Below are positions 1-64,000 of a DNA stretch of 64,000 nucleotides, piece by piece. How positions within the stretch are numbered: position 1 is the first letter of the stretch; every line of letters starts with the position of its first letter. Location: positions 1 to 64,000 of the forward strand of contig CADBJR010000004.1 of NCBI GenBank assembly GCA_902795065.1, given 5' to 3'. The notes below the pieces were generated by a model. It was not told where the DNA came from. It was given only the letters and a program-made list of their open reading frames with translations, and did not search any database. The translations under genes and the position numbers were made by a program. Origin of the DNA: an uncultured Coriobacteriaceae bacterium. Lineage in GTDB: Bacteria; Actinomycetota; Coriobacteriia; Coriobacteriales; Atopobiaceae.

Positions 1-752
1 TGCGCGAAGGAGACCGTGTCGATGTAGGCGAGCTTGGCGAACCACTCGTCCTCGCGCGTGCCGTCGGGGTCGAACCAACGGGAGTAGTAGCGGATGCCCT
101 CGTAGGCGATCTCGTCCGCCCCCAGCTCGAAGACCCTGCGGTAATCGGAGAGGAACGGATAGAGGATCGTCGCCTTGGCGATGAGGTCGCTGTTCAGCGC
201 GCAGCAGGCAAGGCCCATGCCGCCGCCCTGGCTGGCGCCGTTGACATAGATGCGGGACGTATCGATGCCCGGAAGCTCGCGCACGATACGGCAGAGGATG
301 CGGACATCCTGGTGGAGGCGGACGTAGTACATGTCCTCGAGCGGTCCGTCGAGGCCGGCGATGATGTGGCCCGAGACGGTGGTCCCGAGAAAGCCGCCGA
401 CATCCTGGCTCTTGCCGCCCTGACCCGGGTTGTCCATGGCGATGAGCGCGCAGCCCATGCCGGCGAACGAGGACTGCTCGAACCAGCTGCGCGAGCTGCC
501 GGGATAGCCGTGGAACTGCAGCACGAGCGGGATGGGCGTCTCAGCGCGCGGCTTGACGTACTTGGCGTAGATGCGCGCGCCGCCCATGCCGGTGAACCAC
601 AGGTCGAGGTAGTCGACCGTATCGAACGGGTCGATCTCGGAGGGCATGATCTCGTAGTCGAGGTCGACTGCGTCCGCCTCGGCCATGCGCTCCTGCCAGA
701 ACGCATCGAAATCGGCGGGTACCGGGGTCATACCCATATACAGATCATCCAA
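1..752 (-). CDS. Acetylxylan esterase / cephalosporin-C deacetylase family (CE7), 3' end cut by window
   Basis: Alpha/beta hydrolase of the CE7 family, which removes acetyl groups from xylo-oligosaccharides and related small esters, normally in the cytoplasm. About 250 residues are visible. The family is about 320 long, so some 70 C-terminal residues with the catalytic Asp and His lie outside the window. Visible marks are the PADFDAFW N-terminal segment, PGQGG in place of the usual RGQGG, and the nucleophile elbow GASQGGG. The TTG at 752 is the preferred start: AAGGGAG lies six bases upstream and the first residues (MDDLYMG) resemble the family N-terminus. The ATG at 737 is the alternative. 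It sits downstream of the dpp terminator hairpin and so forms its own unit. Confidence 0.85.
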   Translation of the reverse strand, partial: MDDLYMGMTPVPADFDAFWQERMAEADAVDLDYEIMPSEIDPFDTVDYLDLWFTGMGGARIYAKYVKPRAETPIPLVLQFHGYPGSSRSWFEQSSFAGMGCALIAMDNPGQGGKSQDVGGFLGTTVSGHIIAGLDGPLEDMYYVRLHQDVRILCRIVRELPGIDTSRIYVNGASQGGGMGLACCALNSDLIAKATILYPFLSDYRRVFELGADEIAYEGIRYYSRWFDPDGTREDEWFAKLAYIDTVSFA

Positions 753-784
753 GGGATGCTCCCTTTCAATCGCGGACGTTCAAA

Positions 785-812
785 CGGGGCGCGTCCGCTC
801 GGACGCGCCCCG
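785..812 (-). terminator. Terminator of the peptide ABC transporter operon
   Basis: A GC-rich inverted repeat with arms 785-797 and 800-812 (13 bp, almost no loop) lies directly after the stop of the last ABC gene. On the minus strand it is followed by TTTG. It fits an intrinsic terminator closing the operon that runs from 6546 to 831. Confidence 0.65.
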
Positions 813-830
813 ATGGCGTTCTTCTGTTCC

Positions 831-1643
831 CTAATCTCCCAGTTTGGGGTGCAGCAGCGATGGCGCAGCTGCAAGCAGGGTCCTGGTGTACTCGTCCTGA
901 GGATCGTTGAACACCTGCTCCGCCGTGCCCTGCTCCATGATCTGGCCATGGTTCATGACGATGATGCGGTCGGAGATGTAGCGCTCCGTCTGGATATCGT
1001 GGCTGATGAAGACCATGGCGAGGCCGAGCTCGGCCTTGAGGTCGGTGAGGAGGTTGAGGATCTGCGCGCGGACCGAGACGTCGAGGGCCGACGTGGGCTC
1101 GTCGGCGATGATGACGTCGGGGTTCAGCGACAGGGCGCGTGCGATGGCGACGCGCTGGCGCTGGCCGCCGGAGAGCTGGCCGGGCAGCACGTACATCGCG
1201 GAGCTGGGCAGGCCGACGAGGCCGAAGAGCTCCTGGATGCGCGCCTCGCGCTCGTCATCGGAGCCCACGCTGTGGACGATCAGCGGATCGAGCAGCTGGT
1301 CGTGCACGGACATGCGCGGGTTGAGAGCGGTCGCGGGGTTCTGGAAGACGACCGAGACGACGCGGCCGATCTTCTTGCGCAGGTCGGCGGTGCGCTTGGT
1401 GACGTCCTCGCCCTTGAAGAAGACCTTGCCCTCGGTAGGGCTCTGCAGGCCGCACATGACGTTGGCGGTCGTCGACTTGCCGCAGCCCGACTCGCCCACG
1501 ATGCCGATCGTCTCGCCCGGCATGAGCTTCAGGGTGAGATGGTTCACGGCCGTGACCAGGTTGGGATGGAAGATCGAGCCGGTACGGGTGCGGAAGATGA
1601 CGGAGATGTCGTCAAGGAAGATGATGGGCGTGGTCTCGGCCAT
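831..1643 (-). CDS. Oligopeptide/dipeptide ABC transporter ATP-binding subunit (DppF/OppF-like)
   Basis: Second ATPase of a Dpp/Opp-type importer, acting at the inner face of the membrane with the fused permease-ATPase and the other permease. The 270 residues contain Walker A GESGCGKST at about 50-58, the signature LSGGQRQR, Walker B followed by DEPTSALD, and a switch HD in FISHD. The start ATG shares one base with the upstream stop (TAATG), so translation is coupled. The length is somewhat short for the family because the C-terminal oligopeptide extension is brief. The substrate cannot be read from the sequence; nickel or sugars are possible for this fold. Confidence 0.9.
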   Translation of the reverse strand: MAETTPIIFLDDISVIFRTRTGSIFHPNLVTAVNHLTLKLMPGETIGIVGESGCGKSTTANVMCGLQSPTEGKVFFKGEDVTKRTADLRKKIGRVVSVVFQNPATALNPRMSVHDQLLDPLIVHSVGSDDEREARIQELFGLVGLPSSAMYVLPGQLSGGQRQRVAIARALSLNPDVIIADEPTSALDVSVRAQILNLLTDLKAELGLAMVFISHDIQTERYISDRIIVMNHGQIMEQGTAEQVFNDPQDEYTRTLLAAAPSLLHPKLGD

Positions 1644-3835
1644 TACTCATCGCCTCCTTCCGAGGTCATGCCTTCTGCAAGCGACTTGATCTCCTCGAGC
1701 ACATCGGAGGCATCGACGGGACCGCCGGTGACCTTCTCCATCGAATCGCGGATGATGTCGGTCGCACTCGAGAGCGCCTCGGTGACGATCTCGTTCACGG
1801 CGTCGACGGCGCCCGGATCGTCGTAGCCGGCGCGGGACGTGAGCCCGTTGGCGGCCAGGTAGTCATCGGGCAGCTCGTAGATGTAGTGGTCCTTCGTGCC
1901 GGCGACGAGCTTGCGGACCGGCTTGACGTCGAGGCCGACCGTGGGGTGGCTCGAGCGCGGTGCGAAGCGATCGCCCTTGGGGAAGTCCGCGGGGCTCGGG
2001 ACGGAGCCGGGCACCTGGTGCAGGCGCTTGCCGTCGTGCGCCTCGATGGAGAGGACCGAGCCGAGCAGGCCCTGGGTGTACTCGTGGCGCGGATCGGTGA
2101 GGAGCTCCTTGGTGGGGGCGCTCTCGACGATCTGGCCGGCGTACATGACCGTGATCTCGGAGGCGACCTCGGCGACGAGCGCCAGGTCGTGGGACACGAA
2201 GATCATGGCGAAGCCGAGCTTCTTCTGCAGGTCGTTCAGGAGCTTGATGACCTGCTTCTGGACGGTCACGTCGAGCGCGGTGGTGGGCTCGTCGCAGATG
2301 ACCAGCGACGGGTCGCGCGTCAGCGCCATTGCGATGACGACGCGCTGGCACTGGCCGCCGGAGAGCTCGTGCGGATAGGACTCGAGCGTGCGCTTGGGGT
2401 CGAGGCCGACGAGCTCGAGGAGCTCCTCGGCGCTGCGGGTGCCGCCGCGGCTCGTGAGCTGCTTCATCTGCGCGGAGATGAGCATCGAGGGGTTGAGCGC
2501 GGAGAGGGAGTCCTGATAGACCATCGCAATCTCGCGGCCGAGCAGCTGGCGATGCTGCTCCTCGGTGAGCTTCAGCAGGTCCTGGCCCTTGTAGAGGACC
2601 TCGCCCGTGATGCGCTCGCCGGGGGCGGTGAGGTTCATGATGACCTTGGTGGTGATGGACTTGCCGCAGCCGGACTCGCCCACGAGCGCCATGCACTGGC
2701 CGGGACGGACGTCGAAGCTGACGTTCTCGACCACGTTGACGTCGCCGTGGTTGGGGAAGGCGATGCACAGGTTCTTGACCTGCAGCAACGGTTCCACATC
2801 GTAATCGGGCATACGGCGGTCGGTGCGCGCGAGCTCCACCTTGCGCAGGGCGCTGAGGCGCTCGCCCAGCGTCTCCGCCTGGACGGCGTAGGCGCGCACG
2901 GGGTCGGCCACGAGCAGGTCGGCAGCGCGGCGGCTCTCGGAGTTGACGGCGCTGACAGGAGCGGACGGGGCGGACGCCATGGCGTCGGTGATGCCCTCGG
3001 AGAGGATGTTGAGCGCGAGGCAGGTCATCATGATCATGATGCCCGGGAAGAGCGCCTGCCACCAGCGGCCCGCGAGGACGCCGTTGCGAGCGTCGGCGAG
3101 GATGTTGCCCCAGGTGGGCGTGGGCTCGGCGATGCCTGCCGAGAGGAAGGTGAGGGACGCCTCGAAGATGATGGCGTCTGCCACGAGGGTCACGGTGAAG
3201 ACGAGGATCGGGGCGGCGCAGTTGCGCAGCACGTGCTTCATGAGGATCCACGGGGCGCGGGCGCCGGAGACGATGACCGCGCGGACGTAGTCCTCGCCGT
3301 ACTCGGAGACGATGTTGGCGCGTACGATGCGCGCGATCTGCGGCATGTACATGAAGCCGATGGCGAAGATGATCGCCGGTACCGATTTGCCGAGGATCGT
3401 GACGAGAACGGCCGCCAGCGCGATGCCCGGGACGGACATGATGACGTCGAGGATGCGCATGATGACCTCGGAGATCGCCTTGCGGGTGACGGCCGCGGCG
3501 GCACCGATGATGGAGCCGGTCACAAGCGCGAACGCCACGGCGCCGAAGCCGATCACGAGGGAGATGCGGCCGCCGTAGAGGATGCGGGACAGGATGTCGC
3601 GGCCCTTATCGTCGGTACCGAAGAGGTGCGCCGCATCGGGAGCCTGGCGGGCCATGCCGATCTCGAACGGGTCGTACGGAGCGATGGCGGATGCCAGGAC
3701 GGCGAGCAGGACCACGACCACCAGGATCACGAGGGCGATCTTGGAGGAGGTCTTCATATTCTTGAGACCCGAGAGCTTGGGGCCCTTGGAGGCCATGGCC
3801 TCGAGCTTCTCAGCGTTTTCTTTTCTGGTTGCCAT
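1643..3835 (-). CDS. Fused peptide ABC transporter permease and ATPase (DppC-DppD fusion)
   Basis: One 730-residue protein joins two subunits that are normally separate. Residues about 1-290 are a DppC/OppC permease: one N-terminal membrane segment, the LFGTDDKGRD motif, then five further segments with an EAA-type loop. A linker of about 60 residues follows. Residues about 350-660 are a DppD-type ATPase with Walker A GESGCGKS, signature LSGGQCQR, DEPTTALD and FVSHD. A tail of roughly 70 acidic residues ends the protein. The reading frame is continuous with no stop near the junction. It starts two bases after the stop of the upstream permease. Fusion would fix one permease to one ATPase, with the separate DppF-like protein completing the ATPase pair. 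Confidence 0.88.
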   Translation of the reverse strand: MATRKENAEKLEAMASKGPKLSGLKNMKTSSKIALVILVVVVLLAVLASAIAPYDPFEIGMARQAPDAAHLFGTDDKGRDILSRILYGGRISLVIGFGAVAFALVTGSIIGAAAAVTRKAISEVIMRILDVIMSVPGIALAAVLVTILGKSVPAIIFAIGFMYMPQIARIVRANIVSEYGEDYVRAVIVSGARAPWILMKHVLRNCAAPILVFTVTLVADAIIFEASLTFLSAGIAEPTPTWGNILADARNGVLAGRWWQALFPGIMIMMTCLALNILSEGITDAMASAPSAPVSAVNSESRRAADLLVADPVRAYAVQAETLGERLSALRKVELARTDRRMPDYDVEPLLQVKNLCIAFPNHGDVNVVENVSFDVRPGQCMALVGESGCGKSITTKVIMNLTAPGERITGEVLYKGQDLLKLTEEQHRQLLGREIAMVYQDSLSALNPSMLISAQMKQLTSRGGTRSAEELLELVGLDPKRTLESYPHELSGGQCQRVVIAMALTRDPSLVICDEPTTALDVTVQKQVIKLLNDLQKKLGFAMIFVSHDLALVAEVASEITVMYAGQIVESAPTKELLTDPRHEYTQGLLGSVLSIEAHDGKRLHQVPGSVPSPADFPKGDRFAPRSSHPTVGLDVKPVRKLVAGTKDHYIYELPDDYLAANGLTSRAGYDDPGAVDAVNEIVTEALSSATDIIRDSMEKVTGGPVDASDVLEEIKSLAEGMTSEGGDE

Positions 3836-3837
3836 GG

Positions 3838-4794
3838 CTACACGCTCCTAATCCTGGGGTTGATGAGCAGGTAGAGCATGTCGACCACGATGTTGATGAC
3901 GATGAAGGACAGGGCGACCACGATGACGACGCCCATGACGAGCATCGGCTCGTTGCCGGACACGCCGTCCAGGATCGCCATGCCCATGCCGGGCAGGTTG
4001 AAGATGACCTCGATGACGACGGCGCCGCCCATGAGGTAGCCGATCTTCATGCCGAGCGTGGTAACGGGGGTGATGAGGGCGTTGCGCAGCACGTTCTTGG
4101 CGATGATGACGCCCTTGGGAAGGCCGGAGCCCTTCGCCGTGCGCACGTAGTCCTTATCGAGCTCCTCGACCATGGCCGTGCGGACGATACGCGTCATCTG
4201 GCCCGTCAGGGGAACGGCGAGCGAGATGGCGGGCATGATCATGCGCGCGAGATAGCCGCCGAAATCGGTGGCGGGGTTGGGCAGCGGGCCGGAAGCCGGG
4301 AGCAGATGGAGGTAGGACGAGAAGATGAGGATGAGCAGGACCGCGAGCCAGAACGACGGTGTCGCGAGTCCGGCGATGGAGAGTATTCGAATCACCTGAT
4401 CGGGCCAGCCATCTCGGTAGAGAGCGGCGAGGATGCCCAGGGTGAACGAGACGATCGTCCCCAGCAGGAGTCCGAAGAAGGTGAGCTGCATGGTGACAGG
4501 CAGGGCAGTGGTGATGCGGTCGGCCACGGGACGGCGCTGGGCGCTGTAGGTGCCGAGCTCGCCGTGGAGCAGATCGCCCATATAGCGCACATAGCGCACG
4601 GGCCAAGGATCATCAAGACCATATTCCTCGTGATACCTCTGGATCTGCTCAGGAGTCGCAGACTCGCCGATCGCCTTGTAGGCGGGATCGATGGGCGAGA
4701 ACGACATCAGGAAGAAGATCAGGAAGCTCACGCCTAATGCCATGATCGGCAACGCGATAAGACGTCGTCCGATGAGGCGCAAGAGATTGTTCAC
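3838..4794 (-). CDS. Peptide ABC transporter permease (DppB/OppB-like)
   Basis: Integral membrane permease of a Dpp/Opp importer, pairing with the DppC part of the downstream fusion. About 318 residues with six predicted membrane segments, the N-terminal signature around LGVSFLIFFLMSF, and an EAA loop near RNALITPVTTLG. A GTG start at 4794 is chosen because AAGGGGGA lies five to six bases upstream and the protein then begins MNNLLRLIGRRL, typical of DppB. An upstream in-frame ATG at 4839 lacks a binding site and follows a hairpin directly. The stop is two bases before the next gene. Confidence 0.88.
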   Translation of the reverse strand: MNNLLRLIGRRLIALPIMALGVSFLIFFLMSFSPIDPAYKAIGESATPEQIQRYHEEYGLDDPWPVRYVRYMGDLLHGELGTYSAQRRPVADRITTALPVTMQLTFFGLLLGTIVSFTLGILAALYRDGWPDQVIRILSIAGLATPSFWLAVLLILIFSSYLHLLPASGPLPNPATDFGGYLARMIMPAISLAVPLTGQMTRIVRTAMVEELDKDYVRTAKGSGLPKGVIIAKNVLRNALITPVTTLGMKIGYLMGGAVVIEVIFNLPGMGMAILDGVSGNEPMLVMGVVIVVALSFIVINIVVDMLYLLINPRIRSV

Positions 4795-4846
4795 GCGTTC
4801 CCCCTTACTTTTCGGACCCGACAAAAACGATAGTGCCATTTTAAAA

Positions 4847-4881
4847 GGGAGGCTCGGACGATAGTGTCGGCCGAGCCTCCC
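4847..4881 (-). terminator. Intra-operon hairpin between binding-protein and permease genes
   Basis: Arms 4847-4857 and 4871-4881 form an 11-bp GC-rich stem, followed on the minus strand by TTTT. It stands between the binding-protein gene and the permease genes of the same operon. Such leaky terminators usually make the binding protein more abundant than the membrane parts. Confidence 0.6.
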
Positions 4882-4923
4882 GCAATCACATCTCAGCAGC
4901 TATGCGCTGAGGAAACCCTGTGA

Positions 4924-6546
4924 TTAGCCGTTGACGGTGGCAACGTCGGTGAGGTCGACGCCGGTGGTGCCGATGCCGGAGAAGTTGGAGGAAACCTTCT
5001 GGCCGGCGGGGCTGGCGTTGTCCATCCAGGACGCCGTGGGGGTGATGACCTGGAGGACCGGGTACAGGACGCACTGCTCGGCGATGATGTCGAAGACCTG
5101 GTTCCAGCAGTCCTGCTGCTCGGCACCGGTCTTGGTGAGGGCATCGGCCATGAGGCTGTTGACCTGCTTCCACTCATCGGAGGAGTTCCATGCGCAGCGG
5201 GTCTTCATCCACACGTTGTCGCCGAACCACCAGTTGAGGAGCAGGTCGGGGTCGCCGCCGAAGCAGGACGGGTCGCCCGGGGCGATGAGGATGTCCCAGG
5301 AGTCGTCGGCCTGGTCGATGGCCGCGTAGGTAGCGGGCGACTGGTCGGAGGTCAGGTTGACGGTGACACCGAAGGCGTTCTGGAGGTCCTGCTGGGCCTG
5401 GGTGCCCATGGAGACGACCTGCGCGTTGTCGGTGGTGCGGAGCTCGATGGTCTCGGTGATGCCGGCGCCGAGCTCCTTGGCCTTATCGACGTCATAGGAG
5501 TAGACGGTCGAGGCGGTGTGGTGGTTGGTGAAGGATGCGGGCAGATAGCAGTCGGGCTTGGCGGCGAGGCCGGAGAAGGCGTTCTGGATCATGTTGTCGG
5601 TGTTGAGGGCATACATGACGGCCTGGCGGTTCTCCTTCTTGTCCCACGGGGCCTTCTTGACGTTGAACATGATGAAGCGGGTGCCGAAGCCCTGGACCTG
5701 GTCGACCTTGCAGCCGACGCCCTCGAGCTGGGCGATGCTGTCGGGCGGAACCGACTCGGAGACGAGCGTGGAGCCCTCCTGCTGGGCAGTGACGCGGGCG
5801 GTGGGGTCGGTCATGGAGTCGATGCGGAGCTGGGTGTCCTGTGCGGGGTGAGCACCGTTGTAGTTGGGGTTGGGCTCGAGGACGACGTAGGTGTCGGAGA
5901 CCTCGGTGTACATCCAGGGGCCGGAGCCGACGGGCTTGGCGGCGGCATCCTCGGGGCTCAGGGTCTGGGGCATGATCTTGACGATGGCCAGACGGTCCTT
6001 GAGCAGGGAGAACTGCGGGATGGTGACCTCGACGGTGAGGGTCTTGTCGTCCTTCTTCTCGATACCGGCGATCGGGGTGAGGAACGAGACGTAGAGGCCG
6101 CCCTCAGCGGTGGCACGACCGAACGAGAAGACGATGTCCTCGGCGGTGATGGGGGTGCCATCGGAGAATGCAGCGCCATCGCGCATGGTGATCTCGGCGT
6201 GGGTGTCGTCGATCCAGACGGGGTCGCCGACGCAGACGCCATCGGAGATGCTGTAATCGTGAAGGTTGGTGGTGTAGATACCCTCCATGACGTTCATGTT
6301 GGCGCTGAAGCAGAACGCCGAGGAGCAGTTCGCGGGGTCGAACGAGCTGGGGCCGTAGGCGGAGCCCACGGTGAGGGTCGCGCCGCCGGTGGTGGACTCG
6401 GCGGAGGGCTCGGGCTCGGGCTCGCCGCCCTCGCTGCCGCCCTCAGGCGCAGGTGCGCCGCCGCCATTGCCGCCGCAGGCGGCGAGGGTGAGTGCGGCGC
6501 TGCCGGCCACACCCAGGAACGCACGACGAGTAAGCTTTTCGTTCAT
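4924..6546 (-). CDS. Peptide ABC transporter substrate-binding lipoprotein (SBP_bac_5, family 5)
   Basis: Extracellular lipid-anchored receptor that hands peptides or similar solutes to the permeases encoded downstream. The start ATG at 6546 has GAGAGAGG upstream. The 540-residue precursor begins with a twin-arginine-like signal TRRAFLGVAG and a lipobox ending LAAC, so it is probably exported folded and lipidated on that Cys. A linker rich in Gly, Glu and Pro follows, then the family 5 fold with the GLYVSFLTP and NPNYNGAHP segments. It is first in a five-part minus-strand transporter unit. The ligand is not readable. Confidence 0.9.
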   Translation of the reverse strand: MNEKLTRRAFLGVAGSAALTLAACGGNGGGAPAPEGGSEGGEPEPEPSAESTTGGATLTVGSAYGPSSFDPANCSSAFCFSANMNVMEGIYTTNLHDYSISDGVCVGDPVWIDDTHAEITMRDGAAFSDGTPITAEDIVFSFGRATAEGGLYVSFLTPIAGIEKKDDKTLTVEVTIPQFSLLKDRLAIVKIMPQTLSPEDAAAKPVGSGPWMYTEVSDTYVVLEPNPNYNGAHPAQDTQLRIDSMTDPTARVTAQQEGSTLVSESVPPDSIAQLEGVGCKVDQVQGFGTRFIMFNVKKAPWDKKENRQAVMYALNTDNMIQNAFSGLAAKPDCYLPASFTNHHTASTVYSYDVDKAKELGAGITETIELRTTDNAQVVSMGTQAQQDLQNAFGVTVNLTSDQSPATYAAIDQADDSWDILIAPGDPSCFGGDPDLLLNWWFGDNVWMKTRCAWNSSDEWKQVNSLMADALTKTGAEQQDCWNQVFDIIAEQCVLYPVLQVITPTASWMDNASPAGQKVSSNFSGIGTTGVDLTDVATVNG

Positions 6547-6669
6547 GTTATGCCTCTCTCTTCCTTCCTTATTGGCTACTCCCGTTGCAGCCATACACTG
6601 TTACAAGATTATTTCACAATGCAGGGGTTTTGAACACCTCTCCGATAGGCGGCCTGTTTGCGTTCGCGC

Positions 6670-6698
6670 ACGGTACAGGCCAAATCTTAATTTGACAA
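6670..6698 (-). promoter_or_regulatory. Candidate sigma-70-type promoter of the peptide transporter operon
   Basis: On the minus strand a TTGTCA -35 element (6693-6698) and a TACCGT -10 element (6670-6675) are separated by 17 bases. They lie about 125 bases upstream of the binding-protein start, in an AT-rich gap after uvrC. Confidence 0.4.
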
Positions 6699-6755
6699 GA
6701 CTGCTGGAAACAGCTAGATAAGCCGTTTTCCGTTTAAGTGTTATGCATTCCGCAA

Positions 6756-6772
6756 ACCGTTCTATGAACGGT
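6756..6772 (-). terminator. Weak hairpin downstream of uvrC
   Basis: A 7-bp stem (6756-6762 with 6766-6772, loop of three) lies 20 bases after the uvrC stop. Only two T follow on the minus strand, so it may be a weak terminator or an RNA end stabiliser. Confidence 0.35.
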
Positions 6773-6791
6773 CAGCCTGAAGCGCATCCCG

Positions 6792-8705
6792 TCAGCGCTC
6801 GAATGCGTGGATACCTGCGAAGATATCGGCAGCGACGGCAGCGGGAATGCCCTCGACGGCTGCGATGTCCTCGACGCTCGCCGCCCTGAGCCGCTTCATC
6901 GATCCGAATACCTTCATGAGCGCCTTCTTGCGCTTGGGGCCCACGCCCTCGATCTCGTCGAGGATCGAGGCGGTCATCGCCTTGTCGCGCAGCTGGCGGT
7001 GGAACGTGATGGCGAAGCGGTGGCTCTCGTCGCGCACCTGCTTGATGAGGTAGAGGGAGGCGGAGCCGCTCGGAAGCACGATAGGGGCGTCGTCCCACGG
7101 GACGAAGACCTCCTCGTCGGATTTGGCGAGACCGCAGACCGGGATGTCGAGCCCGAGCTCGGCGAGCTGGTTCATCGCAGCCGTAAGCTGGGGCTTTCCG
7201 CCGTCGACCACGAGCAGGTCGGGGCGGGATCCGAAGCGCTCGTCAGCCATGCGCTCGGGGGCGTAGCGCCTGCCCAGAACCTCCGACATCGACAGGAAGT
7301 CGTTCGCCTCGTCGAGCTCGGCGCGGACCTTGAAGCGGCGGTACTGGCCCTTGTCCGGGCGCCCGTCGGTGAAGACGACCATACTCGCCACGGTGAAGCT
7401 CCCGTGGAGCGTCGAGATGTCGAAGCATTCGATGCGCAGCGGCGGCGCGTCGAGCGCAAGCGCGCTCTCGAGCTCGAGCAGCGCCTGGTTGGTGCGGTCG
7501 TCGGCATACCCCGTGCGCACCATGTAGCGCATGAGGGCGTGGCGCGCGTTGGACGCCGCCTTATCGAGGAGGCTCTTCTTGGTTCCGCGCTGCGGCACGT
7601 GCAGGCGCACCGAACGGCAGCGCCGCTCGGAAAGCCATCCCTCGATGAGCTCGGCGTCGGAGAGCGCCAGCGGCAGGTCGACCTCGGCGGGGATGTCCTC
7701 CGTCTGGTCGTAGTAGCGCTTGACGAACCCCTCGACGAGCTCCTCCTCGCCCACATCGAGGCCCTTGTCGAGGATGAACTCGACCGTGCGCACGGTGATG
7801 CCCTCGCGCACGACGAAGACGCAGGCGCAGCTGATGGTCTCCTCGCGGTAGAAGCCGATCGCATCGAGGCTCACCGCGGACGAGAAGTCCACCTCCTGCC
7901 GGTCCTCGAGCGCCTCGATGGCGTCGAGGCGCGCCTTGAGCCGGGCCGCCCGCTCGAAATCGAGGTCGGCTGCCGCCTCGTGCATCTGGTCGGTCACCTC
8001 GGCGACGATCCCCGCGCGCTCGCCGCGCAGGAAGCGCTCGACCTGGGCGATGTTGCGCGCGTACTCGACGGTTCCGATCGCGCCGACGCAGACGCCGGGG
8101 CCCTTGCCCACGTGGAAGTCGAAGCAGGGCCTCCCCTTCCCCGCGAGGACGAGGTTTGCCACGGCGGCGTCCTCGGGATGCTTCTCGAGCAGGCGGGTGG
8201 CGCGGCGCCACTCCGCGCAAGTGCCGATGCAGACCGGCACCACCTTGCGGAGCGTCTCGATGGTCTCCTTCGCGGCGCGCGCATCGGTGTAGGGCCCGAA
8301 GTAGCGCGTGCCCTTGCGATGGTGCTCGCGGGTGTACTTGATGCAGGGGAAGACGTCGCCCTCGGTGATGGCGATGAACGGATAGCTCTTGTCGTCCTTG
8401 AGGTCGACGTTGTAGTAGGGATGGTGCTGGGCGATGAGGTTGCGCTCGAGCAGGAGCGCCTCGTGCTCGCTCTCGACCACGACGTAGTCGAACGAGCGGA
8501 CGGCATCCATCATGAGCGGGATCTTGGCGCGCTCGTCCGAGAGCGTGACGTACTGGCGCATGCGGGCGCGCAGGTTCTTGGCCTTGCCCACGTAGATGAC
8601 CGTGCCCGACGCATCCTTCCACAGGTAGCAGCCCGGCTCCTGGGGAACCTGGGAGACTTCGGCCGCGAGCGCGCGGAGCCTCTCTGCCAGCACGTCGTCG
8701 GACAT
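6792..8705 (-). CDS. uvrC: Excinuclease ABC subunit C
   Basis: Makes both incisions in nucleotide excision repair together with UvrB. The 637 residues follow the standard order: GIY-YIG nuclease at the N-terminus (GCYLW, VIYVGKAKNLRARM), a UVR segment (DLDFERAARLKARLDAIEAL), the RNase H-like nuclease domain (ECFDIST, VVDGGKPQL), and C-terminal helix-hairpin-helix motifs (IEGVGPKRKKALM, EGIPAAVAADI). It starts three bases after the stop of the FemX fusion gene, so the two are co-transcribed. uvrA and uvrB are also in this window but in other units. Confidence 0.97.
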   Translation of the reverse strand: MSDDVLAERLRALAAEVSQVPQEPGCYLWKDASGTVIYVGKAKNLRARMRQYVTLSDERAKIPLMMDAVRSFDYVVVESEHEALLLERNLIAQHHPYYNVDLKDDKSYPFIAITEGDVFPCIKYTREHHRKGTRYFGPYTDARAAKETIETLRKVVPVCIGTCAEWRRATRLLEKHPEDAAVANLVLAGKGRPCFDFHVGKGPGVCVGAIGTVEYARNIAQVERFLRGERAGIVAEVTDQMHEAAADLDFERAARLKARLDAIEALEDRQEVDFSSAVSLDAIGFYREETISCACVFVVREGITVRTVEFILDKGLDVGEEELVEGFVKRYYDQTEDIPAEVDLPLALSDAELIEGWLSERRCRSVRLHVPQRGTKKSLLDKAASNARHALMRYMVRTGYADDRTNQALLELESALALDAPPLRIECFDISTLHGSFTVASMVVFTDGRPDKGQYRRFKVRAELDEANDFLSMSEVLGRRYAPERMADERFGSRPDLLVVDGGKPQLTAAMNQLAELGLDIPVCGLAKSDEEVFVPWDDAPIVLPSGSASLYLIKQVRDESHRFAITFHRQLRDKAMTASILDEIEGVGPKRKKALMKVFGSMKRLRAASVEDIAAVEGIPAAVAADIFAGIHAFER

Positions 8706-8708
8706 GGC

Positions 8709-10967
8709 CTAGAACGAGCTCTCGGTGGGCTTGGGATAGTAGCGTGCGAACTTGCGGATCTGGTTGAGCTCGGTTGCACGCACGAGCGCCTCCCGCACGG
8801 GGTCGGTCTCCGCCGCGTAATGCTGGGGGTCGAAGATGCGCCCTTCGGAAACGAGGCCCTTGACCTCGGCGAGCAGCTCGGGGTCGGTGATGTAGCGGTA
8901 GAGCAGGCGCAGCGGGATGAGCGTGTAGAGCGCGGGCTCATCGGCGGTGAGCAGGCGGGCGGGCTTGCCGTCGACGAGGTCCTCCACCATCACGCGGACG
9001 GGGTTCACGCCGCCGCACACGCTGATGTAGGAGTTTCTGCCGATGCGGGGGTTGATCTCGAAGAAGACGTGCTCCCCCGTCTTGGGGTCGCGCTTGACGT
9101 CGATCTCGACGAAGCCCGCGTAGCCGATGCCGCGCAGCATCTCCTCGACGGGTGCGCGCAGCTCCTCCATCGGACGCGTCATCATGGCGACCGAGTTGCC
9201 GCGCATGGTGGGCGCATGGTCCTCGAGCAGCGCCTGCGCGCCGCTCCAGAGCCTGAGCTTGCCCTTCCCGTCCATGTAGCAGGTGATGGCGCCCATGAAG
9301 GTATCGTCGCCCAGGATGCGCTCCTGCAGGATGAAGGGGTCGCCGTAGCCGGCAGCGCGCAGCTTGGCCACGAGCATGTCGAGACCGTCCTGGCCGTCGA
9401 GGGCGTAGACCTTCTTGAACCCCTGCTCGTAGAGGGGCATGAAGGAGGATGAGCGGGCGGGCTTCGCGATGAGCGGGAACGGGATCTCCGAGAGGATGCG
9501 CCCGGTTCCCGCAAGGTCGATCACCTGGGTCTCGGGAACGCGCAGGCCGTGCGCCCGGGCGATATCGCCGAACGCGATCTTGTCGGAAACGGACGCGAAG
9601 GCCTCGGCGGAGGGGATCGGGAGGATGACGTTTCCGGGCAGGCCCTCGCGGATGCGGATGAGCTGCGCGATCTGGGGGTCGGTGTTGGCCATGACGATGA
9701 CGCGCTGCGTGGGATGCGCGCCCGCGATGGCGGCGAGCTCGGAGGCGATGGCGTCGTCGTCGGTCGAGGAGACCGTGCGGCAGGTGAAGATGGACGAGCG
9801 CTCGATGGCGGCGATGAAGGCGAGGTGGAGCGCGATGGACTTCACACCGAACGCCTCGTGGAACTGGCGCCCGAGCGCGTAGATGGAGAGGTCGCCGCCG
9901 AGCAGCACGGGGACGATGTCCTCGCGCGGTGCGGCGGGCTCGGGGGCTGCGGAGGCTGCGCGCAGGTCGCGGACCTTGGCGCGCAGATCCTTGGCGCCCT
10001 GGAGGGCGCGGTAGATAGCGGGCTTCACCACGAGGTCGCGGTCGGGGGCCACGTGGGTGGTCTGCTCGGCGAACTTGCACTTGAACGTGTTGAGCGACGA
10101 GAGCCCCGGATAGGCCTCGGACCCGACGCCCATCTGGTCGAAGGACGTGCAGCCGCGCTCGGCGAGCGCGCAGCTCTCGAAGTAGATGAGGCCGTCGGTG
10201 AGGAGGCTGCGCTTGGGCGCGTCGGTCGCGGAGGCGCCGTAGTAGCGGCCCGCGCGCGAGCCCGCGATGACGACCATGTCCCAGTTCACGAGCCTGCCGT
10301 CGATACGGCCTCCGAAGACGCGGCACCGCTTATCTCCCAGCTCGCGCATCATGTTCTCGTAATCGGACTGCGGCGCGGGTGAGAAGCCGTCGCGCGCGCC
10401 CGTCTCGACCATGAGCCGGTAGAAGTCATCGAAGCAGGCGCGTGCCGCCTCGGTCTCATCGGCGTAGACGGCAGGGCTCTCGCGCAGCGACTTGCGCACG
10501 TCGCGGCGACCGCGGGACCTCATGTGGGCGAGGATGTCGTCGGGGGTGCCGGCGAGGTCGATCACGACCGTCTCGTCATAGGGCACTGTGGAGAGAACCT
10601 CCTCGACGAGGCGCGCGTGGGGCGTGCCGATGTTGAAGCGCACGAAGACGATGCGCCGGTCGCGGCTGCGGATGAAGGAGACGAGGGACTCGAGCACCTC
10701 CCGCTCGAGCGCGTCCGTGCGCTCGACCGCCCACACGGGAGCGTGATGCGCACGCAGGTAGTGGTAGCCGTGCGTCTGGTAGTCCATGAACGCGGCGAGC
10801 GCGATGACCTGCTCCCCCTCGGCGATGGCGACCGTTCCCCAAGGGGTGCGGCCCTCCGCCGTGGACTCGAAGCGCGCCCACGCCTCGGTCTGCTCGACGG
10901 GCAGCTCGATGCAGAGCTCGTCCGCGAGCGCCTCGAATTCGGGGAACGTGAGCGAGATGACGTGCAT
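8709..10967 (-). CDS. FemX/FemAB aminoacyl transferase fused to an ATP-grasp ligase
   Basis: A 752-residue two-domain protein. Residues about 1-340 look like a FemAB/FemX transferase with twin GNAT-like folds (RSRGRRDVRKS, ARDGFSP, RYYGAS, FDQMGVGSE, LNTFKCKFA). These enzymes add amino acids from aminoacyl-tRNA to the peptidoglycan stem or bridge. Residues about 370-752 are an ATP-grasp domain of the carbamoyl-phosphate-synthase/D-aspartate-ligase type, with the nucleotide lysine in PLIAKPARSSSF and the metal ligands in FVEIDVKRD and FFEINPRIG. It sits between murJ and uvrC with 13 bases to murJ. Inference: one polypeptide builds a peptidoglycan cross-bridge by two chemistries. The transferred residues are unknown. 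Confidence 0.8.
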   Translation of the reverse strand: MHVISLTFPEFEALADELCIELPVEQTEAWARFESTAEGRTPWGTVAIAEGEQVIALAAFMDYQTHGYHYLRAHHAPVWAVERTDALEREVLESLVSFIRSRDRRIVFVRFNIGTPHARLVEEVLSTVPYDETVVIDLAGTPDDILAHMRSRGRRDVRKSLRESPAVYADETEAARACFDDFYRLMVETGARDGFSPAPQSDYENMMRELGDKRCRVFGGRIDGRLVNWDMVVIAGSRAGRYYGASATDAPKRSLLTDGLIYFESCALAERGCTSFDQMGVGSEAYPGLSSLNTFKCKFAEQTTHVAPDRDLVVKPAIYRALQGAKDLRAKVRDLRAASAAPEPAAPREDIVPVLLGGDLSIYALGRQFHEAFGVKSIALHLAFIAAIERSSIFTCRTVSSTDDDAIASELAAIAGAHPTQRVIVMANTDPQIAQLIRIREGLPGNVILPIPSAEAFASVSDKIAFGDIARAHGLRVPETQVIDLAGTGRILSEIPFPLIAKPARSSSFMPLYEQGFKKVYALDGQDGLDMLVAKLRAAGYGDPFILQERILGDDTFMGAITCYMDGKGKLRLWSGAQALLEDHAPTMRGNSVAMMTRPMEELRAPVEEMLRGIGYAGFVEIDVKRDPKTGEHVFFEINPRIGRNSYISVCGGVNPVRVMVEDLVDGKPARLLTADEPALYTLIPLRLLYRYITDPELLAEVKGLVSEGRIFDPQHYAAETDPVREALVRATELNQIRKFARYYPKPTESSF

Positions 10968-10979
10968 GGGATCTCCTCC

Positions 10980-12614
10980 CTAGCCCCGCTTGAGGAGGCG
11001 GTTCATGAGGACCGAGACGACATCCGCCTCGGGAACCTTGAGCGCGAGCGCGAGGCCGTAGGTCGCGATGACCGACGGGATGCCCGCGACCACGCAGAGC
11101 AGAACGGAGCTGATGACGATCGAGAAATGAGCGGTGAAGAAGGGCGTCGCGAAGTGCAGGATGGTCCAACCCACGGCAGAGCCGGCGAGGCCGAGCGCGA
11201 GCGAGCGCAGTATTCCCACGGCGAGCGGCCTGAGCGCGATCTGGGGGTAGTCCCGTTTCAGGCTGAGGAACATGAAGGCGTCGAAGAACGCGAAGAAGAT
11301 GAACGAGGTGAAGGGCACGAACCAGAGGCCGATGTGGGGCGCCACGAACAGCAGCAGCACGACCTGGAGCGCGGAGCCGAGCACGTTGGCGAACGCGAAG
11401 AGCTCCATCTTGCGGGTGGACGAGAAGACCTTCTGCAGGTACATGCCCACGCCGTAGACGGGAAGCGACGGGGCGCGGCCCATCAGGTACACCGCCGCGA
11501 GCGCGATCGCCTCGCTCGAGAAGCGCGTGCCGAAGACGGAGATGAGCGGCGTCGAGAACACCATGAGGTAGAGCGCGAAGGGGATGAGGAAGAACAGGAT
11601 CTGCGAGGCGCCCAGCGACACCGTGGAGCAGAACGCGTCAATCCGCCCTTGGGCGAACTCGTCCGAAAGCTCGGTGAACAGCGTGGTCATGATGGGCACG
11701 CAGAGCACGGCATAGGGCAGCGTGTACCAGGGATGCGCGTAGTCTGCCACGGCGGCGCCGACGGCCGTGAACCCCAGCGCGGCGTTGACCTGGATGGACG
11801 CCGTCACGAACGAGGTGATGAGGATCACGATGGAGGGCACGCCGATCTTGAGCGTGTCCTTGAGGGCGGGGTCCTTCAGGTCGATGCGGAACCGCAGGCG
11901 GACGCCGTGGCGGTACATCGAGGGGATCTGGAGCGCCATCTGCATGAACACGCCCAGGGGGTTTCCGATGCCGAGGATGACCAGGCCGAGGACGGGGTTG
12001 GTGTCGGCCAGAACGACGTAGATCAGAAACGACGCGATGGTGCACAGGTTGTAGAAGATGGGGGCGAGCGACGACCACAGGTAGTCGCGCTCGGCGTTCA
12101 CGACGCCGGAGAAGATGGTCGAGAGCGCGTAGAGGACGATCTCGATGGCGAAGAAGCGGAAGAACCAGACGGCTAGGCTGGCATCGAACTCCTCGGCTGC
12201 CGAGAAGGACTGCGTCCAGACGATCTGCGCCGCGAAGGCGATGGAGAGCAGCGTGACCGCCAGGGTGATGACGAGCACGATCGACGTCAGGTTGGAGACA
12301 TAGTCGGACGCGGCGTCGGTGCCCAGCCGCTTCTTGACCGACATGTACACGGGAAGGAATGCCGTGACGAGCATGCCCGCGGTGACGATCTCGTAGATCT
12401 GGGTGGGGAGGTTGTTGGCGACGGCGTAGCAGCTGGCGAGCACCGTGGCGCCCAGCGCGAATGCCTGCGCCCAGGTGCGGACGAACCCGGTGATGCGGCT
12501 CACGATGACGAGCGCGCTCATGAGCATGGCGGACCTGCCCACGGAGGCTACCTGCTCCTCACGGACCTGCACGTCCGTCTCCTCGGGCGTCGTGCCCGTA
12601 TGCTCCTCGGCCAT
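10980..12614 (-). CDS. murJ: Lipid II flippase MurJ (MviN family)
   Basis: Multi-pass membrane protein that flips lipid-linked peptidoglycan precursor outward. The 544 residues contain about 14 hydrophobic segments, beginning with SALVIVSRITGFVRTWA, which carries the conserved arginine motif of MviN proteins. The first 25 residues are an acidic cytoplasmic tail. It starts directly after the ybaK stop (TAGATG) and is followed 13 bases later by the FemX-ATP-grasp gene. This supports a role for that neighbour in cell-wall precursor modification. Confidence 0.93.
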   Translation of the reverse strand: MAEEHTGTTPEETDVQVREEQVASVGRSAMLMSALVIVSRITGFVRTWAQAFALGATVLASCYAVANNLPTQIYEIVTAGMLVTAFLPVYMSVKKRLGTDAASDYVSNLTSIVLVITLAVTLLSIAFAAQIVWTQSFSAAEEFDASLAVWFFRFFAIEIVLYALSTIFSGVVNAERDYLWSSLAPIFYNLCTIASFLIYVVLADTNPVLGLVILGIGNPLGVFMQMALQIPSMYRHGVRLRFRIDLKDPALKDTLKIGVPSIVILITSFVTASIQVNAALGFTAVGAAVADYAHPWYTLPYAVLCVPIMTTLFTELSDEFAQGRIDAFCSTVSLGASQILFFLIPFALYLMVFSTPLISVFGTRFSSEAIALAAVYLMGRAPSLPVYGVGMYLQKVFSSTRKMELFAFANVLGSALQVVLLLFVAPHIGLWFVPFTSFIFFAFFDAFMFLSLKRDYPQIALRPLAVGILRSLALGLAGSAVGWTILHFATPFFTAHFSIVISSVLLCVVAGIPSVIATYGLALALKVPEADVVSVLMNRLLKRG

Positions 12615-13121
12615 CTACACCTCCTCGCGGCAGATATCGGCCAGCGTTGCGCCTAGGAACGATACTACGTCATCCGGCGCGAGGCGGAGCGACAACCCCC
12701 GCCTGCCACCCGAAATCCCTATCTCGTCGAAGAGCTGCGCGGTCTCGTCGATGATCGTGGGGAAGCGCTTCCTCATGCCGATGGGCGACACGCCGCCGCG
12801 CACGTAGCCCGTCGTCGCCTCGAGGTCGCGGACGTGCATCATCGAGAGGCTCTTCTCCCCCGCCGCCGCAGCCGCCTTCTTGAGGTCGAGCTCGGATGCG
12901 GAGGGGATGCAGCAGACCACGTGCCCGCCCGACGGCGTGACCGTGACGAGCGTCTTGAAGGAGCTTTCGGGGTCGTGCCCGAGCAGCTCGGCGACATGGA
13001 CGCCGTAATCGCGTCCCGGTATGCCGTCATCCGCCTCGTAGGTCTCGACGGTGTAGGCAATGCCCGCGCTGTCGAGCTCGCGCAGGGCGTTCGTCTTATC
13101 GAAACGCGCGGAACGTGCCAT
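12615..13121 (-). CDS. ybaK: Cys-tRNA(Pro) deacylase, YbaK/EbsC family
   Basis: Trans-editing protein that hydrolyses cysteine mis-attached to proline tRNA. The 168 residues carry the YbaK core: a catalytic-type lysine in SFKTLV, VVCCIPSASELDLKKAA, and the GGVSPIGMRK loop typical of the family. It starts three bases after the uvrA stop and ends directly at the murJ start, so it lies in one minus-strand unit with uvrA, murJ, the FemX fusion and uvrC. Confidence 0.93.
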   Translation of the reverse strand: MARSARFDKTNALRELDSAGIAYTVETYEADDGIPGRDYGVHVAELLGHDPESSFKTLVTVTPSGGHVVCCIPSASELDLKKAAAAAGEKSLSMMHVRDLEATTGYVRGGVSPIGMRKRFPTIIDETAQLFDEIGISGGRRGLSLRLAPDDVVSFLGATLADICREEV

Positions 13122-13124
13122 CGG

Positions 13125-16001
<2,877 letters not shown>

Positions 16002-16100
16002 GGAGCGCTTCTCCCCTCGTTTACGGAACGTGCTTTTTGCCAACTCTCTAGTTTAGCCGAGAAGATCCGCTCCGCGTACGCGGCAGCGCTCTCCATCTAT

Positions 16101-16114
16101 AGAACATATGTTTG
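16101..16114 (-). promoter_or_regulatory. Candidate LexA (SOS) box upstream of uvrA
   Basis: AGAACATATGTTTG matches the Gram-positive LexA consensus (GAAC, four bases, GTTC) at all but the last core base. It lies 100 bases before the uvrA start in the 130-base gap that must hold the uvrA promoter. Damage-induced expression of the uvrA operon would be expected. Confidence 0.6.
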
Positions 16115-16131
16115 CTTTCAGCGGGACGCAA

Positions 16132-16803
16132 TCACGAGCCGAGGCACCAGGCGAAACCCTTTGCGAGCCGCTCCTCGGGATCGGCGAAGTGGTTGCCGCG
16201 GTTCCATGCGAGCACGGTGTCGACGCCCCGATCTTCGAGCAGGGCGTGCTGACGGCGGATGCAATCCCCCACCTGCGCCATGACGGGATTCTTGGCCTTC
16301 TCCTCGCGGTCGCCGAGCGAGAGGTAGATGCACTGCGCGAGCGGGTCATGGCTCTCGGCGAAGCCGATCCATCCCGGGAACCACACCGACGGCGATACGG
16401 CAGCGATAGCGGCGAAGGCGTCCGTGCGATAGCCGCTCCAGAGCGCAAAGAGCCCTGCGAGCGAGTATCCCCCGAGGATGACCGGCGCGTCCGAGGGAAG
16501 CCCGCAGCGCTCGAGGGCGAGCGGGACGAGCTGCCCCTCGATGTAGGCGAGCGTCACCGCGGCACCGTTGCCGAACGGCTCCTTTCCGAACACAGGCGGA
16601 GCCTCCCAGGGCGAGAGGTCGCGGTTCCAATCCTCGACGACCAGCCCGGCAAGCGCGAACGGCTCATGCGTGCGCGCCGCGATGAGCTCGGCCTCGTGCT
16701 CGAAGCCGGCGACATCGCGCTCGTCCATCGGTTGGATGAGCAGGTACCCGGGGTCGTCTCCCGCGATGAGGCAGATGCGCTTGGAGCGCCCCAGCCGCTC
16801 CAT
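16132..16803 (-). CDS. Alpha/beta-fold esterase
   Basis: A 223-residue putative serine esterase related to the esterase D/IroE-like group. It has no signal peptide, so it is cytoplasmic. The nucleophile elbow is GYSLAG near residue 114, and a likely catalytic histidine lies in RGNHF near the end. The start is two bases after the stop of the YhcH gene, so both are translated from one message. The natural substrate is unknown. Confidence 0.7.
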   Translation of the reverse strand: MERLGRSKRICLIAGDDPGYLLIQPMDERDVAGFEHEAELIAARTHEPFALAGLVVEDWNRDLSPWEAPPVFGKEPFGNGAAVTLAYIEGQLVPLALERCGLPSDAPVILGGYSLAGLFALWSGYRTDAFAAIAAVSPSVWFPGWIGFAESHDPLAQCIYLSLGDREEKAKNPVMAQVGDCIRRQHALLEDRGVDTVLAWNRGNHFADPEERLAKGFAWCLGS

Positions 16804-16805
16804 GG

Positions 16806-17267
16806 CTATATGCGCACCTTCACGCAGACCTTGCGGAGCTCCGCAGGACCGGCGGGACCGCAGCAGGCGGGTTTATGGGCGTCGGCGGGAGGCGTCACGC
16901 AGAAGTCGCCTGGACGCAGCACGACCCAGGTGGCATCCTCATCGGGATAGGTGTAGAGGCTGAAGTCGCCCGCCTCGTCGAAGTCCTGCAGAGCCTCGCA
17001 CGCCGCGACCGGTGCGATGCCGATGCGCTCCTCTCCCGCGATGACGCAGTGGATGTCGGCGTAGGCGCGATGGGCCTCGTAGTTCTTCTCGCTGGCAGCG
17101 CTGGAAGTGATCGCCATGACGTTGGCGAAGATGTCGTCCCCATCGATCTCGTTGCGGCCGGGCTCGAGCGCCGCGAGGTCGGTCGAGGCGAGCCAGGCGA
17201 AAGCCTTGGCGAAGCGCTCGCCGGCGATGTCGTTCTGGAAGCGATCGGAAAGAGCTGCGGTGATCAT
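16806..17267 (-). CDS. YhcH/YjgK/YiaL family protein (DUF386)
   Basis: A 153-residue cupin-like protein of the YhcH family, often found with sialic acid or other sugar catabolic genes and proposed to help isomerise or open sugar rings. The fold is marked by NYEAHRAYADIHCVIAGEERI, with the family's metal-ligand histidines, and FCVTPPADAHKPAC near the end. A good binding site (AGAGGAG) precedes the ATG. It is divergent from the flavoprotein gene that follows, with an 80-base shared control region. It probably forms a two-gene unit with the esterase. Confidence 0.85.
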   Translation of the reverse strand: MITAALSDRFQNDIAGERFAKAFAWLASTDLAALEPGRNEIDGDDIFANVMAITSSAASEKNYEAHRAYADIHCVIAGEERIGIAPVAACEALQDFDEAGDFSLYTYPDEDATWVVLRPGDFCVTPPADAHKPACCGPAGPAELRKVCVKVRI

Positions 17268-17347
17268 GAGGACTCCTCTCTTTGCGGGCTGCCCCCAGTA
17301 TACAGGGTCGGTCGGCTATGATTGGGGAACGGAGGGGAGACGGCATC

Positions 17348-18994
17348 GTGAAACTCAGCTCGGAAATCTCATGCGATGTGCTCGTGGTGGGCTCCGGCCT
17401 CGCCGGGTGCACGGCCGCGCTCGAAGCGTCGCGCGTCGGCCTGCGCGTCATCCTCGCGAGCGCGGGACCGACCTTCTCGGGCTCGAGCTTCTTCGGGGGC
17501 ACGTGGGGTCTGGGGTGCATCGCGGCGAATGACCGCGAGGACGACGCCGACCTCGTGCGGTCCATCCTGGACGTCGGACGCGGCATGGCCGACGAGGAGC
17601 TCGTGGGCGAGCTCGTGGGCGGAATCCGCCATCGCCTCCACGACCTCGAGGAGCGCGGGGTCTGCCTGCGCACACCCGAAGCGGCTGCCGAGCGCGAGTA
17701 CATCCCCTGCTTCGACCGCACGCACCGGCTCTGGCGCGGCCTCGAGCATGCGTCGCTCAAGCGCGTCCTAGGGCGGGCGCTCGATCGCTTCAACATCTCC
17801 CTGCTCCCCCACCACCTGCTCATCGATCTCGTCGAATACGCCCAAGGGCGCGTGGGCGAGGCGAGCGGCATACCCTCGCAGCTTGCAGGCGCCGTGCTCT
17901 TCGACACCCGCAGCTCGTCCTTCGTCGCCGTGAGCGCACGAGCGGTCGTGCTCGCGACGGGAGGCATGGGCGGACTCTTTCGCAGGCGTCTTTGCGGAAG
18001 CGACTGCCTCGGCAGCGCGCAGGCGGTTGCGCTCGCACACGGCGAGAAGCTCGTGAACATCGAGTTCCTGCAGCTCATGCCCACCATCGTCACACCCAGG
18101 GGACCCGTCGTCTTCAACGAGAAGTGCTTCCGCTTCTCCGACCTGTCGGTCGACGCCGCCGACGAGCTGCTCGACCAGCGCTCGACCTACGGACCCTTCA
18201 CGTCGCGCCTCCCGTCGCGCGAGATCGACCTCGCCATCGCACGGGCGGAGTCCTCCGTCACCGTGCGGGTGGACCGCCTGCCCGACCCCGTACCCGAGTT
18301 CATCGGCACATATCGGAGCTGGTATGAGGACGCCACGAGCCTTTGCATCGAGGATCCCGTCGAGCTGTTCCATTCAGCGCATGCGAGCAACGGCGGCATC
18401 GCCATCGGAACGAACGGCTCGTGCGCGCTTCCCGGCCTCTTCGCGGCGGGCGAATGCACGGGCGGCATGCATGGTGCCGATCGCATCGGTGGCCTCGCCA
18501 GCGCGAACGCGCTCGTCTTCGGATGGAAGACGGGCCATTACGCCGCCATCCATGCTCTCGGCGAGGTGAACGTGCCGGTCGAGGTCGACATCGAGCTTGC
18601 CAAGGCCTCCGAGCTCGAGGCCGTCGGCTCGGAGCTGGGCTCCGTCCTCGACGCGCACGCCCTGGTCATTCGGACCGAGGAGGGGCTCGCCCAAGCGGAG
18701 CGCGCCATCGCCGACCTCGCCTCCCGACTCGAGCGAACCGAGCCGGGAAGCCAGAAGGAGACGGCCATGACCCTGCTCCAGCGCCAGCGCGTGCTTTCCG
18801 CACGTGCGCTCATCTCGGCGATGCGGGCACGCACCGAGAGCCGCGGCGCGCACTTCCGCGCAGACCATCCCGCCGAGGATCCCGCGCAGGCGCGGCCCAA
18901 CATCGTCACGCTCGGCGCGTGCGGCTCGATCCGCGTCGAGCCAGCCGAGCATCCGGAAGGTAGTAGAATGGACAATCGGTCCATCAATCCATAA
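17348..18994 (+). CDS. FAD-dependent oxidoreductase of the fumarate reductase / L-aspartate oxidase superfamily
   Basis: Flavoprotein with an N-terminal dinucleotide fold (VLVVGSGLAGCTAALEA), a second FAD segment (VVLATGGMGGLF) and a C-terminal FAD motif (GLFAAGECTGGMHGADRIGG), the order seen in NadB and fumarate reductase FrdA. Substrate-site residues resemble NadB in places (HASNGGIAI), but the protein is divergent, so the substrate is open. The GTG at 17348 is preferred: GGAGGGGAGA lies seven bases upstream, and the 548-residue product begins just before the FAD motif. A TATGAT at 17317 may be the -10 element. The gene ends 13 bases before mrp. Confidence 0.75.
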   Translation: MKLSSEISCDVLVVGSGLAGCTAALEASRVGLRVILASAGPTFSGSSFFGGTWGLGCIAANDREDDADLVRSILDVGRGMADEELVGELVGGIRHRLHDLEERGVCLRTPEAAAEREYIPCFDRTHRLWRGLEHASLKRVLGRALDRFNISLLPHHLLIDLVEYAQGRVGEASGIPSQLAGAVLFDTRSSSFVAVSARAVVLATGGMGGLFRRRLCGSDCLGSAQAVALAHGEKLVNIEFLQLMPTIVTPRGPVVFNEKCFRFSDLSVDAADELLDQRSTYGPFTSRLPSREIDLAIARAESSVTVRVDRLPDPVPEFIGTYRSWYEDATSLCIEDPVELFHSAHASNGGIAIGTNGSCALPGLFAAGECTGGMHGADRIGGLASANALVFGWKTGHYAAIHALGEVNVPVEVDIELAKASELEAVGSELGSVLDAHALVIRTEEGLAQAERAIADLASRLERTEPGSQKETAMTLLQRQRVLSARALISAMRARTESRGAHFRADHPAEDPAQARPNIVTLGACGSIRVEPAEHPEGSRMDNRSINP

Positions 18995-19007
18995 CGAGGA
19001 GGTCCCC

Positions 19008-19898
19008 ATGCCCCTGTCACCCGAAGAGGAAGAAGCCATCCGCCGCGAATTCGAGGCGTCGCGCAAGTCAGGCCACGAGGAGAAGGCGGCCGACCAGGGC
19101 CCGCAGTTCTTCGAGCAGAGCCCCAAGTCAAACATCCAGCACGTCGTGGGCGTGGTCTCCGGCAAGGGCGGCGTGGGCAAGTCGCTCGTCTGCGGCATGC
19201 TCGCCGTCGAGCTCAAGCGCCGCGGCTACCGCGTGGGCATCCTCGACGCCGACCTCACCGGTCCGTCGATCCCCAAGATGTTCGGCCTCTCCGGCGTGCA
19301 TGCCACCGCATGGGACAACCTGCTCATGCCCTCCGAGACCGTCGGCGGCATCAAGATCATGAGCGCGAACCTCGTGCTCGAGAACGAGACCGACCCGGTG
19401 ATCTGGCGCGGCCCGGTCGTGGCCGGCGCCCTCCAGCAGTTCTGGAGCCAGTGCGCCTGGGGCGACCTCGACTTCCTGCTCATCGACATGCCCCCGGGAA
19501 CGAGCGACGTCGCCCTCACGGTGTTCCAGTCCCTCCCCATCGAGGGCATCGTCATCGTCTCCACGCCGCAGGACCTCGTCCAGATGGTCGTGGGCAAGGC
19601 CGTCAAGATGGCGGCAATGATGGACATCCCCGTCTTCGGCATCGTCGAGAACATGAGCTACGTCGAGTGCCCCGATTGCGGCAAGCGGATCGAGCCCTTC
19701 GGGCCGAGCAAGCTCGCCGAGACCGCCGAGCTCTACGGCATCGACGTCCTCGGACGCCTGCCCATGACGGGCGATTTCGCCAGGATGTGCGACTGCGGCG
19801 CCATCGAGACCGCGCTGCCCGAGGACCTGCTCCCCGACGCCGTGCTGAAGATCGAGACCGTCGCAGCCTTCTTCGACGACGCGAACAGCACCGACTGA
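19008..19898 (+). CDS. mrp: Mrp/NBP35-type P-loop ATPase, Fe-S cluster carrier
   Basis: ATPase of the Mrp/ApbC family that carries and inserts iron-sulfur clusters. The 296 residues hold the deviant Walker A SGKGGVGKS near residue 46, DADLTGPSIPKMF, IDMPPGTSD as Walker B, and the C-terminal CPDCGKR pair that binds the cluster. A clear AACGAGGAGG precedes the ATG. It is preceded and followed at short distance by flavoprotein genes, so it could mature iron-sulfur partners, though these flavoproteins show no cluster motif. Confidence 0.93.
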   Translation: MPLSPEEEEAIRREFEASRKSGHEEKAADQGPQFFEQSPKSNIQHVVGVVSGKGGVGKSLVCGMLAVELKRRGYRVGILDADLTGPSIPKMFGLSGVHATAWDNLLMPSETVGGIKIMSANLVLENETDPVIWRGPVVAGALQQFWSQCAWGDLDFLLIDMPPGTSDVALTVFQSLPIEGIVIVSTPQDLVQMVVGKAVKMAAMMDIPVFGIVENMSYVECPDCGKRIEPFGPSKLAETAELYGIDVLGRLPMTGDFARMCDCGAIETALPEDLLPDAVLKIETVAAFFDDANSTD

Positions 19899-19900
19899 CG

Positions 19901-21073
19901 GTGGCGAGAGGACCGAGAAAGCCATCGCGTGCGCAGCTGCGCGAGCAGCTGCTGGATGATGCCGCCTCGACGGCGCTGCCCGATGCCGTCGACGTATGCG
20001 TCTGCGGTGGAGGCGCCGCGGGGCTTGTCGCCGCCATCTGCGCGGCAGAGGCGGGCGCCTCGACCGTCGTGCTCGAGCGCGACCTCGCCTGCGGACGGCC
20101 CATCCTCGCCACGGGCAACGGCCGCTGCAACCTCACGAACCTCGACGTGCGCGCGGGCGTCTACAACAACCCCGCCTTCGCCGAGGAGGTTCTCGGTCCC
20201 GGAAGCCTCGCAGCCAACGACGTGCTGGGCTTCTTCGATGCGTGCGGGCTCGCAACCGGATTCGAGAGCGAGGACGATTCGCGCGTCTATCCTTTGAGCG
20301 ACCAGGCATCCTCGGTGCGCGAGGTCCTGCTCGCCCGTGCTGAGCGGGCGGGCGTGACGATGGCCTGCGCCCGCGAAGTCACCGATATCCGCACCGGAGC
20401 GGTCACGTTCACAGAGCTCTTCTCGGGGAGGACGGGCAGGCTGGCGGCGACATCGATCGTGCTCGCCGTCCGCGACGGCTTCGTTCCTGAGGGCATCGAC
20501 GCCGAGCCCTTCTCGCCCGCGCTCTGCCCCCTCGCCTGCGAGGGCCTTCCCTTCGAGCAGCTCGACGGCCGCCGAGCGGACGCGCGCGTGACGCTTCTCC
20601 GTGACGGGCGGGCCGTTGCGCAGGAACGCGGCGAGGTGCTGTTCCGCAGCTACGGGCTCTCGGGCATCGTCATCTTCAACTTCTCGCGCCTTGCGCTTCC
20701 GGGCGATACGCTTCTGCTCGACCTCGCCCCGCTCGTGAACGAGGAGCGTTTTGCGAGCATGGTCGCAGCGGCGGGAAGCGCACGCGGCGTCATCGACCCC
20801 GCGATCGTCGAGGTGCTGGGCGATGTCAAGCGCGTCTCCTGCACGGTTGTCGGGAAGGAGCAGACCGATCGCGCCCAGGTTCGCCAGGGCGGCCTGCTCA
20901 CGACGCAGTTCGATCCCGCGACCCTCATGGTGCGGGACATACCGGGGCTGTTCGCAGCGGGCGAGGTGCTCGACATCGACGGTCCCTGCGGTGGATACAA
21001 CCTCACCTGGGCATGGAAGTCCGGCATGGTCGCCGGGGCCGCCGCTGCGGACTATGCGAAGGCCCGCGCGTGA
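19901..21073 (+). CDS. NAD(P)/FAD-dependent oxidoreductase, HI0933/YhiN family, shortened
   Basis: Flavoprotein with FAD motif VCVCGGGAAGLVAAICAAEAG, the family hallmark GRPILATGNGRCNLTN, and the C-terminal GLFAAGEVLDIDGPCGGYNLTWAW, which is diagnostic for the HI0933/YhiN group. A GTG at 19901 directly after the mrp stop gives 390 residues. The stretch that normally contains the second FAD motif and a SYPxTGSxGDGY-type segment is missing; VLAVRDGFVPEGIDAEPFSP stands there instead. The protein is therefore a shortened member. The function of the family is poorly known; one branch reduces bile acids. The stop overlaps the next gene by four bases. Confidence 0.78.
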   Translation: MARGPRKPSRAQLREQLLDDAASTALPDAVDVCVCGGGAAGLVAAICAAEAGASTVVLERDLACGRPILATGNGRCNLTNLDVRAGVYNNPAFAEEVLGPGSLAANDVLGFFDACGLATGFESEDDSRVYPLSDQASSVREVLLARAERAGVTMACAREVTDIRTGAVTFTELFSGRTGRLAATSIVLAVRDGFVPEGIDAEPFSPALCPLACEGLPFEQLDGRRADARVTLLRDGRAVAQERGEVLFRSYGLSGIVIFNFSRLALPGDTLLLDLAPLVNEERFASMVAAAGSARGVIDPAIVEVLGDVKRVSCTVVGKEQTDRAQVRQGGLLTTQFDPATLMVRDIPGLFAAGEVLDIDGPCGGYNLTWAWKSGMVAGAAAADYAKARA

Positions 21074-22710
21074 TCGAGGTCGCCAACATCCGCATCCCGC
21101 TCACCCGTCTCGGCAAGACGCGCGAAACCGAGCGTGCCGCGCTGGTGCGCGAGCTCTCACGCAGCCTGCGCGTCGACGGGCAACGTCTCGCTACAGGTCT
21201 CGAGCTGCGCAAACGCTCCATCGACGCGCGCAAGCGCGATAAGGTCTCCCTCACCTACATCATCCGCACATCCCTCGACGCAGCCGCCGAGACGCGGCTT
21301 GCACGCCAGGGCAGGGATATCCGCATCGTCGAGGATGCGCCGCGCACCTACCCGTCCCGAACTGCGAAACCGCTCGAGGAGCGTCCCATCGTGGTAGGTG
21401 CCGGGTGCGCCGGGCTGTTCTGCGCGCTCGTGCTCGCGCGCGCGGGTCTCGAGCCGCTCCTCATCGAGCGCGGCGACGATGCCTCGCGGCGCGGAGCCGT
21501 GGTGGCGGAGCACAATGCGACGGGTGCGCTCGACCCCGACTGCAACATCCAGTTCGGCGCGGGCGGAGCCGGCACGTTCTCCGACGGCAAGCTCGCGACA
21601 GGCACCAAGAGCTCCTCGCACCGCTTCATCCTCGAAACCTTCGTCGAGGGCGGCGCCGATCCGTCGATCCTCTACGATGCGCACCCCCATGTGGGCAGCG
21701 ATGTGCTCCCGCAGGTGGTCGACCGCATCGTGGAGATGATCCGCAATGCGGGCGGCGAGGTGCGCTTCCGCACGCGTATGACCGAGCTTGTCCGTGACGG
21801 CAGCTCCGTACGCGGCATCCGCGTGGAGCAGGACGGCCGCGAGGAGGAGCTCCCCTCGCGCCGCGTCATCCTCGCGACCGGCCATTCCGCCCGCGACGTC
21901 TACGCGCTGCTCGCCGAAGGCGGCATCCCGCTCGAACGCAAGCCCTTCGCGATGGGCGTGCGCATCGAGCACCTCCAAGCCGATATCGACCGCGCGCTCT
22001 ACGGTGCGGCAGCAGGCCATCCCCTGCTGGGGGCCGCTCCGTACAAGCTCTCCTGCCACCTCGACGGCGGACGCGGCGTGTTCAGCTTCTGCATGTGCCC
22101 CGGAGGCTACGTGGTCTCCGCGGCGAGCGAGCCGGGCGGCGTCTGCACGAACGGCATGAGCTATTCCGGGCGCGCCGGCACCAACGCCAACGCGGGGCTT
22201 CTCGTGAACGTCTTCCCCGAAGACCTGCCCGGCGACGACGTGCTCGCGGGCGTCGCGCTGCAGCGCGGATGCGAGCGGTCCGCCTTCGATGCTGGAGGCG
22301 GCGCTTTCGTCGCGCCCGCCCAGCTTGTGGGCGATTTTCTCGCATGCGTGCCCTCATCGGGTCCCGGGCGCATCCAGCCCACCTATCCGCGCGGGGTCGC
22401 CTGGGGATCCATCGACGGGTGCCTGCCGGGCTACGTCACCGAATCCATGCGCGCCGCCATCCCGCTCCTCGCGCGCAAGCTCGCCGGCTTCGACGCTGCG
22501 GATGCGGTTCTCACGGGTGTTGAGACGCGCTCGAGCTCGCCCGTGCGCATCACGCGCGGGGACGGCCTCGCGAGCATCGGCTGCGCGGGTCTTATCCCCG
22601 TGGGCGAGGGTGCGGGCTATGCGGGCGGCATCATGAGCGCAGCAGCCGATGGCATCCGCGCCGCAGAGGCGATCATCGCGCAGAGCCCCTCAGGCGGACT
22701 GACTGCGTAA
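21070..22710 (+). CDS. Uncharacterised FAD-dependent dehydrogenase (COG2509 type)
   Basis: A 546-residue flavoprotein started by a GTG that overlaps the previous stop (GTGA). An N-terminal domain of about 100 residues (VIEVANIRIPL) precedes the FAD fold (PIVVGAGCAGLFCALVLARAG), followed by DCNIQFGAGGAGTFSDGKL, VILATGHSARDVY, and the characteristic MSYSGRAGTNANAGLLV. The end has GEGAGYAGGIMSAAADG, closing the FAD site. This layout matches a conserved but uncharacterised dehydrogenase family of Gram-positive anaerobes. It is last in a four-gene plus-strand run (oxidoreductase, mrp, HI0933-like, this gene). Confidence 0.85.
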   Translation: MIEVANIRIPLTRLGKTRETERAALVRELSRSLRVDGQRLATGLELRKRSIDARKRDKVSLTYIIRTSLDAAAETRLARQGRDIRIVEDAPRTYPSRTAKPLEERPIVVGAGCAGLFCALVLARAGLEPLLIERGDDASRRGAVVAEHNATGALDPDCNIQFGAGGAGTFSDGKLATGTKSSSHRFILETFVEGGADPSILYDAHPHVGSDVLPQVVDRIVEMIRNAGGEVRFRTRMTELVRDGSSVRGIRVEQDGREEELPSRRVILATGHSARDVYALLAEGGIPLERKPFAMGVRIEHLQADIDRALYGAAAGHPLLGAAPYKLSCHLDGGRGVFSFCMCPGGYVVSAASEPGGVCTNGMSYSGRAGTNANAGLLVNVFPEDLPGDDVLAGVALQRGCERSAFDAGGGAFVAPAQLVGDFLACVPSSGPGRIQPTYPRGVAWGSIDGCLPGYVTESMRAAIPLLARKLAGFDAADAVLTGVETRSSSPVRITRGDGLASIGCAGLIPVGEGAGYAGGIMSAAADGIRAAEAIIAQSPSGGLTA

Positions 22711-22717
22711 CGGTCGA

Positions 22718-22765
22718 ACCTGTCCCTCTGTGCCAAAAGGGAACGAACAACCTGTCCCCATGTGC
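22718..22765. repeat. REP-like GGGACAGGTT repeat pair
   Basis: The gap between two convergent genes holds two copies of AACCTGTCCC (about 30 bases apart). Similar GGGACAGGTT or GGGGACGGTTCC cores recur near 43.9, 44.77, 47.36, 48.43 and 58.42 kb, always between genes. This looks like a decayed member of a dispersed repeat family. Confidence 0.5.
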
Positions 22766-22767
22766 GG

Positions 22768-23964
22768 TTAGAGGCCGGCGAGGCGCTCGATCTGGGCAAG
22801 GCGGTCGTTGAAGCGCGCGGTGGCGTCGTCGATCTTGTCGCCCGCCTCCGCGACCTTCTCCGTGGGGGTGACGGCCTTCTTGGGCGCAGGTCCCAGAAGG
22901 ATCGTGGCCACGAGGTCGGAGAGCGCGTCCGTGAAGAACTTCTTGTCCTCGGCCGACATGTTGTCGAGCTTCTGGAGCATGAGCGAGAGCGAGCCGTTCT
23001 TCACGCTGTCGGTGAGGCCGGAGAACGTGACCTCGCCCGTCGACTCGGCGAGCTTGTAGAGGATCGTGACGAAGCGCTCGCGGCCTGCCTCGTCCATCGT
23101 CTTGAGCCATGCGTTGAGGCGCTTGCCCGTCTTGTAGGAGTCGTAGGAGACGGCGCGCTGGATGTCGAAGTCGGTCCCCTCGATCTCCCACGAGAAGGGC
23201 GCGTGCTGCAGCAGGCCGGGGTTGGTGCTGCGCACGATGACGGGGGTGATCTCACGGCCCTCGAAGATGAGGCCGATGATGGACTCCTCGGGGATGGTCT
23301 TGTCGACCAGCGCCGCGGTGGTGGGCCAGGCGGCATCGGACATGCAGGCCTCGTTGAGGCCGGGGCCGTCATGCGAGAAGCACTTCTCGACGCGCAGGCG
23401 CACGAGGTCGTCCGCCTTGAGCACGGCGTAGACGGCGAGGTTGCCGCCCTTGGAGTGGCCGCCCACCCAGAGGTCGCCCTTGAACTGCTCGGCGGCGAGC
23501 AGCAGATAGCCCCCTGCCGTGATCTGCGCGGGAACGGCGGCCGCGAAGGCCATGTTGAAGTCTTCCTTCCAGCCGATCAGCGTGTTGTCGGTGCCGCGGT
23601 AGGCCACGTAGGTGCCCTTGTCATCGGGGAGCCTGAAGCAGATCGCGGAGAACTGCTGCTCCTCGACCTTCGAGGACTTCTCGTAGTGGAGGCACGCGAC
23701 GACGTCCTTGAAGCGCGGGCTCGCGGCGATGGCCTTGAGCAGCTCCTCGGTCTCGCGCGGATCGTGCAGCGGCGCGACCATGCCGAGGAGGCTGCCGAAG
23801 CCGAAGGTCTCATAGAGGGTCTGGCCCTCCTTGGTGCGCACGGGGGAATCTTCGGGATAGCGCACGTAGGCGAGCCACGAGAAGATGAGGCTGTCGACGC
23901 GGTTGATGGCACGCTCGGCGAACGTGTCGGGGTTCTCGCGCACGTAGTCGATGATGTTTGCCAT
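22768..23964 (-). CDS. DUF2974 (Mbeg1-like) lipase-fold protein
   Basis: Alpha/beta hydrolase fold protein of the Mbeg1-like family, common in gut Gram-positives. It is a cytoplasmic protein without a signal peptide. The ATG at 23964 with AGGAGG upstream gives 398 residues. The segment TYVAYRGTDNTLIGWKEDF and the nucleophile elbow GGHSKGGN correspond to those of class 3 lipases. A C-terminal extension of about 120 residues is charged and helical. It lies directly downstream of a paralogue with the same N-terminus (MANIIDY). Enzymatic substrate unknown. Confidence 0.75.
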   Translation of the reverse strand: MANIIDYVRENPDTFAERAINRVDSLIFSWLAYVRYPEDSPVRTKEGQTLYETFGFGSLLGMVAPLHDPRETEELLKAIAASPRFKDVVACLHYEKSSKVEEQQFSAICFRLPDDKGTYVAYRGTDNTLIGWKEDFNMAFAAAVPAQITAGGYLLLAAEQFKGDLWVGGHSKGGNLAVYAVLKADDLVRLRVEKCFSHDGPGLNEACMSDAAWPTTAALVDKTIPEESIIGLIFEGREITPVIVRSTNPGLLQHAPFSWEIEGTDFDIQRAVSYDSYKTGKRLNAWLKTMDEAGRERFVTILYKLAESTGEVTFSGLTDSVKNGSLSLMLQKLDNMSAEDKKFFTDALSDLVATILLGPAPKKAVTPTEKVAEAGDKIDDATARFNDRLAQIERLAGL

Positions 23965-24046
23965 GGAGGCCTCCTTGGAACGGTCCGATACGGAAAGCGT
24001 AGCACACCTGCGCTTTCCGGCCATCACCGTCGGGCCGCGCAGGGCA

Positions 24047-25153
24047 TCATCCGGCGAACGATTTGACGATTCCCTTGAGCGAGAGGTCGGGGGCGAGCTG
24101 GCGGAAGAGGTCTCCGATGACGCTGCGGAACGACTCGCGGGTCTCCTCGGGCATCTTGTTCGCGAAGTCGAGCATGGCGGGCACCGTTTCGATCCAGCGG
24201 TCCCCCATGCTCGCGAAGGTCGTCTCCCCGCTCGCCGCGAAGATGGAGAACAGCGTGTCGACGAACTGCTCGCGCTCCTCGGGGGTCATGTTGGCGACCC
24301 ATTCGTTGAGGCTGCGGTCGACGTGGCGCGCTCCGAGCGAAAGCTGGTCAACGAGCTTGAACGAGCAGCTGTCGATCTTCCATGAGAAGGGATCATGCTG
24401 CATGATGCCCTGCTCGGTCGAGGCGACCACCTGGTAGTCATCCTGCTGCTCGAAGATCATGCCGATGAGCGACTGGTTGGGGATGGTCTTGCGGATGAGG
24501 CCCGCGCGCTTCGCCCATGCCTCGCGCGACATCATCTCGGGCGTGAACCCGGGGCCGTCGTGCGAGAAGGCCGCGCGCAGCCGTTTCGCCGTGCGATCGT
24601 TGCACATGACGGCAGCGTAGACGGCAAGGTTGCCGCCCTTGGAATGGCCGCCCACCCAAAGCTGCCCGTGCGTGATGGAGGCGGCGTGCTCGAGATACTC
24701 GACAGCCTCGCGCTGCGAGGGGATCTCGGTCTCGAAGGCCAGGTTGAAGTCCTCCTTCCACCCGACCAGGGTGTTGTCGGTGCCGCGGAAGGCGACGTAG
24801 GTGATGTTGCCCGGGAACTTGAACGTCATGGCCGAGAATTGCTTCTCCCGCTCGGGATCGACCTCCTCGACGTAGTTGCAGATGCGCATGCCGCGGAAGC
24901 GCGGGCTCGCCGCGACGGCCGCGATCAGGTAGCGGTAGCTATCCGCGTTGCCGGTGATGGCGGTCACCTCGTCCAGGTAGCCCTTGTCGTAGAGGTCCGA
25001 GAACCGCATGCCGCGCTGCGTGCGCGCATCGGCCGCCTGCGCGGGAAGCCGGTAGTACGAGAGCCACGAGAGGATGAGCGAGTCGACGTCGCCCAGCGGA
25101 CGCGCCGTGAGCGGATCGAGCTCGCAGCACGCGTAATCGATGATGTTCGCCAC
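24047..25153 (-). CDS. DUF2974 (Mbeg1-like) lipase-fold protein, paralogue
   Basis: Upstream paralogue of the preceding entry, 368 residues with a GTG start at 25153 and GAAGGAAGAA upstream. It shares the MANIIDY start, RGTDNTLVGWKEDFN and the elbow GGHSKGGN, and FSHDGPGF, which probably contributes the acidic residue. It lacks the long charged tail of its partner. A 9-bp hairpin (23991-24019) separates the two genes. Tandem duplication with divergence of about half the residues is evident. Substrate unknown. Confidence 0.75.
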   Translation of the reverse strand: MANIIDYACCELDPLTARPLGDVDSLILSWLSYYRLPAQAADARTQRGMRFSDLYDKGYLDEVTAITGNADSYRYLIAAVAASPRFRGMRICNYVEEVDPEREKQFSAMTFKFPGNITYVAFRGTDNTLVGWKEDFNLAFETEIPSQREAVEYLEHAASITHGQLWVGGHSKGGNLAVYAAVMCNDRTAKRLRAAFSHDGPGFTPEMMSREAWAKRAGLIRKTIPNQSLIGMIFEQQDDYQVVASTEQGIMQHDPFSWKIDSCSFKLVDQLSLGARHVDRSLNEWVANMTPEEREQFVDTLFSIFAASGETTFASMGDRWIETVPAMLDFANKMPEETRESFRSVIGDLFRQLAPDLSLKGIVKSFAG

Positions 25154-25169
25154 GTTGGGATTCTTCCTT

Positions 25170-26558
25170 CTAGTCGATGATCCTCACGTTGGGAGTGCGC
25201 GGCTGGCCCATGGGCAGGCTCACGTCGGTCGGCCACCAGGTCTCCTCGGGCCTGAAGCCGACGGTGACCGTCTTGCCATCGTACTTCTCCCACGTGCTCT
25301 TGCTCTGCTTGGTGACCGCGATCATGGTCGCGACGTCGGTCCGCAGGCCGGAGCCGTCTGCGCTCATGCAGTTGAGCTCCGTCTCCTCGTCGAACACGAT
25401 GACGACGTAGACCCTCTGGGCCTCCTCGTTCGCCCAGTCGCCCGTGCCGAAGACCTGCTCGAACTCGTATCCCTGGAACGAGCAGAGCTCGCTGCCGGTC
25501 ATGATGTGGACCGTGCCAGAGACGACCGTGAGACCGTCCGCCTGCGCCTTGCTAACCGCCTGGTCATGCGCCGCCTGGTCCTGCGCGTCGAACGCAGCGG
25601 ACTTCTTCGCGTTCACGGCGTCGGAAAGGGCGCTCAGCACGTCCGCGGAGAGGTCGGGGTCCGCCTGGGCGAAGGCGAGGGCCTGCGCGATGACGTCGTC
25701 GGCCGAAAGCGGGTCGAGCGGGGTGAGCACGATCGATCCGGGAGCCTTGAACACGCTCCCCGCCTCCTGCGTATCGGGGATCGTGAACGGGAAGGAGCCG
25801 CTGGGAACCGCGTAGACCGTGCCGTCGGAGGCGATGGGCGAGGCAAGGATGGTCACCTCATAGCTGCCCTTGCGGACGTTGATGCCCGCGCCGTCATAGG
25901 ACACGTAGAACGACTGGTCGAAGGAGTTGCCCTCGAAGTCGGTGCCCTTCACCTGGACCGGGATGCGCGAGCCGTATGCGTCGAGGCCCTCGGCGGAGAT
26001 GGGCAGGATCACGTCGTGGGGCTTGCGCTGCTCCTCCTTCTGCGCAGCCTCCTCTGTTGCGCGGCGCTCGGCCTCCTCCTGCTCGATGCGCGCCTGCTCG
26101 GCGGCATCGATCTGCGCCTGGTAGTGCTGCCAGTACATGATGCCGAACGCTGCGCATGCGAGCACGATGATCGCGAGCAGCGCGACGATGATGCCCCTGC
26201 CGCCCTTCTTGCGCTGCGGCGCAGGGGCGGGCTGCGGTGAGGGCTGGTAGCGACGCTGCTGGGTTGCGGGACGCGGGGCGACGCGCGTGGCGTCGGGGTC
26301 GTCGGCCTGCGACGGGAGCACCGTCGTGGGCGGCGCCATCACCGTGGTCGGAGGAGCCATCACCGTGGTGGGAGGCGCCATCACTGTGGTCGGAGGTGCC
26401 GCCACCGTCGTGGGTTCGAGCACATCGGGGATGCCGTCGCCGTTCGTATCGAGATGGGACGCCCTGGTCGGAGCGGCCATGTTCGGCAGCTCGGCCCCGC
26501 ATGTGGAGCAGAAACGGACGCCGTCCTCGTTCTTGGTTCCGCAGATCGGGCAGAACAT
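25170..26558 (-). CDS. Zinc-ribbon single-pass membrane protein with APPTTVM repeats
   Basis: A 462-residue protein of unknown function. It begins with a double zinc ribbon (FCPICGTKNEDGVRFCSTCGAEL), then a calcium-loop-like DTNGDGIPDVLE. Four to five copies of a seven-residue repeat APPTTVM follow, encoded by a 21-bp tandem repeat at about 26325-26415. A Pro/Gln/Lys-rich stretch precedes one membrane helix (GIIVALLAIIVLACAAFGIMY, about 124-145), then a Glu/Ala coiled coil and a beta-rich external domain. Topology is therefore zinc ribbon inside, beta domain outside. The ATG has AGGGGAGG upstream. It lies between uvrB and the DUF2974 pair on the same strand. Confidence 0.7.
   Translation of the reverse strand: MFCPICGTKNEDGVRFCSTCGAELPNMAAPTRASHLDTNGDGIPDVLEPTTVAAPPTTVMAPPTTVMAPPTTVMAPPTTVLPSQADDPDATRVAPRPATQQRRYQPSPQPAPAPQRKKGGRGIIVALLAIIVLACAAFGIMYWQHYQAQIDAAEQARIEQEEAERRATEEAAQKEEQRKPHDVILPISAEGLDAYGSRIPVQVKGTDFEGNSFDQSFYVSYDGAGINVRKGSYEVTILASPIASDGTVYAVPSGSFPFTIPDTQEAGSVFKAPGSIVLTPLDPLSADDVIAQALAFAQADPDLSADVLSALSDAVNAKKSAAFDAQDQAAHDQAVSKAQADGLTVVSGTVHIMTGSELCSFQGYEFEQVFGTGDWANEEAQRVYVVIVFDEETELNCMSADGSGLRTDVATMIAVTKQSKSTWEKYDGKTVTVGFRPEETWWPTDVSLPMGQPRTPNVRIID
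26325..26415 (-). repeat. 21-bp tandem repeat coding for APPTTVM
   Basis: About four to five slightly diverged 21-bp units inside the zinc-ribbon membrane protein gene. The unit keeps frame, so copy number changes would lengthen or shorten the Thr/Pro-rich linker without breaking the protein. Confidence 0.8.
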
Positions 26559-26568
26559 GCTTCCTCCC

Positions 26569-28746
26569 CTACTTCTTCGGGCGGTACTTCCTGCGTGCGG
26601 CGTGCGCGCTGCCCTTGCGCGCGCCTGCCTTGAGACGGGCGATGACCTCCTCGGAGCTCGTGCCCTCGACGGCTCCGCGCAGCTCGACCAGCTGGTCGCG
26701 CAGGCGGGCCGCCTCCTCGTACTCCATATTAGCCGACGCCGCCATCATTTCCTCCTCGAGGGAGGCGATGATGCGCATGACCTCATCGCGCGGGAGCGCC
26801 TTGAGCTCCTCGGCGACGGTCTCCGCCGTCGACGGTGTGAAGAACTCCCCGTGGCTGCCCGTCCCGCTCGCACGCTCCTTGCCCGCGAGCGTCGCCGTGG
26901 CATCGGCGAGGAATCCGGTGATGTCCGAGATGGCCTTGCGCACGGTCTTGGGCTCGATGCCGTGCTCGGCGTTGAACGCCTCCTGAATGGCGCGGCGCCT
27001 GCGCGTCTCGTCGATCGCGAGCTGCATGGAGTCGGTCACGTCGTCGGCGTACATGACGACCTCGCCCGAGACGTTGCGCGCGGCACGGCCCATCGTCTGG
27101 ATGAGCGAGCGGCGGTTGCGGAGGAACCCCTCCTTGTCGGCATCGAGGATCGCCACGAGCGAGACCTCGGGGATGTCGAGGCCCTCGCGCAGCAGGTTGA
27201 TGCCCACGAGCACGTCAATCGCCCCCTGGCGCAGGTCGCGGATGATGTCCACGCGGTCGAGCGTCGCCGTGTCGGAATGCATGTAGTTGACGCGGATCCC
27301 CTCATCGAGCAGATGGTCGGTGAGGTCCTCGGCCATGCGCTTGGTGAGCGTGGTCACGAGCACGCGCTCCTTGCGGGCCACGCGGTCCTTGATCTCGGAG
27401 ATGAGGTCGTCGATCTGGCCGCGCACGGGGCGCACCTCGATCTTGGGATCGAGAAGCCCTGTAGGGCGGATGATCTGCTCGACGAGCTGCTGCTGCACGC
27501 GCTCCTCGTAGTCGCCGGGCGTGGCCGAGACGTAGATGAACTGGCCGATGCGCTGCTCGAACTCGTCGAACCGCAGCGGACGGTTGTCGAGCGCCGAAGG
27601 CAGGCGGAAGCCGTGCTCCACGAGCGTGACCTTGCGCGACCGGTCGCCCTCGTACATGCCGCGGATCTGCGGGACCGTGACGTGGCTCTCGTCGATGATG
27701 CAGAGCATATCCTCGGGGAAGTAGTCGATGAGCGTGTAGGGCGGCTCGCCCGGCGCACGGCCGTCGAGATGGCGCGAGTAGTTCTCGATGCCCGAGCAGA
27801 ACCCCATGGTCTCGAGCATCTCGAGGTCGTAGGCGGTGCGCTGCGAGAGGCGCTGAGCCTCGAGGAGCTTGTCGGCAGCCTTGAGCTCCGCCACGCGGAC
27901 CTCGAGCTCGTTGGCGATGGTCTCGAGCGCGTGGGTGACCTTGGGGCGCTCGGTCACATAGTGCGACGCGGGCCAGATGGGGATGGCATCGAAGGTGCGC
28001 AGGATCTCGCCCGTGGTCTTGTCGACCTCGGCGATGAGCTCGACCTCGTCGCCGAAGAAGCCGATACGCAGGGGGTTCTCCGCGTAGGGCGGGAACACGT
28101 CGACGGTGTCGCCGCGCACGCGGAACATGCCGCGCTGCAGGTCGACGTCGTTGCGGTCGTACTGGATGTCGATGAGCGCGTGGATGAGGTCGTCGCGCTC
28201 GAGCGGCACGTCCTTGGACACGGTGGGCGCCAGTCCCGCGTAGTCCTCGGGGCTGCCGATGCCGTAGATGCAGCTCACGGACGCCACGACGATGACGTCG
28301 CGGCGCGAGAGCAGGCTCGAGGTCGCCTGGTGGCGGAGCTTCTCGACCTCCTCGTTGATCGAGGCGTCCTTCTCGATGTAGGTGTCGGTCTGGGGAACGT
28401 AGGCCTCGGGCTGGTAGTAGTCGTAGTAGCTCACGAAATAGACCACGGCGCTGTCGGGGAACAGGTCGCGCATCTCGCTCGCAACCTGGGCCGCAAGCGT
28501 CTTGTTGGGCTCGATGATGAGTGTGGGCCGGTTGAGCGCCTCGATGGTCTTGGCCATGGTGAAGGTCTTGCCCGAACCCGTGACGCCCATGAGCGTCTGG
28601 TAGCGCAGCCCCGCGCGCACACCCTGGGCGAGCTTCTCGATTGCCTGGGGCTGGTCGCCCGCGGGCTCATAGGGGGATTGCACGGTGAGCGCGTGATCGC
28701 CCTCGCCCGTTACGCCGAAACGCCTGAGTTGTGCCCCGACATGCAT
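26569..28746 (-). CDS. uvrB: Excinuclease ABC subunit B
   Basis: Central helicase-like protein of nucleotide excision repair that verifies damage and recruits UvrC. The ATG at 28746 sits six bases after AGGGAGGG and is preferred over the ATG at 28752, which touches it. The 725 residues carry Walker [10 protein letters not shown], the beta-hairpin [12 protein letters not shown], the DEAD-like [11 protein letters not shown], helicase motif [17 protein letters not shown], and the C-terminal UVR motif ([14 protein letters not shown]) that contacts UvrC. No LexA-like box was seen upstream. Confidence 0.98.
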
Positions 28747-28795
28747 GCGCATCCCTCCCTGTAGCCGACACTACATGGTATACCCACGGGAGGAC

Positions 28796-28812
28796 GCGCA
28801 CGGACCGTGCGC
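28796..28812. other. 17-base GC-rich palindrome before uvrB
   Basis: GCGCACGG and CCGTGCGC flank a single A, a perfect 8-bp inverted repeat. It lies 50 bases upstream of uvrB and eight bases after the aldolase stop. There is no T run, so it could be an operator or a weak transcript end. Confidence 0.4.
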
Positions 28813-28819
28813 AGAATAC

Positions 28820-29533
28820 TCATTCGGGCTGGCCGTAGTAGCCGCGCTCCTCAGCCTCGTCGGCGATCTGCTCGGGCGTGAGATGGGCGATGGGCAGGCC
28901 CGTGGCAAGCGCCGCGAGATACGCCTGGCAGGATTCCTCGAGGTAGATGGCGGCGGTGAGCGCCTGGTCGATGCTCTTGCCCACGGCGATGACGCCATGG
29001 TGCTTGAGGATGACGGCGAGCGCATCGCCGATATGCTCGACCGTGAGGACGCCCATGCCCTCGTCGGAGCTGCGTGTGAACGGCGCCACGTGCACGGCGG
29101 CATGCAGCTCGTCGATGACGGTGGTGAAGTCGGCGGGCAGCTCGTCGCACACGAGCCCCAGCGCCGTGGCATAGGGCTGGTGGGTATGGATGACCACGTT
29201 GACCTCGGGCATGTTGCGGAAGATGTAGAGGATCGCGGTCTTGTCGGAGGAGGGCCTGCGGCATCCGTCGAGCGTGGCGCCGTCGGCATCGACCAGCACC
29301 ACGTCGGACGGCAGCATCGTGTCGTAGCCCATCGCCGAGGGCGTGATGAGGAAGGCATCGGCACCGTCGGGTCCCGCTCCAGGCACGCGCATGCTCACGT
29401 TGCCGCCGCTGCCCTTGATGAGGGCGTTGGCGCGCATCTCGAGCGCACAGTCGATAAGCGCCTGGCGCTCCGCCTCGAAAACCGGCGCGACGCGCTCGGC
29501 CTTCTTGCTCTTCTTCGAATCCTTCTTGCTCAT
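28820..29533 (-). CDS. Class II aldolase/adducin family protein (L-ribulose-5-phosphate 4-epimerase / fuculose aldolase-like)
   Basis: Zinc-dependent enzyme of the AraD/FucA fold, acting on pentulose or hexulose phosphates by retro-aldol chemistry. The 237 residues show the phosphate loop SGGNVSMR, zinc ligands in VIHTHQPYA and LKHHGVIA, and the catalytic-type Asp/Glu region. The first 15 residues are a lysine-rich tail (MSKKDSKKSKK). The ATG overlaps the epimerase stop by four bases (ATGA). It is last in the unit BtpA-like, FGGY kinase, Rpe, aldolase. An epimerase role linking pentulose phosphates to the pentose phosphate pathway fits, but an aldolase cannot be excluded. Confidence 0.82.
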   Translation of the reverse strand: MSKKDSKKSKKAERVAPVFEAERQALIDCALEMRANALIKGSGGNVSMRVPGAGPDGADAFLITPSAMGYDTMLPSDVVLVDADGATLDGCRRPSSDKTAILYIFRNMPEVNVVIHTHQPYATALGLVCDELPADFTTVIDELHAAVHVAPFTRSSDEGMGVLTVEHIGDALAVILKHHGVIAVGKSIDQALTAAIYLEESCQAYLAALATGLPIAHLTPEQIADEAEERGYYGQPE

Positions 29534-30195
29534 GCGTCGCGTTCCCTCCTGTAGCTCTCCCCCAGTGCAACAAGGCGCTCGTAGGCTGCGACGGGATCTT
29601 CCGCACCGAAGACGGCACGTCCCATGACGACGGCATCCGCCCCCGCCATGACCACGTCGGGCAGGTTCGTCTCGTTCACGCCCCCGTCGACCCACAGCTG
29701 CACGTTCGGCGGCAGGATCTCGCGGGCGCGGCGCACCTTGCCCAGCGTCATCGGCCGGAACGGCAGGCCCTCGCGATCGGCCTCCACACTCACGAAGATG
29801 ACGTAATCGAGCTGGTCGGCGTAGTAGCCGAGCACGTCCACCGGGGTGGACAGGTTGATGGCGAGGCCGCGCTTGGGGCAGCCGCCCACCTTGAGGGCGG
29901 AGAGCCACTCGCTGGGATACGGCAGCGCCTCGACGTGCGCGCACGCAGCGGGCACGCCTATCTCGAGGATGGGCTTCACGTAGTCCATCGGATTCAGCAC
30001 CTCGAGGTGCACGTCCACGGGCACGGAGGTGTTCTCCACCACCGTGCGCACCGTGTTCATGCCGAAGGTGATCTCGTGCACGAAGTTGCCGTCATCAACG
30101 TCGAGGTGGATATGCGCCAGCCCGCGCGTGGCGTCGAGCACTGCGCCTAGGTTGAGCTGGCTCCCTGCGGAGAGGGACGGGCTGAGCTCGAACAT
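29530..30195 (-). CDS. rpe: Ribulose-phosphate 3-epimerase family protein
   Basis: TIM-barrel epimerase of about 221 residues that interconverts ribulose 5-phosphate and xylulose 5-phosphate, or a related ketose phosphate such as allulose 6-phosphate. The metal and catalytic set is present: Ser in SPSLSAG, HLDVDDGNF, VDVHLEV, and WVDGGV near the end. CAAGGAG lies before the ATG. It is two bases after the FGGY kinase stop, in a pentulose module. A housekeeping copy probably exists elsewhere, so this one is likely dedicated to the island. Confidence 0.85.
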   Translation of the reverse strand: MFELSPSLSAGSQLNLGAVLDATRGLAHIHLDVDDGNFVHEITFGMNTVRTVVENTSVPVDVHLEVLNPMDYVKPILEIGVPAACAHVEALPYPSEWLSALKVGGCPKRGLAINLSTPVDVLGYYADQLDYVIFVSVEADREGLPFRPMTLGKVRRAREILPPNVQLWVDGGVNETNLPDVVMAGADAVVMGRAVFGAEDPVAAYERLVALGESYRRERDA

Positions 30196-30197
30196 GG

Positions 30198-31709
30198 CTA
30201 CTCCTTGCCGAAGGTCGCGAGCGCCTCGAGCGCGCGCTCGTAGGCGGCGAACTTCTCGCGGTAGAGGCCCACGTATTCGGGACGCGGCTCCACGACCTCG
30301 CCCACGCGCACCGACCGCGCGATGGCATCGTCGTAGTCGGCGTACACGCCCGCGGCAACGCCCGCAGCCATGGCAGCGCCCTGGCAGCCGAGCTCGGTGT
30401 TGGCGAGGGTCTCCACGGGAACGCCCAACACGTCCGCCATGACCTGGGTCCACTCGTGGCTCTTGGCCACGCCGCCCGAGAGGCGCACGCGGCGGCCTGC
30501 GAGATCCTCCCCCACCAGCTGATGTACGTTCCACAGCGTGGAGAAGCACACGCCCTCGTAGACGGCGAGGACCATATGTTCGCGCGTGGTATAGCTCGAG
30601 AGGCCCAGGAAGCAGGCGTCGGCTCCGCTGGGGTGCGACGCGCCGTAAAGGTAGGGCACGAAGACCACGTGGGAGTCGCCCGGGTCGAGAGCGCCGACAG
30701 CGGCGTTGCACGCGGCGTAGATCTCGCCGCGCGAGATGCCGGGGCGGTCGCGCTCGAGGAAGTTGGCGACGAACCAGTCGAAGTTGGACGCCGAGGTGGG
30801 CCAGGACTCCTCAACGTTGAAGAAGCCCGGACGGTAGCCCAGCGTCACGGTGTTCTTGTTCTTGTCGTAGTCGGTGTTGGCGGTGGTGGCGAGGCGCTCG
30901 TTGATGGACCAGGTGCCCGCGATGAGGCAGAGGGTCTCGGTGTCGGCCACACCGCTCGCGAACTCGTTGGCGTCGATGTCGAAGAAGCCGCCCACCACGG
31001 GCGTCCCCTCCGCAAGGCCCGTCGCGGCCGCGGCCGCGGCCGTGACGGTACCGCCGCTCTCGACGCTCTCGATGATGCGCGGCATCTTCTCGAAGCAGTC
31101 CGCGATGCCCGCTGCCTCGAAGATGGCCGGGTCGAACAGACGCGTGTGCAGGTTGCAGAGGCACGTGGAGCTCGCCTCGGTGATCTCGGTGGTGAACTCC
31201 CCGGTGAGCTTGAAGCGGATCCAGTCCTTGATACCGAGCACCCAGCGCGACGCCTCGAGAGCTGCGGGGTTGTAGCGCTTGAACCACGCGAGCAGGGCGA
31301 TGGGCTGCGCCGCCCACGTGGACTGGCAGGTCATGGGGTAGATCGCGCGCTCAACGCCCGTCTCGGCGAACTCGTCGCAGATGTCGTTGGCACGCTCATC
31401 GGTGGAGACTATCGACTTGTAGGTGGGGTTGCCCTCGGCGTCCACGAGGCAGAAGCCGTTGCCGTAGCCGGTGAGGCCCACGCCCGCGACGTCGGCGCCG
31501 GTGATGCCCGCAAGCTCGAGCGCCTCGGCGATAGCCTCGGCGTTCTTCTCCCACACCTCGAGCGAATCGCGCTCTGACCAGCTGGGGTGCGGCACCTCGA
31601 TGGGCAGGCGGCGGCTCGCGACCGCAACCTCGCGTCCGTCGAGCGAGAACACCGCGCACTTGATCTCCGAACCGCCGTTATCGATGCCGACGAGGTACTT
31701 CTCGGACAT
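30198..31709 (-). CDS. FGGY carbohydrate kinase, L-xylulokinase (LyxK/YiaP)-like
   Basis: ATP-dependent pentulose kinase of 503 residues. The N-terminal phosphate segment VGIDNGGSEIKCAVFS and the general layout resemble LyxK/YiaP rather than XylB. GLTGYGNGFCLVD holds the substrate region, and the ATP-binding C-terminal domain has LSGGVAKSHEWTQVMADVL. Its neighbours (Rpe and class II aldolase) are the enzymes needed to bring L-xylulose or L-ribulose phosphate into the pentose phosphate pathway. The exact sugar is inferred from similarity and context. Confidence 0.82.
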   Translation of the reverse strand: MSEKYLVGIDNGGSEIKCAVFSLDGREVAVASRRLPIEVPHPSWSERDSLEVWEKNAEAIAEALELAGITGADVAGVGLTGYGNGFCLVDAEGNPTYKSIVSTDERANDICDEFAETGVERAIYPMTCQSTWAAQPIALLAWFKRYNPAALEASRWVLGIKDWIRFKLTGEFTTEITEASSTCLCNLHTRLFDPAIFEAAGIADCFEKMPRIIESVESGGTVTAAAAAATGLAEGTPVVGGFFDIDANEFASGVADTETLCLIAGTWSINERLATTANTDYDKNKNTVTLGYRPGFFNVEESWPTSASNFDWFVANFLERDRPGISRGEIYAACNAAVGALDPGDSHVVFVPYLYGASHPSGADACFLGLSSYTTREHMVLAVYEGVCFSTLWNVHQLVGEDLAGRRVRLSGGVAKSHEWTQVMADVLGVPVETLANTELGCQGAAMAAGVAAGVYADYDDAIARSVRVGEVVEPRPEYVGLYREKFAAYERALEALATFGKE

Positions 31710-31723
31710 GGCTCCTCCTTCTT

Positions 31724-31780
31724 TAGCACTTAGGGGAGTACCCCCAAAGTACTAGCACTTAGGGGAGTATCCCCTAATTT
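31724..31780. repeat. Palindromic GGGGAGTATCCCC repeat, two direct copies
   Basis: A 17-base direct repeat TAGCACTTAGGGGAGTA starts at 31724 and 31753; the second copy continues into the full palindrome GGGGAGTATCCCC. The same core recurs at 33595, 38124, 38168 and 53713. It stands between the BtpA-like gene and the FGGY kinase gene on the minus strand. Confidence 0.7.
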
Positions 31781-31787
31781 AGAAAAG

Positions 31788-32618
31788 CTACAGGGTCTCG
31801 CGGTACTTGTACACGACGGCCATGAGCTCCTCGACGCGGGCCTGGTCGACGCGGACGTTGTTGAGGTCCTCATCCTCGAACTGCCCGCCGGCCTTGAAGT
31901 AGGTGCCCACGACGGCAGCGTCGGAGGTGGAGAGCTTCGCCTCGATGGTGTCGGGACGGCAGCCGGTGTTGCACAGGACGACGACCTCGGGGTTCTTGGA
32001 CTTGACGGAAGCCATGAGGTCCTCATCGACATCCTGGCCTGCAGCCTGGGCGGAGATGCACAGCCCGTCGGGATGGGCCTTGAAGATGGTGGAGGAGGCG
32101 ATCTCGGCGAGCGGGCGCGGGTCCATGGCGCGGTCGGACTCGGGGTTGATGAAGTAGAGCATGCGGAGCTTCTGCAGGTGGAGCTCGGTACGGCGGCGCT
32201 GCAGCTTGGAGAAGTCGTTGTTGTAGAAGCCGCCGTCACCCACGTAGACGCCGTGGAAGGTGCCGCGGACGAACGCCGCGCCGGTAGCGGCGGCGAGCTC
32301 GATGCAGGCGGCGCCGTCGGAGATGGCGTCCACACCGAACGGCACGCGGATCTCGGAGCGCAGGTTGCCGATGATGTAGGCCATGGTGGCGGGGGTGACG
32401 AAGCTCATGGAGCGCTCATAGGGCAGGCTGAACTCGTTGGAGAAGAGGATGCCGTCCACGCCGCCATCCTGAAGGGCGTGCAGATCCTGGCAGGCATGCT
32501 CGATGACCGTGTCGAGGCTGTCGCTCTCCTTCCAGCGCGGGTCGCCCGGCAGCGGGTCGAAGTGGAGCATCGAGATGATGGGCTTCTTGACACCGAACAT
32601 TTCCTCGATCCAAAGCAT
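31788..32618 (-). CDS. BtpA/SgcQ family TIM-barrel protein
   Basis: A 276-residue protein of the BtpA family. BtpA itself is linked to photosystem I assembly in cyanobacteria, but non-photosynthetic relatives such as E. coli SgcQ sit in sugar operons and are thought to be TIM-barrel enzymes. Visible marks are ISMLHFDPLPGDPRW at the start, FSNEFSLPYE, FGVDAISDG and NTGCRPDT. The ATG at 32618 has GAGAGGAGAG upstream. It probably leads the pentulose unit with the FGGY kinase, Rpe and aldolase. Function unknown. Confidence 0.82.
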   Translation of the reverse strand: MLWIEEMFGVKKPIISMLHFDPLPGDPRWKESDSLDTVIEHACQDLHALQDGGVDGILFSNEFSLPYERSMSFVTPATMAYIIGNLRSEIRVPFGVDAISDGAACIELAAATGAAFVRGTFHGVYVGDGGFYNNDFSKLQRRRTELHLQKLRMLYFINPESDRAMDPRPLAEIASSTIFKAHPDGLCISAQAAGQDVDEDLMASVKSKNPEVVVLCNTGCRPDTIEAKLSTSDAAVVGTYFKAGGQFEDEDLNNVRVDQARVEELMAVVYKYRETL

Positions 32619-32667
32619 GGTTCTCTCCTCTCTTGGAGCCGCTCTGCAGCGCGCTCCGTTTGTGGCA

Positions 32668-32693
32668 AACTGGTATGAAAAACCTAACCAGTT
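32668..32693 (-). promoter_or_regulatory. Candidate GntR/UTRA operator upstream of the BtpA-like gene
   Basis: AACTGGT (32668-32674) and ACCAGTT (32687-32693) form a 7-bp inverted repeat around a 12-base spacer in an AT-rich gap 50 bases upstream of the start. The half sites resemble those of UTRA-type GntR repressors (ACTGGT..ACCAGT). Confidence 0.5.
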
Positions 32694-32759
32694 ATATAGT
32701 TTCATCCAAGATATGCCGACTGTCCACATCCATTCCGCGAGCGGAGGCGCAGAGCACAC

Positions 32760-33560
32760 CTACCAGATCGGTGTGGTCTTAAGATCGAACCCCAGCAGGT
32801 ACTGGAGCGCGCGCTGGATGGCGACCTGCCAGAACTTCCACTCGTGATCCCCCGGCCACTCCATGTACAGGTGGTCGTAGCCCAGCTCGGCGGCTCGGGC
32901 GTCGAAGCGGCGGTTGGTCTCCAGCAGGAAGTCCTCGGTTCCGCAGAACTGGCAGAGGCGCGGGCGGCACTCCTCGGGCAACGCCGCAGCCTTCTCGATC
33001 AGGGCGAAGACGTCCGCCTCGGAAGGCACGGGCGCACCCGCGCCGAACATGAGCTCGAACTCGCCGAGCGGCATGTCGGGGAAGGTACCGTCGGCGCACA
33101 TGCGCCCGAAGCCGGGCAGGTCGAGGGCGCCTGACAGCGTGGCGATGCCCCCGAAGCGCTCGGGAAAGGTGAAGCCCACCTTGCATGCGCCGTAGCCGCC
33201 CATGCTCTCCCCCGCCACGAAGGTGTGCTCGCGGTCGGTGGGCAGGCGGAACCACGTCCCGATGAACTCGGGCAGCTCGCACGAGACGTACTCGAAGTAC
33301 CTGATGCCGTTCTTCATGTCGGTGTAGAAGCTGCGGTCAACGTCGGGCATGACGAAGGCCACGTTGTACTTCTTGGCCAGATACTCGAGGTTGGTGAAGC
33401 GCGGCCACTCGTCGCCGTTCGCCGTGAGCCCGTGCAGGAGGTACATCACGTAGAGCTCGTCGGTCTGCAGCGGGTCGCAATCGCCCGACAGGTCGGGCAC
33501 GATCACGTTGATGCGCGTGGTCATCTTCATGCATGATGACCAGATGGAGCCGGTGAACAT
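32760..33560 (-). CDS. Esterase of the FrmB/S-formylglutathione hydrolase-like family
   Basis: A 266-residue alpha/beta serine esterase (esterase D superfamily). VMYLLHGLTANGDEW forms the oxyanion region, GESMGGYGA the nucleophile elbow, and WPGDHEW supplies the probable catalytic histidine. There is no signal peptide. The ATG at 33560 has AGAGGAGG. It lies between an FGGY kinase and the BtpA-like gene in the catabolic island, so it may deacylate a sugar conjugate. The substrate is inferred only from context. Confidence 0.8.
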   Translation of the reverse strand: MFTGSIWSSCMKMTTRINVIVPDLSGDCDPLQTDELYVMYLLHGLTANGDEWPRFTNLEYLAKKYNVAFVMPDVDRSFYTDMKNGIRYFEYVSCELPEFIGTWFRLPTDREHTFVAGESMGGYGACKVGFTFPERFGGIATLSGALDLPGFGRMCADGTFPDMPLGEFELMFGAGAPVPSEADVFALIEKAAALPEECRPRLCQFCGTEDFLLETNRRFDARAAELGYDHLYMEWPGDHEWKFWQVAIQRALQYLLGFDLKTTPIW

Positions 33561-33594
33561 GAGACCTCCTCTGCACGGACGGTTTTCCCACTTC

Positions 33595-33607
33595 GGGGAT
33601 ACTCCCC
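33595..33607. repeat. Palindromic GGGGATACTCCCC repeat
   Basis: One copy of the 13-base palindromic core in the gap between the FGGY kinase stop and the esterase start. It is followed by CAACATGGAAAG, nearly the same flank as the copy at 53713. Confidence 0.65.
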
Positions 33608-33619
33608 AACATGGAAAGC

Positions 33620-35137
33620 CTACAGCTGGTGCGCAAGCTCCTTGGTGGCAGGATAGAGCTCGTCGAAGATGGCCTGGAACTTCTTGTAGGCCTCGTGGTT
33701 CTCCGCGCAGGGCTCGAAGGTCTTCGCGATCTTGACCTTGCTCGCCAGCTCGTCGAAGTCCGCCCAGTAGCCTGCCGCGATGGCTGCCATCATGGCGTCG
33801 CCGTAGGAGGCGCCGATGGTGATCTCGGGGACGAAGAGCGTCTTGCCGGTGACGTCGGCCACGATCTGCATCCAGGCATCGTTCTTGGTGCCGCCGCCCG
33901 CCACCAGCACGCGGCCGATGGGGATGCCGTCCTCCTCGAAGATCTTGAAGTGCTGGTTGATGGAGTAGGCGACGCCCTCGAGGCCCGCGCGCAGCATGTC
34001 CTCGCGCGTGTGGTTGATGGTGAGGCCGAGGAACGCGCCGCGGGCGTTGGGGTCGTCGATGGGTGTGCGCTCGCCGGCGAAGTACGGCAGGCAGACGAGG
34101 CCGTTGGAGCCCACGGGCACCTCGGCGGCCATGCGCGCCATCACGGAGAAGGCGTTCTCTCCCCCGGCCTTCTCGGCAGCGAGGAGGTCCTGGAACATGG
34201 TGTCGCGCAGCCACTTGGTCATGCTGCCCGCGGTGTTGGTGGCGCCGGAAACGTCGCAGGTTCCGGGGATGATGAACTCCTCGTGCCACACGCGCGGATC
34301 CATGACCAGATGGTCGCAGAGCAGGAACATGTAGATCGTGGAGCCGAACTGCAGGATGAGGTCGCCCATCTTGCCGATGCCGCAGGAGATGGCCTCGCAG
34401 GCGGAGTCGTCGCCGCCGGGCGTGACGGGCGTGCCCTCGGCGAGGCCCGTCTCGGCGGCTGCCTTCGCGGTCACATAGCCGATGACGTCGGTCTCCTCGG
34501 CGATGGTGGCCAGCTGATCGGGACGGCAGATGCCCTTGCAGGTCTCCTCGGTGGGATGGCCGTCCTCGCCGTAGAGGGGCTTGAAGCCGCCGGCCATGCC
34601 CAGGAAGGTGTCGATGTAGTACTCGCCGGTGAGCTTGGCGGTGATGTAGGTGGAGCTGTTGATGAACTTGGCCGTGCGCGCGTAGGCCTCGGGATCGTTC
34701 TCCTGGATCCAGCGGATCTTGGGCGGAACGTCGGAGGAGCAGAGCTGGCGGCCGAAGACGCGGTCGATGAACTCCTGGCCCCATTCCTCCTCGAGGTCGC
34801 GCATCTGCTTCTCGGCGCGTCCGTCGATACCGTAGGAGATGGCATAGCGCGTGGGCACGCAGTTCTCGTCCACCGCGACGCAGCAAAGACCGAGAGCGCT
34901 CGTGGTCACGGCCTTGATGTCGGCGGGATCGACGCCGCTCTTGGCGATAAGGTCCTTCGAGACGGTGCAGAAATCGCCCCACCAGTCCTTCTCGGCGTCG
35001 TACTCGTAGGCGTTGTTGAACGGGCTCATCGCCTCGTGCTGAGCGGAGCTCTGCGCCACGATGTTGGCGTCGATGTCGATGAGGACGCCCTTGGTCTCGG
35101 AGGTGCCCGTGTCGATTCCCATGAAGTAGACTGACAT
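33620..35137 (-). CDS. FGGY carbohydrate kinase (xylulokinase-like)
   Basis: A 505-residue pentulose or hexulose kinase. MGIDTGTSETKGVLIDIDA holds the first phosphate loop, GGDDSACEAISCGI the second conserved segment, and VAGGGTKNDAWMQIVADVTG the FGGY C-terminal motif. It starts 59 bases after the GntR gene stop. It differs clearly from the second FGGY kinase at 30198, so two different ketoses are likely handled. XylB or a D-ribulose/L-ribulose kinase are alternatives. Confidence 0.85.
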   Translation of the reverse strand: MSVYFMGIDTGTSETKGVLIDIDANIVAQSSAQHEAMSPFNNAYEYDAEKDWWGDFCTVSKDLIAKSGVDPADIKAVTTSALGLCCVAVDENCVPTRYAISYGIDGRAEKQMRDLEEEWGQEFIDRVFGRQLCSSDVPPKIRWIQENDPEAYARTAKFINSSTYITAKLTGEYYIDTFLGMAGGFKPLYGEDGHPTEETCKGICRPDQLATIAEETDVIGYVTAKAAAETGLAEGTPVTPGGDDSACEAISCGIGKMGDLILQFGSTIYMFLLCDHLVMDPRVWHEEFIIPGTCDVSGATNTAGSMTKWLRDTMFQDLLAAEKAGGENAFSVMARMAAEVPVGSNGLVCLPYFAGERTPIDDPNARGAFLGLTINHTREDMLRAGLEGVAYSINQHFKIFEEDGIPIGRVLVAGGGTKNDAWMQIVADVTGKTLFVPEITIGASYGDAMMAAIAAGYWADFDELASKVKIAKTFEPCAENHEAYKKFQAIFDELYPATKELAHQL

Positions 35138-35196
35138 GCCCGTACTCTCCTTCCAGATACCGAAACGGGACGCGGAAGCCGGGTCCCGCGCCATTC

Positions 35197-35919
35197 CTAT
35201 GCCCTGTTGTGGACCTTGAAGCTGCACTTATCCCCGCGCGTGTAGCTGCACGTGTACTCGATGACGTCGTCGTCCTTGTCGTAGGTGTAGCAGGTGAAGA
35301 GCAGCACCACCTGGCCGGGATCGACGCCGAGCATGCGCGCGTCGCGCGCCTCGAGCGTGACCAGGTCGAGCGTCTCGTAGGCCCTGACCGGGCTCACGCC
35401 GTAGAAGCCGTAGACCTCGTAGAGGCTGAACACCCCGAGGTCGATGCCGTCGAGCTTGGGGACCTTCGAGGCGGGTATGAAGGTGTGCTCGACGGAGATG
35501 GGCTCGCCGTTGGCGGTGTTGAGGCGCCTCACGTAGAAGATATCGTCGTCCTCGCCGATGCCGAAGATACGCGCGTACTTGCCGCCCGCCTTGCGGCGCG
35601 TCTTGGCGAGGATCTTGGTGCCGGGTTCCGCGTTGCGCTCGTGGATGGTCTGGCGGAAACCCGAGAGCGAATCGAGGTCGCGCTCGAGGCGGTCTCCCAC
35701 CACGAACGCGCCCTTGCCCTGGATGCGCCTGAGCAGGCCCTCGTTCACGAGGGCATCGACGGCGTTGCGCACGGTGAGGCGGTTGACGCCGTACATCTCG
35801 GAAAGCTCGTTCTCGGAGGGGATGGCCATGCCGGGGGGATACTCCCCCTCCTCGATCTTGCTGCGCACGACTTCGCGCAGCTGGAGGTAGATGGGCGACT
35901 TGTAGTCGACGTTCGCCAT
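35197..35919 (-). CDS. GntR family regulator with UTRA domain (1)
   Basis: Transcription factor of 240 residues: winged helix at about 5-70 (PIYLQLREVVRSKI, EYPPGMAIPSENELSEMYGVN, RLTVRNAVDAL) and a UTRA effector domain (PISVEHTFIPASKVP, PVRAYETLDLVTLEARDA). These HutC-type regulators bind phosphorylated sugars or amines, as FrlR and NagR do. The ATG at 35919 follows GAGGTGAG at good spacing; the GTG at 35928 overlaps the previous stop by four bases. It is co-transcribed with a second GntR gene and an FGGY kinase, and likely controls the island. Confidence 0.9.
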   Translation of the reverse strand: MANVDYKSPIYLQLREVVRSKIEEGEYPPGMAIPSENELSEMYGVNRLTVRNAVDALVNEGLLRRIQGKGAFVVGDRLERDLDSLSGFRQTIHERNAEPGTKILAKTRRKAGGKYARIFGIGEDDDIFYVRRLNTANGEPISVEHTFIPASKVPKLDGIDLGVFSLYEVYGFYGVSPVRAYETLDLVTLEARDARMLGVDPGQVVLLFTCYTYDKDDDVIEYTCSYTRGDKCSFKVHNRA

Positions 35920-35924
35920 GGCGC

Positions 35925-36632
35925 TCACCTCGCCTTCATCTCGGTCGCATAGCGGATGTACTCGGAGAGCGCCACGGTGCGGTAGTACTCGAATGGCTCG
36001 CCGTTCTCGTCGAACACGACGCCCGACTTGTAGAAGGCGGGGTGGCCCTCCTCCATCTCGAGGAGCTCCGCCTCCGCGGCATCGAGCGTCGTCACCGAGA
36101 TCTTCTCGTCACCGCTCTGGGCCTTGATGCCGTACTCCCAGCGGAGAACGTCGAACAGCGACTCGCGGCCGTAATCGCGTTGCTCGACGCCTGCGCAGCG
36201 CTCCATGTTGACGAAGACCGTCTCGATCGAGCAGGGCACGTCGTCGATGAGGCGCAGGCGCCTCATGGCGAAGACCTCGGTTCCCAGGGGAATATGGAGC
36301 TTGCGTGCGATGCTCTTGTCCGCCTCCTGGATGGTTGCGAAGACGACCCGCGAACCGGGCGTGCGGCCCGCGATGCGGACCGACTCCGAGAAGCCGTAGA
36401 CATCCTGCAGGTTGCCGACGAACTTCGGCGGCGCCACGAAGGTGCCCGAGCCCATCTTGCTGTAGAGGACGCCCGTGTCGACCAGGCGCTGGATGGCGTT
36501 GCGCAGGGTGGTCCGGTTGAGATCCCACATCGAGCACATATCGCGCTCGGACGGGAGACGGTCATCGGGTTTGAGGCCCTGCTCCTGGATATAGCTCTCA
36601 ACGAGCTCGGTAGCGAAATCCCTCGAACTCAT
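35925..36632 (-). CDS. GntR family regulator with UTRA domain (2)
   Basis: Second HutC-type regulator, 235 residues from the ATG at 36632 (AAGAGGAAG upstream). The winged helix includes KPDDRLPSERDMCSMWDLN and RTTLRNAIQRLV; the UTRA domain has CSIETVFVNMERC and ISVTTLDAAEAELL. It precedes the first regulator with overlap, an unusual tandem of two UTRA regulators. The pair may form a heteromer or answer to two different inducers. Candidate operators lie in the 170-base gap upstream, so autoregulation is likely. Confidence 0.9.
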   Translation of the reverse strand: MSSRDFATELVESYIQEQGLKPDDRLPSERDMCSMWDLNRTTLRNAIQRLVDTGVLYSKMGSGTFVAPPKFVGNLQDVYGFSESVRIAGRTPGSRVVFATIQEADKSIARKLHIPLGTEVFAMRRLRLIDDVPCSIETVFVNMERCAGVEQRDYGRESLFDVLRWEYGIKAQSGDEKISVTTLDAAEAELLEMEEGHPAFYKSGVVFDENGEPFEYYRTVALSEYIRYATEMKAR

Positions 36633-36668
36633 CGCATGCTTCCTCTTCATGGCGCGCATCCTCACGTG

Positions 36669-36741
36669 GTTGGTATTTGGAACGATGAACTGTGCCAATT
36701 CTACCAACTGCGACACGAGCATGCAGTAATTTCATACCAAT
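36669..36741 (-). promoter_or_regulatory. Operator-like region of the GntR pair
   Basis: GTTGGTA (36669-36675) faces TACCAAC (36702-36708), and ATACCAAT lies at 36734-36741. These resemble UTRA-GntR half sites and stand in the control region of the regulator operon. No clear -35/-10 pair was identified. Confidence 0.4.
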
Positions 36742-36801
36742 TTCGGAAAACCCAGCGGAGCCGTCGGAAATTGATCGACGGCTCCAGATTGGTCGTTCTC
36801 G

Positions 36802-37230
36802 CTACTCCCCCATCACCTGGATCATGATGGTGCGCGACGACGGTCCGTCGAACTCGCAGAAGTACACATCCTGGGCGCCGCCGCGGTCGACCTTGCCCTC
36901 ATGGATGAGGAAATGCACGTGGTTCCCCATGATCAGGCTCTTGAGATGCCCCGTGGGATTGCCGGCCGTGGAACCGTAGTCCCTGAGCATGCGCGCATGC
37001 GCGTACGGATGGTCCTCGGGAGCAAGCCTGCCGAGGAACTCCTTGATGTCGCTCTCGAGGCACTCGAGCGCCTCGTTGGTGGTCACGCCCGTCGTGGTGT
37101 GGCGGGTGATGACGGTGACGATTCCCTCGGTCACGCCGCTCTCGGCGACGGCCTTCTCGACCTCGTCGGTGATGATGAAATACTGGTTGTACTCGCTGGT
37201 GAGGAAGGTCAGCGACGTCGTCTTGACCAT
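36802..37230 (-). CDS. YjbQ family protein (UPF0047)
   Basis: Small conserved protein of 142 residues, the length usual for YjbQ. The motifs HTTTGVTTNEA, GNPTGHLKSLIMGNHVHF and GGAQDVYFCEFDGP are diagnostic. Some members show weak thiamine-phosphate synthase activity, but the true role is unsettled. It is last in the unit FrlD-like, FrlC, amidohydrolase, YjbQ, so in this organism it may serve sugar-amine metabolism. Confidence 0.88.
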   Translation of the reverse strand: MVKTTSLTFLTSEYNQYFIITDEVEKAVAESGVTEGIVTVITRHTTTGVTTNEALECLESDIKEFLGRLAPEDHPYAHARMLRDYGSTAGNPTGHLKSLIMGNHVHFLIHEGKVDRGGAQDVYFCEFDGPSSRTIMIQVMGE

Positions 37231-37242
37231 GCTCGCACCCCC

Positions 37243-38094
37243 TTAGTCCAGTCCGCCGAGGAACTCGATGGCGTTGCCGCCCTTGATGAGCTCGAGCGTG
37301 CTCTCGCGCAGCCCAAGCCCGTCGAGCGCCTGGGCCATGCGGATCTGCTCGAAGCGCGGGTTGTTGCTGCCGAACATCACCTGATGGCGCAGGCTGCGGT
37401 CGATCCACGTGAGCGCGACCTCGTGCTTGAAGAGACGGTCGAAGAACTCGCGCGCGTTGTCGAAGTAGAGGATTCCCGTGTCGGTGTAGACGTTGGGATA
37501 CTTGACCATGAGCATCGCGCACTCCTCGGCCCACGGCCATCCGAAGCGCGAAAGGCAGATGCGTAAGGAGGGATGCGTGGCGGCAAGCTCCTCGTACTCG
37601 ATCGGCCTGCCGTATTTGGCGAGCGAGCCGGGCTCCCACGACATGCCCGCGTTGAAGATGATGGGCTTGTTGAAGGCCTCGCAGATCTTGTAGAGGGGTG
37701 CGAGACGCTCGTCGCCGGGCATGATGTGGGTGCGCCCGAGATGCAGGTGGAGACCCTTGAGCTTGAGGTCGGCGAAGGCGCGCTCGAGCTCGTCGGCAGC
37801 GCCCGGCATGAGCGGGTCGACGCTTGCGATGCCGATGAAGCGGTCGGGCTCGCAGTCCACGAGCGTGCGGATCTCATCGTTGGAGACGACGGGTTCGCCG
37901 TGCTCGGAGCTGTAGTCGATGGCGAGCAGGGCCATCTTGTCGAGGCCCGCGCAGCGCATCTGGTTCTTGATGTGCTCGAGCTTGGCGATGCCGTTGAGGT
38001 GGATGTCGAGCGCCTCGTGGCGCAGGTCCTCCTTGCGCTCGTCCCCATTGATCGGCTCGTAGAATGCCGGAAGGACGTGGATGTCGATGAACAT
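37243..38094 (-). CDS. Amidohydrolase-fold protein with altered metal ligands
   Basis: TIM-barrel hydrolase of the amidohydrolase 2 group, 283 residues. The usual HxH after the first strand is changed: MFIDIHVLP keeps one His only. The final metal Asp of the FGSDxP motif is Asn in MFGSNNPRFEQ. GLHLHLGR and INDxG-like segments remain, so the fold is clear but metal use is doubtful. It follows the FrlC gene and precedes yjbQ. It could be a decarboxylase-like or lactonase-like branch, or a non-hydrolytic protein. Confidence 0.7.
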   Translation of the reverse strand: MFIDIHVLPAFYEPINGDERKEDLRHEALDIHLNGIAKLEHIKNQMRCAGLDKMALLAIDYSSEHGEPVVSNDEIRTLVDCEPDRFIGIASVDPLMPGAADELERAFADLKLKGLHLHLGRTHIMPGDERLAPLYKICEAFNKPIIFNAGMSWEPGSLAKYGRPIEYEELAATHPSLRICLSRFGWPWAEECAMLMVKYPNVYTDTGILYFDNAREFFDRLFKHEVALTWIDRSLRHQVMFGSNNPRFEQIRMAQALDGLGLRESTLELIKGGNAIEFLGGLD

Positions 38095-38120
38095 GGGAAG
38101 CGGCTCTCCCTTCTCTCGCA

Positions 38121-38187
38121 GACAGGGGAGTATCCCCTATCTGCGAAATGTCGTTCTTTTTCAGAAAAGGGATACTCCCCTATCTGA
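38121..38187. repeat. Two palindromic repeats of the GGGGAGTATCCCC family
   Basis: AGGGGAGTATCCCCT at 38124-38138 and a close variant at 38168-38181, each followed by TATCTG. They fill the gap between the FrlC gene and the amidohydrolase gene and could fold in the message. Confidence 0.65.
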
Positions 38188-38199
38188 AAAACGTCGCGT

Positions 38200-39039
38200 T
38201 TAGGCCTCGAGCATGGCGCGCACGTTGGTGATGGCGCGCTTGGCGTAGAGGCGCGGCTCGTTGATGTAGCCGGTCACGAGCTCGATGGTCGCGGTGCCCT
38301 CGTAGTGGTAGTAGTCCTGGATCTCCTTCATGAGCTCCGGCATGGGCAGGACGCCCTCGCCCGGCATGACGTGGGAGTCGTCAACGCCGTTGGAGTCGAT
38401 GATGTGCAGGTGGTACAGCTTGTCGCCGAGCTTGTTGAAGTAGCTCGTGATCTGCTCCTGCTGCTGGAACGGCGGGCAGATGTCGCACATGGCCATGAGG
38501 TAGTCGGAGTCGACATGCTCGAAGAGGTCGAGCAGGTCGTTGGCGCTCTTGAAGACGTTGGACTCCATCGTGGTGAGCGGCTCGACCACGATGCGGACGC
38601 CCACGTTCTCCGCGTAGGCTGCGAGCTCCTCGCAGGTGCGATACAGGCGATCGCGGATCTCGTTGGGCTTGGTGTCGTAGCCGGCGTGGGCGGGCGAGAT
38701 GAGCATGTAGTCGCTGCCCAGCTCCTTGCCCGCGTCGAGGCAGAGCTTGAGGTAGCGCACCGCATCCTCGCGCTGGCGCTCGGTGCCGATCATGAAGTTG
38801 TAGGGATAGCCGTTGTGCTCGGGGCACCAACCCGTGATGGGCACGCCATACTTCTTCTCGAGGCGCTTGACCTCGTCGATCTCGCCGGCGAGCAGGTCGG
38901 GCGCGTAGGCGTGCGGACGGCCGCCCCAGAGCTCGATGTAGTCGTAACCGAAACGAGCCGCGTCCTCGAAGATGTCCTCGAGCGGGTTGCGCTGGTAGCC
39001 GGAGGTGAACATGCCGAGCTTCATAGTCATATCGATCAT
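38200..39039 (-). CDS. frlC: Fructoselysine 3-epimerase (FrlC)
   Basis: Sugar phosphate isomerase/epimerase-fold enzyme that interconverts psicoselysine and fructoselysine. The 279 residues follow E. coli FrlC closely by memory comparison: GMFTSGYQRNPLED, IELWGGRPHAYAPDLLAGE, NGYPYNFMIG, AHAGYDTKPN, VVEPLTTMESNVFKSANDLL, HLHIIDSNGVDDSHVMPGEG and ELVTGYINEPRLYAKRA. Metal ligands of the family (Glu in VEPLT, His in LHIIDS, Glu in IELVTG) are present. It follows the FrlD-like kinase gene in one minus-strand unit. This is the strongest anchor for fructosamine catabolism. Confidence 0.88.
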   Translation of the reverse strand: MIDMTMKLGMFTSGYQRNPLEDIFEDAARFGYDYIELWGGRPHAYAPDLLAGEIDEVKRLEKKYGVPITGWCPEHNGYPYNFMIGTERQREDAVRYLKLCLDAGKELGSDYMLISPAHAGYDTKPNEIRDRLYRTCEELAAYAENVGVRIVVEPLTTMESNVFKSANDLLDLFEHVDSDYLMAMCDICPPFQQQEQITSYFNKLGDKLYHLHIIDSNGVDDSHVMPGEGVLPMPELMKEIQDYYHYEGTATIELVTGYINEPRLYAKRAITNVRAMLEA

Positions 39040-39108
39040 CCTTTCCTCTGTGCGGTGCCTGCTTGTCGAGCGCGTCCGTGCGCGCGTGATACCTGTTGGG
39101 AATCCGTC

Positions 39109-39933
39109 CTACTCGTCGATGACCCAGGGCTCGAAGACGCCGACGACCCGGGACGCCACACGCGCGCCATCGCGCAGGCAGCCGGAGATGTCCCTGCCCT
39201 TGAGCACGCCCGCGAGGAAGCCGGCGATGAAGGAATCGCCCGCACCCACGGTGTTCACGACGTTCTCCTGGGGCACGGCGTTGCCCTCGATGAAGTACGC
39301 GCCGTTGTAGGCGAGCGAGCCCTGCTCGCCGAAGGTGGCCACGGCGACCTTCATGCCGTACTCCTTCACCATCTTGGTGAGGAAGACGCGGGGCTCGGGA
39401 TCGCTGCGGTTGCCGATGCCCTTGTAGGAGAAGAAGCCGTAGTCGATGGCGCCGCGCGTCACCTCGAGCATGGCCGGAAGGCGCTCGTCGTCGGTGGTGG
39501 CATAGTCGAAGGCCGTGATGGCGCCGAGGTCGTGGATCTTGCCCATGACGTGCTCGGCCTTGCCCCAGAAGGCGGTGAAGACCAGGTCGTGCTCGGCGGC
39601 GAAGCGGATGTCCTCCTCGTCGAAGACGATGTTCTCGAGCACGCCCTCCTCATACTCGCCGTGGACGCGGTCGTTCTCGTCGAGCGTCATGTAGGTGATC
39701 GCGGTCTTGCCCTCCGCCACCTTGAGGTGCGACAGGTCCAGGCCCTCTTTGGTGAGCGCCTCGATCATCCACTTCCCGTTCTCGTCCGAGCCGGTGGTCG
39801 AGATGATGGCGGTGGGGATGCCGAGCTTCTGCAGATTGACGCCGGTATCGACAACGTTGCCCGTGGGGTAGCGGCGGCCGATGTTGGTGTAATCGTCGAT
39901 GCAGTTGTCGCCGATGCCTGCTGCCGTCTTCAT
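39109..39933 (-). CDS. PfkB family kinase, FrlD paralogue
   Basis: Sugar kinase of 274 residues, ATG at 39933 with GAGAGGGAGG. It resembles FrlD (AGIGDNCIDDY, SHLKVAEGKTAITYM, HGEYEEGVLEN, NTVGAGDSFIAGFLAGV), with the catalytic Asp in GAGDSF. It is diverged from the second FrlD gene that starts on the opposite strand 240 bases away. It probably phosphorylates a different sugar-amine conjugate at C6. It leads the unit with frlC, an amidohydrolase and yjbQ. Confidence 0.82.
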   Translation of the reverse strand: MKTAAGIGDNCIDDYTNIGRRYPTGNVVDTGVNLQKLGIPTAIISTTGSDENGKWMIEALTKEGLDLSHLKVAEGKTAITYMTLDENDRVHGEYEEGVLENIVFDEEDIRFAAEHDLVFTAFWGKAEHVMGKIHDLGAITAFDYATTDDERLPAMLEVTRGAIDYGFFSYKGIGNRSDPEPRVFLTKMVKEYGMKVAVATFGEQGSLAYNGAYFIEGNAVPQENVVNTVGAGDSFIAGFLAGVLKGRDISGCLRDGARVASRVVGVFEPWVIDE

Positions 39934-39983
39934 GGGAACCTCCCTCTCTGATGCGCGAACAACGCGCACAATCGGTATGGAAA

Positions 39984-40006
39984 TATGGCTAACTTATATA
40001 GCCATA
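39984..40006. promoter_or_regulatory. Palindromic operator between divergent FrlD-type kinase genes
   Basis: TATGGCTA (39984-39991) and TAGCCATA (39999-40006) form a perfect 8-bp inverted repeat with a 7-base spacer. It lies about 50 bases upstream of the minus-strand kinase start, in the shared divergent region, an expected site for a dimeric repressor. Confidence 0.55.
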
Positions 40007-40174
40007 GTATCCTAGGACAAGTGTTATACGCATCGGGACGCCGTTTCGTCCTGTCAACGGCCATTTGCAGCCGATGGGCGTACTTTCCCTATCTTGTTCA
40101 TAAAATTGGTATAAGATTGGCGCTAGGTTATCCAGTTGAAGCACGATCGGGCAAATCGACGAGAGGAGTATGAT

Positions 40175-40960
40175 ATGAAGGTTGCAGCGGCAGGCGACAA
40201 CTGCGTGGATGTCTACGAGAAGGAAGGTCAGAGCTATCCGGGCGGCAACCCCGTCAACGTGGCCGTGTACCTCAGGCGCATGGGCATCGACGCGTCGTTC
40301 ACAAGCGTCGTGGGCGATGACGTGTGGGGCCAGCGCATGGCCGATGCGCTCACCGGCAAGGGGGTGGACATCAGCCATCTGCACGTGGAGCACGGCGACA
40401 CCGCCGTCACCAAGGTCGAGATCGTCGACGGCAACCGCGTTTTCGGCGACTACATCGAGGGCGTCATGGAGACCTTCAAGCTCTCCGATGAGGACGTGGA
40501 GTTCATCTGCGGCCACGACCTCTTCGTGAGCGGCATCTGGGGTCACTGCGACGACCGCCTGCAGCAGATCCACGACGCCGGCATCACCACGGTCTTCGAC
40601 TACTCCGACCAGCCCCAGGACCCCATGGTCGACGCCACGCTCGCCTATGTCGACTACGCCTTCTTCGGCCTCGAGAGCGATGACAACGAGGAGGTCCGCG
40701 CCTTCATGGTCGAGAAGCAGGCCAAGGGCCCCAAGGCCGTCATCGTCACCCTGGGCGAGAACGGCAGCCTGGCCTACGACGGCACCGAGTTCCACAAGGG
40801 CGACATCGAGAAGTGCGAGGTCGTCGACACCATGGGCGCGGGCGACTCCTTCATCGCCGGCTTCATCGTGGGCATCCTCGAGGGCCAGTCCATCGACGAG
40901 TGCATGGTCACCGGCGCCAAGTCGAGCGCCGTCACCCTGGGCTACTCCGGCGCGTGGTAA
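40175..40960 (+). CDS. frlD: Fructoselysine 6-kinase (FrlD)
   Basis: PfkB kinase that phosphorylates fructoselysine to its 6-phosphate, the substrate of the deglycase. The 261 residues match E. coli FrlD through the whole length: AAGDNCVDVYEKEG, YPGGNPVNVAVYLRRMGI, GVDISHLHVEHGDTAVT, NRVFGDYIEGVM, GIWGHCDD, VIVTLGENGSLAYDG, DTMGAGDSFIAGF and a C-terminal GYSGAW. The catalytic Asp is in GAGDSF. The ATG at 40175 has GAGAGGAG six bases upstream. ATTGGTATA at 40105-40113 may be an operator. Confidence 0.9.
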   Translation: MKVAAAGDNCVDVYEKEGQSYPGGNPVNVAVYLRRMGIDASFTSVVGDDVWGQRMADALTGKGVDISHLHVEHGDTAVTKVEIVDGNRVFGDYIEGVMETFKLSDEDVEFICGHDLFVSGIWGHCDDRLQQIHDAGITTVFDYSDQPQDPMVDATLAYVDYAFFGLESDDNEEVRAFMVEKQAKGPKAVIVTLGENGSLAYDGTEFHKGDIEKCEVVDTMGAGDSFIAGFIVGILEGQSIDECMVTGAKSSAVTLGYSGAW

Positions 40961-40990
40961 GAGCATCTGTTCCTGACATGGATTAGGGTG

Positions 40991-41017
40991 AGCGGGCCGG
41001 CGTCATGCCGGCCCGCT
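40991..41017 (+). terminator. Terminator of frlD
   Basis: An 11-bp GC-rich stem (40991-41001 with 41007-41017, loop GTCAT) followed by CTTTTC lies 30 bases after the stop of the kinase gene. Confidence 0.85.
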
Positions 41018-41060
41018 CTTTTCATGTCAATTCCAAACGAGCCGTTTGTCCGAAAAGACA

Positions 41061-41089
41061 TTGACAAGGAACCCCCCCCCCTAAATTTA
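41061..41089 (+). promoter_or_regulatory. Promoter with a C10 tract in its spacer
   Basis: A perfect TTGACA (41061-41066) is followed by AGGAA, ten C (41072-41081) and TAAATTTA. Depending on the -10 chosen (TAAATT or AATTTA), the spacer is 15 or 17 bases. Slippage in the C run would change spacing and thus promoter strength. It drives the two SHOCT genes. Confidence 0.6.
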
Positions 41090-41157
41090 CGCCGTGCGGT
41101 CAATTAGCGAGACAGCACATGGTCTGGTAAACGCAAAAGGTGTAAAGGGGTTTCAGC

Positions 41158-41499
41158 ATGGCAACGCTATCCGAAGAACTCAGCACTCTAAAGGAGCTGC
41201 TCGACAAGGGAATCATCACGCAGGAGGAGTTCGAGTCGAAGAAGGCGCAGCTGCTCGCCGCGCCCGCGGGAAGCCTCAGCAACCAGGTGCCGTCCGGCAC
41301 AGACGACGGCGGCGTGGGCTGGCTCGTGCTCGGGCTCTTCATCCCCATTGTGGGCCTCATCCTCTACTTGGTATGGAAGGACACCAAACCCCTCTCTGCC
41401 CAGCAGGCCGGCAAGGGCGCGCTCATCGGCTTCATCATCGGCATCGTCGGCTATATCGCCCTCACCGCGATGGGCGCCTCGATGCTGTACTCGTACTAA
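41158..41499 (+). CDS. SHOCT-domain membrane protein
   Basis: A 113-residue protein: an N-terminal SHOCT module (LKELLDKGIITQEEFESKKAQLL, about 11-33), a short linker, and two membrane helices (about 53-71 and 84-105). Function unknown; SHOCT modules are thought to mediate oligomerisation or membrane-side binding. AAAGGGG lies eight bases before the ATG. It is nine bases before the next gene, which ends with a related module. Expression may be switched by the C10 tract upstream. Confidence 0.7.
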   Translation: MATLSEELSTLKELLDKGIITQEEFESKKAQLLAAPAGSLSNQVPSGTDDGGVGWLVLGLFIPIVGLILYLVWKDTKPLSAQQAGKGALIGFIIGIVGYIALTAMGASMLYSY

Positions 41500-41508
41500 G
41501 GGGTTGAG

Positions 41509-42210
41509 ATGGAGAAGGAGGCGCGCGGCAAGCGGCCGTCCTCGCTGCTTGCAGGTATTGCGGCGGCTGTGACGCTCGTTCTTGAGGTGTATTTCACCTA
41601 TCTTCGAAACGATGCAGGCACCGCACCGAACGCATGGGGCTATCTGCTTATCGCCGGATATCTCTGTTTGGCGGTAGGGTGCTTTGCCCGCAATCGCATC
41701 GTTCTCGGGATCGGCTTCGGCTGCATCGCAGTAGAGTACGTCACGTTTACCATGCAAAACCTTTCATGGGCATCCCAGAGCAACTACTACGAACTCGATC
41801 TGAAGCTCCTCGTGGTATTCCAGTTCTCGGCAGGCATTGCCGCAACACTCATTGCTGTCATTTGTTTTTTCAAGAAGGCGTCTGGGCTGCCTCTCTTTGC
41901 TTCGGCAATCGTCGTCGAGGTTATCCACCTTGGCACCCGGGTGGCATACCTAGTGCACGGTACAACGCTCGGTTACCCCTTGTCCGAAGTCTCGCCGCTC
42001 ATCATCTACACCCTTGTCTATGCGGTTAGCGTAATCCTTGCTGCCGTTGCCCTCTACAAAGGCGAGTTCGGTGTTGCTGAGCCGGCGCCCCAGCTCAAAC
42101 CGCAGCATTCCGTCTCGGCCGATGAGCTGCTGCGCCTCCATGCCCTTATGGAGGAGGGCGTTCTCTCCCAAGAGGAGTTCGACGGAATCCGCTCCAAATT
42201 CGCCCAGTAA
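41509..42210 (+). CDS. Multi-pass membrane protein with C-terminal SHOCT-like module
   Basis: A 233-residue protein with about six hydrophobic segments between residues 10 and 185, then a cytoplasmic tail ending LHALMEEGVLSQEEFDGIRSKFA, a SHOCT-like module. The upstream neighbour has the same module at its N-terminus, so the two proteins may pair through it. No homologous function is recognised. Base composition is lower in G+C than the surroundings, with codons such as TTT and AAT more frequent, hinting at later acquisition. Confidence 0.65.
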   Translation: MEKEARGKRPSSLLAGIAAAVTLVLEVYFTYLRNDAGTAPNAWGYLLIAGYLCLAVGCFARNRIVLGIGFGCIAVEYVTFTMQNLSWASQSNYYELDLKLLVVFQFSAGIAATLIAVICFFKKASGLPLFASAIVVEVIHLGTRVAYLVHGTTLGYPLSEVSPLIIYTLVYAVSVILAAVALYKGEFGVAEPAPQLKPQHSVSADELLRLHALMEEGVLSQEEFDGIRSKFAQ

Positions 42211-42288
42211 GAGCCCGTCAATACAATGATTATCGAAAGTGCGGGTGTGAGCCTCTGCTCGCACCCGCACTGGCAATGAACGTAGGGT

Positions 42289-43635
42289 TTATCGCTTATC
42301 CTCGCTGAGCACTCTCGCGACAGAATACAGCGGTACATTGACGAGCCACCCCTGATCCTTGTAGCCAAGCAGCGACAGCCGGACAGCGCGATCAAGGCCG
42401 AACCGCTTGCAGAAGCGAGCAATACTGCCTCCAGCAACATTGCCTTCCGCCTTGACTTCGATTGGCAAAACAACACCTTGCTGTTCGATGACGAAATCGA
42501 CCTCCCCCTTCTCGTCTTTTCCGTCCGCAGACCAGTAATAGGGAGATCGCCCACTTGTCGCCAGAAGGTGTTGGCAGACAAACTGCTCGGCATATGCCCC
42601 CTTATATTCGGTAAACAGCCTATTCCCATTAAGCAGGACAGTCGCATCGAGATGCAGGGCGGCCCCGAGAAGTCCGATATCGAGGAGATAGAGCTTGAAA
42701 TAGGTGCCGTCGGCATAGCCTTCCAGCGGGATGCTCGGCTTCGACACCTTTGAAACCTTGATTACAAGCCCCGCGTCTGCGAGCCATGACACAGCATCCC
42801 TGTAGTCGCGCCCTCTTGCACCAGCCCTGATCGATGAGTAGGTAAATCTCTTCAGATTGTTCTCGTTAGCCAACTGTGCGGGAACAGAGCGCCACGTCTC
42901 ACGTATTCTCTCGGTCGCGAGAGCACTCTCAACATGTTTTGAAAAGTCCAGCTCGTATCCTCTGAGCAATTCCATTTGGATACGACGTGCCTCGACTAGA
43001 CTTCGCGTTCGCGTGTATTCCCGAACAACCTCAGGCATACCACCTATGAAGAGATATTCGCGAAGAAGGCCCTTGAGTTGTTCGGAGAGCGTGTCTGGAG
43101 TTTCGGGATCACCGGTTTCGAGGAGCTTTACAAGTTGACCGTGTCCTCCAGCCAAAAGAAACTCTTCAAAAGACATGGGATAGAGGTCAAGGAAGCTCAC
43201 CTTCCCCACAGGCCATGAGGCAGAAATCCCATCGGAATCACCGTCCGCTCTATTAAGAGCAACCCCAAGGAGAGACCCAGCAGCAACTACTGGAATATCC
43301 GGGGTCTGCTCGGCAAAGAGCTTAAGAGCCGTTATCGCGCGAGGGCACTCCTGTATCTCGTCGAGGAAGACAAGCGTCTTGCCATCAAGCGGGTTCGTGC
43401 CCGTCAACGCACCGATGAGCATGAGAACCGTCTTGGGATCGAGGCTTCTTGAGAAGATTGCCTTTGCCTGGTCGTTCTCGAGAAACACAACATGGGCGAC
43501 GGAGTCGAAATACTGTCCCCCAAACTCGGTGACAAGCCATGTCTTTCCGACCTGACGAGCCCCGTTCACGACGAGCGGCTTTCGCCCCGGAGCATCTTTC
43601 CAAGCAATAAGCTTCGTCATTGCAGTTCTTTCCAT
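42289..43635 (-). CDS. AAA ATPase with DUF4143 nuclease-like domain
   Basis: A 448-residue protein of a widespread accessory family. Walker A is in GARQVGKTW near residue 23, Walker B in LVFLDEIQECP, and the C-terminal DUF4143 part ends with a PD-(D/E)XK-like set (GEVDFVIEQQG, PIEVKA). The ATG at 43635 has AAAGGGG upstream. G+C content is clearly lower than that of neighbours, a sign of horizontal transfer. It stands alone and is preceded by three 33-bp repeats. The biological role is not settled; defence or selfish functions have been suspected for the family. Confidence 0.8.
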   Translation of the reverse strand: MERTAMTKLIAWKDAPGRKPLVVNGARQVGKTWLVTEFGGQYFDSVAHVVFLENDQAKAIFSRSLDPKTVLMLIGALTGTNPLDGKTLVFLDEIQECPRAITALKLFAEQTPDIPVVAAGSLLGVALNRADGDSDGISASWPVGKVSFLDLYPMSFEEFLLAGGHGQLVKLLETGDPETPDTLSEQLKGLLREYLFIGGMPEVVREYTRTRSLVEARRIQMELLRGYELDFSKHVESALATERIRETWRSVPAQLANENNLKRFTYSSIRAGARGRDYRDAVSWLADAGLVIKVSKVSKPSIPLEGYADGTYFKLYLLDIGLLGAALHLDATVLLNGNRLFTEYKGAYAEQFVCQHLLATSGRSPYYWSADGKDEKGEVDFVIEQQGVVLPIEVKAEGNVAGGSIARFCKRFGLDRAVRLSLLGYKDQGWLVNVPLYSVARVLSEDKR

Positions 43636-43692
43636 ATATGCCCCTTTGCCGTCCCGCTTGGTTCTGGAGATACTTGTGGCTGTCATTATTTT

Positions 43693-43770
43693 CGGTTTTA
43701 ACCATATTATGGTCAATACCGATATCGGTTTTAACCAAAATATGGCTGAAACCGATATCGGTATTGACCA
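43693..43770. repeat. Three 33-bp tandem repeats upstream of the DUF4143 ATPase gene
   Basis: CGGTTTTAACCA occurs at 43693 and 43726, and its variant CGGTATTGACCA at 43759, an exact 33-base pitch. Between them the 12-base palindrome ACCGATATCGGT occurs at 43718 and 43751. The array starts about 55 bases upstream of the ATPase ATG and is AT-rich. Confidence 0.8.
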
Positions 43771-43848
43771 TACAGAGTGTTAGCTCAGTATCGGAAAGCA
43801 CTTCAGACCGCTTGCAGTAAAAAAAGGTATATATAACTTGATTACGTT

Positions 43849-43861
43849 ATTAGACCAGTAT
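43849..43861 (+). promoter_or_regulatory. Candidate UTRA-GntR half site before the SDR gene
   Basis: ATTAGACCAGTAT is identical over 13 bases to a site at 51684 in front of a SIS deglycase operon. TAGACCAGT is the right half of the known NagR/DasR-type consensus. A TTGATT at 43838 could be the -35 element. Confidence 0.5.
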
Positions 43862-43884
43862 AAGTTTGTGTTCAGACGGTTATT

Positions 43885-43915
43885 GCTTGGCAAGGGGACG
43901 GCACCGTCCTCTGGC
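43885..43915. repeat. REP-like GGGGACGG/CCGTCC element
   Basis: GGACGG and CCGTCC separated by CA form a small inverted repeat in AGGGGACGGCACCGTCCTCT, related to the GGGGACGGTTCC elements elsewhere in the window. It lies in the leader of the SDR gene. Confidence 0.45.
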
Positions 43916-43936
43916 GTCATCAGAAAGGCGGTTCTC

Positions 43937-44713
43937 ATGGAGCAGCGTTTCACGGATAAGGTCGTTATCACCACGGGAGCCGCGGGCGGCATCGGCAAGG
44001 CCGTCGCCAAGCGCTTCTACGACGAGGGCGCCAAGGTCGTCATGCTCGACGTGAAGAAGGAGTGGGTCGACGCCGTGGTCGAGAAGTTCGGCATGGATCC
44101 CGAGCGCGTCTTCTCGGCGGGCTTCGACATCACGGACGAGGAGGCCGTCAAGAACGTCATCGACGAGGTCATGGCCAAGTGGGGCCGCATCGATGTGCTC
44201 AACAACATCGCGGGCAACGGCGGCGACCAGATGGACATGGAGGAGAAGCCCCTGGCCGAGTGGCAGATGGTCTACGACATCAACGTGTTCGGCACCGTCC
44301 GCATGATCAAGTACGTCCTGCCCATCATGAAGGCGCAGAAGAGCGGCGCCATCACCAACACCTCGAGCGTCTCGGGCATGTTCGGCTATGCCGGCGAGTC
44401 CGCGTACGGCTCGTCCAAGTGGGCGGTCCGCGGCCTCACCAAGAACATCGCCAACGAGAACGGCGGCGTGACGGGCGTGCGCGTGAACTCCGTGGCGCCC
44501 GGCTGGGTGAACACCGCCATGTTCCAGAAGGCGCTCGACGACTACATCGCCCAGGGTTACGAGGATCCCATGGCAAACGTCACCCTGGGGCCGCTCGGAC
44601 GTCCCGCCGAGCCGTCCGAGATCGCGGCCGTCTTCGCATTCCTAGCGAGCGATGACGCCGCCATCATCAACGGCTCGAACATCCTCTGCGACGGCGGCAT
44701 GACGCTGGGCTAG
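43937..44713 (+). CDS. Short-chain dehydrogenase/reductase
   Basis: A 258-residue NAD(P)-dependent oxidoreductase: TTGAAGGIGKAVAKRF for the cofactor, the NIAGNGG motif, Ser in NTSSVSG, the YGSSK active site, and GSNILCDGGMTLG at the end. The aspartate in VVMLDVKKE suggests NAD(H). The ATG at 43937 is preferred over upstream in-frame starts because AGAAAGGCGG precedes it. The operator-like site suggests it belongs to the sugar-amine regulon. The alcohol or ketose oxidised is not known. Confidence 0.9.
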   Translation: MEQRFTDKVVITTGAAGGIGKAVAKRFYDEGAKVVMLDVKKEWVDAVVEKFGMDPERVFSAGFDITDEEAVKNVIDEVMAKWGRIDVLNNIAGNGGDQMDMEEKPLAEWQMVYDINVFGTVRMIKYVLPIMKAQKSGAITNTSSVSGMFGYAGESAYGSSKWAVRGLTKNIANENGGVTGVRVNSVAPGWVNTAMFQKALDDYIAQGYEDPMANVTLGPLGRPAEPSEIAAVFAFLASDDAAIINGSNILCDGGMTLG

Positions 44714-44739
44714 AGACGAAGACGGAAAGATTCTCCTTG

Positions 44740-44765
44740 AGCGCCGGGCATGAACGCCCGGCGCT
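44740..44765. terminator. Bidirectional terminator between SDR and ROK genes
   Basis: A 10-bp stem (44740-44749 with 44756-44765) followed by TTTTC on the plus strand. It separates the convergent SDR and ROK genes. Confidence 0.75.
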
Positions 44766-44800
44766 TTTCTGTCAAAGGGACAGGTTGTTTGACAGGTTTT
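44766..44800. repeat. REP-like GGGACAGGTTGTTTGACAGG element
   Basis: TGTCAAAGGGACAGGTTGTTTGACAGG-like sequence overlapping the end of the ROK gene. TGTCAA and TTGACA flank the core. It is related to the other GGGAC elements in the window. Confidence 0.45.
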
Positions 44801-46193
44801 CGGCGGTTCCGAGCGCGAACGGCAGGTCCCCGCGGTAGTAGGTCTCGTCGACGAGGGCGCGCCGGACGGACGGTCCGAGCACCTCCCATGCATCTCCGAG
44901 CGTGCCCGAGAAGACGATCCTTCCCGGATCGAGGACGGTCGCGAGCGCCGCGAGCGCACGACCGAGCGAGTAGCCCAGATCGTCGAGGACGGCCTCATCG
45001 GACACGCGGGCGAACGCCCCATCGAGCTCCGCTCCATACGGCGCGAGCACCCGCGCGAAACGATCGCCCAACGTCTCGCCCGGATCATCCGCATCCTCCG
45101 CGAGCAGGAATCCGTCCAGCGTGGGAACGCTCCCGTCGCGCAGAAGGCGCTCGCGTCCGTTGAGCGTGACGTGCAAGTCGATCGACCGAGCGCCGAGCAA
45201 GACCTCCAAGACGTGCCTGGAAGCGTCCGCAGGCTCAGGCAGCGCGCCCGCATGGCCTCTGAGCGCCAGGGCGACGGCACCGAGAAACGCCCCCAGATAC
45301 CCCAGGCTCGTGGGGGCGAACCCCACCTCCAGAGGGCAGAGGCGCGCGAACTCGCGCTCGAGCGCAGGACCATAGGTGTCGTATTGCAGCGACATGCCGC
45401 CACCGATCACCACCGCCTCGACGTCCACAACCGAGCAGATCGGCGCGAGCATCCGTGCGAGCAGGCGCCCCTCCAGCTCGAGGGCAGCACCCGCGGGGCC
45501 GTCGCCCTCCCGGGAAAGGTCGGCCATGATGCGGCCGTCGACCGCACGGCCGTCCACATACTCCCGCCCGCCTGCCGCCAGATAGTTCTTCACCAGCCCT
45601 CGCCCGCAGGCATGCGCCTCGAGCACGCCGGGCAGGCCCTGGTCCGAGGCGTATCCATGGCGGTCGGCGATGACGAGACCCACCTCGCCCGCATGGCCGA
45701 ACGCACCGTAGTACACGCCATCGTCGAGCACGTGCGTCCCGCCCACGCCGGTGGAGATGGTCACGTAGAGGATGGACTTGCCGCGCGCCGCTCCGAAGAC
45801 CTGCTCTGCAAGCGCCGCAGCCTTGCAGTCGTTGTCGGCGAAGAAAGGCAACATATAGCGTTTATTGAGCTCTGCGCAGAGCGGATACCCTTTGATCTTG
45901 AGGAAGTCGGTATCGAGGATATCGCCCGATACTGGATCGGTGAAGCCGGGCACGGTGACGCCCGCCACGACAGCGCGCGAGAACGCCTCGGGCTCGGATG
46001 CACGAAGGGCATCGATGCCGCCGCAGAGCTGCTCGAAGAAGAGTCCCTCATCGAGCCCCTCCCCCGTGGCTCCGACCCACTCGTAGCGATCCGAGCAGAT
46101 CACATCGCCTTCGGGCGTGGCGAGCCCCACGATGAACTTCGAGCCTCCGATATCGATGGCGAGGATGAGGTCGCCGTCTGCGAATCCGCGCAT
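44772..46193 (-). CDS. ROK family kinase with extra C-terminal half domain
   Basis: A 473-residue protein, much longer than usual ROK kinases (about 300). Residues about 1-300 form a complete ROK fold: ILAIDIGGSKFIVGL for phosphate binding, catalytic Asp in FADNDCKAAAL, STGVGGTHV, and EAVVIGGGMS. The zinc motif CxCGxxGCxE is absent. Residues about 330-473 resemble a second ROK C-terminal half (GYSLGRALAALATVLDPGRIVFSGTLGD). It lies 21 bases after a SIS gene. Phosphorylation of a sugar or sugar-amine is likely, with a possible regulatory function of the extra half. Confidence 0.8.
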   Translation of the reverse strand: MRGFADGDLILAIDIGGSKFIVGLATPEGDVICSDRYEWVGATGEGLDEGLFFEQLCGGIDALRASEPEAFSRAVVAGVTVPGFTDPVSGDILDTDFLKIKGYPLCAELNKRYMLPFFADNDCKAAALAEQVFGAARGKSILYVTISTGVGGTHVLDDGVYYGAFGHAGEVGLVIADRHGYASDQGLPGVLEAHACGRGLVKNYLAAGGREYVDGRAVDGRIMADLSREGDGPAGAALELEGRLLARMLAPICSVVDVEAVVIGGGMSLQYDTYGPALEREFARLCPLEVGFAPTSLGYLGAFLGAVALALRGHAGALPEPADASRHVLEVLLGARSIDLHVTLNGRERLLRDGSVPTLDGFLLAEDADDPGETLGDRFARVLAPYGAELDGAFARVSDEAVLDDLGYSLGRALAALATVLDPGRIVFSGTLGDAWEVLGPSVRRALVDETYYRGDLPFALGTAENLSNNLSL

Positions 46194-46214
46194 GGTTCCG
46201 CCCCTCTCCCCCTG

Positions 46215-47330
46215 CTAGTCCTCATACCCCGGCACCATGACCGGATCGAGCGCGGGCACGAGCGGGATGGAGAGATCGATGCCCTTTGCCTCGCTGATGA
46301 GGAACGAGAGCATCTGGAAGGGGATCAGGTACTCGATGGCGGAGACATAGGGCATACCCGAACTCGCCACGGGGATGTCGGGTGGGCCCATGTGCGGGTC
46401 GTCGGTACGCCGCAGGCACACGCGGTTGTCGTTGTAGACCGCAAGCGCATCGGCGAGCAGGAGGGCGCGGTCGCGCTCCTGGCCCTCCTCCGCGCATATG
46501 AAGAAGACCATATCGTCTTTGCGCACGGCGCGGAAGGGCCCGTGCATGCCCTCCTCGAGCTCGAGCGCCAGCGTGGGGACCTGATGGCATTCGTAGAACT
46601 TGAGGGCTGCCTCCTGCGCGGTGCCCCAGCCGGAGCCGTAGCCCAGGATGAAGAACTGCTCGGCCGCCATCACGGCATCGCGGTGCCGCTCGAACCAGCG
46701 CGCGCTGGCATCGATCGTGGCAGCGACGTTGCCGGGCAGATCCTCGAAGGAGCGCAGGAAGCGGGCATATTCCGCCTCGTCGATACGACCGAGCGCGCGG
46801 CCCGCCTCGACGAAGCACATGAGCAGCTCGAGCAGGGCGATGGTCTGCCCCTTGGTCGTGGCCATGGCGACCTCGTGCCCGCCCGGCTTGGGCAGGACCA
46901 CATCGCATTCGCGGGCGAGCACGCCGTCGGGGATGAGGGTCGTGCAGATCACGGCCGCACCCGCAGCACGGGCTGCCCGTGCCGCATCGACCTGGCCGCG
47001 CGAATGGCCAGACTCCGCCGGGCACACGAGCAGAACCTCCTCGGGTGCGTATACCTCGGGGATTCGCAGGCTTCCATGGCGGTTGAAATACGCGGACGGC
47101 ACGGCGCTCGCATCTGCTCCCAGCAGGTTCCCGGCCGCCTCCATGAGGGCGCAGCCCACATACCAGGGAGAGCCGTTTCCCGTGAAGAAGACACGCTTGA
47201 TGCGGCGCTTTTGCACGAGCTCCACGAAGGGAGCCGTGAGCTCCTCGCGATGTTCGACAAGGAAGCGGAGCAGCTCGGGCTGCTCGAGGATCTCGTCCAT
47301 CATCGCACGTGCGGGATCGGTCACAGACAT
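46215..47330 (-). CDS. SIS-domain sugar isomerase/deglycase (FrlB/GlmS-like) (1)
   Basis: A 371-residue double SIS protein related to GlmS isomerase domains and FrlB. First SIS: FFTGNGSPWYVG and ESGHSRGQVDAARAA, where the usual SxSG is CPAESG. Second SIS: ILGYGSGWGTAQEAALKFYE and LELEEGMHGPFRAV, containing the HGP motif shared with FrlB. A C-terminal IDLSIP region precedes the end. AGAGGAGG precedes the ATG. It follows a PfkB gene and precedes a ROK gene, fitting cleavage of a phosphorylated sugar-amine. Substrate inferred only. Confidence 0.82.
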   Translation of the reverse strand: MSVTDPARAMMDEILEQPELLRFLVEHREELTAPFVELVQKRRIKRVFFTGNGSPWYVGCALMEAAGNLLGADASAVPSAYFNRHGSLRIPEVYAPEEVLLVCPAESGHSRGQVDAARAARAAGAAVICTTLIPDGVLARECDVVLPKPGGHEVAMATTKGQTIALLELLMCFVEAGRALGRIDEAEYARFLRSFEDLPGNVAATIDASARWFERHRDAVMAAEQFFILGYGSGWGTAQEAALKFYECHQVPTLALELEEGMHGPFRAVRKDDMVFFICAEEGQERDRALLLADALAVYNDNRVCLRRTDDPHMGPPDIPVASSGMPYVSAIEYLIPFQMLSFLISEAKGIDLSIPLVPALDPVMVPGYED

Positions 47331-47372
47331 ACGTCCTCCTCTTCTGGCGGCTTTCCTGTCAAAGGGACGGGA

Positions 47373-47405
47373 AATGAGACACCCTCCCGGGGAGGGTGTC
47401 TCATT
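47373..47405 (-). terminator. Hairpin after the PfkB kinase gene
   Basis: A 16-bp perfect inverted repeat (47373-47388 with 47390-47405) lies just after the kinase stop on the minus strand, followed by TTTCCC. A GGGACGGG element of the repeat family abuts it. It may partly end the message before the SIS gene. Confidence 0.6.
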
Positions 47406-47410
47406 CGGGG

Positions 47411-48409
47411 TTACAGAGAGGCCATCCATTCCTCGACGTCCGAAAGCGGCGGGTAGCCCTCGCCCGGACGGTTGGTCATCGTGCCCTCGCGCGTGACCTT
47501 GTAGGCGGCATACCTGCTCGCCCACGCGACGGCATCGCGCAGGGGCTTGCCCTCGACGATGCCCTTGGCCGTGGCGGCGAGGAAGCCGTCGCCCGCACCG
47601 ATGGTGTAGACGGCTTTGACGGGCGTCGCGGCGACCTCGAAGTAGTCGTCGCCGTCGAGCACCGCGGAGCCCTTCGAGCCGCAGGTCATGATGACGCCGC
47701 CGCACCTGTAGTCGGCCTGGATCTGACGCAAGACCTGCTCATAGGGGGTGTCGTAGTCCTCGGGAAGGCCGCAGAGCACGCCGGCCTCGGCATCGTTCAC
47801 CACGAGGAAGTCGAGGTACGAGAGGTCGCCCATGGGCTGGTCGGGCAGCGGGGAGGCATTGCACATCGTGAGCATGCCGAATTCGTCCTTGGCGATCTTG
47901 GCGCCGTCGAGGGCTTTCTGGAAGGGCATGCCGAAACCGGTGATGAAGACCTTGGCCTCCTTCATGGCCTCGATGGCGGCGTGGGTCTCGTCCCACGTGA
48001 GGGCACGGCAGGCGGAGTCGCCGTCGACGATGGTGTTGAGGCCGTCATCGTCGATCATGATGAGGCCCGTGCCGGTGGCAACGCTCGTGTCGTAGTACAT
48101 GTACTTGGTGAAGACGCCGGCCTCGCTCATCCAGTCGTCGCCCATCTTGCCCCAGGGGTCGTCGCCGACCTTGCCGATGTATCCTGCCGAGACGCCCAGG
48201 CGGCCCAGCGCGACAGAGACCGTGGCGCCCTTGCCGCCGTCCTCCTCGACGTGCCAATCCCAGGCCTCCATGGTCTCGCTGCGCCTCGGAAGGCGGTGCA
48301 CGCGGCAGACCTGGCCCACGCCGTGGCTGTTCATGACGATGACGTCCACCGGACGGGTCTTCTCGATGTCCTTCACGAAGACGGTCTCGGAAACGTACTG
48401 CTTGCCCAT
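47411..48409 (-). CDS. PfkB family carbohydrate kinase, NSHGVGQ subfamily (1)
   Basis: A 332-residue ribokinase-like kinase from the ATG at 48409 (AGAGGAGG upstream). VIVMNSHGVGQ and EEDGGKGATVSVALGRLG form the sugar-binding part, YIGKVGDDPWG follows, and IGAGDGFLAATAKG has the catalytic Asp. An N-terminal extension of about 20 residues precedes the common core. It is a paralogue of the kinase at 57481 and differs from the FrlD pair. It lies between an FrlC paralogue and a SIS deglycase candidate in one unit. Confidence 0.85.
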   Translation of the reverse strand: MGKQYVSETVFVKDIEKTRPVDVIVMNSHGVGQVCRVHRLPRRSETMEAWDWHVEEDGGKGATVSVALGRLGVSAGYIGKVGDDPWGKMGDDWMSEAGVFTKYMYYDTSVATGTGLIMIDDDGLNTIVDGDSACRALTWDETHAAIEAMKEAKVFITGFGMPFQKALDGAKIAKDEFGMLTMCNASPLPDQPMGDLSYLDFLVVNDAEAGVLCGLPEDYDTPYEQVLRQIQADYRCGGVIMTCGSKGSAVLDGDDYFEVAATPVKAVYTIGAGDGFLAATAKGIVEGKPLRDAVAWASRYAAYKVTREGTMTNRPGEGYPPLSDVEEWMASL

Positions 48410-48431
48410 GTTCTTCCTCCTCTGATCGATC

Positions 48432-48509
48432 CGACCTGCAATTGGGGACGGTTCCTTTTTGCAGGTTTCGGAAGACCTGCAAAAAGGAACCGTCCCCAAT
48501 TGCAGGTCG
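48432..48509. repeat. Perfect 35-bp inverted repeat, GGGGACGGTTCC family
   Basis: Arms 48432-48466 and 48475-48509 match at all 35 positions with an 8-base loop. The arm contains TTGGGGACGGTTCCTTTTT, shared with the element at 58419. It fills the gap between the PfkB gene and the FrlC paralogue. As RNA it would form a very stable hairpin, so it may end or protect the transcript. Confidence 0.85.
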
Positions 48510-48523
48510 CAATCGTTGCCTGG

Positions 48524-49363
48524 TTACTGCTCCGCGAGCATACCGCGGATGATCTCGATGCCGCGCTCGGCCGAGAAGTCCGGCTCGTTGGCGTAGCGGC
48601 TGAAGAGCTCGAGCGCCAGATAGCCGTCATAGCCCACGCGCTTGAGATACTTGACGATGCGCGGCCAATCCATGGCGCCGTCGCCCGGGATGAGGTGATC
48701 CTCGCAGTCGGGCTCGGCATCGATGAAGTGGATCTCGCGGATCTTGCCCGGCATCTTGTCGAAGTACTCGCTGATGGGCTCGCCGCAGGTGAGCGGGCAC
48801 GCCAGGTCGAGGCAGACCTCGAGGGCGCCGGAGCCGACGCTGTCGAGCAGCCACCTGCAGTCGTCGGAGCTGCACACGATCTTGCCCTCGAAGGGCGTGA
48901 CCGGCTCGATCATCACCGTGACGCCCGCCTTCTCGGCATGGTCGCAGATCCGCCTGAAGTCCTCGACCACCTGCGATTTCAGCGCCTCGCGGTCCCAGCC
49001 GAAGCCAGGCATGTTGACAGCGAGCATGAGCAGGGGCGCACCGATGGCCTTGGCGGCATCGACGGTGGACTTGAAGTACTCGACCGAGATCTCGTTCAGG
49101 GCCTTGTCCTGGAAGACGAAGCTGTGGGGGCTTCCGGTGTTCTCGGGCACGTAGCTCACGATGGGCATCTGGTACTTCTCGACGCACGCAAGGATGCGCG
49201 TGCGGATATCGGCCACGTCGCCCAGGATGTCCGGCGCATAGCCGTGCGGGCGGAAACCGCCGATGTCGACGCCGTCGAAGCCGTTTGCGGCTGCTGCCGC
49301 GAACGTGCGCTCGATAGGCCAGTTGGAGAAGCCCGTGCTGAAGAGCGATACCTTCATTGCCAT
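48524..49363 (-). CDS. Sugar isomerase/epimerase of the FrlC type, paralogue
   Basis: A 279-residue TIM-barrel epimerase. It keeps FrlC-like marks (FSTGFSNWPIER, GGFRPHGYAPDIL, VIEPVTPFEGKIV, IREIHFIDAEPDCEDHLIPGDG and LALELFSRYANEP), with the metal ligands Glu, His and Glu, but is clearly diverged from the FrlC at 38200. GGAGGG precedes the first ATG. It starts one base after the stop of the mutarotase-like gene. It probably epimerises a different ketosamine or keto sugar. Confidence 0.82.
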   Translation of the reverse strand: MAMKVSLFSTGFSNWPIERTFAAAAANGFDGVDIGGFRPHGYAPDILGDVADIRTRILACVEKYQMPIVSYVPENTGSPHSFVFQDKALNEISVEYFKSTVDAAKAIGAPLLMLAVNMPGFGWDREALKSQVVEDFRRICDHAEKAGVTVMIEPVTPFEGKIVCSSDDCRWLLDSVGSGALEVCLDLACPLTCGEPISEYFDKMPGKIREIHFIDAEPDCEDHLIPGDGAMDWPRIVKYLKRVGYDGYLALELFSRYANEPDFSAERGIEIIRGMLAEQ

Positions 49364-49364
49364 G

Positions 49365-50462
49365 CTATCCCTCCAGAATCGCGTCGATGCGGTTGGTCAT
49401 CCCCTGCACCTCGTCGGGCAGGAGGTATCCGAAGCGCCAGCGCAGCACATCGACGCCGCCCGGCTCGAGCGTGTTGCAGTAGCCGTGCGCACGCTGGTAT
49501 GCGGTGCTGTGGTTGGTGCCGGTCGACGGCAGCGCGATGCCGATGCCGTCCTCGTCGCCCGTGCGGCAGAACCAGCGCAGAGCCCAGGGCGCCTTCTCGA
49601 GCTCCCAGCCCACGTAGCAGGCATCGCCATCGGGCATCACCATCATGGCGTGCGCCCAGCCCTGCTCGTCCGCGTCGTAGCGGTAGTTGATGCAGAGCTC
49701 GGGATCGTAGGCCTCGCCCTCCTGCCCGAGCGCATCGGCCCGCGTGGGGTCGTCGAGCAGCGCCTGCGACCACGCCTTGATGGCCTCGTCGCGCGGGCTT
49801 CCGTCGCCCAGGTCCATAGGGCTCACCATGATGTGGTCGGCATCCTTCCGACAGCTGTAGACGAAGCGCGAGCCGTCGACACCGAGCCAGTTCATGTGGC
49901 ATAGCCACAGATACTCGAGCGGATGCGTGCGGCGGTTCTCGATGGTCGCCTGCATCTCCACCATCGCGGCGCCCTCGTACAGGCGCAGCTCGGGGGTGTA
50001 GGCCCAGTGCAGCTCCTGACTGTTGCGGAAGACGTACGTCCCGCCGATCGCCACGAAGCAGCCGTCCTCGTCCTCGCCCGCATCGATCCAGGCATCGCGA
50101 TAGGACGCAAACGGGAGGACGTCGTGGATGGGATACGGGTCCTCGCCGTCACCGGCGCCATTGATGTTGTTGAGGCCGCAGTGGTAGAGGAAACCGCCGT
50201 AGTTGTCGCCGAACTTGGTGGTGTCCTGCGGAGCCTCGAACATCGACTTCTGCGCCATCGGACGCCCGTCGAACTCAAGGAACCACACCTGCATGCCATA
50301 GTACGGGAGCACCACCATCGACGAGCGGGAGTTCTCGACGCGCAGCCCGGGGATGCCCGTCTCGTACTTGAACACGGTCACCTTGAGCTCGCCCAGGCTC
50401 ACCAGCTCGAGCGGGCGGTCGGAGAAGAACTCGGGGCGGAAGCGGAAGCGCGTGGTAGCCAT
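49365..50462 (-). CDS. DUF4432 / aldose 1-epimerase-like protein
   Basis: A 365-residue beta-sandwich protein of the DUF4432 group within the galactose mutarotase superfamily. Indicative parts are VVLPYYGMQVWFLEFDG, GGFLYHCGLNNING and YLWLCHMNWLGV with the probable His, and the end LEPGGVDVLRWRFGYLL. Such proteins may open or turn over sugar rings so that open-chain substrates reach the next enzyme. It lies between the lyase gene and the FrlC paralogue with gaps of 12 and 1 bases. Confidence 0.75.
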   Translation of the reverse strand: MATTRFRFRPEFFSDRPLELVSLGELKVTVFKYETGIPGLRVENSRSSMVVLPYYGMQVWFLEFDGRPMAQKSMFEAPQDTTKFGDNYGGFLYHCGLNNINGAGDGEDPYPIHDVLPFASYRDAWIDAGEDEDGCFVAIGGTYVFRNSQELHWAYTPELRLYEGAAMVEMQATIENRRTHPLEYLWLCHMNWLGVDGSRFVYSCRKDADHIMVSPMDLGDGSPRDEAIKAWSQALLDDPTRADALGQEGEAYDPELCINYRYDADEQGWAHAMMVMPDGDACYVGWELEKAPWALRWFCRTGDEDGIGIALPSTGTNHSTAYQRAHGYCNTLEPGGVDVLRWRFGYLLPDEVQGMTNRIDAILEG

Positions 50463-50474
50463 GGTCGTCCTCCC

Positions 50475-51455
50475 CTACCGGAAGCTCGCCATGCCGACTG
50501 CCGCCGCCGCCTCCATGGCGTCGTCGAGCTCGTCGTGCACGATCCTGTCCGCGATGCTCTCGTAGCCGAGCTCCACCATGAGCTCGTCCATCTCGAGCTT
50601 GACGGCGTAGGGCACCCAGTCCTGCTTCTCGCCCATGCGGGAGACCGTGGGACGCCCGAAGCCGTACTGCATGGCCCAGTTCCAACCCGCATTGAACGGT
50701 GTCTTCTTCACGATGTTGCGGATACGCAGGACCTTCTGCTGGGCCTTGATGCAGCCCTTCCAATCGCCGGAGCGGCCCTTCTCCACGATCTCGACCATCT
50801 CGCGCGGGAACGGCACGGCCATGAACGAGACGCAGCCCACGGCGCCGAGCAGGACCATGATGCCGTCGAAGCCGTCGCAACCGCCGAGGAAGTCGAAGTT
50901 CTCGGGGTCGATGCGCAGCACGCACTGCTGGAAGTTGACGACGTTGGTGGATGCGTCCTTGAAGCCCCGCAGGTTGGGATGCTCCGCGGCGAGCTTGGCC
51001 AGGGTGTCGGGCGCGAAGAGGACGGCCTGCTCGACGCAGTTGTAGATGTAGACCGGGCGCTGCGCGAAGTCGATGAGCTCCGCCGACCAGTCGTAGAGCG
51101 CCGCCTGGGAGAACTTGAAGAACGGAGGAGCGGTGATGCAGTAGCAGTCGGACATGCCCTGCTCGTCGTAGGCTGAGATGAGCGCCTTGTTGAGCTCGAC
51201 GCTGTTCTCGAAACTGCAGGCCATGATCTTCGCCCCGCGCGGGTGCGCGACCTCGTAGACCGCCTCGACGACCTCGAGCTTCTCGTCGAAGGTGAGCTCG
51301 TGGCACTCGCCCGCGTATCCGTTGACGAAGAACGCCTGCACGCCGCAGTCGATCTGCCAGCCGATCATGTCGCGCAGGTATTCCCAATCGATCGCGCCGT
51401 CCTTGGTGAACGGCGTGCAGATCTCGGTGACGACACCCTCGATGTAATGGCCCAT
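50475..51455 (-). CDS. DapA/NanA family aldolase or lyase
   Basis: A 326-residue class I aldolase-fold protein (dihydrodipicolinate synthase superfamily). Schiff-base lysine in NLRGFKDASTN, tyrosine in PVYIYNCVEQ, and FFVNGYAGECHEL where DapA has GTTGE. The catalytic pair is therefore kept but the carboxylate-binding loop differs, so the substrate is probably not pyruvate plus aspartate semialdehyde. GGCAAGGAGG precedes the ATG. It leads the minus-strand unit of six genes down to the ROK gene and is divergent from a SIS gene. Confidence 0.83.
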   Translation of the reverse strand: MGHYIEGVVTEICTPFTKDGAIDWEYLRDMIGWQIDCGVQAFFVNGYAGECHELTFDEKLEVVEAVYEVAHPRGAKIMACSFENSVELNKALISAYDEQGMSDCYCITAPPFFKFSQAALYDWSAELIDFAQRPVYIYNCVEQAVLFAPDTLAKLAAEHPNLRGFKDASTNVVNFQQCVLRIDPENFDFLGGCDGFDGIMVLLGAVGCVSFMAVPFPREMVEIVEKGRSGDWKGCIKAQQKVLRIRNIVKKTPFNAGWNWAMQYGFGRPTVSRMGEKQDWVPYAVKLEMDELMVELGYESIADRIVHDELDDAMEAAAAVGMASFR

Positions 51456-51720
51456 CGCTTCCTCCTTGCCCTCGGTGCACTGGTGCGCATATACACAAGA
51501 CATATAAAGTTCTACACCACTGGTCAGTCGTTTGAACCGCATGCGGAAGGGTCTGCGACAAGCGGGGCTTATCAATAGGCAGTCGGAACGATGCATTTGC
51601 CCTGCAACGGTCGCACGCTCCTTGCGACCGCTTGCGCGGCAAAGCCCCGTTTTCTTCTCTTTACTACACAAGTCGTACCTATAATTAGACCAGTATCACA
51701 TCATGACAAGAGGAGCGATC
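51456..51720. promoter_or_regulatory. Divergent control region of the two sugar-amine operons
   Basis: This 265-base gap serves both the lyase operon (minus) and the SIS operon (plus). ACTGGT occurs at 51479 and 51519. A perfect TATAAT at 51680-51685 is directly followed by ATTAGACCAGTAT (51684-51696), so a repressor bound there would block the plus-strand promoter. No convincing -35 element was found for it. Confidence 0.6.
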
Positions 51721-52785
51721 TTGGCAGGCATGAATCCCATCCTCACGAACATCTACGAGCAACCTGCGGAGCTCGAGCGCGTGCTCGACGACCTCACGGG
51801 CGAGAAGCTCGGCCAGATGCGCGAGCTCGCGCGCATCATGGCGCTCTCCGGAGAACTCGTCCTCACCTCCATGGGCAGCGCGTTCTACTCGCTCATGCCC
51901 ATGTACGAGGAGCTGCGCGAGCGCGGCTACCGCAACGTGGCGCTCGAGGAGACGGGCGATCTCATCCGCCATCCCGAGCGCATGAGCAGAAACGCCCTCT
52001 ACGTGCTGATGAGCCGCTCGGGCGAGAGCCGCGAGGTGGCCGATTTCGCCGTGTGGTGCCGCGAGAACGGCTTCACCACCCTCTCCGTCACCATGACGCC
52101 CGACTCCACCATGGCGCGCAACAGCACCTACATGCTGCACGACATCTCGAGCTACGACGACATCGTGTGCATCAAGGCCTACTCGACGATGGCCCTCACG
52201 GGCCTGCTCCTCGTGGAGATGATGGACGGCCGCGAGCATCCGTCCGAGGAGCTCGTCGCCAACCTCAAGCGCGCCTTCGCGTGGATGGAGGCGAACAAGG
52301 AGTCCATCCTCGCCCAGCTCGAAGCCGTGCCCTTCCTGGCGGAGGCGAACTGCTTCTACATGATCAGCCGCAGCTGGGGCGTCAATATGATGCGCAGCGC
52401 ATCGCTGTGGCTCGAGGAGACCGCCAAGACGCCTGCCAACATCATGAGCGTCGACAACTACTTCCACGGGCCCATGGAGATTATCCGTAGCCACGCCATC
52501 GTCAAGTCGGTGACCTGCCCCGTCCTCTTCGACGTGCAGCCCGACGCCCGCTCGGCCATGATCTGGGAGAAGACCAATCAGGCCGTCTCCAACTCGCTCT
52601 ATTTCGGCCCCGAAGGCTCCACGATGCCGGGCGGCGCGCGCTTCGAGATTCCCGACCTGGGGCTCGAGGGCCCCTGGAGCATGCTCGTGGCAGCGCTCTT
52701 CTTCCAGCTCCTCTCCTATCAGGTTGCCATCGTCAACGGCATCGAGCCGGGCTTCTTCTACGACGAGGGGTGGATCGTCCTATGA
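51721..52785 (+). CDS. SIS-domain sugar isomerase/deglycase (FrlB/GlmS-like) (2)
   Basis: A 354-residue double SIS protein. First SIS: LTSMGSAFYSLMP and MSRSGESREVADFA; second SIS: MISRSWGVNMMRSASLWLEE with NYFHGPMEII, containing the HGP motif seen in FrlB and GlmS. A TTG start at 51721 is chosen because AAGAGGAG stands five bases upstream; the ATG at 51730 would be 14 bases away. It overlaps the ROK gene by four bases. A role in splitting a phosphorylated sugar-amine into sugar phosphate and amine is inferred. Confidence 0.82.
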   Translation: MAGMNPILTNIYEQPAELERVLDDLTGEKLGQMRELARIMALSGELVLTSMGSAFYSLMPMYEELRERGYRNVALEETGDLIRHPERMSRNALYVLMSRSGESREVADFAVWCRENGFTTLSVTMTPDSTMARNSTYMLHDISSYDDIVCIKAYSTMALTGLLLVEMMDGREHPSEELVANLKRAFAWMEANKESILAQLEAVPFLAEANCFYMISRSWGVNMMRSASLWLEETAKTPANIMSVDNYFHGPMEIIRSHAIVKSVTCPVLFDVQPDARSAMIWEKTNQAVSNSLYFGPEGSTMPGGARFEIPDLGLEGPWSMLVAALFFQLLSYQVAIVNGIEPGFFYDEGWIVL

Positions 52786-53699
52786 GCGGGCGCGACCTCG
52801 TCGCCGGCATCGACATCGGCGGCACCAACGTCAAGGCGGGCATCGTCGACCTCGCGACAAACGAGGTGCTCGCATCCTGCGACTTCCCCACCATCCGCGA
52901 CTCGGAGCAGGCATTCCTGGAAAGCCTCGCCGCTGCAGTTGCGCAGCTCTCCGCTCAGGCGGACGCACCGCGCGCAGCGGGCATCTCCATCGGCAGCTAC
53001 GTCTTCTCCGACGGATCGATCGACGGTATGAGCTCCTTCGTGCCCTTCCTCACCCACGGCTACCCGCTCGCTGAGAGGATCGGCGGAGCGCTGGGCCTGC
53101 CCGTGCGCGTGGACAACGACGCACGCCTCATCTGCCTCGCCGAAGCACGGGACGGAGCCGGCCAAGGGTTCTCCCGCGTGCTCACGCTCACGCTGGGCAC
53201 CGGAATCGGCGTGGGGCTCTGCGAGGACGGCCGCCCCTTCGGCGGCGAACCGTTCATCCATCTTGCGGGCCATGTCAAGGTGCGGACCGGCGGAGAGTAC
53301 CCTTGCCTGGACACCGAGCCGTGCTACTGCGGGATGGAGGGCTGCTTCGAATCCACCTGCTCGGGCACGTCGCTGCAGGTCTACGTGCATGACCGCCTCG
53401 GCGCGGACGTCTCCAACAAGGAGATGTTCGAGCGCGCAGCGGAGGGCGACCCCGCTGCGGCGGAGATCGCCGACTGGTTCCTCGACATGCTTGCCCGCGC
53501 CCTCAACCAGTACGTCTACCTCTACTGCCCCGACGTCATCGTCATCGGCGGCGGGGTAGCCAAGGGCCTCGAGCGGTACGAATCCGATTTGAACGACCGC
53601 CTCGTGGCGGAGGTCTACGAGGGGCAGCGCACCGTCGTCAGGATAACCGACCTGAAGGAGGATTCCGGCATCTTGGGTGCCGCATCCCTGTTCGCTTAG
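52782..53699 (+). CDS. ROK family sugar kinase
   Basis: A 305-residue kinase with the full ROK set: AGIDIGGTNVKAG for phosphate binding, catalytic Asp in RVDNDARLI, LGTGIGVGL, the zinc motif CYCGMEGCFE, and VIVIGGGVAKG. It is translationally coupled to the SIS gene upstream (ATGA overlap). Together they probably phosphorylate and cleave, or cleave and phosphorylate, one sugar-amine. Glucokinase-like or N-acetyl-sugar kinase activity is possible. Confidence 0.88.
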   Translation: MSGRDLVAGIDIGGTNVKAGIVDLATNEVLASCDFPTIRDSEQAFLESLAAAVAQLSAQADAPRAAGISIGSYVFSDGSIDGMSSFVPFLTHGYPLAERIGGALGLPVRVDNDARLICLAEARDGAGQGFSRVLTLTLGTGIGVGLCEDGRPFGGEPFIHLAGHVKVRTGGEYPCLDTEPCYCGMEGCFESTCSGTSLQVYVHDRLGADVSNKEMFERAAEGDPAAAEIADWFLDMLARALNQYVYLYCPDVIVIGGGVAKGLERYESDLNDRLVAEVYEGQRTVVRITDLKEDSGILGAASLFA

Positions 53700-53712
53700 G
53701 TTTTACCGCTTT

Positions 53713-53725
53713 GGGGAGTATCCCC
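53713..53725. repeat. Palindromic GGGGAGTATCCCC repeat
   Basis: A copy of the 13-base core between the ROK stop and the next SIS gene, ten bases before its ribosome binding site (AAAGGAGC). As an RNA hairpin it could affect initiation. Confidence 0.65.
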
Positions 53726-53746
53726 AATATGGAAAGGAGCTTTGGA

Positions 53747-54826
53747 ATGCCCAGACCCACCATGGTCGACTACGTCCACGAGACGCCGTCCGTCATCAGG
53801 TCGCAGATCGAGAACAACGTCGCGCAGCCCCTCGTCGACGCCTTCGCCGAAGGGAGCTTCTCCCGCGTGCGCATCGTCGCCTGCGGCTCGTCGCGCAACG
53901 CCTCGCTCATCGCGCGCCCCTATCTGCGCCGCGCGCTCGGACGCGAGGTCATCATCACCGAGCCCTACACCTTCTGCACCTACGAGCACGAGCTGCCCGC
54001 CGACGAGTTCTGCTTCGTCGTCTCGCAGAGCGGCTACTCCACCAACGCGCTCGCGGCGCTCGACATCATCCGTGCCGCAGGACGCACCGCCATCGGCGTG
54101 ACGGGCGACCCCGCGAGCGACTTCCGCGAGGCCTCCGACCTCCTCGTCGCCTACGGTGTGGGCGAGGAGCTCGTGGGCTACGTCACCAAGGGCGTCACCT
54201 CGTTCGCCACCTTCCTCATGCTCTTCGGCGCAGGCGTCGCAGCGAGCGAGGGCAGGCTCGACCCGGCTTCCCTGCGTGCCGACATCGAGACGATGCTCGG
54301 GCAGTTCGAGGCGGTCGCCGACCAGGTGCCCGGCATGCTCGCCGCGCGCTACAAGGAGCTCTCGACCATGGAACGCATCTTCCTCATCGGCGCCGCGACC
54401 AATCTGGGCGTGGCCTCCGAGGGCGCGCTCAAGTTCGCCGAATGCCTGCAGATCCCCGCGTGCGCCTACGAGCTCGAGGAATACCTGCACGGTCCCAACC
54501 TGCAGCTCTCCCCCGATTACACGATCTTCCTGTTCGCCGTCGGCGAACGGTCGTGGAAGCGCTCTGCTGAGATCCTCGCCGCCACGAAGCTCGTGACCGA
54601 CCGCACCTTCGTCATCACCGACTGCCCCGACATGGATGCCGACATCCGCCTCGCTCCGGGTGGAGACGAGCTCGTCGGCCCCATGGCCGCCCTGCCTGTG
54701 GTGCAGATGCTCGCGTGGCAGCTCACCGAGGACAAGCATTTATGGCATAAACACCCGCTTGTCGCGCGATTTGATGCAGCACTCTCCGGAAAGTCCGAGA
54801 ACTACGTGGACAAGGAGGTCCTGTAG
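53747..54826 (+). CDS. SIS-domain sugar isomerase/deglycase (FrlB/GlmS-like) (3)
   Basis: A 359-residue double SIS protein from the ATG at 53747 (AAAGGAGC seven bases upstream). First SIS: RIVACGSSRNASLIARPYL and VVSQSGYSTNALAALDII; second SIS: FLIGAATNLGVASEGALKFAE and YELEEYLHGPNLQL, with the HGP motif. It directly precedes the FrlA-type permease gene, the position a fructosamine-6-phosphate deglycase would hold. It is the best FrlB candidate by context, but the three SIS proteins cannot be ranked by sequence alone. Confidence 0.82.
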   Translation: MPRPTMVDYVHETPSVIRSQIENNVAQPLVDAFAEGSFSRVRIVACGSSRNASLIARPYLRRALGREVIITEPYTFCTYEHELPADEFCFVVSQSGYSTNALAALDIIRAAGRTAIGVTGDPASDFREASDLLVAYGVGEELVGYVTKGVTSFATFLMLFGAGVAASEGRLDPASLRADIETMLGQFEAVADQVPGMLAARYKELSTMERIFLIGAATNLGVASEGALKFAECLQIPACAYELEEYLHGPNLQLSPDYTIFLFAVGERSWKRSAEILAATKLVTDRTFVITDCPDMDADIRLAPGGDELVGPMAALPVVQMLAWQLTEDKHLWHKHPLVARFDAALSGKSENYVDKEVL

Positions 54827-54937
54827 GCATTCCTTCGGTACGGAAAACGGCGGTTCACACTTTCTCAACAGCAAATCCACAACTCGCTCGGCTATTTTTC
54901 ATTTCCGCAGGAATACCGTTCGCCGAAAATGAACAAG

Positions 54938-54997
54938 TTGAGCGCAACAATAGACCAGTTTGTTCTAGACTCCACAATTAAGTAAATTGGTGTCAAT
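54938..54997 (+). promoter_or_regulatory. Promoter and operator-like sites before the FrlA-type permease
   Basis: TTGTTC (54960-54965) and TAAATT (54983-54988) are 17 bases apart. TAGACCAGTT (54951-54960) touches the -35 element and ATTGGTGTCAAT (54986-54997) overlaps the -10. The arrangement fits repression by a UTRA-GntR protein. Confidence 0.5.
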
Positions 54998-55024
54998 CGG
55001 GCGATGCGACGCCAATGGAAGTAG

Positions 55025-56461
<1,437 letters not shown>

Positions 56462-56503
56462 ACGCATCGCCCAACGCGTCGCTTGTCTGACATAAGCTGA
56501 CAC

Positions 56504-56535
56504 AGGCCGCCCGGATCCGAACGTCCGGGCGGCCT
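56504..56535 (+). terminator. Terminator after the FrlA-type permease
   Basis: A 12-bp stem (56504-56515 with 56524-56535) and a short T-containing tail 40 bases after the permease stop. Confidence 0.75.
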
Positions 56536-56608
56536 TGTTCTATCCTTGGAACAGGACCAACCGTCGGGACGGCAGTGCCGTCCGCAACCAGAAGGGAGCG
56601 CAGGGCAG

Positions 56609-57499
56609 ATGCTCCAGAACCGCCTCACAACCGATGAGATCTTCGAGTGGTGCTCGATTCCCTGGCAGGAGCTCGAGGGCCGCGACCTCAAGGCCAAGCT
56701 CGAGGTCTTTCCCGAGAAGCACGACATGATGGTCGCCATCGGCAACATGATGGCCGACGAGGTCATCGCACACAACAAGGCGGGGCTGCCCACCAAGTGG
56801 GTCCTGCCCGCCGGACCCACCGACGAGTACGACATCTTCGTCCGCCGCGTCAACGAGGAACGCATCGACTGCACCAACCTCTGGGTCTTCCACATGGACG
56901 AGTTCCTCGACTGGCAGGGCCGCCCCTACCCCGTGGGCGACACCTACGAGAGCCTTGAGGGCACCATGATCGCGTGCTTCTACGACAAGATCGACCCCGA
57001 GCTGCGCCCGCCCGAGGACCATCGCATCTGGCCGCGCATCTACGACATCGACGCCGCAGACGCCAAATGCGACGAGCTGGGCGGCGTGGACACCGTGTGG
57101 GCGGGCATCGGCGCCACGGGCCTCGTGGCCTTCAACGAGGCGCCGCGCAACTACTGGACGCACCTCACCGTCGAGGAGTACGCCACCTCCAAGACCCGCA
57201 TCGGCGTCCTCAACGACGACTCCATGATCGCGATGGCCGAGCGCACCTTCGGCTGCTGCCTCGACCGCATCCCGCCCATGTACATCACCATCGGCTTCCA
57301 CATCATCTGCTCCGCCAAGCGCGCCGTCTACATGGTCGCCACCGGCGACTGGAAGAAGACGGTCTGCCGCATCCTGCTTATGAGCGAACCCACCGTGGAG
57401 TACCCGGTCACGATCCTGCCCAAGTACATCCCCGACGTCACGCTCATGACCACCGAATACACCATCGACCAGCCAAGAAGATGGATGTCATCGTCCTGA
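56609..57499 (+). CDS. NagB-like sugar-amine phosphate deaminase/isomerase with altered active site
   Basis: A 296-residue protein of the glucosamine-6-phosphate deaminase/6-phosphogluconolactonase fold. LWVFHMDEFLDW keeps the MDE with the catalytic-type Asp. In the key loop, AGIGATGLVAFNEA replaces the NagB GxGxDGHIAFNEP, so the proton-transfer Asp is Thr and the ring-opening His is Leu, while the Glu of FNE remains. The fold and partial site suggest it acts on an open-chain amine phosphate. Its end overlaps the next kinase gene by 19 bases, so both are made together. Confidence 0.78.
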   Translation: MLQNRLTTDEIFEWCSIPWQELEGRDLKAKLEVFPEKHDMMVAIGNMMADEVIAHNKAGLPTKWVLPAGPTDEYDIFVRRVNEERIDCTNLWVFHMDEFLDWQGRPYPVGDTYESLEGTMIACFYDKIDPELRPPEDHRIWPRIYDIDAADAKCDELGGVDTVWAGIGATGLVAFNEAPRNYWTHLTVEEYATSKTRIGVLNDDSMIAMAERTFGCCLDRIPPMYITIGFHIICSAKRAVYMVATGDWKKTVCRILLMSEPTVEYPVTILPKYIPDVTLMTTEYTIDQPRRWMSSS

Positions 57500-58407
57500 A
57501 CTCCCACGGCGTGGGCCAGTACGCCTACTGCGACCACATGCCCGTGTGGGGCGAGACCCTGCCCGTCAAGAACTGGCACGTGGCGGAGGATGGCGGCAAG
57601 GGCTCCAACGTGACCGTCGCCCTGGGCCGTCTCGGCCTCAAGGTGGCCTATATCGGCAAGGTGGGCAACGACCCCTGGGGCGACCTCGGCAACAAGTGGA
57701 TGACCGACGCCGGCGCAGACACCACCTACCTCTACCGCACCGACGAGGTCTCCACGGGCACGGGACTTATCCTCATCGGACCCGACGGGCGCAACACCGT
57801 CATCGACGGCGACTCCTCGAGCGTCAAGCTCACTGTGGAGGAGGTCGAGGCAGCGCTCGACGACATGGCCGATTCCGACTACTTCGTGACCGGCTTCGAG
57901 GTGCCGCAGCGCGTCTCGCAGGCGGGTGCCAGGTACGCCAAGAAGCTCGGCATGACCGTGGCGCTCAACCCCTCGCCGCTTCCCGAGGAACCCATGGGGT
58001 GCCTCGACTACGTGGATTATATCTTCATCAACGAGGTGGAGGGCCGCTACATCGAGGGCCTCGCGGAGGATGACCCGCTCGATGCCGAATCGCTGGCACG
58101 CAAGGTCAAGGAGACCTACGGTGTGGGCAACGTCGTCATGACGCTCGGCGGCGACGGCGCCTGCGCGCTCGACGCGGACGGCATGTTCTTCACCGTTGCC
58201 CCCGTGCGCGTGGAGAAGGTCGTCAACACCGCCGGCGCAGGCGACGGATTCATGGCCGCCACCGTGTACGGCCTCGTGCGCGGCAAGAGCCTCAAAGATG
58301 CCATGGAGTGGGCATCCAAATACGCTGCGCTCTCCGTGACCATCGACGGCACGATCCCCGCCTACCGTCCGCTTGACGAGGTGGAGGCCTTCATCGCCAG
58401 CCTGTAG
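57481..58407 (+). CDS. PfkB family carbohydrate kinase, NSHGVGQ subfamily (2)
   Basis: A 308-residue kinase, paralogue of the one at 47411: VIVLNSHGVGQYAY, AEDGGKGSNVTVALGRLG, YIGKVGNDPWGDLGNKW, and NTAGAGDGFMAATVYG with the catalytic Asp. It begins inside the end of the NagB-like gene (19-base overlap) with a weak AAGAAG, which suggests translational coupling. It lacks the N-terminal extension of its paralogue. A kinase plus amine-phosphate cleaving enzyme in coupled genes fits a sugar-amine route. Confidence 0.85.
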   Translation: MDVIVLNSHGVGQYAYCDHMPVWGETLPVKNWHVAEDGGKGSNVTVALGRLGLKVAYIGKVGNDPWGDLGNKWMTDAGADTTYLYRTDEVSTGTGLILIGPDGRNTVIDGDSSSVKLTVEEVEAALDDMADSDYFVTGFEVPQRVSQAGARYAKKLGMTVALNPSPLPEEPMGCLDYVDYIFINEVEGRYIEGLAEDDPLDAESLARKVKETYGVGNVVMTLGGDGACALDADGMFFTVAPVRVEKVVNTAGAGDGFMAATVYGLVRGKSLKDAMEWASKYAALSVTIDGTIPAYRPLDEVEAFIASL

Positions 58408-58418
58408 TAGCTCCTGCA

Positions 58419-58472
58419 TTTGGGGACGGTTCCTTTTTCGCGGAAAACCGCGAAAAAGGAACCGTCCCCAAA
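58419..58472. repeat. Perfect 25-bp inverted repeat, GGGGACGGTTCC family
   Basis: Arms 58419-58443 and 58448-58472 match at all 25 positions around an AAAA loop and share TTGGGGACGGTTCCTTTTT with the 48.4 kb element. It follows the kinase stop by 11 bases and may also act as terminator. Confidence 0.85.
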
Positions 58473-58623
58473 ACGCGGTCCGGACTGTAGCTCAACAACA
58501 CACTGCGGTTTTCAGACCACTCGCCGACACATGCCCCGCATCGGACCACCATTCCGATGCGGGGCGTATCATAGCAATAGGTATGAAATAGGCGATAACT
58601 TGTCTATGACGATAGGAGCAGCC

Positions 58624-60150
58624 ATGGCAGACATCATCCTCCGTTCCAACGCGATCTTCGACGCAACGTCCACCGAGGCGCATCCGGGCTTCGTGGCGAT
58701 CGAGGGCAACCGCATCGCTGCCGTCGGCAGCGGCGACGGTGCTGAATTCGTCTCCGAAGGGACCCAGGTCTTCGAGCTGGGCGATGCGCTCGTCTCCCCC
58801 GGCCTCACCGATGTCCACTGCTTCTTCAACGGGCACCTGCTGCAGAACTCCGGTGCCGACCTCTCGGGCGTCGCGAGCGTCGAGGATGCCATCGCACGCG
58901 TGAAGGCAAACGGCATGCGCCCCGGTTACGCCATCGGCCACGAGTTCCCGCTCGAACTGCTCCCCGTGGACGAGGCGGTGCTCGACGAGGCTTTCGGCGA
59001 CATGCCCTGCGTGCTCGTAGGACAATGGGCGGACGGCATGGCCATGAACAGCGCAGCGGAGGCCAAGTACGGCTTCACGCCCGCCGCATGCTGGTCTGAG
59101 AAGGCATATCTGCTGCTCAAGGAAGTCATCTGCGACACCGAGATGAGCGTGCCCATCTACCGCGACTACCTCGCCATGATGGCGTCGCTCGGCGTCACCT
59201 CCACCAAGGAGATGGGCTACGACGACTACTGGTTCATCGACGAGGCGGCCAAGCTGGCCGAGGCGGGCGAGCTCACGCTGCGCCTCAACCTCATGAGCCA
59301 GCCCGTTGGCGCACCAGCCAACATCGCCTACGGCGTTGCCACGCACGATCGCTTCGCAAGCCACCCGCAGATCAGCTTCTCAGGCTTCAACCAAATGACC
59401 GACGGCTCCATCTCCCAGCATGAGGGCGAGATGAAGGAGCCCTACCTCGACGCCGACTTCTGCTGCGCCATGGACATCGACTGGGCCGAGCACGAGCGCC
59501 AGGTGCTCGAGGCCGACGCCGCCGGCCTGCGCTTCTCGCTCCACACGCAGGGCGACGCGGCCATCGCGCACGCCATCGACATCTTCGAGAAATGCCAGCG
59601 CGGCGAGGATGGCAAGGTGCTCCTGCGCCAGGCCATGACCGACCTCGAGGACGCCGATCCCGTGGACCTCGAGCGCATGGGCGAGCTCGGCATCGTGGCC
59701 GAGGTCTACCCGCTCATCCAGTCCATCGCCGACCGTGCGGGCAAGCTTGCGATGATCGCCGAGAAGATCGGTTCCGAGCGCGGAAGCCACTACTGGAACC
59801 GCCGCAAGATGATCGACTCCGGCGTGGTTGTTGCCTGCGGCACCGACCTCCCGATGACCCGCGACGAGCTGGGCGTGGGCGTCTACAGCGCATGCGGCGG
59901 CCTCTTCCCCGAGGGCGGCGAGCCGTTCAACACGCAGAACATGATCACGGCCGGCGAGCTGCTGAAATCCTGGTGCGCGGGCGGTGCCTACGACCTCGAG
60001 CAGCTCGACCGCCTGGGCACGCTCGAGCCGGGCAAGCTGGCCGACATCGCCGTGTTCGACACCAACGTGCTCGCCATCGACCCCGCAGATGCACGCGACA
60101 CGAAGTGCATCATGACCATCTTCGACGGCAAGGTCGTCTACCAGGCATGA
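58624..60150 (+). CDS. Amidohydrolase family protein (YtcJ-like) with altered HxH motif
   Basis: A 508-residue metal-hydrolase-fold protein of the amidohydrolase 3/YtcJ group. The start has DIILRSNAIFDATS and the site LVSPGLTDVHCFFNGH, where the metal HxH is HxF. The rest of the set is kept: HTQGDAAIAHAID, and CGTDLPMTRDE with the terminal Asp. The C-terminal GTLEPGKLADIAVFD is the usual composite domain. ATAGGAG precedes the ATG. It could hydrolyse an amide or lactam, but metal binding may differ. It ends the plus-strand run of the island. Confidence 0.8.
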   Translation: MADIILRSNAIFDATSTEAHPGFVAIEGNRIAAVGSGDGAEFVSEGTQVFELGDALVSPGLTDVHCFFNGHLLQNSGADLSGVASVEDAIARVKANGMRPGYAIGHEFPLELLPVDEAVLDEAFGDMPCVLVGQWADGMAMNSAAEAKYGFTPAACWSEKAYLLLKEVICDTEMSVPIYRDYLAMMASLGVTSTKEMGYDDYWFIDEAAKLAEAGELTLRLNLMSQPVGAPANIAYGVATHDRFASHPQISFSGFNQMTDGSISQHEGEMKEPYLDADFCCAMDIDWAEHERQVLEADAAGLRFSLHTQGDAAIAHAIDIFEKCQRGEDGKVLLRQAMTDLEDADPVDLERMGELGIVAEVYPLIQSIADRAGKLAMIAEKIGSERGSHYWNRRKMIDSGVVVACGTDLPMTRDELGVGVYSACGGLFPEGGEPFNTQNMITAGELLKSWCAGGAYDLEQLDRLGTLEPGKLADIAVFDTNVLAIDPADARDTKCIMTIFDGKVVYQA

Positions 60151-60221
60151 CAAATGTCCTCGCATGACAAATGTCCTCGTAGGACTTTTGTCAAGTTTTT
60201 TATGACAAAAGTCCTACGAGG
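60146..60221. repeat. Duplicated 17-mer plus perfect 19-bp inverted repeat
   Basis: CATGACAAATGTCCTCG occurs twice in tandem (60146-60162 and 60163-60179); the first copy holds the amidohydrolase stop codon. A perfect 19-bp inverted repeat follows (60175-60193 with 60203-60221), its loop being AGTTTTTTA. The T run inside the loop makes it unusual as a terminator. Confidence 0.8.
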
Positions 60222-60267
60222 AGAAATGACACCAGGCGTAGGTCCCCCTCCCGCCTACGCGCAAGAA

Positions 60268-60298
60268 GGGGCCCGCAGGTTCACCGCCTGCGGGCCCC
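60268..60298 (-). terminator. Terminator of the ABC exporter operon
   Basis: A 12-bp GC-rich stem (60268-60279 with 60287-60298) followed on the minus strand by TTCTT, 27 bases after the stop of the second ABC gene. Confidence 0.75.
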
Positions 60299-60324
60299 GA
60301 TCGTTCATGTTCGCATATCGCGCT

Positions 60325-61989
60325 TCAGACGGACCAGCCGGCACTCGCCCCTTGCAGCTCCGTCATATGAGCGAAGGCGCCCTTCGCAGCAAGGAGGTCC
60401 GCGGGGCTGCCCTGCTCGACGATGTGCCCGTCCTCGAGCACCACGATCTTGTCGGCACCCATGACCGTGCGCATGCGATGCGCGATCACGAGCACGGTCT
60501 TGTCCGCGAGCAAGCGCGAGAGGGCTCCCTGCACCTTGGTCTCGTTCTCCACGTCGAGCGATGCCGTGGCCTCGTCGAGCAGCACGATCGGCGCATTCTT
60601 GAGCAGCGCGCGGGCGATGGAGATACGCTGGCGCTCGCCTCCCGAGAGCCTGGCTCCGTTCTCGCCGATGGACGTCGCGTAGCCCTGCGCCAAACGCGAC
60701 ACGAACTCGTCGCAGTTGGCAGCAGCAGCTGCGGCGAGCACCTCCTCGTCGGTTGCGCCGCGCCTACCCAGGCGGATGTTCTCCATCACCGTGTCGTCGA
60801 AGAGCGTGACGTCTTGGAAGACCATCGAGAAGGCGCCCATGAGGGTCTCGGGATCCACGTCGAGCACCTCCACGCCGCCCACCGTGAGCGATTCGGAGCT
60901 GTGGTCCCAGAGGCGCGCAGCCAGGCGGGCGCAGGTTGACTTGCCGCTGCCCGATGGTCCCACCAACGCCGTGACCTCGCCCTCCTTCGCCGTGAACGAC
61001 ACGCCCTCGAGCGTTGCCTCGCCCTCCGACTCATACGAGAAGCCCACGTTGTCGAACACCACGTCGTAGCCTGCAGGCTCGAAGGTCTCGGAGCCGTCGG
61101 CGACGGGCGTGTCGAACACCTCGTTCAGGCGCCGCACCGACACGTCGGACACGAACACCTCTGCGATGAGCGCGAGCGACTGGTCGAACGGCGCATAGAT
61201 GCGCGTAACCATGAGCAGGAACATGAAGAAGGCCATGAAGTCGATCTGGCCCGCAAGGATGAGCCCCGCACCTACGAGCACCGTGGTTGCCATCCCCAGG
61301 CGCATGATGACGCTGGCGGAATTGACGAAGATTCCGATGCGCAGCTCGGCCTCGGTCTGCTTGAGCTCGGAAGCGTCGATCTTCTCCCCCACTCCTGCGA
61401 GGAAGCGCGTCTCCTGATTGGTGGCCCGGATCTCGCGCATGCACTCGAGCGTCTCCTGGATGCTGTCAGCCACATCGAGACCTGCGGCCTTGGCACGGAG
61501 CGCATACGACTCGAACACCCTGCGCGAGCCGAAGAGCAGCGCAAACGCCACGGGAACGCCCCACAGGCACGCAAGGCCCAGGCGCCAGTCGTAGCACAGC
61601 ACCATCACGGCGATGATGGCCGTGGAGATGTAGCCGCCGTAGAGATAGCCCAGCACGTGGCTCCACACATGCTCCAGACGGTCGACGTCGCTCATCATGG
61701 TCTCGGTGAGCTCGGCAAGATCGCGGTGGCTGAAGAACGACAGGGGAAGCTTGCGCAGACGTTCTGCGAGGCTCGTGCGCGCATGTCCTACTTCGTCGTA
61801 GACCAACGAGTACGTGAAGTGATACTGCTGATAGTGCGTGAAGAGCGACACGCCGAGGAAGACGGCGACGCCTATGATGAACGGCAGCGCCGGCGGCAGC
61901 GCGGCGCCTTCGACGAGCGTCGCCATGTACCCCTGCATGAGCAGGTAGAGGATGCCGATGCCCGCCATGACCACGAGGTTGGTGACCAC
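60325..61989 (-). CDS. ABC exporter, membrane-ATPase half transporter (2), possibly 5'-interrupted
   Basis: Half transporter of the MsbA/multidrug type: about five to six membrane helices then an ATPase with Walker A VGPSGSGKST, signature LSGGERQR, LLDEATASLD and H-loop VIAHR. The apparent start GTG at 61989 gives 554 residues but has no binding site and cuts into the first helix. The evident original start is ATG 62073, one base after the partner stop with GGAGGTGG upstream. Codon 6 of that frame is TAG (62056-62058), and the codons after it read like a normal ABC N-terminus (FRKKYALSEAGEANVKKG). The protein may be truncated, read through, or lost. Confidence 0.8.
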   Translation of the reverse strand: MVTNLVVMAGIGILYLLMQGYMATLVEGAALPPALPFIIGVAVFLGVSLFTHYQQYHFTYSLVYDEVGHARTSLAERLRKLPLSFFSHRDLAELTETMMSDVDRLEHVWSHVLGYLYGGYISTAIIAVMVLCYDWRLGLACLWGVPVAFALLFGSRRVFESYALRAKAAGLDVADSIQETLECMREIRATNQETRFLAGVGEKIDASELKQTEAELRIGIFVNSASVIMRLGMATTVLVGAGLILAGQIDFMAFFMFLLMVTRIYAPFDQSLALIAEVFVSDVSVRRLNEVFDTPVADGSETFEPAGYDVVFDNVGFSYESEGEATLEGVSFTAKEGEVTALVGPSGSGKSTCARLAARLWDHSSESLTVGGVEVLDVDPETLMGAFSMVFQDVTLFDDTVMENIRLGRRGATDEEVLAAAAAANCDEFVSRLAQGYATSIGENGARLSGGERQRISIARALLKNAPIVLLDEATASLDVENETKVQGALSRLLADKTVLVIAHRMRTVMGADKIVVLEDGHIVEQGSPADLLAAKGAFAHMTELQGASAGWSV

Positions 61990-62074
61990 GGTCCAAAACG
62001 TTCCCTTTTTGACGTTAGCCTCACCTGCTTCAGAAAGGGCGTATTTCTTGCGGAACTACTCTCCGAAGATCATC

Positions 62075-63874
62075 TCAAGCCACCTCCTTCTGGATCTTCC
62101 ACTGGGCAGCTGTCTGATAGTCGGCCCACATGCGTGCATACAGGCCGCCTGCGGACACCAGCTCGGCATGTGCGCCCTGCTCCACCACATGCCCCTGGTC
62201 GAGCACCACGATCTTGTCCGCACCCACCACAGTGGAAAGCCGGTGCGCGATCATGATGACGGTGCGGCCCTCCATGAGGCGTGCGAAAGCCTTCTGGATG
62301 AGGGCCTCGTTCTCGGGGTCGGCAAAGGCCGTGGCCTCGTCGAGCACCACGATGGGAGCGTCTTTGAGGATGGCGCGGGCGAGGGCGACGCGCTGCTGCT
62401 CGCCGCCGGAGAGGTAGGTGCCGTCGCTTCCCATCTTGGTATCCACGCCGTCGGGAAGCTTGGCCAGGATGTCGTCGCACTGCGCCGCATGAAGGGCGTC
62501 GAGCACCTGCTCGCGCGTGGCGTCGGGACGTGCCGCACGCACGTTCTCCAGGATGGACGTCGAGAAGAGCCGCGTGTTCTGGAACACGAAGGCCACACGA
62601 TCCATAAGCTCATGCGGGTCGATATCGCGCACGTCGACGCCGCCCACGCGCACCGAGCCGGCATCTGCATCCCAGAAGCGCGGGACAAGGCTTGCAGCGG
62701 TTGTCTTCCCGCCGCCGGACGGTCCCACCAGAGCCACGGTCTTCCCAGGCTCCACGGAAAAGCTCACGCCGTCCAAAGCCGGTTGCTCGGCACCATCGTA
62801 GGTGAAGGTCACATCATCGAACTCCACGGAGTTGTCCGCAGGCACCTTCGGGTCATCCGTCACGGAAAGCGTGGGAGCGGAGAGCACCTCGTTGATGCGC
62901 TTGAGGGCATCCCCCGCCTGGGTGAGACCGCCGGCTGCGAACATGATCTTCGCGAGCGCCGTAGAGAGCACCGCCGAGAACACCGCGTAGAACGCGAAGT
63001 TGGTCACGAACAGGGCGAAGTTGCCCGATGCCAACGCGCCTGGGGCTATGAGCAGCGCCGCAGGAACCAAGAAGATGAAGGCCCCCTCGGTAACGGTGAG
63101 GTTGACGGCCTGCGGGCCCTTGCACACCACGCCCTGATAGTGCGAGGCCCGCTCGGAATAGGCGTCGATGGCCTCCTTGAACGCACGGAACGAGTAGACC
63201 GTCTGCTGGAACACCTTGACCACGGGGATGCCGCGCACGTACTCGGTTCCAGCCTTGCTGGCATGGTCGAGCGCGTCGTAGTACTCCGCCATGAGGTTGG
63301 CATTCTTTCCGCCCATCATGGTGAAGAGCGCACCGATGGAGATAACCGCAGCCAGCATGCAGGCGGCGCCCATGCGCCAATCGAACACGAAGAGCAGCAC
63401 GAGCAGCGTGATGAACATGGCAGCGGTGCCCGTGATGTCGGCGAGGTTATGGGCGAGGAGCGTCTCGGTCTGAGCAGCGGCACCGTCGATGCGGCGGCGC
63501 AGGAGTCCGGAAGCGTGCGTGTCGAAGTAGCCCAGCGGAGCCTTTGCAAGATGCTCCATGCAGCGCTTGCGGATGTTGGTAGCCGTGCGGAAGGCCGCGA
63601 GGTGCGTGCACATGAGCGCCGCGAAATACACGATGATGCCGCCAACCGCAAAGCCGAACGCCGCCCAGCCGTAACCGGCGACGTCCGTGGCCTCGGTCCA
63701 GTTGGGAGACACGGCTATAAGGCCTCGGATCACCAACCAGACGCACACGTAGGGCACCATGTTCACCGCCATTGCAAGGGCTGAGAGAACGCAGCCCGCG
63801 ATGGTGAGGCTGCGCCGCTCGCCTGCAAACTCAAGCAGGCGCGATACCGTGCCCCGCTTCTTCCCCTCCGCCAT
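62075..63874 (-). CDS. ABC exporter, membrane-ATPase half transporter (1)
   Basis: A 599-residue half transporter: six predicted helices in about 20-310, then the ATPase with Walker A VGPSGGGKTT, signature LSGGEQQR, and H-loop MIAHR. The D-loop reads VLDEATAFADPEN, where FA replaces the usual SLD. It has a good start (AGGAGG before the ATG at 63874). The pair with the downstream gene looks like a heterodimeric exporter of siderophore, peptide or drug type. Two 16-base operator-like sites lie directly upstream. Confidence 0.9.
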   Translation of the reverse strand: MAEGKKRGTVSRLLEFAGERRSLTIAGCVLSALAMAVNMVPYVCVWLVIRGLIAVSPNWTEATDVAGYGWAAFGFAVGGIIVYFAALMCTHLAAFRTATNIRKRCMEHLAKAPLGYFDTHASGLLRRRIDGAAAQTETLLAHNLADITGTAAMFITLLVLLFVFDWRMGAACMLAAVISIGALFTMMGGKNANLMAEYYDALDHASKAGTEYVRGIPVVKVFQQTVYSFRAFKEAIDAYSERASHYQGVVCKGPQAVNLTVTEGAFIFLVPAALLIAPGALASGNFALFVTNFAFYAVFSAVLSTALAKIMFAAGGLTQAGDALKRINEVLSAPTLSVTDDPKVPADNSVEFDDVTFTYDGAEQPALDGVSFSVEPGKTVALVGPSGGGKTTAASLVPRFWDADAGSVRVGGVDVRDIDPHELMDRVAFVFQNTRLFSTSILENVRAARPDATREQVLDALHAAQCDDILAKLPDGVDTKMGSDGTYLSGGEQQRVALARAILKDAPIVVLDEATAFADPENEALIQKAFARLMEGRTVIMIAHRLSTVVGADKIVVLDQGHVVEQGAHAELVSAGGLYARMWADYQTAAQWKIQKEVA

Positions 63875-63891
63875 GTATCCTCCTTGTATTT

Positions 63892-63947
63892 GTTAACTTT
63901 ATCTAACTAATTGAACATGATATCGATATTTGTTAGATATGTCTAAC
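63892..63947 (-). promoter_or_regulatory. Two 16-base operator-like sites before the ABC exporter
   Basis: GTTAACTTTATCTAAC (63892-63907) and GTTAGATATGTCTAAC (63932-63947) share the form GTTARN, four bases, TCTAAC, a near palindrome. They are 40 bases apart in an AT-rich region, typical for a TetR- or MarR-type repressor, whose gene may lie just beyond the window. Confidence 0.6.
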
Positions 63948-64000
63948 CTTGAGACTGCGCCAGACGCTCTGACGCGCGACATGCGGCGCAGCCCGCCACC
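63939..64000 (+). CDS. Possible start of a divergent gene (partial)
   Basis: From the ATG at 63939 a frame stays open to the window end, beginning MSNLETAPDALTRDMRR. It has no clear ribosome binding site and overlaps the second operator. A divergent repressor gene would be expected here, but 20 residues are too few to assign a family. Confidence 0.25.
   Translation, partial: MSNLETAPDALTRDMRRSPP

Follow-up and report, generated by a model that had tools for sequence, protein, structure and literature searches.

The composition of the peptidoglycan cross-bridge bears on the targets of beta-lactams, on endolysin specificity and on the sensing of wall fragments by the host. With respect to the tRNA-dependent enzymes that build it, K305 of FemXWv is the catalytic residue and K36 and R211 are those holding the UDP diphosphate of the acceptor; the latter two are not known to be needed by every FemABX member. 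As for ATP-dependent ligation, the D-Asp bridge of Lactococcus lactis is made by AslA and RacD and is amidated by AsnH (PMC4155827). Few peptidoglycan types are given for Coriobacteriales in a review (PMC11382707). The published wall of Olsenella uli is of type A4beta with an L-Orn-D-Asp bridge, that of Atopobium parvulum has an L-Lys-D-Asp bridge, and that of Eggerthella lenta was reported as A1gamma. No paper on a fusion of a Fem-type and an ATP-grasp domain was found in the open literature; an earlier mention is possible.

In this study, we describe such a fusion in a coriobacterium of the Atopobium/Olsenella family. The window, that is, the whole stretch of DNA analysed, comprises 64,000 nucleotides, and the fused gene and its neighbours are located in it as follows:

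6792 to 8705, minus strand: uvrC (family search), 3 bp downstream of the fusion and a syntenic marker in relatives
8709 to 10967, minus strand: fused Fem–ATP-grasp protein of 752 aa (ORF, profile and structure comparisons)
8712 to 9938, minus strand: ATP-grasp ligase domain, about residues 344-752 (family profile, fold match)
9924 to 9968, minus strand: interdomain linker, about residues 334-348 (AF2 pLDDT <50 at 340-343)
9969 to 10967, minus strand: Fem-type domain, about residues 1-333 (family profile, fold match)
10980 to 12614, minus strand: murJ, lipid II flippase family (profile search), 12 bp upstream of the fusion
12615 to 13121, minus strand: ybaK, Cys-tRNA(Pro) deacylase family (family search)
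13125 to 16001, minus strand: large ORF, named uvrA by sequence reading and not by family search; same cluster in relatives

The 752-aa ORF starts with ATG, contains no internal stop and consists of a FemAB/FemX-fold domain at the N-terminus and an ATP-grasp ligase domain at the C-terminus. Its AF2 model had a mean pLDDT of 93 and two folded domains, with values below 50 only at residues 340-343, and a pTM of 0.60; the confidence covers each domain and not their mutual orientation. A single-sequence PDB search with the fusion returned nothing useful. Both halves were nevertheless settled by family profiles together with the AF2 fold, in agreement with an earlier note on this DNA, made from the sequence alone, which had placed two bridge-building chemistries in one 752-residue polypeptide. 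A frameshift or chimeric-assembly artefact was ruled out, as independent assemblies and a complete reference chromosome all contain the fusion unbroken.

Of the 298 genomes of the class, 191 matched at least one of the halves. Besides the window genome, at least six other Coriobacteriales assemblies carry intact fusions: Coriobacteriales OH1046 (G169, 74% identity to the window fusion), the MAG contig CAMOLV010000120 (75%) and, with 53-47% identity, G206, G081, G234 and Slackia heliotrinireducens (G239), in which the fusion sits on the complete chromosome. A contig scan with exact peptide patterns of close relatives, whose reach is close relatives and not distant phyla, yielded two loci, and no plasmid record matched 80% of the fusion at a single place. 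Most relatives have the halves as two separate genes, as a rule still within the murJ-uvrC neighbourhood (adjacent in G115, G280 and G286), and each of the two domain trees shows three or more changes of the fused label. The domain pair, for which the earlier note had proposed a search across Coriobacteriia, occurs across the order Coriobacteriales, mostly split over two neighbouring genes, and the fusion of these two known bridge chemistries is real and recurrent. It must be noted that the fusion itself is the unusual part, since each chemistry was already known; the suggestion of an unusual cross-bridge stands for the fusion and not for the bridge, D-Asp bridges being the type published for relatives.

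Regarding the ATP-grasp half, its single-sequence matches were all sub-threshold (NF009402, 5e-7; PF02655, 0.006). Profile searches with the family alignment reached carbamoyl-phosphate synthase (8e-14), 2pn1 (3e-7) and VanA (5e-6), and the C-terminal half of the AF2 model gave Z scores of 25.3 against 2pn1 and 24.3 against PylC (VIA-align). An ATP-grasp fold with conserved ATP/Mg residues is present; the conserved positions are K463, K502, K519, Q548, D555, N591, D623, K625, N639 and R641, among which K502, N639 and R641 do not vary over 28 sequences, and relatives mostly have E or D at the position of E637. In the tree, the window ligase belongs to clade II; a support of 100/100 and a long branch set this clade apart from clade I. 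Clade I is presumed to be the Asl-type clade, and the window ligase falls outside it, with lactobacillar homologues selected for their gene context, and not the reference AslFm/AslA sequences, standing for that clade. The clade I gene of Latilactobacillus curvatus adjoins an amino-acid racemase gene near aspS, that of Lactobacillus crispatus adjoins asnB, and that of Subdoligranulum is followed by a racemase gene and then by an asparagine-synthase-like ORF (named from sequence). In O. uli (G121), a clade I ligase gene followed by a racemase gene lies beside uvrC. Given these racemase and asparagine-synthase neighbours and the D-Asp wall of O. uli, clade I is best read as D-Asp ligase. On the tree, the ATP-grasp half is a distant sister of this D-aspartate-ligase-like clade found near racemase and asparagine-synthase genes, and this kinship favours D-Asp as the ligated residue. 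The designation of plain D-Asp ligase was not accepted, as the window ligase is in a separate clade; the likeness to D-aspartate ligases raised in the earlier note is a likely analogy and not an identity, the clade being separate and mostly without a racemase neighbour.

The Fem half matched PF02388 (FemAB) at residues 114-213 (E 4e-7, 29.6 bits, Pfam cut-off 24) and the GNAT family PF13480 (E 1e-6). In profile searches, the alignment of its family found FemX of S. aureus (6snr, 1e-35) and FemXWv (4ii9, 1.5e-22), and VIA-align gave a Z score of 27.6 for residues 1-324 of the AF2 model against 6snr and of about 25.5 for the Fem half against FemXWv. K296 aligns with K305 of FemXWv and is invariant, together with D277, F295 and F299, in 22 Fem sequences of three families; R154 and R158 are likewise invariant. 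The positions of K36 and R211 of FemXWv, both of which are present in the aligned S. aureus FemX, correspond to E34 and A198, and in the window's Fem family as a whole these acceptor (diphosphate) residues are replaced by E or Q and by A or S, respectively. Therefore, the Fem half either binds its acceptor in another way or departs from a standard transferase. An ordinary FemX orthologue was ruled out by the low identity and the missing K36 and R211, and the Fem half is a branch of its own within the FemAB family. The earlier name FemX-type is thus correct as to the FemAB profile, the FemX fold and the K305 equivalent, and not as to orthology or the K36 and R211 pair.

The lack of K36 and R211 equivalents is what would be expected if the ATP-grasp half alone made the bridge, from a single D-Asp or D-Glu, and the Fem half were a non-catalytic module for binding or targeting the precursor. 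O. uli also fits this explanation, as it has a single D-Asp bridge and no Fem relative of the window's family was detected in it by profile search. We consider it doubtful, nevertheless, in view of the invariance of K296, D277, F295 and F299 over three families and because genes of the window's Fem family also stand alone and are paired with ligases of both ATP-grasp clades (of clade I in G037, G115, G280 and G286); some loci contain two or three Fem genes.

The position of the fusion beside the lipid II flippase gene, as given in the earlier note, was confirmed by the match of murJ to PF03023 (4e-47, 161 bits, cut-off 27); against TIGR01695 it obtained 1e-53 and 182 bits, below the model cut-off of 236. 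The intergenic gaps in the order uvrA, ybaK, murJ, fusion and uvrC are 3, 0, 12 and 3 bp and, since they are this short (0-12 bp), the five-gene cluster looks co-transcribed. A promoter scan revealed no sigma-70-like site. The murJ-uvrC neighbourhood is kept across Coriobacteriales with variable contents, including Fem genes, ATP-grasp ligases and, in some cases, a racemase gene. Four Fem clusters were distinguished at these loci, and the representatives of three of them matched FemAB at 1e-27 to 1e-108 and that of the fusion's own cluster at 1e-13. A FemAB-family gene was located within about 5 kb of 31 of the 34 clade II ligases fetched versus 6 of the 12 of clade I (Fisher p 0.005, phylogeny ignored), and in the three remaining clade II genomes a Fem relative is encoded at another place. 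Clade II being nearly always near a Fem gene, these data suggest that it acts together with a Fem enzyme. In addition, a DegT/DnrJ-type PLP gene was observed beside an ATP-grasp or Fem gene in L033 (8816-10018), L042, L058, L059, L060, L067 and L068. Elsewhere in the window (22768-25153), two similar adjacent ORFs of 398 and 368 aa look like a tandem duplication.

The MurE protein of the window genome carries EDPA, a non-DAP motif. The form [E/D]DP[A/G], and not DNPR, was found in this genome, in all five other fused genomes tested and in O. uli; DNPR, the DAP-type motif, was found in E. lenta, in G033 and in a genome assigned to Cryptobacterium curtum. In the tested sample, the MurE score separated both kinds, and for the class-wide comparison with Fem it was used as a proxy for the motif, checked on 15 genomes. 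Among the genomes listed as having a close match to Fem, MurE was low-scoring except in G146, which has two MurE matches; in G179, also with a close Fem match, no MurE was found. The association of Fem with non-DAP MurE across the class is suggestive, although phylogeny confounds it, two families accounting for most carriers; Slackia is a useful outlier. In this regard, murE of S. heliotrinireducens (L114) encodes EDPA and not DNPR, although Eggerthellaceae have been described as having DAP (PMC6113628). In each of four genomes of genus g14 (G146, G182, G199 and G277), murE was matched twice, the better match reaching the scores of the DAP-type, and these genomes may make two kinds of precursor.

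The comparison with published walls has its limits. In A. parvulum (G077), no ligase of the window's family was found by profile or with a lactobacillar query, so its D-Asp bridge is made by another enzyme or the search missed it. In E. lenta (L128, 7188-10694), a clade I ATP-grasp ligase gene adjoins an asparagine-synthase-like ORF, named from sequence; a D-Asp or D-Asn bridge, or another use, is possible there. Both conflicts limit any rule leading from ligase to bridge. The reading as a bridge enzyme gained from the non-DAP MurE and from the ligase-racemase locus of O. uli with its D-Asp bridge, and the interpretation given in the earlier note is supported in part.

That the product is a soluble peptide (secondary metabolite or tag) and not peptidoglycan might be proposed from the resemblance of the Fem half to the streptothricin synthases Sbb17 and Sba18 (Z about 23), and from the many small peptides made by ATP-grasp peptide ligases. 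This is very improbable, however, for genes whose murJ-uvrC position is kept across families, whose carriers almost all have a non-DAP MurE and which occur broadly in the order and not in sporadic cluster contexts.

D-aspartate ligase genes are usually, if not always, linked to an aspartate racemase gene. Concerning the supply of D-amino acids, a racemase gene was present in 3 of the 34 clade II loci, namely the fused locus of G234, in which it adjoins murJ, and two others. The window locus has no racemase gene; the only Asp/Glu racemase-family gene found in its genome is an amino-acid racemase on contig C10 (L074), beside a sugar-kinase-like ORF, and no glutamate racemase was seen in this genome (97% complete). 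A single gene of the Asp/Glu racemase family, presumably that of glutamate racemase, was found in each of OH1046, G206, G081 and S. heliotrinireducens. The model of D-amino acid aminotransferase, TIGR01121, matched none of 10 genomes at E 1e-10. Most carriers examined thus presumably lack a dedicated Asp racemase, with D-Glu as a possible alternative to D-Asp. The scarcity of racemase neighbours, the separate long branch of clade II and the DegT-type PLP gene beside several of the ligases would also suit two active domains of which the ligase adds a non-D-acidic residue or acts elsewhere, for instance by placing glycine or a different residue on the D-Glu alpha-carboxylate. This is unlikely in our view, given that the tight link to Fem genes and non-DAP MurE fits work on a side-chain bridge and that two clade II loci besides the fused one of G234 do hold a racemase gene.

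In attention to both folds, the active-site conservation, the fusion or adjacency of the genes, the non-DAP MurE and the sister position of the ligase to D-Asp-ligase-like genes, all of them computed here, we propose that the fusion is probably a bifunctional peptidoglycan cross-bridge synthase, adding a residue from aminoacyl-tRNA and an ATP-ligated, most likely D-acidic, residue. Aminoacyl-tRNA would supply the glycine or L-amino acid that the Fem domain transfers, and the ATP-grasp domain would activate a carboxylate, most likely of D-Asp or D-Glu, as acyl phosphate and ligate it to an amine. Together they would build a bridge of at least two residues on the L-Lys or L-Orn side-chain amine of a cytoplasmic precursor, which MurJ would then flip. 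That a single bridge is the work of both domains is inferred, and so are the amino acids joined to it, the order in which they are added and the precursor that accepts them, be it lipid II or UDP-MurNAc-pentapeptide. Against the proposal stand the few racemase genes at clade II loci and the single racemase-family gene of several carriers, the absent K36 and R211 equivalents, the long branch between the two clades and the conflicting walls of A. parvulum and E. lenta. Assembly before flipping, as put forward in the earlier note, follows from the cytoplasmic location of ATP and aminoacyl-tRNA, and gene order only hints at it. The chances are even that a single polypeptide makes a two-residue bridge by aminoacyl-tRNA transfer and ATP ligation, possibly with a handover between its own active sites, in a pair that acts from separate genes across Coriobacteriales and was repeatedly fused and split. 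The prediction is that a D-Asp bridge of one residue results where a clade I ligase works alone, as in O. uli, and that the combination of Fem and ligase yields two or more residues. If true, this would explain genetically how cross-bridges are made in an order whose members are common in the gut and mouth, and would provide a natural enzyme with two active sites for studying tRNA- and ATP-dependent bridge synthesis together.

Compared with known systems, the Fem half shares with FemXWv of Weissella and with FemX and FemA of S. aureus a common fold (Z 24-28), the K305-equivalent lysine and Pfam FemAB membership, but it has only 17-19% identity to them, no K36 and R211 equivalents and a ligase attached at its C-terminus. 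Sbb17 and Sba18, the aminoacyl-tRNA-dependent peptide synthases of streptothricin, have the Fem-type fold in common with it; they differ in being antibiotic makers, and their solved chains contain no ATP-grasp domain. PylC, the D-ornithine:L-lysine ligase of pyrrolysine synthesis, has the same ATP-grasp fold (Z 24) and joins D-Orn to the epsilon-amine of Lys, which is the same kind of bond, although its substrate is free lysine and not a cell-wall precursor and the identity is 14-15%. AslFm of Enterococcus faecium and AslA of Lactococcus lactis have the ATP-grasp fold and the bridge context in common with the window domain, which differs in its separate clade, its fusion to Fem and the racemase neighbour that it mostly lacks. 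The lactobacillar homologues show 22-28% identity over 98-99% of the window ATP-grasp domain, and two of the three have a racemase or asparagine-synthase gene beside them, which is the setting known for aslA.
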